Part shown: piece after piece, positions 1 through 18,678 of the stretch
How positions within the stretch are numbered: the first letter of the stretch is position 1
How the letters are laid out: every line of letters begins with the position of its first letter
Assembly (NCBI GenBank): GCA_934358955.1
Contig: CAKRLC010000053.1
Location: 1-18,678 of the forward strand
Length of the DNA: 18,678 nucleotides
From: an uncultured Roseburia sp.
GTDB taxonomy: Bacteria; Bacillota; Clostridia; Lachnospirales; Lachnospiraceae
Direction: 5' to 3'
Notes under the pieces: generated by a model
What the model was told of the DNA's origin: nothing
What the model saw: the letters and a program-made list of their open reading frames with translations, nothing else
The model's database searches: none
Made by a program: the position numbers and the translations under genes

Positions 1-131
1 AGCGTGGAAGCCTCTGCTGAACACGCTTCACGCTTTCAGAGGCTTATCGGAATGTTTGCACAATGAAACTTGCAATACTTTTTTGGCAATTTGACACCAT
101 AAACTATCATGCAGACTTTTTGACACCCGAA
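1..131. repeat. Palindromic fold-back repeat (MITE-like), copy 1, truncated by window edge
   Basis: This is one half of a long palindromic element that recurs at 6872-7101, 14343-14574 and 18568-18678. Its central part is the reverse complement of the centres of copies 2 and 3, so it is inserted in the opposite orientation. The visible end at 111-131 is a terminal repeat of the type GCAGACTTTTTGACACCCGA. The other arm lies outside the window. The terminal repeat overlaps the last codons of the signal peptidase gene (107-613). No transposase is encoded; a parent element elsewhere in the genome is an inference. Confidence 0.85.
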
Positions 132-613
132 ACTTTCTGCATAAAAATATCCGGCAATATATTAAGCAAGATAATAAAAAGAAGCAGTCCGCAGAGCATG
201 CACTTTCCAGCCGGTGTCCCTGCATACATGGAAAGATATCCTAATTTGGGAATGCTGCCATAGCATATGCCGACGATCTCATCAAAAGAAACTGCCGCAT
301 CCTCTGATTCGTTTGCATCGCCTTTTGTTATGACCAGCCGTAAAGCCGGATTTACGGAAAGAATCCGATGCGTCACATAGGTTTCATCTGAAACTTTATA
401 AGTAATGATCATCCCTTCCGTAAGCTTTTCTTCCTCAAATGGTGCATCAAACACCATTGCACCAACTCCGATCGACGGTTCCATGCTTCCGCTTAAAACG
501 GCATACTGCTGATACCCGAACAATTTTGGCACAAACAGTGCGATTGTAATGATAAGAAGCAAACAAAAAAGAAGCATCGACAGTGCATTACATATCTTTT
601 TTCCCATATCCAT
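107..613 (-). CDS. sipW: SipW-type (ER/archaeal-like) signal peptidase I
   Basis: Membrane-bound type I signal peptidase that removes signal peptides from exported proteins. Numbered from the ATG at 613, the protein has an N-terminal membrane helix (about 10-30), a catalytic serine in SGSMEP (Ser43), and the VTHRI motif with His82 where ordinary bacterial enzymes use lysine. That Ser/His arrangement, with TKGDANE (Asp99), defines the SipW/ER subfamily. A second membrane helix spans about 137-157. The length (168 aa) is a little short for SipW. ATG 613 overlaps the upstream TGA as TGATG, suggesting translational coupling. A GTG at 616 and an ATG at 607 (GGAG eight bases upstream) are alternatives. 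It is the last gene of the fibre operon, next to its probable TasA-like substrate. The last residues (KVSGVKKSA) are encoded by the end of repeat copy 1. Confidence 0.9.
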   Translation of the reverse strand: MDMGKKICNALSMLLFCLLLIITIALFVPKLFGYQQYAVLSGSMEPSIGVGAMVFDAPFEEEKLTEGMIITYKVSDETYVTHRILSVNPALRLVITKGDANESEDAAVSFDEIVGICYGSIPKLGYLSMYAGTPAGKCMLCGLLLFIILLNILPDIFMQKVSGVKKSA

Positions 614-1179
614 CACTCCGCCAGCTTTCCTGCATCATAGGCATTCCAGATCTGCTCTGCCACATCGCCCCGGTAGCTTCCATCCGCATTATATGCGCTC
701 AGCTTTTTTCCATCCTTTGTATATACAACAGCCTGGACAGACTCCTCTGAAACAGTGATCTCAAAATCTTCTGTCCATCCATCTGCGACCTTATAATGTT
801 CGAATAAATAATCTGTTGCATAAAAGGTATTCGTTTCTGCCGCTTTTAAAATTCCTTTGTAATACCAGAACTCTCCCTTTTTCTCCCAATGTTCCGTCTG
901 AAAATCTGTGATCTTAGCTGCATTTTCCGGAGAAATGGTCACCCGGACACGGACGAGGCAGTCATTTTTTCCTGTATTTACAATCCGCACCTGTTTTAAA
1001 TTCTGCGAGGGATCTGTATGCTCGTCGATTTCCGTCCGGATGCTTCCCGTCCGGAACGTATTTTTCACCTGTACGGAATTACTTTTTACATAGGCATAGG
1101 TTCCCGCCATCGAAGACATTAAGATCGTGATTCCAAGTGCGACCGTAAAAATGATTTTTTTTGATTTTGTAAGCTTCAT
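613..1179 (-). CDS. TasA/camelysin-like SipW-dependent secreted protein
   Basis: Probable extracellular fibre subunit processed by the adjacent SipW-type peptidase. The N-terminus has lysines, a hydrophobic stretch and the SipW-dependent signature ending GTYAYVKSNS, where cleavage would fall near residue 30. It is followed by NTFRTGSIRTEID and a segment (QVRIVNTGKNDCLVRVRVTI) typical of the TasA/CalY beta-sandwich, in which a 'variation from proteinaceous ends' phrase precedes a bVRVkV strand. The C-terminal half is less recognisable. I chose ATG 1179 (188 aa), preceded by AAAGGAG 11 nt upstream; an in-frame GTG at 1200 is possible. It starts 17 nt after the fibro-slime gene and overlaps sipW by TGATG, so the three genes are tightly coupled. 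The family assignment is by pattern; amyloid-type assembly is inferred from TasA homologues. Confidence 0.8.
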   Translation of the reverse strand: MKLTKSKKIIFTVALGITILMSSMAGTYAYVKSNSVQVKNTFRTGSIRTEIDEHTDPSQNLKQVRIVNTGKNDCLVRVRVTISPENAAKITDFQTEHWEKKGEFWYYKGILKAAETNTFYATDYLFEHYKVADGWTEDFEITVSEESVQAVVYTKDGKKLSAYNADGSYRGDVAEQIWNAYDAGKLAE

Positions 1180-1196
1180 TTTCTTCCACACTCCTT

Positions 1197-3596
1197 TCAC
1201 AATTTATTTGTCTGTATTTTTTCCGGATCAAAGCTATTCTCCTGCCCTGCCAGACGGTCTTTTTCCATAAACCAGCTTTGCCTGTCTGCATCATAATGAT
1301 ACCGGTTGATGACCATATCGGTATCTGAAAAATCATCCGCTTTCTTTTTCCGGTTAAAATACCAGACTGTGAAAAGCCCGCTTTCATCCGTCGTCAGTTT
1401 ATTTAATGCTATCTCTCGGAGCTGCGCATTATTTTGTTGTTTTATATCTGTTTCATAGCGGATCGCAGGCAGCTCTTTCACAACATAGGTTCCTTCTGGC
1501 AAAGAATCTATCTCATCCGTTAGCATCCCTTCTTTCTCATATCCGGTCTGGCTGCTTTCCGTAAAACGTACCGACCGATAATAGGTTGCTCCTGTCTCTT
1601 TGTTTGTGATCGCAAAGGTAAAGATCGGGTCTCCCTGGGAAAAATCTGCCCGGTCAATCTTTTTTGCAATACGCAGACGATAAGTTCTCTCCACATCCGT
1701 GATCACCGGCTGGATCGCCTGCGGATCCGGGATCACAAATTTCATATTGCAATTGGAATCTGCGCCACCTCGCTCCATATATAAAATCGTGATCGTATGC
1801 ATTTTTTCTGTGTCGGCTTCCTCCCCGACTGCCCTTAATGCCTCCCACAGGTCTACTTTGTCCGGCCAGACATCTGTGATCTTCTGCCTCTCTCCTGACG
1901 ATCCCGGATTTTTATAATTCGCATAGATCCAGTCTCCATTTTGCGTAAAATACCCATAGTCATTGTAAGGGTATGCGCTGTGCTCACCACCAAGATCTAA
2001 CACCAGCCTGCCATCCAAAAATACCCACAGGTCATCATCACCGCTGAACTGATATTCAAGTGGTCCGGTATAGTCTCCAAGCCGGAATGTAAAATCAAAC
2101 CGCATTCCAAAATATTCATTGTTTCCGCTTCCTTCCCGTTTCAGATGATTCAGCGGGAAAAATCCGTTTGTCGTATTGGCAGTCTGCGATACATCTGCAA
2201 CATAGTCCCTGATATGATCCAGCGTATACGTATATCCACTCTGCGCAAAATTTAATTCAAACCGGTTTGCATAGACTGTTTTTCCTGATTTTGCATCCGC
2301 AGAAAAAAATCCGGGTTCACTGTACTGAAAATCAACCTTTTCATAATGCTCTCCACTCAGCCCCTGTATGATGCCTGTCACAATCGGTCTGGTGTATGCC
2401 TGCGCCGATCCGTTATTCTGATAAGGTGTCAGATTCGTGTTATTCCTGTTCAAAAACACCTCTGTTCCATATTCCATTCCGGCTGATACCGACTTAAAAG
2501 ACTGCCAGTTTCCATTTGCATCATAATAACCTGCATTGGAATTAGTAACAGAAGCATTTCCCATGCTCATCCTTCCACGGCTGTCCGTACTGTCATAGTT
2601 ACCTGCATAGTTCACACTTCCCTGTTGGTATTGTCCATTTCTTCCAACCGTTCCAAGATCGTAATCAAACATTGTGACAGCCCGTGATGTCCAGCTGCCC
2701 TGTTTTTCCGCATAGATCACAGCGTAAATGGTGTCTCCTGTTACCATCACACCTTCCGCAAGTGCATTTCTTTCGTCCGTACTCTCCATGACGGTCTTCT
2801 CATCTACGCTTTGTCCGTTCCCTGTCAACCGGATCACTTTTGTGATCTCAAATGCTTTCTGATGTGCTTCACTGCCGACATCAAGTGAAAAAATCTGGTC
2901 TTCCGTCACCTGATAACTCTGCTGGCGGTACAGCTCCTCATATGTTGTCCCATTCCGGTACAGATGCCTTACTGTGATATCATACTCTGCTGCGGCTTCC
3001 TCCTCTTCTGTTGCTTCTGTTTCTTCTGTAGTTTCCGCTTCTTCCAACATTTCTGTTCCTGCGTTCTCCGGATCATCGGTCGCCGGCTCTTTTATCTCTG
3101 TATCCTTTCTTTCCGTATCTTCTGCTTTGTCCTCTTTCATTCCCGGCTCTTTTGTCTCTGTATCTGCGGGTTCCGTATTCTTAATCTCCGTATCTCCGGT
3201 TTCCGTATTTTTAATCTCTGTGTCTTCTGCTTCCGTATCTGTTATCTCCGGTTTCTTTGTCTCTGTCTCCTCTGTTTCCGTGCTTTCGGTTACTATACTG
3301 CTATTCTCATTTTTATCGTTCCTGTTCCCGGTATCCGCTGTTTCACCGGTATTTTCTTCTGTTTTTCCAGCCTCCTGACCACTTTCTGTTTCGTTCTTTT
3401 TTATCTCCTGTCCAAATGCCTCTGTTTCTGTCTTTTTTACATCAGCATCTGCACTTTCTTCCATAGAAGCGTTCTCTGCAGAAGCTATTTCCGTAGCTTC
3501 TGTTTCCGACGCACTCGTAACGATCATATCAGAGGCTGCCAGCACAATACACAGGAGCAGTGCGATCATTCTCTTCCTGATTTTTACCCTTTTCAT
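1197..3596 (-). CDS. Secreted fibro-slime (PA14-like) domain adhesin with Thr/Glu-rich stalk
   Basis: Large secreted surface protein (799 aa). A basic N-terminus and hydrophobic segment (MIALLLCIVLAAS) form a signal peptide. Residues about 30-205 are a low-complexity Thr/Glu/Asp/Lys-rich stalk with DTEIKNTE-type repeats. A short beta segment (YDITVRHLYRNGTTY) resembles MucBP-type domains. A fibro-slime/PA14-like lectin fold follows around 480-625, with FSGDDDLWVFLDG, LVLDLGGEHS and HTITILYMERGGADSN. A Cna-B/SpaA-like beta domain (RTYRLRIAKKID to YVVKELPA) lies at about 635-735. There is no LPXTG motif or C-terminal membrane helix, so anchoring is unclear. Start ATG 3596 is fixed by AGGAGG six bases upstream; an ATG at 3614 overlaps that site and is less likely. 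The gene overlaps the regulator gene by 68 nt. A matrix or adhesin role is inferred from domain type and the SipW context. Confidence 0.85.
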   Translation of the reverse strand: MKRVKIRKRMIALLLCIVLAASDMIVTSASETEATEIASAENASMEESADADVKKTETEAFGQEIKKNETESGQEAGKTEENTGETADTGNRNDKNENSSIVTESTETEETETKKPEITDTEAEDTEIKNTETGDTEIKNTEPADTETKEPGMKEDKAEDTERKDTEIKEPATDDPENAGTEMLEEAETTEETEATEEEEAAAEYDITVRHLYRNGTTYEELYRQQSYQVTEDQIFSLDVGSEAHQKAFEITKVIRLTGNGQSVDEKTVMESTDERNALAEGVMVTGDTIYAVIYAEKQGSWTSRAVTMFDYDLGTVGRNGQYQQGSVNYAGNYDSTDSRGRMSMGNASVTNSNAGYYDANGNWQSFKSVSAGMEYGTEVFLNRNNTNLTPYQNNGSAQAYTRPIVTGIIQGLSGEHYEKVDFQYSEPGFFSADAKSGKTVYANRFELNFAQSGYTYTLDHIRDYVADVSQTANTTNGFFPLNHLKREGSGNNEYFGMRFDFTFRLGDYTGPLEYQFSGDDDLWVFLDGRLVLDLGGEHSAYPYNDYGYFTQNGDWIYANYKNPGSSGERQKITDVWPDKVDLWEALRAVGEEADTEKMHTITILYMERGGADSNCNMKFVIPDPQAIQPVITDVERTYRLRIAKKIDRADFSQGDPIFTFAITNKETGATYYRSVRFTESSQTGYEKEGMLTDEIDSLPEGTYVVKELPAIRYETDIKQQNNAQLREIALNKLTTDESGLFTVWYFNRKKKADDFSDTDMVINRYHYDADRQSWFMEKDRLAGQENSFDPEKIQTNKL
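3080..3290 (-). repeat. Imperfect tandem repeats coding the Thr/Glu stalk
   Basis: Within the fibro-slime gene, short imperfect units encoding DTEIKNTETG, DTEIKNTEPA, DTETKEP, DTERK and DTEIKEP recur on the minus strand. On the plus strand they appear as pyrimidine-rich units such as TTCCGTATTTTTAATCTC. The stretch probably forms an extended stalk and could vary in length between strains. Confidence 0.6.
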
Positions 3597-4791
3597 TTTC
3601 TTCCTCCTCATCATTTAACTTTTCCAGATTTTTCCGGATGCGAAGCTGGCTATATTTTGCATTTTCCGCATAAAACCGGCGTACAATGCGCTCTGCTACC
3701 AGTTCCCCATCCTCACAGCTGCAGGAAAACAGCAGAATAACATATTGGGAACGGCTATATCTGGATACAACATCCCCCGTCCGAAGTGAGCCTTTGATCA
3801 CTTCTCCAAGGCGGTTCATTCCATTTTTTATCCGGAACTCATCTATCTGGCTCCACTTTCTGTGGCCGGAACCCGCTGGTTCCATTGTCAGTAACAGCAT
3901 CGCTTCTTTCTCCTGGAACCGGATTGCCTTTCGCATCTCCAAACGATAGATTTCCCGAAAAACCGGATATCCGCAGAAAAATACACCTTCCGTTTCCGTT
4001 TCTTCCATCGAAGCCTTTACTTTTCTCATCTTATCCGGCATATCCGATGCATTTGCCCGGATCAGTTTTTCATAAATTTCATCCAGTTTTGCTGTTTTGC
4101 TGATTCCAAGCTCTTCCTTTAACCGCAGCGTCCCTGTCTCATATGTTTCCATTGCGGATTTCCATTTCTCCTGTTTAAACTTTGCATAGATCAGATAATA
4201 ATATAGATCTTCTTCTGCCTCCCCTGTCTTTAAAACATGCCCGCAGAGCAGCTCTAACTTCGCATATGCCTCTGCCTCCACATATTTCCCAATCAATGCC
4301 CTGACACCGGATAAATACAAGGACTGATAATAGGCTGACCTGGCAACTACCCAGTAAAGTTCTGCCAGCTTTGGCAGAAATGTGCCTGTATAAGCTTCCA
4401 GCAGCTGCTCTAATGGTTCTGTTTCCTTCTCGGACAGCTTCTTCCACTTTGCATATCTTTTTTCAAAAATTTCAACATCCACCTGTACCTCAATTTCCGG
4501 ATTCCAGCGGTAGGAACCACGGTCTGATAAAATATATTTCTGTTTTCCAAAGTATTGTTCTAAGAGTCTTCTCAGTCTGTACATCAGGTTTTTCAATGCT
4601 CCGGCCGGATTTCCAACTTCTCCTTCCTGCCATACGGCATCCGCGATCTCATCCGGCATAATTGTCTGGTTTCTCCGAAGTATCAAATAGATCAGCAGAT
4701 TTGAGAGTCTTACAGAGTGGATATTATTATCATCTAAAACAGCGTCCCCCTGCCTGACCCGGAATCTGCCCAGCGTTTCTACTGTAAGCAT
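3529..4791 (-). CDS. BTAD/SARP-type transcriptional regulator with degenerate GGDEF-like C-terminal domain
   Basis: Probable DNA-binding regulator of the surrounding surface operon. Residues about 1-105 form an OmpR/PhoB-type winged helix as in SARP/AfsR proteins (LGRFRV, LLIYLILRRNQTIMPDEIADAVW, LKNLMYRLRRLL, YRWN). Residues about 105-247 match a bacterial transcriptional activator domain (VDVEIFEKRY, LLEAYTGTFLP, DLYYYLIYAKFKQEKW, LKEELGI). Residues about 270-385 follow the layout of a GGDEF domain (FREIYRLEMRKAI, AMLLLTMEP, LRTGDVVSRY, VILLFS, AERIVRRF), but the signature is SRSQY at 346-350 instead of GGDEF, so cyclase activity is very unlikely. The tail is acidic. GGAGG lies seven bases before ATG 4791. 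The 3' end overlaps the fibro-slime start. A ligand-sensing or dimerisation role for the C-terminal domain is inference. Confidence 0.85.
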   Translation of the reverse strand: MLTVETLGRFRVRQGDAVLDDNNIHSVRLSNLLIYLILRRNQTIMPDEIADAVWQEGEVGNPAGALKNLMYRLRRLLEQYFGKQKYILSDRGSYRWNPEIEVQVDVEIFEKRYAKWKKLSEKETEPLEQLLEAYTGTFLPKLAELYWVVARSAYYQSLYLSGVRALIGKYVEAEAYAKLELLCGHVLKTGEAEEDLYYYLIYAKFKQEKWKSAMETYETGTLRLKEELGISKTAKLDEIYEKLIRANASDMPDKMRKVKASMEETETEGVFFCGYPVFREIYRLEMRKAIRFQEKEAMLLLTMEPAGSGHRKWSQIDEFRIKNGMNRLGEVIKGSLRTGDVVSRYSRSQYVILLFSCSCEDGELVAERIVRRFYAENAKYSQLRIRKNLEKLNDEEEENEKGKNQEENDRTAPVYCAGSL

Positions 4792-4876
4792 ACGGCTTCC
4801 TCCATTTCATGCTTCCTGCCTCTGTACTATACGACTGTCTCCCTTTATTTCCCGTCGAAAATTGCAGCCGGCATTT

Positions 4877-5329
4877 TTATTTTTTCATTATGGCTTTCTT
4901 TGCATCATGGATTCTCGCATAATCCAAAACATATTCCGTATTTCTCTTTATCTTTTTCGTTACGATCCCATCTTCATCGGAAAGCTTTTTTACCTGGTAA
5001 ACCGGTTTTTTCTCTGCATCAGTCTTTAAAATCCTGACATTCTTTTTCAGCCAGCTGTAAAATGTACTGTCATCCTTCCAGATCTCTCCGACTGTCTCCG
5101 CCACCGTTTTCCCCTTTTCCACAGTGATCTTTATATAGCTTCCATCTGTTTCGACACGGTCATCTTCTTCAAAATCGTCTGTATCAAATTCCCCTGCATT
5201 TCCTGCCCGGAATGTAACCGTATATTCCTTCGGCTTTTCCGCTGCTTTCAGACTGACCGCCGGCATCAGCCCAACGATCAGTAACATTACCGCAATAATT
5301 TTACAATTTCCGATTTTTGCTGTTTTCAT
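4877..5329 (-). CDS. Small secreted protein of the fibre operon, function unknown
   Basis: I do not recognise a named family. The 150-residue product has an N-terminal signal peptide (IIAVMLLIVGLMPAVSLKAA, cleavage likely near residue 30). The remaining 120 residues are charged and start with a beta-type segment (YTVTFRAGNAGEF) faintly like an InlB-type B-repeat or small beta-grasp module. The distal part (VRILKTDAEKKPVYQVKKL) contains no cysteine. The start at 5329 has AGAGGG five bases upstream. It overlaps the preceding gene by 29 nt, which places it in the same transcript. An 85-nt gap separates it from the regulator gene, the largest gap inside the operon. It is presumably an accessory extracellular component; this rests on context only. 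Confidence 0.75.
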   Translation of the reverse strand: MKTAKIGNCKIIAVMLLIVGLMPAVSLKAAEKPKEYTVTFRAGNAGEFDTDDFEEDDRVETDGSYIKITVEKGKTVAETVGEIWKDDSTFYSWLKKNVRILKTDAEKKPVYQVKKLSDEDGIVTKKIKRNTEYVLDYARIHDAKKAIMKK

Positions 5330-6119
5330 AGATTCCCTCTGCTTTCTTTTTTCGTTCCAAATGATTCCTTACAATTCCAATGGTGAAAAGAACCGTTCCT
5401 GCAAACATAAAAACAAGCACTGCCGGCTCTGATACATCCCCTGTTTTTACTGCTTTTACAATCGATTGGATTTTACCAGGATTCTGTCCGTCCGCTGTTT
5501 TCGGCGTTTTGCTTCCCGGCACGATCACAGGGCGGTCATTTTCCTCATAATAGGCCAGAAACTGAAATGCCAATTCGCCATCTGCATTGGAATAATCGAT
5601 TCCATTTGCACTGTCCATACCTTCGCCGTCTAAGGTCAGCGTCAGATACAGATTCGTATCTTCTCCAGGTGCAAGCTCTGCAACATATTGGAACTGGTTC
5701 AGCTGCGTTATATCAGAAAGACCGGTTGTACTTGCTTCCAGATTTTCAGTATACCCACCTGCTACTGTATCCAAAATATTTTTTGCGCTTTCTTCTGTTT
5801 TTCCGACCGTGATCTCATATTCATATGCCCCGCCTGCTGATTTATTTTTTTCTTCGAGAATATCGGTTGTTTCCTGTGACAGATAAAAAGCTGCTTTATG
5901 ATGGTTCTTATTTTCCAGGCAAAGTGCAACCGTCCTTGTATCTCCCGGTGCCATTCCGGTCCATGCCGTCTTTAGCGTTTCCCCCTGCTCTGAAAAAAGA
6001 AGTTCATTTTCTTCTGTCAGCGTTACCTTTTCCGCTGTTGCCGCATAGGTGTCTGCTCCAAAGGCAAGTATTGCTGCAAGAACTATTCCGGATACATACA
6101 TTTTCTTTTTCATCCTCAC
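5301..6119 (-). CDS. Secreted, C-terminally membrane-anchored protein with sorting-signal-like tail
   Basis: The 272-residue product has a signal peptide (YVSGIVLAAILAFGADTYAA). Its ectodomain holds WTGMAPGDTRTVALCLENKN, YLSQETTDILEE and a repeated pattern around LAPGEDTNLYLTLTLDGEGMDSANGIDYSNADG. This is the layout of surface proteins I associate with TasA/SipW loci in Lachnospiraceae. The C-terminus reads AVKTGD, a hydrophobic helix (VLVFMFAGTVLFTIGIV) and a basic tail, like a cell-wall sorting signal, but a canonical LPXTG is absent and no sortase is in the window. Start GTG 6119 is preferred because AAGGAGG lies seven bases upstream; ATG 6113 is the alternative. It starts 12 nt after the preceding gene. 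It may anchor the fibre to the cell; this is an inference. Confidence 0.8.
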   Translation of the reverse strand: MRMKKKMYVSGIVLAAILAFGADTYAATAEKVTLTEENELLFSEQGETLKTAWTGMAPGDTRTVALCLENKNHHKAAFYLSQETTDILEEKNKSAGGAYEYEITVGKTEESAKNILDTVAGGYTENLEASTTGLSDITQLNQFQYVAELAPGEDTNLYLTLTLDGEGMDSANGIDYSNADGELAFQFLAYYEENDRPVIVPGSKTPKTADGQNPGKIQSIVKAVKTGDVSEPAVLVFMFAGTVLFTIGIVRNHLERKKKAEGIYENSKNRKL

Positions 6120-6131
6120 TCGCTTCCCTCC

Positions 6132-6809
6132 TTATCGTTTTTCTGAAATTGCTGTGATCGTTCCATCTTCCCCAATGGCCGCAAAAACGCCAAATTCCGC
6201 TGCGATCGCATCTCTTGCATGATTTGCCTGCACTGCTGTCACCTGATACTCTAACCGGTATTCTGCATCCGCATAGTCTTTTCCCATAGCTTTTCCAAAT
6301 GCGATCCCCGACAAAAACTCGGTTGTTGCCTGCCCCGGCTTAACCGGTCTGGTATAATATAAAATTATCTGTTCACTGTCCGCATACTGCACGATCCAGT
6401 CATTCACAACTTCATTCTGCCGCGCCATGGCAAGGTCCGTCTTCTTTCCGGATGCATCCTGTATGTACAGGATATCTGCTGCTCCTGTTTCCGGATAAAG
6501 TGCTTCTCCATCTTTTTCCCATTCTTTGTAAAGTACCACCTTCACATAAACATCATATCCGTCTGTGACCATGTTCACGACTTCCTTTGGCAGCTTATAC
6601 TCTGTTCCCGGTACCACTGCTTTCTTTGATCCGTCTTTGCCGCCAAATGGATCCTGATCCTCGTAAATCGTTACCCCGACGCTCCGTATACGGATATCCG
6701 CTGTTGCTGCTTCTCTACCCTTTACATTTGATGCCACGATCGTCCCTCCGGCCATTGCAACTGCTGTAAGAATCCCGGCAGCCATCACAAGCAAATATTT
6801 CTTTTTCAT
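6132..6809 (-). CDS. TasA/camelysin-like SipW-dependent secreted protein, first gene of fibre operon
   Basis: Probable fibre subunit or assembly partner (225 aa). The signal segment YLLVMAAGILTAVAMAGGTIVA is followed by a TasA/CalY-like fold. Recognisable pieces are YDVYVKVVLYKEW (the conserved VkV strand with a following tryptophan), QIILYYTRPVKPGQATTEFLSGIAF (the 'yYy..pl.pGe.t..lfsgv.f' block) and YRLEYQVTAVQANHARDAIAAEFG (the 'tA.AVQA...da....w' block). Start ATG 6809 has GGAGGAG five bases upstream; the in-frame ATG at 6824 lacks one. The gene follows repeat copy 2 and a candidate SARP-type promoter at 7123-7156. It and the gene at 613-1179 would be two different substrates for the single SipW at the operon end. 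A named family (TasA or CalY) cannot be fixed by eye. Confidence 0.8.
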   Translation of the reverse strand: MKKKYLLVMAAGILTAVAMAGGTIVASNVKGREAATADIRIRSVGVTIYEDQDPFGGKDGSKKAVVPGTEYKLPKEVVNMVTDGYDVYVKVVLYKEWEKDGEALYPETGAADILYIQDASGKKTDLAMARQNEVVNDWIVQYADSEQIILYYTRPVKPGQATTEFLSGIAFGKAMGKDYADAEYRLEYQVTAVQANHARDAIAAEFGVFAAIGEDGTITAISEKR

Positions 6810-6871
6810 TACGGCTCCTCCCATTTTTTGTTCCTGCTATCTTATTTTTTATCTAACCGTATTCTTATGAC

Positions 6872-7101
6872 TCGGTTGTCAATAAGTCTGCCTTTTATTT
6901 TTAAGGTGTCAAATTGCACAAAAAAATATTACAAGTTTCATTGTGCAAACATTCCGATAAGCCTCTGAAAACGTGAAGCGTGTTCAGCAGCGGCTTCCAC
7001 GCTTCATGAGTCTTATCTCCATTGCACAAAGAGAAACTTTCCATATTTCTTTTGTGAAATTTGACAATAAAAGTTATGGATCAGACTTTTGGGCACCCGA
7101 A
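6872..7101. repeat. Palindromic fold-back repeat (MITE-like), copy 2
   Basis: About 230 bp with two pairing arms and a nested central hairpin (GATAAG...CTTATC, TGAAGCGTG...CACGCTTCA). The left end reads TCGGTTGTCAATAAGTCTG; the reverse complement of the right end reads TCGGGTGCCCAAAAGTCTG. About 120 bp of core differ from copy 3 at only three positions. No convincing target duplication remains. The element lies between the metF terminator and the fibre operon, starting 62 bp before the first gene. Confidence 0.85.
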
Positions 7102-7122
7102 TCTTTGTATCACATTTTCTAA

Positions 7123-7156
7123 ATTATAAAAAAGAACAGTCACACCAACGTCACAC
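7123..7156 (-). promoter_or_regulatory. Candidate SARP-type promoter: 11-bp-period direct repeat next to a consensus -10
   Basis: On the minus strand the heptamer GTGTGAC occurs at 7156-7150 and again at 7145-7139, a period of exactly 11 bp. Ten bases later comes a perfect TATAAT (7128-7123). No good -35 hexamer is present. Established Streptomyces SARP sites are direct heptamers with an 11-bp period about 8 bp upstream of the -10. Because the operon encodes a BTAD/SARP regulator (3529-4791), autoregulation is a plausible inference. Transcription from here would cross repeat copy 2 before the first gene. Confidence 0.5.
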
Positions 7157-7191
7157 CGCAAGAAAGAACATCAAAAGGAGCATATTTTTCT

Positions 7192-7227
7192 GCAAAACAA
7201 AGAGGAGCTGTCTAACAGCTCCTCTTT
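7192..7227 (-). terminator. Rho-independent terminator after metF
   Basis: A perfect 12-bp stem (AAAGAGGAGCTG at 7199-7210 pairing with 7216-7227) has a five-base loop. On the minus strand it is followed by GTTTTGC, a short T-tract. It lies 26 bp beyond the metF stop and separates the metF transcript from the fibre operon. Confidence 0.85.
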
Positions 7228-7253
7228 GCTTCCGTTCTTTATTTTATTTGGTT

Positions 7254-8123
7254 TTATTTCCGGACATAAATATGGGAAAGATTCTGAAGGATTTCTCCTG
7301 CAACATCCGGTTTGTTCATTGTATAAATATGTACGTGATTCACACCATTTGCAATAAGATCAATGATCTGCTCGGTGGCATATGCGATTCCCGCCTGTCG
7401 CATGGCTTCCGGGTTGTCTCCGAAACGATCTACGATCGCTAAAAATCTCGGCGGCACCATATTTCCGGAAAGTGACACGATACGTTTGATCTGATTTGCA
7501 TTTGTAACCGGCATGATTCCAGCAACAATCGGAACATCAATTCCTTTTTTTAATGCTTTGTACATGAAATTATATAAAATATTATTATCAAAAAACATCT
7601 GTGTCGTCAAAAACTCACAGCCAGCATCTACCTTTTCTTTCAGATGATCCAGATCTTCAAAGATCGTAGATGCCTCCGGATGTCCTTCCGGATAGCATGC
7701 ACCGCCAATACAGAAGTCTCCCTGCTCCTTAATCTCTGCGATCAGCTCACTGGCATGTTTATACTGATTTGGCAGTGGAAAATCTGCGTTTGCCGGGATA
7801 TCTCCACGGAGTGCCAGAATATTTTCAATCTGATTTGCTTTTAACTCTTCAATCACGGACGCAACCTTTTCTTTTGTAGATGATGCACAGGTCAGATGTG
7901 CCAGTGCCGGAATCCCGTTCTGGTTCACTTCTTTTGCAAGCTCTACTGTATAATCAGAGGTTCCTCCGGTCGCGCCATAGGTCACACTCATATAAGCAGG
8001 CTTTAACTCTGCCATATCTTTTACAACCTTTTTATAATTTTCCAGCTGCGCTCCCTGCTTTGGTGGGAACAGTTCGCAGGAAATGGTTACATCATCTTTG
8101 TTTAATAATTCTGTTAATCTCAT
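7254..8123 (-). CDS. metF: 5,10-methylenetetrahydrofolate reductase
   Basis: Flavin-dependent reduction of 5,10-methylene-THF to 5-methyl-THF, supplying methyl groups for methionine synthesis or, in acetogens, the methyl branch of the Wood-Ljungdahl pathway. The 289-residue protein has the usual single-domain bacterial length. It carries ISCELFPPK with the catalytic Glu, SVTYGATGG, the folate/flavin-binding ILALRGDIP, TTQMFFDN, PIVAGIMPV and HIYTMN near the C-terminus. Start ATG 8123 is chosen because GAGG lies six bases upstream; the ATG at 8138 has no such site. It is the last of three co-directional genes (RACo-like, greA, metF), 67 nt after greA, and is closed by a terminator. The neighbouring corrinoid activator suggests that the methyl-THF feeds a corrinoid-dependent methyltransferase, which is an inference. 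Confidence 0.95.
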   Translation of the reverse strand: MRLTELLNKDDVTISCELFPPKQGAQLENYKKVVKDMAELKPAYMSVTYGATGGTSDYTVELAKEVNQNGIPALAHLTCASSTKEKVASVIEELKANQIENILALRGDIPANADFPLPNQYKHASELIAEIKEQGDFCIGGACYPEGHPEASTIFEDLDHLKEKVDAGCEFLTTQMFFDNNILYNFMYKALKKGIDVPIVAGIMPVTNANQIKRIVSLSGNMVPPRFLAIVDRFGDNPEAMRQAGIAYATEQIIDLIANGVNHVHIYTMNKPDVAGEILQNLSHIYVRK

Positions 8124-8190
8124 TTTTTCCTCTTTCATCCGGACTTTTCATCATCCGCCTTTTCCTGTTTTTCATTCTTTGCTGCTGTCC

Positions 8191-8694
8191 TCAGAAGCTT
8201 CTGATCTTGTCTGATCCGTCATCTACCGTATTCTCGATTTTGCGTATCTGCACATAATAGGAATATTGATCGTTTACTTTTACTTCACAGCGCTCACCAA
8301 CCTTATGTCCTAACAGTGCTTTTCCAAGCGGCGATTCATTACTGATGAGGTTTTTCAGGGAATTCCCACGGATCGTTGTCACGATTTTATATACTTCTTC
8401 CTCATCATCCTCTTCAAAATAAACGGTTACCGTATTATTCATTCCCACTTCATCTTCTGCGGAATCCGTTGAAATAATCTTTGCTGTCCGGATCATCTTC
8501 TCCAGATACCGGATCCTGCTCTCGTTCTGGTTCTTGTCCTTTTTGGCTGCATGATATTCAAAGTTCTCACTCAGATCCCCATGCGCTCTTGCCTCTTTGA
8601 CTGCTTCCAGTGCATTTTTCCGAACAACCAGCTTACGGTATTCGATTTCTTCTTCCATTTTTTTGATATCCTGTTCGGTCAATTCATCATACAT
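8191..8694 (-). CDS. greA: Transcription elongation factor GreA
   Basis: Binds the RNA polymerase secondary channel and stimulates cleavage of backtracked transcripts. The 167-residue protein has the expected two domains. The N-terminal coiled-coil (about 1-77) carries the tip motif ARAHGDLSENFEYHAAKKDK with acidic residues Asp40 and Glu43. The C-terminal globular FKBP-like domain includes ISNESPLGKALLGHKVGE. Start ATG 8694 has GAGG eight bases upstream. It lies between the RACo-like gene (76-nt gap) and metF (67-nt gap). The gap upstream of greA is A/T-rich and could hold its own promoter, but no pair of hexamers was convincing. The C-terminus (VDDGSDKIRSF) extends slightly past the usual end. 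Confidence 0.95.
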   Translation of the reverse strand: MYDELTEQDIKKMEEEIEYRKLVVRKNALEAVKEARAHGDLSENFEYHAAKKDKNQNESRIRYLEKMIRTAKIISTDSAEDEVGMNNTVTVYFEEDDEEEVYKIVTTIRGNSLKNLISNESPLGKALLGHKVGERCEVKVNDQYSYYVQIRKIENTVDDGSDKIRSF

Positions 8695-8770
8695 GAATCG
8701 TTCCTCTCTTCCTGCTTCTGCCAGCGTTTTTCATATTATCATAATTGATTCAAAAATATAATGATTTTTA

Positions 8771-10303
8771 TTAATAAAAATTCATTTCATGCATATAAAT
8801 TTTATCAAATTCTGGCTCTTTTGCAAGATTTACTTTCACCGCGCGCTCTGTCAGCCTCATCCAGTCTTCTTTTTTTATTTCTCCGGTCAGATACTGTCTT
8901 AAGCCTTCCAGCACGGTATTCCCCGCAGAAAACACCTTTTCTTCCAGTTCTTTTGGAAAAAGTCCGATGCCCGCTGCACTTTCGATGTGCATCTGTGTCC
9001 CGAAACCACCGGCCAACGTACAATCTCTGATCTCATCCATTGTGATCCCGGCTTTTGCCATAAGCACCCGGATTCCTGCACAGATCGCAGCTTTTGCCAT
9101 CTGAAGCTCACGCAGATCCCTCTGTGTAAAAAAAATCTGTTCCGTCAAAGGATATCCTTTTTCAAAATAAGCTTCCACCAGCGTACCATTTTCATCAATG
9201 ATCCTATGCTTCCACAGCTCATACGCCAGATCTACAATGCCGGTTCCGCAGATTCCTGTCGGCTCCTTTTCTCCGATCACTGTCAGCTGTGTTTTGCCAT
9301 CTTCCCCGATCGTCACATGGGAAATTGCTCCCGGCACGCTTGCCATGCCGCAGGAAATATTTCCACCTTCCAATGCAGGTCCTGCCGATGTTGATGTTGT
9401 ATAAATCCGGTTTTCATTCCCCAACGCCATCTCACCGTTTGTTCCGATATCCAGAAACAGATGCCAGAAACCATCTTCGAATTTCTTATTTACTGCAAGT
9501 CCTGCCGTGATATCCGCCCCGACAAAAGCAGAGATTCCGGGTGCGATCACAGTCTTTGCATGCATGTCTTTCATTCCAAGGATTGCTGCTGCATCCCCTT
9601 CCATCACCGAAATATCGACCGGGATAAAAGGTGCAACGCCAAGCGTCTCACACGAAAAACCTCTGAGCAGATGACACATTGTCGTATTTCCCGCAACTGC
9701 GATACTCTGTATCTGTTCCATTCCAAGCTTTTCTTTTTCAATCAGCTCTGCCATGATCCGTTTCAGATCCTGTCTGACACATCGCTGCATTTCCCATTTT
9801 TTTCCTTCATTTGATGCCTGAATACGTGAGATCACATCAGCTCCGTAAATACGCTGATGGTTTATCGTTGCTGTACTTTGAAGAATTTCTCCGGAATGAC
9901 ATTCTACTAAAATACCGGCGATCGTTGTCGTACCAATATCGATCGCAATTCCATAGGATTTAGCTTCTGTCCGCTCCGTTGTCCGTGTATCAAATGGATT
10001 CTCTGCTCCACGCCAGTAAACTTCTGCCTGTATCTGTTCCTCATCCTGCAAGAGATCAATCTGTCCACTTTCTTTCGGATGACACAGGCATGCAAGCCGG
10101 TATCCTGCCTCGATCTTTTCTGCACCAAGCAATCGCTTTTCCTGCGCACCTGCCTCCGGCGCTTTTTCTAAAAACCGTACCATACATTTGCCGCATCTTC
10201 CCTGTCCGTTACAGGGTGCATTCTGATAAATGCCGGCCTCCTGTAAGATTTCAAGCAGGGTTCTTGTCTCATTTTCTCTTTTATGATATTCGTAACAGCT
10301 CAT
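8771..10303 (-). CDS. RACo-like corrinoid activation ATPase (2Fe-2S ferredoxin domain plus ASKHA domain)
   Basis: Probable reductive activator that returns inactive Co(II) corrinoid of a methyltransferase to Co(I) using ATP. Residues about 1-90 form a plant-type 2Fe-2S domain with cluster cysteines 31, 37 and 40 (CNGQGRCGKC) and 72 (RLACLC). The rest is an ASKHA ATPase of the DUF4445 type: AIDIGTTTIAGILVE (phosphate 1), AGNTTMCHLL, FLDIGTNGEMAL, GTGIVDLAYE and LAGGFGTQMHIESAAGIGLFP. At 510 aa it is somewhat shorter than the roughly 600 aa I expect for characterised RACo. Start ATG 10303 has GGAGG eight bases upstream; ATG 10318 is weaker. A promoter lies at 10342-10370. Adjacent metF fits methyl-THF/corrinoid chemistry, but the corrinoid partner is not in the window. 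The stop lies within an 18-bp A/T palindrome (8764-8781). Confidence 0.88.
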   Translation of the reverse strand: MSCYEYHKRENETRTLLEILQEAGIYQNAPCNGQGRCGKCMVRFLEKAPEAGAQEKRLLGAEKIEAGYRLACLCHPKESGQIDLLQDEEQIQAEVYWRGAENPFDTRTTERTEAKSYGIAIDIGTTTIAGILVECHSGEILQSTATINHQRIYGADVISRIQASNEGKKWEMQRCVRQDLKRIMAELIEKEKLGMEQIQSIAVAGNTTMCHLLRGFSCETLGVAPFIPVDISVMEGDAAAILGMKDMHAKTVIAPGISAFVGADITAGLAVNKKFEDGFWHLFLDIGTNGEMALGNENRIYTTSTSAGPALEGGNISCGMASVPGAISHVTIGEDGKTQLTVIGEKEPTGICGTGIVDLAYELWKHRIIDENGTLVEAYFEKGYPLTEQIFFTQRDLRELQMAKAAICAGIRVLMAKAGITMDEIRDCTLAGGFGTQMHIESAAGIGLFPKELEEKVFSAGNTVLEGLRQYLTGEIKKEDWMRLTERAVKVNLAKEPEFDKIYMHEMNFY

Positions 10304-10341
10304 GCAGTCTGCCTCCATGCGCCTTTTATGGCTTTTTCGCT

Positions 10342-10370
10342 ATTTTAACACAATGTTCTTTTATTGGCAA
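10342..10370 (-). promoter_or_regulatory. SigmaA-type promoter of the RACo-like/greA/metF unit
   Basis: Minus-strand TTGCCA (10370-10365), a 17-bp spacer and TAAAAT (10347-10342), about 38 bp before ATG 10303. The 22 bp at 10360-10381, which include the -35, match 21 of 22 bases of an arm of repeat copy 3 (14523-14544). Confidence 0.7.
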
Positions 10371-10457
10371 ACTGCACAAAAAATCTGTATCTGCTATTTT
10401 ACAGCACTTGCTTTTCCTGTGATTCCATTATTATGATGATAATTCTTTTAAAGACAA

Positions 10458-11090
10458 CTAATTTTCTTCGGTTGCAGGAACAATTTCTGCTTCTGTTGTT
10501 TCTGTCGATTCTATCTCTTGCGTATTCTCTGTGATCTCTTCGGTTGTATCTTCCTCTACCACCAGATCTTCTGCTGTCTTTGAGAACGTCGATGCAAGCG
10601 AAGTATCGATCAGATACACCGTATCATCTGCTCCTGTTTTCACATAATAGCCGCCAACCATATCATTTGCATTTCCGACATATATGGTTGTGATTCCATC
10701 GTCTGTTGTAAAGGTGATCGTATCCGATGGTGCAGCAAGACCATATTCGTTCAGATCAGATGCCCCATCAATTTTTTCCGATGCCGTCAGATTTGAAAAT
10801 ACACCAAGCATATTTTCTATCTTACTTTCATCCATCTCAAGAGATCTGTCGCCTTCATATACCCATGTGTCATTTTCTTTGCAGAAAGAAAGCTGCTCCC
10901 CATTCAATTCATAAGAGAAAGCTGTAATCTTAGAGACATCCTGCTGTGTCACATAAATAGTTTCCGCCTCCTGTTCGGCTTCCTTTTTTTCTTCCTGTTT
11001 TTTATTATATAATTTTAACCCTGCAGTTGCCGCCAGCAAACCGATCAGCACCACGATCACTGCGATAAATTGTATCCGCTGTCTTTTCAT
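10458..11090 (-). CDS. DUF4340-like membrane-anchored protein of the Gld-type ABC operon
   Basis: The 210-residue protein has one N-terminal membrane helix (IQFIAVIVVLIGLLAATAGL) followed by a basic/acidic stretch and an extracytoplasmic domain. The domain contains ITAFSYELNGEQLSF, WVYEGDRSLEMDESKIENML, LNEYGLAAPSDTITF and TIYVGNANDMVGGYYVKTGADDTVYLID. This is the repeating pattern of DUF4340 proteins, which accompany GldG-type ABC transporters. The C-terminus (about 178-210) is a Thr/Glu-rich acidic tail. It follows the GldG-like gene by 22 nt and ends the operon. No clear hairpin terminator was seen downstream, only the 154-nt gap holding the next gene's promoter. Its molecular role in this family is not known to me. 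Confidence 0.85.
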   Translation of the reverse strand: MKRQRIQFIAVIVVLIGLLAATAGLKLYNKKQEEKKEAEQEAETIYVTQQDVSKITAFSYELNGEQLSFCKENDTWVYEGDRSLEMDESKIENMLGVFSNLTASEKIDGASDLNEYGLAAPSDTITFTTDDGITTIYVGNANDMVGGYYVKTGADDTVYLIDTSLASTFSKTAEDLVVEEDTTEEITENTQEIESTETTEAEIVPATEEN

Positions 11091-11112
11091 CTTACTTTTA
11101 CCTGCCTGCTCT

Positions 11113-12534
11113 CTATTTTTTTCTTCTTTTTACCCAGATCACAATACCTGCGATCAGTAATGCCAAAGGAATCACGATTATCAATACCATACCGTATGCA
11201 ATTGCTGCTGCCGCATCCACCGTGATCGCACTGAGTTCATATTCCTTTGTAGGGATCACACTTGCAGACGCTGTTTCATCCCCTGCCAGCTGGAAAATAA
11301 TATCGTTAAAAAGCTTTGCATTATTTCCGGAAACAACCTGATCCGTACTGTCCGAAAAAAGCTGTGGACAGCCTGCTACCACTACTTTTGCCATGGTATC
11401 CTCATCAATCTGTTTTTCCATGGCAACTGCGATGGAAAATGGGCCTTCGATATCACCGTCTTCGAACTCGGATGTCTTGGCATTGGCCGCATCCGTCTTC
11501 GAAACTGCTTTTCCTGTCGTCTCCAACAAAGCTGTATAAGTCACATCGTCTGTATCTTCCCCATAGGTAATTGCTTCACTGTACGGTGCAAAAATATAAC
11601 CGCCGTTTACCGAGCTTGTGTAAGCGCAAGAATCCACCGTTGGAAGAAGGTAATATGGCACATTACTGTAATAATAGGATTTGTCATTTTCCATCACAAT
11701 ACCGGATACCCGTGACATTCCACAGGCTGACAGGATCGATTCAAAATTAGTCAGTCCCTGATGTTCATAGTCCGTCGTGATGAGCACTTTACCGCCACCA
11801 TTGATATATGCAATGACTTTATCGGCATCATCCTCTGAAAAATCTGATGTCGGTCCATTGATGATCACTGCCTGTGCATCTTCCGGAACTGCATCCTCTG
11901 TCAGCAATGTCAGCTCTGATAACGTGATATTTGCTTTCTCAACAGCTTCGGAAAATCCACCTGATAATGCAGTTTCCCCATGTCCGGTCACTTCATAAAT
12001 CACCGACAGCTCTGACGACTCCATCGTTACATACTCGATCGCACTTGTAAGCTGTCCTTCTGCATCATAACCATCGATATTTCTTGAATAGGTAGAATAA
12101 TCATAGCTATAGGAGTACACATCATTATAATCGATCACTCTGGAACGCTTTCCGCTCACAACGATCATGCTGTTCGTTGTCACGGAGCTGTCTGTGTACT
12201 GGGCTGCAAAAGACGGATTGACTGCCGGGTTCACATAGGACACAGTAATATGCGATGACATTGCCTCATACCGCTGTAACGTTTCATCCAAAGTGTTATC
12301 CTTGCTGCTGTCAGATACGAGCACATAAATATTTACATCCTCATCCAGACTTTTCAAATAGTCTTTTGTATCATCTGTAATAGAATAAATCTGGTTTGCT
12401 GTGACATCCAGTGAAGTCCAGGTCGTCGGCAATTCTGCCACAAACAGATTTACAACCACTGTCACTGCAACTGCTGCTGCAATAAAACCGGTCGAAAAAC
12501 GCCTGTTGCTATTTTCTTTGAACTGATGCTCCAA
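11113..12534 (-). CDS. GldG-like accessory protein of an ABC transporter
   Basis: Membrane-tethered extracytoplasmic component of the GldA/F/G-type ABC systems; the substrate in Clostridia is unknown. The 473-residue product has an N-terminal membrane helix (about 16-38, FIAAAVAVTVVVNLFVAEL). It is followed by the GldG/IFT-like start (LDVTANQIYSITDDTKDYLKSLDEDVNIYVLVS), a Rossmann-like middle (LSVIYEVTGHGETALSGG, QAVIINGPTSDFSEDDADKVIAYINGGGKVLI) and a C-terminal helix (about 445-467) with a basic tail. The only available start in frame is TTG 12534, with no good ribosome binding site. It lies inside the 3' end of the permease gene (73-nt overlap), so translation is probably coupled. The start is therefore less certain than the gene itself. 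Confidence 0.88.
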   Translation of the reverse strand: MEHQFKENSNRRFSTGFIAAAVAVTVVVNLFVAELPTTWTSLDVTANQIYSITDDTKDYLKSLDEDVNIYVLVSDSSKDNTLDETLQRYEAMSSHITVSYVNPAVNPSFAAQYTDSSVTTNSMIVVSGKRSRVIDYNDVYSYSYDYSTYSRNIDGYDAEGQLTSAIEYVTMESSELSVIYEVTGHGETALSGGFSEAVEKANITLSELTLLTEDAVPEDAQAVIINGPTSDFSEDDADKVIAYINGGGKVLITTDYEHQGLTNFESILSACGMSRVSGIVMENDKSYYYSNVPYYLLPTVDSCAYTSSVNGGYIFAPYSEAITYGEDTDDVTYTALLETTGKAVSKTDAANAKTSEFEDGDIEGPFSIAVAMEKQIDEDTMAKVVVAGCPQLFSDSTDQVVSGNNAKLFNDIIFQLAGDETASASVIPTKEYELSAITVDAAAAIAYGMVLIIVIPLALLIAGIVIWVKRRKK

Positions 12535-13235
12535 CGTCTTTTCTGGATAGACTGCCCGGTCAAAAATAAAAACAGGGCAATGATCGTAATATAATAAATC
12601 ATTCCTGAAATATCCACGGTTCCATTCATGAATTGATCCAGAGGGCTGTACAGATCATAGCATCTTAAAACTTTTGTTAAAAGATTGCCAGTCTGTGAGA
12701 TCAGGCTGCAGATGCTGTCCATCATGTAACCAAAAAATAACGCTGCAAAGGTCAGCACTGCTGCGATCACCTGACTCTCTGTCAGAGATGAAATAAAGAT
12801 TCCCACAGCAATACAGGTGCAGCCATATAACCAGAAGCCAAGCACTGCCGCATAGGATTCTCCAAGCGGGATTGTTCCATAGCGCATCAAAAGAAATGGC
12901 GTCAATGCGATCAACAGCATATCGATGGAAAACACAGTTACCATCGCAAGATATTTTCCAACAACGATTTTTCCGACAGAAACCGGGGCTGTCAATATGA
13001 GCTGGTCTGTTTTACTGTGCCGTTCTTCTGCCAGACTCCGCATCGTAAGAACCGGAACTGCGATCAGCATTATAAACGCAATGGCTGACAGTGCATAAGA
13101 AATGTAAGGATATCCGCTCCGCAGATTATAGGCATAAAAATATAATCCATAAAGCACGAACACGGCTGCAAGAAAGAGCCAGCCTATTACGTTCTGAAAA
13201 TAAGATTTTACTTCTCTTTTCCATATTGCTAACAT
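12462..13235 (-). CDS. ABC-2 type permease (GldF-like)
   Basis: Six-helix integral membrane subunit that pairs with the ATPase encoded upstream. The 257-residue protein starts MLAIWKREVKSYFQNVIGW, typical for GldF-type permeases, in which a cytoplasmic amphipathic segment precedes the first helix. Hydrophobic segments lie at about 18-36, 50-65, 97-118, 130-150, 157-175 and 220-238. The loop RSLAEERHSKTDQLILTAPVSVGKIVVGKYLA is the characteristic ABC-2 block. ATG 13235 has GGAGG seven bases upstream and overlaps the ATPase stop (ATGTTAG). The C-terminus (SIQKRRWSISSKK...) is basic and shares DNA with the start of the GldG-like gene in another frame. The transported substrate cannot be told from sequence. 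Confidence 0.9.
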   Translation of the reverse strand: MLAIWKREVKSYFQNVIGWLFLAAVFVLYGLYFYAYNLRSGYPYISYALSAIAFIMLIAVPVLTMRSLAEERHSKTDQLILTAPVSVGKIVVGKYLAMVTVFSIDMLLIALTPFLLMRYGTIPLGESYAAVLGFWLYGCTCIAVGIFISSLTESQVIAAVLTFAALFFGYMMDSICSLISQTGNLLTKVLRCYDLYSPLDQFMNGTVDISGMIYYITIIALFLFLTGQSIQKRRWSISSKKIATGVFRPVLLQQQLQ

Positions 13236-14314
13236 GATTTTTCCTCCGTTTTCTGTTCAGTCAGTCTGAGGAATACATCCTCTAAGGATTTTGTTACCGG
13301 ATTCATCTGAAGAATCACAAATCCATGCTCCACACAGGTATGGAACACTTCTTCCCGGATATCTGCTCCTTTTTGGGCAAGAAGCATCACATGCACTTCG
13401 TCTGTTACATGGTCTTCTGCATGATTTTCGTCTTCTGTTGCCTGATCTTGTGCATGCTCCTCATCTTCTACTACCTGCTCTTGTGCATGCTCCTCATTTT
13501 CTACTACCTGCTCTTGTACATGCTCCCTCAGACTTTCTTCAACAGCTTCTTCAACGCTGCACTGTTCCACCTGCGGAATTTCTTCAAGTGCTGCTAAAAT
13601 CTGCTCTTTCTCTCCTTTGACGATCAGGTCGATCTCCTGTGCGCCGGACATCTGCCGCATCAGATTTTCTGTCGTATCACTTGCAACCAGCTTTCCTTTT
13701 GACAAAATAAAAATATGGTCACAGACCGCGGAGATCTCTGTCAGAATATGAGAGCTTAAAATCACCGTATGTTTTTTTCCAAGCTCGCGGATCAATTCAC
13801 GGATCTCAATAATCTGCTTCGGATCCAGACCAACCGTCGGCTCATCCAGGATAATAATCTCAGGATAACCTAAAATCGCCTGTGCAAAACCGACTCTCTG
13901 CCGGTATCCTTTCGACAGATTCCGGATCAGGCGGTTTTCAACGCTTTGGATCTTTGTGGTTTCCATCGCTTCTGTAATGCATTGTTTCCGCAGCCCTTTC
14001 TCGATTTTTTTCAATTCTGCCACAAATTCCAGATATTCACGGACCGTCATATCCGTATACAATGGCGGCAGCTCCGGAAGATATCCCACACATTTTTTTG
14101 CTTCTTCCGGTTGCGCCAGGATGTCATAACCATTTATTTTTACCTCTCCGGCAGTTGCCCCAAGATATCCCGTAATAATATTCATGGTCGTCGATTTTCC
14201 TGCTCCGTTCGGTCCTAAAAATCCGTAAATTTTTCCCGGTTCTACCGTCAGGGACAGATCATCAACTGCCACATGGCTTCCGTATTTTTTTACAAGATGG
14301 CTGATCTCAATCAC
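13229..14314 (-). CDS. ABC transporter ATP-binding protein (GldA-like) with acidic tandem-repeat insert
   Basis: Cytoplasmic ATPase of the exporter-like system. It has Walker A GPNGAGKST (about 35-43), a Q-loop region (YLPELPPLY), the signature LSKGYRQRVGFAQA, Walker B IIILDEPTVGLDP and the switch histidine in ILSSHILTE. Residues 1-235 are a normal nucleotide-binding domain. The C-terminal part holds an unusual acidic insert of 11-residue units (EHAQEQVVEDE type, about 265-308), then a short beta domain (VHVMLLAQKGADIREEVF, FVILQMNPVTKSLEDVFLRLTE) usual for the family. Excluding the insert, the length is normal. Start GTG 14314 has GGAGG eight bases upstream. Repeat copy 3 ends 28 bp before it, so the operon promoter probably lies inside or beyond that element. 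Confidence 0.93.
   Translation of the reverse strand: MIEISHLVKKYGSHVAVDDLSLTVEPGKIYGFLGPNGAGKSTTMNIITGYLGATAGEVKINGYDILAQPEEAKKCVGYLPELPPLYTDMTVREYLEFVAELKKIEKGLRKQCITEAMETTKIQSVENRLIRNLSKGYRQRVGFAQAILGYPEIIILDEPTVGLDPKQIIEIRELIRELGKKHTVILSSHILTEISAVCDHIFILSKGKLVASDTTENLMRQMSGAQEIDLIVKGEKEQILAALEEIPQVEQCSVEEAVEESLREHVQEQVVENEEHAQEQVVEDEEHAQDQATEDENHAEDHVTDEVHVMLLAQKGADIREEVFHTCVEHGFVILQMNPVTKSLEDVFLRLTEQKTEEKSC
13390..13518 (-). repeat. 33-bp tandem repeat inside the ABC ATPase gene
   Basis: Units start with CATG at 13420, 13453 and 13486, each 33 bp. A degenerate 30-bp unit precedes them at 13390-13419 and a partial one follows at 13519. Units at 13453 and 13486 differ at two positions. 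They encode EHVQEQVVENE, EHAQEQVVEDE, EHAQDQATEDE and a diverged NHAEDHVTDE. The frame is kept, so unit number could change without disrupting the gene. Confidence 0.9.
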
Positions 14315-14342
14315 GATTCATTCCTCCAATTTTCTATGAAGC

Positions 14343-14574
14343 TTCGGGTGTCAAAAGGTCTACATCTTAGTTTTTAATGACAACTTGCACAAAAGAAATA
14401 TTGCAAGTTTCATTGTGCAAAACATTCCGATAAGCCTCTGAAAGCGTGAAGCGTGTTCAGCAGAGGCTTCCACGCTTCATGAGTCTTATCTCCATTGCAC
14501 AAAGAGAAACTTTCCATATTTCTTTTGTGCAATTTGCCAATAAAGGTTACGGAGTAGACCTTTTGACACCCGAA
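14343..14574. mobile_element. Palindromic fold-back element (MITE-like), copy 3, with target-site duplication
   Basis: A 232-bp element with perfect 21-bp terminal inverted repeats (14343-14363 and 14554-14574, starting TTCGGGTGTCAAAAGG). The arms pair over most of their length, and a central nested hairpin is present. The direct repeat TTCTATGAAG flanks it at 14332-14341 and 14575-14584, as expected for a 10-bp target duplication; one extra C (14342) sits on the left. There is no open reading frame of note, so movement would need a transposase encoded elsewhere. The parent family is unidentified. It sits between the helicase terminator and the ABC operon. Confidence 0.88.
14364..14392 (-). 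promoter_or_regulatory. Candidate outward promoter within repeat copy 3
   Basis: Minus-strand TTGTGC (14392-14387), a 17-bp spacer and TAAGAT (14369-14364). Both hexamers are imperfect. Support comes from position: only 28 bp lie between the element and GTG 14314, and a strong terminator lies directly on the other side, so a promoter inside the element is likely. The same spacing recurs in copy 4. Confidence 0.4.
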
Positions 14575-14584
14575 TTCTATGAAG

Positions 14585-14633
14585 TAAAAAAGGACTGCGC
14601 AAGCATCCAGACCTGAATGCTTGCGCAGTCCTT
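14585..14633 (-). terminator. Rho-independent terminator after the helicase gene
   Basis: A perfect 17-bp stem (14590-14606 with 14617-14633) has a ten-base loop. On the minus strand it is followed by TTTTTA (14590-14585). A pyrimidine-rich tract on the other side may make it work in both directions. It lies about 75 bp beyond the helicase stop; the intervening A/T-rich bases (14634-14708) show nothing else. Confidence 0.95.
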
Positions 14634-14708
14634 CTTCCTTTTAAAAAGATTATCAGGAAATTGTGATAAAAAATGGAGAAAATTGTGATAACTCTGTGAA
14701 ACCCCATC

Positions 14709-17700
14709 TCACACTTTTTCATTCATAAATTGTAAATAAGTATCGATCACTTCTGCTTCACTGTCTGATGCAATAAAATAATAATCGATCACATCCGTTC
14801 CCATCACCGATACATACGGCCCGTACATTGGAATATTACAGCAGAGTACATCTCCATCCGCTGCAACTGCAATTCCATATCCCAGGCTGGAATGAATATA
14901 TGGTAAACGCTTTGTTTTATTTCCATAACAAATATATTTGGCCGTATTTCTAAGCGGGAGCCTGTCATCCTTTAAAATGCCCTTCGCAGAAAGCCGTTCT
15001 TCTCTCGTCCAGTCAAAATAATTCCAAACCTGTCCCCTTGCCTGATCAATCTGTCGTGGCATATTTTTCTTTTCAGCAAGTAGCTTTTTCCCTGTTCTAT
15101 CAAAAAAGGTGATCGCACCACTCGCTTTCTCGATCTCCGCAGAAATCCTCGCTGTCCGGATCCGGATTTTATCCCGCTCTTCCTGAAATCCAAATGTCTG
15201 TTTTACATCCTTTTCTTCTGCCAGCTTCTGGATCTTTGCTACCGGTCCGAATGTCACACGAAGAATTTCTTCGCTGATCGGCCGAACATGGAGCATTCCA
15301 CAGGCACTGACACAGGTTACCGCATTTTTCTGCTTTTCTACCCAGCGGATCGAAGTGTCTGCTTTCCCTTGCCCAATCGGTCTAAGCACTCCATTGTCAG
15401 GGATTTCCCCAAACCGGTGTAAAGCCCCTTTGCCCGATAGAAAACAAACCTTTTCATCGGCAAATTTCGCCGTCGTCTTTGGCAGTGTTTTTTGTATTTT
15501 ATCTGGCTTTTGTATTCTATCCGCTACTTGTGTTTTATCCGGCTTTCGTATGATGTCAGGCTTTTGTGTTTTATCCGGTCTTTGTTTGATATCAGGTTTT
15601 CGTAATGCATCCGGCTTGCGTATAATATCTGGTTTTTGTAGTGCTTCCGGTCTTTGTTTGATATCTGGCTTTTGTGTTGCATCTGGTCTTTGTATGACAT
15701 CAGGTTTCTTTTTTTGCAACACGTTTGGACTCTTTTTCTCCGTCCGCCTGTTCACTGGTTTCTTTTCTTCCCTGAAAAGCTTCTGGGCCTGCTCCGGCAC
15801 AGGTGCTGCGATCACAGGTGTCAGATTATCCAGATAACACACTGCCAGTTCATGCAAGGCTCTGGTCGCTGCGACGTAAAGAAGCTTTACATGCGCATCG
15901 TCTAACGGATATTTCTTACCATCCGGGTTCCAGAGAATGACTGCATCAAATTCCAGACCTTTTGTATAAGCTACAGAAAGAACCATCACGCCTGTTCCAA
16001 AAGACATATCCTTTGTCTTTTCCCCTACAAGCATTGCCTGTTTTCCAAGCTTTTTTGCTACCTTCTTTGCTTCCTTATCATCACGGCATACAATGGCAAT
16101 CGTCTCAAACGCTTCCTGTTTCCAACGTTCGATTCTTTCTTTTACCGCAGCAAGCAACTCCTCTTCCCCGTCATAATGTTCCATGGAAACTTCTTTTCCA
16201 TGACGGATGATCGGTTCTACCGGATACACTGGAAAACTTCCATGCCGCAATATTTGCATAGCAAAATTACTGATCTCAATCGTATTACGATAGCTTTTCT
16301 TTAACAGCAAAAATTCATCATAAGGGCCGGTGAGCATCTGCCTTCTTAACATCTCCCAGTCGTTTAATCCATATCCGTAATAAATATTCTGGGACACATC
16401 TCCCATTATCGTAAAGGTGCAGCCACGCATACAATACTTTAAAACACTGTATGCCATCATTCCAAAATCCTGCGCTTCATCGATAACGACATGGCTTGCT
16501 TCCCTTATCGGATCCGTTTCTTTTACACGCTTATACAAATACGCAAGAGCCGCCAGATCATACACATCATACTCTGTTTCCGGCACCGTCACCGGGTATC
16601 CGCGGAGACGCTGTTCTTCCATGAATTCTGTATACATCAGAAAAATCGATTTTTTCCATTCTTTTCCGCCAAAATAATAACGATAGGTTCGAAGGATCTC
16701 CCGTTTTTCTTCTGCTGTATAAGCAATATCCTTTCCGATGATCTCATTTTGGATTTTTGCAGCAAGACGTTCATTGAGCATTGCAATCTTACTTTGGATC
16801 GATGTCTGGGGATTCTCCCGGATATATTCTGAAATATCTGATCCTTTTAACAGGCAAATCCCTGTCTTTTCCTGTCTGGATGGGATTTCCAGATAAATAT
16901 CGTCCCAAGCGATCACCTCAGTTTCTGCTTTTTTGCAATATTCTTCCAGATTCTGAAACCAAAACAGGCTTCCCTTGACCGGCAAAACCTGATCTGTTTT
17001 ATCCAGTTTTCGCACAGACATTGTCTGGTTGTCCCAGTCTTCATACAAAAGACGCACAAATAACTGCTCCATCGTCATCTGTCTGACACCGTAAACATCC
17101 AGATCCGGAAGCACCCCTGTAATGTAATTTAATAAAACCCGGTTACTTCCTATGATATAAAAATCTTCCGGTCGAAATTCTTTTTCATAATTATAAAGAA
17201 TATAAGAAATGCGATGCATCGCCACCGTTGTTTTTCCGGAACCGGCTCCGCCCTGCACGATCACATTCTGTCTTGGAGACTTCCGGATGATCGCATTCTG
17301 TTCCTGTTGGATCGTCGCAATAATCTCTCCAAGGACTGCTTTTTTATTTTTGGCCAGATATTTTGTCAAAAGCTCATCATTGGCTACAACATCGGAATCA
17401 TAGTAATCCTTTAATTCATCTTTCTCAATCTCATAGGTTCTTTTTCTGCGAAGATCGATCTCATAATTTTTTTCATTTTTGACAGAATAGCTGCATGCCC
17501 CAATCTTATTTTCATAATAAACCGATGCAACCGGAGCTCTCCAGTCGATGACAACCTTTTCTAAAATATCCTTCGAAATGCCGACTCTTCCAATATACAG
17601 AGCTTCTTCCTGTTTTGTATCCCGGTCAAAAAAATCAATCCTGCCAAAGTAAGGCTTCTTTCTTGCCTTTTCGCAACGTTCGCGGTCTCGCTTTGTCTCT

Positions 17701-17909
17701 TCGTAAATAACCTGTGTATTATGAAGCATTGTCAATGCTTCTGTATCCTTTGGGCCATATGTTTCCATCAGATCATAAATATCCTCGGCAAGCTTTTTTT
17801 CCTGTTCCCTGTTCTTCTTCAGATTCTGTTCTGCAACTTCAATGACTTGTCCTAAATGTTGTTCTTCCTCTTTTCGCGTTATTCCCGGAAGTTTCTTTTT
17901 CTGTTCCAT
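14709..17909 (-). CDS. HelD-type helicase fused to a GH31 N-terminal-like beta-sandwich domain
   Basis: Residues about 1-705 are a complete HelD (UvrD-like SF1 ATPase that remodels or recycles RNA polymerase). There is a charged N-terminal coiled-coil (about 1-85), then YFGRIDF and DWRAPVASVYYE, Walker A GGAGSGKTT (about 219-227), Walker B VVIDEAQD (about 472-479), MGDVSQNIYYGYG, SYRNTIEISNFA, YTKGLEFDAVI and LLYVAATRALHELAV. Residues 735-806 are twelve six-residue repeats (KPDIIQ/RPDKTQ type). Residues about 815-1066 match the N-terminal domain of GH31 glycosidases: AVTCVSACGMLHVRPISEEI LRVTFGP, then IRTARISAEIEKASGAITFF, LRNTAKYICYG, SSLGYGIAV and DVIDYYFIASDSEAEVIDTY. The protein stops just where the catalytic barrel would begin. 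AAAGGA lies eight bases before ATG 17909. It follows the HAD gene by 25 nt. HelD is certain; the GH31 call is by pattern, and its role is unknown. Confidence 0.9.
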   Translation of the reverse strand: MEQKKKLPGITRKEEEQHLGQVIEVAEQNLKKNREQEKKLAEDIYDLMETYGPKDTEALTMLHNTQVIYEETKRDRERCEKARKKPYFGRIDFFDRDTKQEEALYIGRVGISKDILEKVVIDWRAPVASVYYENKIGACSYSVKNEKNYEIDLRRKRTYEIEKDELKDYYDSDVVANDELLTKYLAKNKKAVLGEIIATIQQEQNAIIRKSPRQNVIVQGGAGSGKTTVAMHRISYILYNYEKEFRPEDFYIIGSNRVLLNYITGVLPDLDVYGVRQMTMEQLFVRLLYEDWDNQTMSVRKLDKTDQVLPVKGSLFWFQNLEEYCKKAETEVIAWDDIYLEIPSRQEKTGICLLKGSDISEYIRENPQTSIQSKIAMLNERLAAKIQNEIIGKDIAYTAEEKREILRTYRYYFGGKEWKKSIFLMYTEFMEEQRLRGYPVTVPETEYDVYDLAALAYLYKRVKETDPIREASHVVIDEAQDFGMMAYSVLKYCMRGCTFTIMGDVSQNIYYGYGLNDWEMLRRQMLTGPYDEFLLLKKSYRNTIEISNFAMQILRHGSFPVYPVEPIIRHGKEVSMEHYDGEEELLAAVKERIERWKQEAFETIAIVCRDDKEAKKVAKKLGKQAMLVGEKTKDMSFGTGVMVLSVAYTKGLEFDAVILWNPDGKKYPLDDAHVKLLYVAATRALHELAVCYLDNLTPVIAAPVPEQAQKLFREEKKPVNRRTEKKSPNVLQKKKPDVIQRPDATQKPDIKQRPEALQKPDIIRKPDALRKPDIKQRPDKTQKPDIIRKPDKTQVADRIQKPDKIQKTLPKTTAKFADEKVCFLSGKGALHRFGEIPDNGVLRPIGQGKADTSIRWVEKQKNAVTCVSACGMLHVRPISEEILRVTFGPVAKIQKLAEEKDVKQTFGFQEERDKIRIRTARISAEIEKASGAITFFDRTGKKLLAEKKNMPRQIDQARGQVWNYFDWTREERLSAKGILKDDRLPLRNTAKYICYGNKTKRLPYIHSSLGYGIAVAADGDVLCCNIPMYGPYVSVMGTDVIDYYFIASDSEAEVIDTYLQFMNEKV
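15492..15707 (-). repeat. Twelve 18-bp tandem units encoding the KPD-repeat linker
   Basis: 216 bp of imperfect 18-bp units, for example TTGTATGACATCAGGTTT on the plus strand. On the minus strand they encode KPDVIQ, RPDATQ, KPDIKQ, RPEALQ, KPDIIR, KPDALR, KPDIKQ, RPDKTQ, KPDIIR, KPDKTQ, VADRIQ and KPDKIQ. The proline every six residues argues for an extended flexible linker between the helicase and the C-terminal domain. Confidence 0.93.
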
Positions 17910-17934
17910 ATCGAGATCCTTTCTGCTATTTTTG

Positions 17935-18534
17935 TTAACAGATTTTTTTCAGATCCGCTTTTGCCTGATCGATACTATGGAACCAGATTCCGTGAATTCC
18001 TTCTTTTTCAGCAGCTAAGACGTTCTGCTCCGTATCGTCAAAAAATACACATTCCTCAGGCTTCAGCTGATACTTGTCTAAAAGCATATGATAAATTTCC
18101 GGCTCCGGTTTTATTTTCTTCACCGTATAAGAAAAAATACCTCCGTCTGTCAATGGCAGAAAATCCAATGTCTTATCACAAGTCTGCTGATAGCTCCATG
18201 CTCCATAATTGGATAAAATATATACTTTTTTTCCTTCTGCTTTCAGTTCCCGGATCCAGTCTTTGGTATAGTCGAACTGTACCAGCGCAAGATTTATATT
18301 TTCCCAGAATAATTTAATTTCTTTTTCATATGCAGGTTCTTTTTCACAAAATGCAGCCAGTAATTCCTCATCCGACATCACTCCTCTGTCTGCTTCTCCC
18401 CAAAGTGGTGTATTTACTGTTGCATCTGAAACCTTTTGCATGGTTTTCTCATCAAAACCAAGCTTACGCATTGCTTCCTGTGGATTCCATGTAACTAATA
18501 CCCGTCCAACATCCAAAATAACGTTCTTTATCAT
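17935..18534 (-). CDS. HAD-superfamily phosphatase (subfamily IA, YihX-like)
   Basis: Cytoplasmic phosphatase of the haloacid dehalogenase superfamily, 199 aa, the normal length for a single-domain enzyme with a helical C1 cap. Motif I is VILDVGRVLVTWNP, with the nucleophile Asp8; the second acidic residue of DxD is replaced by Gly. That substitution is also typical of the YihX group (FDLGNVLV), which dephosphorylates sugar phosphates. Motif II is YILSNYG (Ser near 108), the motif III lysine is in KKIKPEPEIY (about 138-147), and motif IV is CVFFDDTEQN (about 159-168). ATG 18534 has GGAG seven bases upstream. It is the first gene of a two-gene unit with the HelD fusion, 25 nt apart, directly downstream of repeat copy 4. 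The substrate cannot be named; a sugar phosphate is a guess from the family. Confidence 0.9.
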   Translation of the reverse strand: MIKNVILDVGRVLVTWNPQEAMRKLGFDEKTMQKVSDATVNTPLWGEADRGVMSDEELLAAFCEKEPAYEKEIKLFWENINLALVQFDYTKDWIRELKAEGKKVYILSNYGAWSYQQTCDKTLDFLPLTDGGIFSYTVKKIKPEPEIYHMLLDKYQLKPEECVFFDDTEQNVLAAEKEGIHGIWFHSIDQAKADLKKIC

Positions 18535-18567
18535 TCTTGTTCTCCATTTCCAAATTTGATCTTATGA

Positions 18568-18678
18568 TTCGTGTGTCAAAAGGCCGGCATTTTATTTTGT
18601 GGTGTCAAATTGCACAAAAAAATATTGCAAGTTCCATTGTGCAAACATTCCGATAAATGTTTTGGAGCCGGCCTTTTG
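18568..18678. repeat. Palindromic fold-back repeat (MITE-like), copy 4, shortened form cut by window edge
   Basis: The left arm matches copies 2 and 3 through CATTCCGATAA (about 18646-18657). The sequence then jumps to ATGTTTTGGAGCCGGCCTTTTG, the start of a right terminal repeat. Left TCAAAAGGCCGGC and right GCCGGCCTTTTG pair perfectly. The central hairpin and most of the right arm are missing, so this is an internally deleted derivative that should end a few bases beyond the window. It begins 33 bp upstream of the HAD gene. Confidence 0.82.
18589..18617 (-). promoter_or_regulatory. Candidate outward promoter within repeat copy 4
   Basis: Minus-strand TTGTGC (18617-18612), a 17-bp spacer and TAAAAT (18594-18589), about 55 bp before ATG 18534. 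The spacing is identical to the candidate in copy 3. The -35 is weak and the -10 is good. It would drive the HAD/HelD unit. Confidence 0.42.

Follow-up and report, generated by a model that had tools for sequence, protein, structure and literature searches.

Does the window analysed here, namely the whole stretch of 18,678 nucleotides of DNA from an uncultured Roseburia sp., hold a genuine gene in which a HelD motor continues into a portion of a glycosidase, and, if so, what could such a portion contribute to a protein studied for its roles in polymerase recycling and rifampicin tolerance (passages of PMC7749167 and PMC12802891)? The gene in question is organized as follows:

14709..17909, minus strand: the whole fusion gene, encoding HelD, a linker and a GH31 N-terminal-like domain (1066 aa), as reflected in the ORF and in relatives of the same architecture
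15795..17909, minus strand: the HelD motor (residues 1-705), as reflected in Pfam, NCBIfam and PDB matches, invariant columns and modeled helices
15456..15773, minus strand: the linker (residues 713-818), rich in K, R, P and D, as reflected in pLDDT values below 50, tandem repeats and the linkers of relatives
14712..15455, minus strand: the GH31 N-terminal-type beta-sandwich (residues 819-1066), as reflected in fold and sequence comparison

Examination of residues 1-705 revealed matches to Pfam, NCBIfam and PDB sequences, in agreement with the claim of an earlier note on this DNA that the ORF encodes a full-length HelD of about 705 residues. Pfam UvrD families scored above their cut-offs in this part of the protein, while the NCBIfam HelD_BACSU equivalog cut-off (419 bits) was missed (334.7 bits; E=9e-100), such that the protein is, in sequence terms, a HelD relative and not an equivalog by this model. 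A DWRAP motif is found at residues 122-126, with D122, W123, R124 and P126 being invariant in a 39-row alignment of fused and unfused HelDs, and the Walker A (GGAGSGKTT, residues 220-228) and DEAQ (residues 477-480) motifs are nearly all invariant in the same 39 rows. The structure model predicts an N-terminal helical hairpin formed by helices at residues 12-50 and 56-84; such a hairpin is described as the secondary channel arm of HelD in parts of PMC8655204 and PMC7749167. In the relevant section of PMC8655204, class I HelD is defined by a DWR[A/S]P motif and by the lack of the class III insertion, and the window HelD presents this motif without that insertion, together with SF1 ATPase motifs and the hairpin. 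It appears to be of the class I type, and as such may bind and recycle polymerase.

Comparison with the class I HelD of B. subtilis (PDB 6wvk and other entries of the same sequence) revealed the SF1-like motor, the hairpin, DWRAP, Walker A and DEAQ to be common to both. In the B. subtilis protein, the 2A head (residues 610-774, according to a passage of PMC7749167) is the last part, whereas the window protein adds the linker and the GH31 N-type domain. In that source, portions of which also describe Gre factors as secondary-channel binders, HelD is described as occupying the downstream face of RNA polymerase and as inserting two arms into the channels of that enzyme, with the 2A head being C-terminal. 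The window also contains, at 8191-8694, the transcription elongation factor GreA.

Residues 819-1066 constitute a separate domain. By itself, Pfam PF13802 returned 22.4 bits for this domain, under its cut-off of 27; fold and sequence checks bore out the earlier assignment of a GH31 N-terminal domain fold. In terms of GH31 membership, the N-terminal beta-sandwich is present and the (beta/alpha)8 barrel (PF01055) with the catalytic acids is absent, the ORF stopping at the border between the two. No barrel Pfam matched the fusion protein at E<=10, and the protein therefore contains no catalytic residues. Likewise, no barrel remnant was seen by eye downstream, at 14315-14760, in the three frames of the gene's strand. 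The end of the frame is thus a clean one at the barrel border and not a random truncation, as had been proposed, and the architecture recurs in relatives. Residues G871, R884, K928, E946, E971, G977, Y992, S1007, Y1011 and D1042 are conserved in fused and GH31 domains alike, with the sandwich and core residues being shared with the GH31 enzymes BoGH31 (5jou), MeXyl31 (5zn6), CjXyl31A (2xvg), XacXyl31 (7kmp) and Listeria lmo2446 (5i0d).

By contrast to these enzymes, the fused protein presents no barrel, no C-terminal beta domains, none of the GH31-conserved N-domain motifs and not the 35-residue segment common to most of the GH31 N-domains compared. Positions that vary little or not at all in the nearest GH31 enzymes, and that differ in the fused domains, cluster in the Y-G-L-G-Q stretch (974-978), in HQAN (994-997) and at the exit to the barrel (1059-1062). 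The motifs G[LFM]GQ and Q[AGH]N occur in 0/34 fused domains, as opposed to 11/12 GH31 N-domains; when looser versions were recounted on profile match columns, with a wider GH31 set and insert residues dropped, they were found in 15 and 12 of 23 GH31s and again in none of the 34 fused domains. The notion that the lost motifs had faced an active site was dropped, since the XacXyl31 passage of PMC8245568 does not bear it out. There, the N-domain of this GH31 alpha-xylosidase, named DUF4968, is said to lie outside the active site interface, with PA14 being the sole accessory domain within it. Given this placement, the loss of the two motifs may, by analogy, reflect only the loss of packing against the barrel. 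The E946-E971 segment spans 24-29 residues in 34/34 fused domains, as compared to 60-62 residues in 10/12 GH31 N-domains and 34 and 47 residues in the other two. In front of the sandwich, a fusion-specific stretch, FGxxP...L, is found at residues 833-842, with FGx[ILVMC][PV] at 833-837 appearing in 28/34 fused rows and in 0/12 GH31 cut-outs. In one subclade (L042, L043, L046, L047, L053 and L055), the protein stops immediately behind the IDYF-type strand and lacks the last helix, which is therefore dispensable.

The fused domain is, moreover, basic, whereas the GH31 N-domain is acidic. On profile match columns, net charge, a crude proxy, had a median of +7 in the 34 fused rows (0 to +13) and of -8 in 23 GH31 rows (-15 to +4), a difference that represents one event, because all fused domains share one ancestor, and that the nominal p-value overstates. 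A smaller set yielded +8 for the fused domains and -6 for GH31. The 34-versus-23 count left out the partial GH31 matches L109, L113, L116, L117 and L119, while the GH31 protein of locus L001, matching at 9.5 bits only, was included in the domain tree and the motif count and left out of both charge counts.

The repeat linker claimed between HelD and the C-terminal domain was also found, as degenerate 18-bp tandem repeats within 15489-15718 and as pLDDT values below 50 over residues 713-818 of the full-length AlphaFold model; the linker is predicted to be disordered. In relatives, linkers are 56-165 residues long and carry a net charge of 0 or above in 30/31 cases, as compared to the HelD part, which is negative in 31/31. 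The AlphaFold pTM, 0.56 for the whole protein and 0.90 for the domain alone, weakly suggests that the domain has no fixed docking on HelD. A short motif of the GPKRI/GPKPI type is present in 15/31 linkers that otherwise vary in sequence (L001, L032-L036, L038, L040-L043, L046, L047, L053 and L055) and absent from that of the window; this is possibly a linear binding motif.

The origin of the fusion was considered in two unrooted trees. In the tree built from the HelD part by maximum likelihood (52 rows, with the unfused ones being the closest from the family search and more distant unfused HelDs being left out), 38 fused and 14 unfused rows were split by a branch with 100/99 support, with no domain-less row on the fused branch. 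Nearest to that branch are five unfused HelDs, one of which (L074) is encoded in G359, a genome that also contains a fused HelD (L061). In the domain tree, 34 fused domains and 12 GH31 N-domains were similarly split (100/100 support), with L087-L089 having, among the GH31 rows, the shortest branches close to the split. Because HelD without the domain is widely present, a single gain is favored over loss, and the domain would have descended, most likely once, from the N-domain of an alpha-xylosidase-like GH31 enzyme. An adjacent GH31 gene as the state preceding fusion was also considered and rejected: barrel queries matched 1/48 HelD loci, namely L001, where the GH31 gene is a separate one. In this Agathobacter MAG, about 5.4 kb separate the intact gene (L001 16110-18380) from the fused HelD upstream of it, and its product is no close relative of the fused domain.

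The reading that we prefer, with a probability of about 0.55, is that a class I HelD gained a GH31 N-terminal sandwich, most likely once, and that this sandwich was exapted as a non-catalytic arm that binds an acidic partner. An ancestral Lachnospiraceae HelD of the class I type would have acquired at its C-terminus the sandwich alone, with no catalytic barrel, and with the fusion then being inherited under purifying selection. Tethered to the HelD head by some 56-165 residues, the basic domain would contact either nucleic acid on its way out of the opened polymerase or an acidic surface on the polymerase or on HelD itself, and such contact would help hold, place or regulate the recycling motor. 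We infer that the domain was exapted as an arm that binds macromolecules and has no catalytic function; the partner is the least certain part of the explanation. Were this so, what was once a GH31 N-domain would serve, in a Lachnospiraceae HelD subclass, as a tethered basic arm in contact with RNA polymerase or released nucleic acid and would alter recycling, perhaps replacing in cis the delta subunit, described in part of PMC7749167 as absent in, for example, Clostridia; this fuller version is offered tentatively, at rather below even odds.

It is possible, although on the whole unlikely, that the domain instead serves as a protein scaffold with no role at nucleic acid or polymerase, recruiting some other client to the motor, be it a protein involved in repair or replication or a further HelD. 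In BoGH31, GH31 domains pack extensively on the barrel (passage of PMC4967831), such that the barrel-facing side of the N-domain could have offered a ready protein interface, and the conservation of F833, G834, P837 and C1024 in 94% of the fused rows and not in GH31 is in keeping with such a role. No co-occurring neighbor gene, however, points to a client. No conserved gene neighborhood was found at the fusion loci beyond groups of two to four loci, to which fixed offsets were confined, and the largest neighbor family, ABC-transporter-like, occurs at 8 loci at scattered offsets.

While the observation made in the earlier note was confirmed and its first interpretation was supported in part, the sugar-sensing link that it drew was not. 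According to this improbable explanation, the sandwich binds a glycan, a sugar or a sugar phosphate and so tunes polymerase recycling to the carbon supply. Many Lachnospiraceae use plant glycans, and the domain's descent from the N-domain of an alpha-xylosidase-like GH31 would fit such a role. A residue of an N-domain can, moreover, line a substrate site, as does Tyr99 of LlGH31_u1, which acts on the adjacent protomer (passage of PMC9061262). Yet the GH31 catalytic site is located in the barrel, as stated in sections of PMC4967831, PMC9061262 and PMC8245568, and the barrel is missing here. Given that location, and given the XacXyl31 N-domain lying outside the active site interface, the ancestral N-domain, by analogy, probably did not bind sugar on its own. 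The loss of motifs and the reversed sign of the charge likewise speak against a sugar sensor, as does the lack of a conserved sugar gene nearby, with a GH31 barrel being found near only 1/48 HelD loci searched (L001, 5.4 kb away). The partner gene named in the earlier note lies upstream:

17935..18534, minus strand: an HAD-IA family hydrolase gene (199 aa), as reflected in the ORF and in family models

The HAD protein passes the general HAD models PF00702 and TIGR01509; among the matches listed (25 of 33), no substrate-named model was passed, with the glucose-1-phosphatase model yielding 53 of 295 bits. No HAD relative was detected (phmmer E<=1e-3, ORFs of at least 80 aa) at 34 other fusion loci (L001 and L032-L064, from 33 genomes, some cut by contig ends). 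The HAD gene is, judging from these comparisons, a neighbor and no conserved partner; its earlier casting as a sugar-phosphate partner was not borne out, and a sugar-phosphate link through it was rejected.

To describe the distribution of the architecture, 397 genomes from the family of G001 were searched with the domain profile; this set corresponds to Lachnospiraceae because G001 is an Agathobacter MAG. Matches at E<=1e-5 were obtained in 55/397 genomes, 33 of them strong (E<=1.8e-26), such that the same combination of HelD and C-terminal domain indeed exists in other Lachnospiraceae (33/397 genomes). In 30 of the 33, a single ORF of 1001-1133 residues encodes a full-length HelD and the domain; as for the remaining three, the frame is broken in the linker in G150 and cut by contig ends in G049 and G007. 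Weaker matches were mostly found in frames 670-860 residues long, apart from frames of 506 (G162) and 133 residues (G116), and a GH31 barrel was detected by Pfam in 5/5 scanned GH31 proteins (four weak matches and the separate L001 gene). HelD was found at E<=1e-60 in 89/397 genomes, with the fusion present in 32 of these 89. At the order level, the domain was found in 11/392 genomes, with frame lengths of 1016-1092 residues, and five of these genomes also belong to the family set. Among 391 Clostridia genomes at the class level (E<=1e-20), where groups were sampled and at most six candidates were scored per genome, the fusion was seen in G001 alone; the other matches at this threshold came from four genomes, in frames of about 800 aa that resemble GH31. 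Protein clusters yielded 257 matches at E<=0.001, with all 120 among the matches listed bearing helicase Pfam domains. No relative was found in the viral contigs searched, and a two-pattern scan of genome contigs, an insensitive one, returned one relative in 67 stretches. Named carriers are an uncultured Agathobacter (L001), Roseburia inulinivorans (P0042) and a 'Lachnospiraceae bacterium' (P0126).

The prospect that the domain is a passenger, retained without function after a chance fusion, appears remote. That the domain can be cut off is seen in G150 (L051), where HelD (5282-7531) and the domain (7419-8390) lie in overlapping ORFs in different frames, and in the database relatives P0155 and P0174, which look frame-shifted. 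In addition, the domain is less constrained than HelD: its dN/dS was 0.08-0.39 in seven pairs of relatives, as compared to 0.03-0.18 for HelD in six non-saturated pairs, several dS values exceeding 1.5 and thus being unreliable, and was up to about five times that of HelD within one pair. Similarly, identity to the window protein was 24-37% for the domain (31 rows) and 53-63% for the fused HelDs. With such low dN/dS, the domain is kept by selection, albeit less tightly than the motor. Also against a passenger are the absence of domain loss on the fused branch of the HelD tree, the retention of the fold residues and the presence of the fusion in 33 genomes across wide divergence. In a search for a standalone domain, strong matches all fell within HelD ORFs, except for G150, G007 and the domain half of G049; 56 short proteins appear in the database, and of the eight examined, some begin within HelD, in a linker-like stretch or at the domain itself, and others seem to be frame-shifted. 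The 133-residue frame of G116, corresponding to half an N-domain, was rejected as a standalone domain, being instead a broken GH31 gene (L119, about 481-1322) with the start of a GH31 N-domain and a partial barrel in different frames and the middle missing. G116 also contains an unfused HelD. In G150, the linker holds an A6 run near the change in frame, and programmed frameshifting was considered as a candidate cause in this single genome.

An assembly or annotation artefact having joined two genes can be dismissed with near certainty, as no point in its support was found and as the identical fusion occurs in 33 genomes and frames of 1017-1080 residues occur in six further, order-level genomes, five of these frames also containing the HelD end motif and the sixth genome being without a locus.

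Is such a protein already known? The earlier statement that no link between HelD and a carbohydrate-enzyme domain had been described holds in part: the pairing is visible in databases, whereas the identity of the module as GH31-derived was not found described. In their methods, Newing et al. (2020) report having drawn HelD-like sequences also from categories named 'DUF4968 domain-containing protein', with 74 and 37 hits (PMC7749167), a methods sentence to which the term DUF4968 is confined in the available main text. The relative P0126 is named 'DUF4968 domain-containing protein, partial' by NCBI, thus falling in the same category, and DUF4968 is the name given to the XacXyl31 N-domain; the proteins of Newing et al. 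are probably the same as the fusion considered here. A 2021 HelD phylogeny, in the portion available (PMC8655204), ascribes variation in HelD length to the arms and makes no mention of glyco-, sandwich, fusion or C-terminal extension. Nothing on such a domain was found in the accessible parts of a 2022 review (PMC10719064) or a 2026 paper on rifampicin sensing (PMC12802891), nor was a GH31-derived, single-origin, altered module found described in the portions of the HelD literature searched. In a gut-commensal clade that includes Roseburia inulinivorans, the motor comprises a third part, whose fold is known and whose origin can be traced. The database label 'DUF4968' on such HelD proteins also gains a meaning. 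The fusion also offers a clean example of an enzyme domain that was retained for another use minus its catalytic partner.

Elsewhere in the window, ORFs at 107-6824 resemble, by eye, a SipW-type signal peptidase, TasA/camelysin-like surface proteins and a BTAD-type regulator; among the four ORFs scanned, a Pfam match was obtained for the regulator only. Two inverted repeats lie beyond the end of the fusion gene:

14587..14636, no strand assigned: an inverted repeat with 24-nt arms directly downstream of the fusion gene
14343-14411 and 14506-14574: an inverted repeat with 69-nt arms, 84% complementary and 94 nt apart

The first is terminator-like in appearance. The second, found between the fusion gene and an ABC transporter gene, is perhaps a small mobile or REP-like element.
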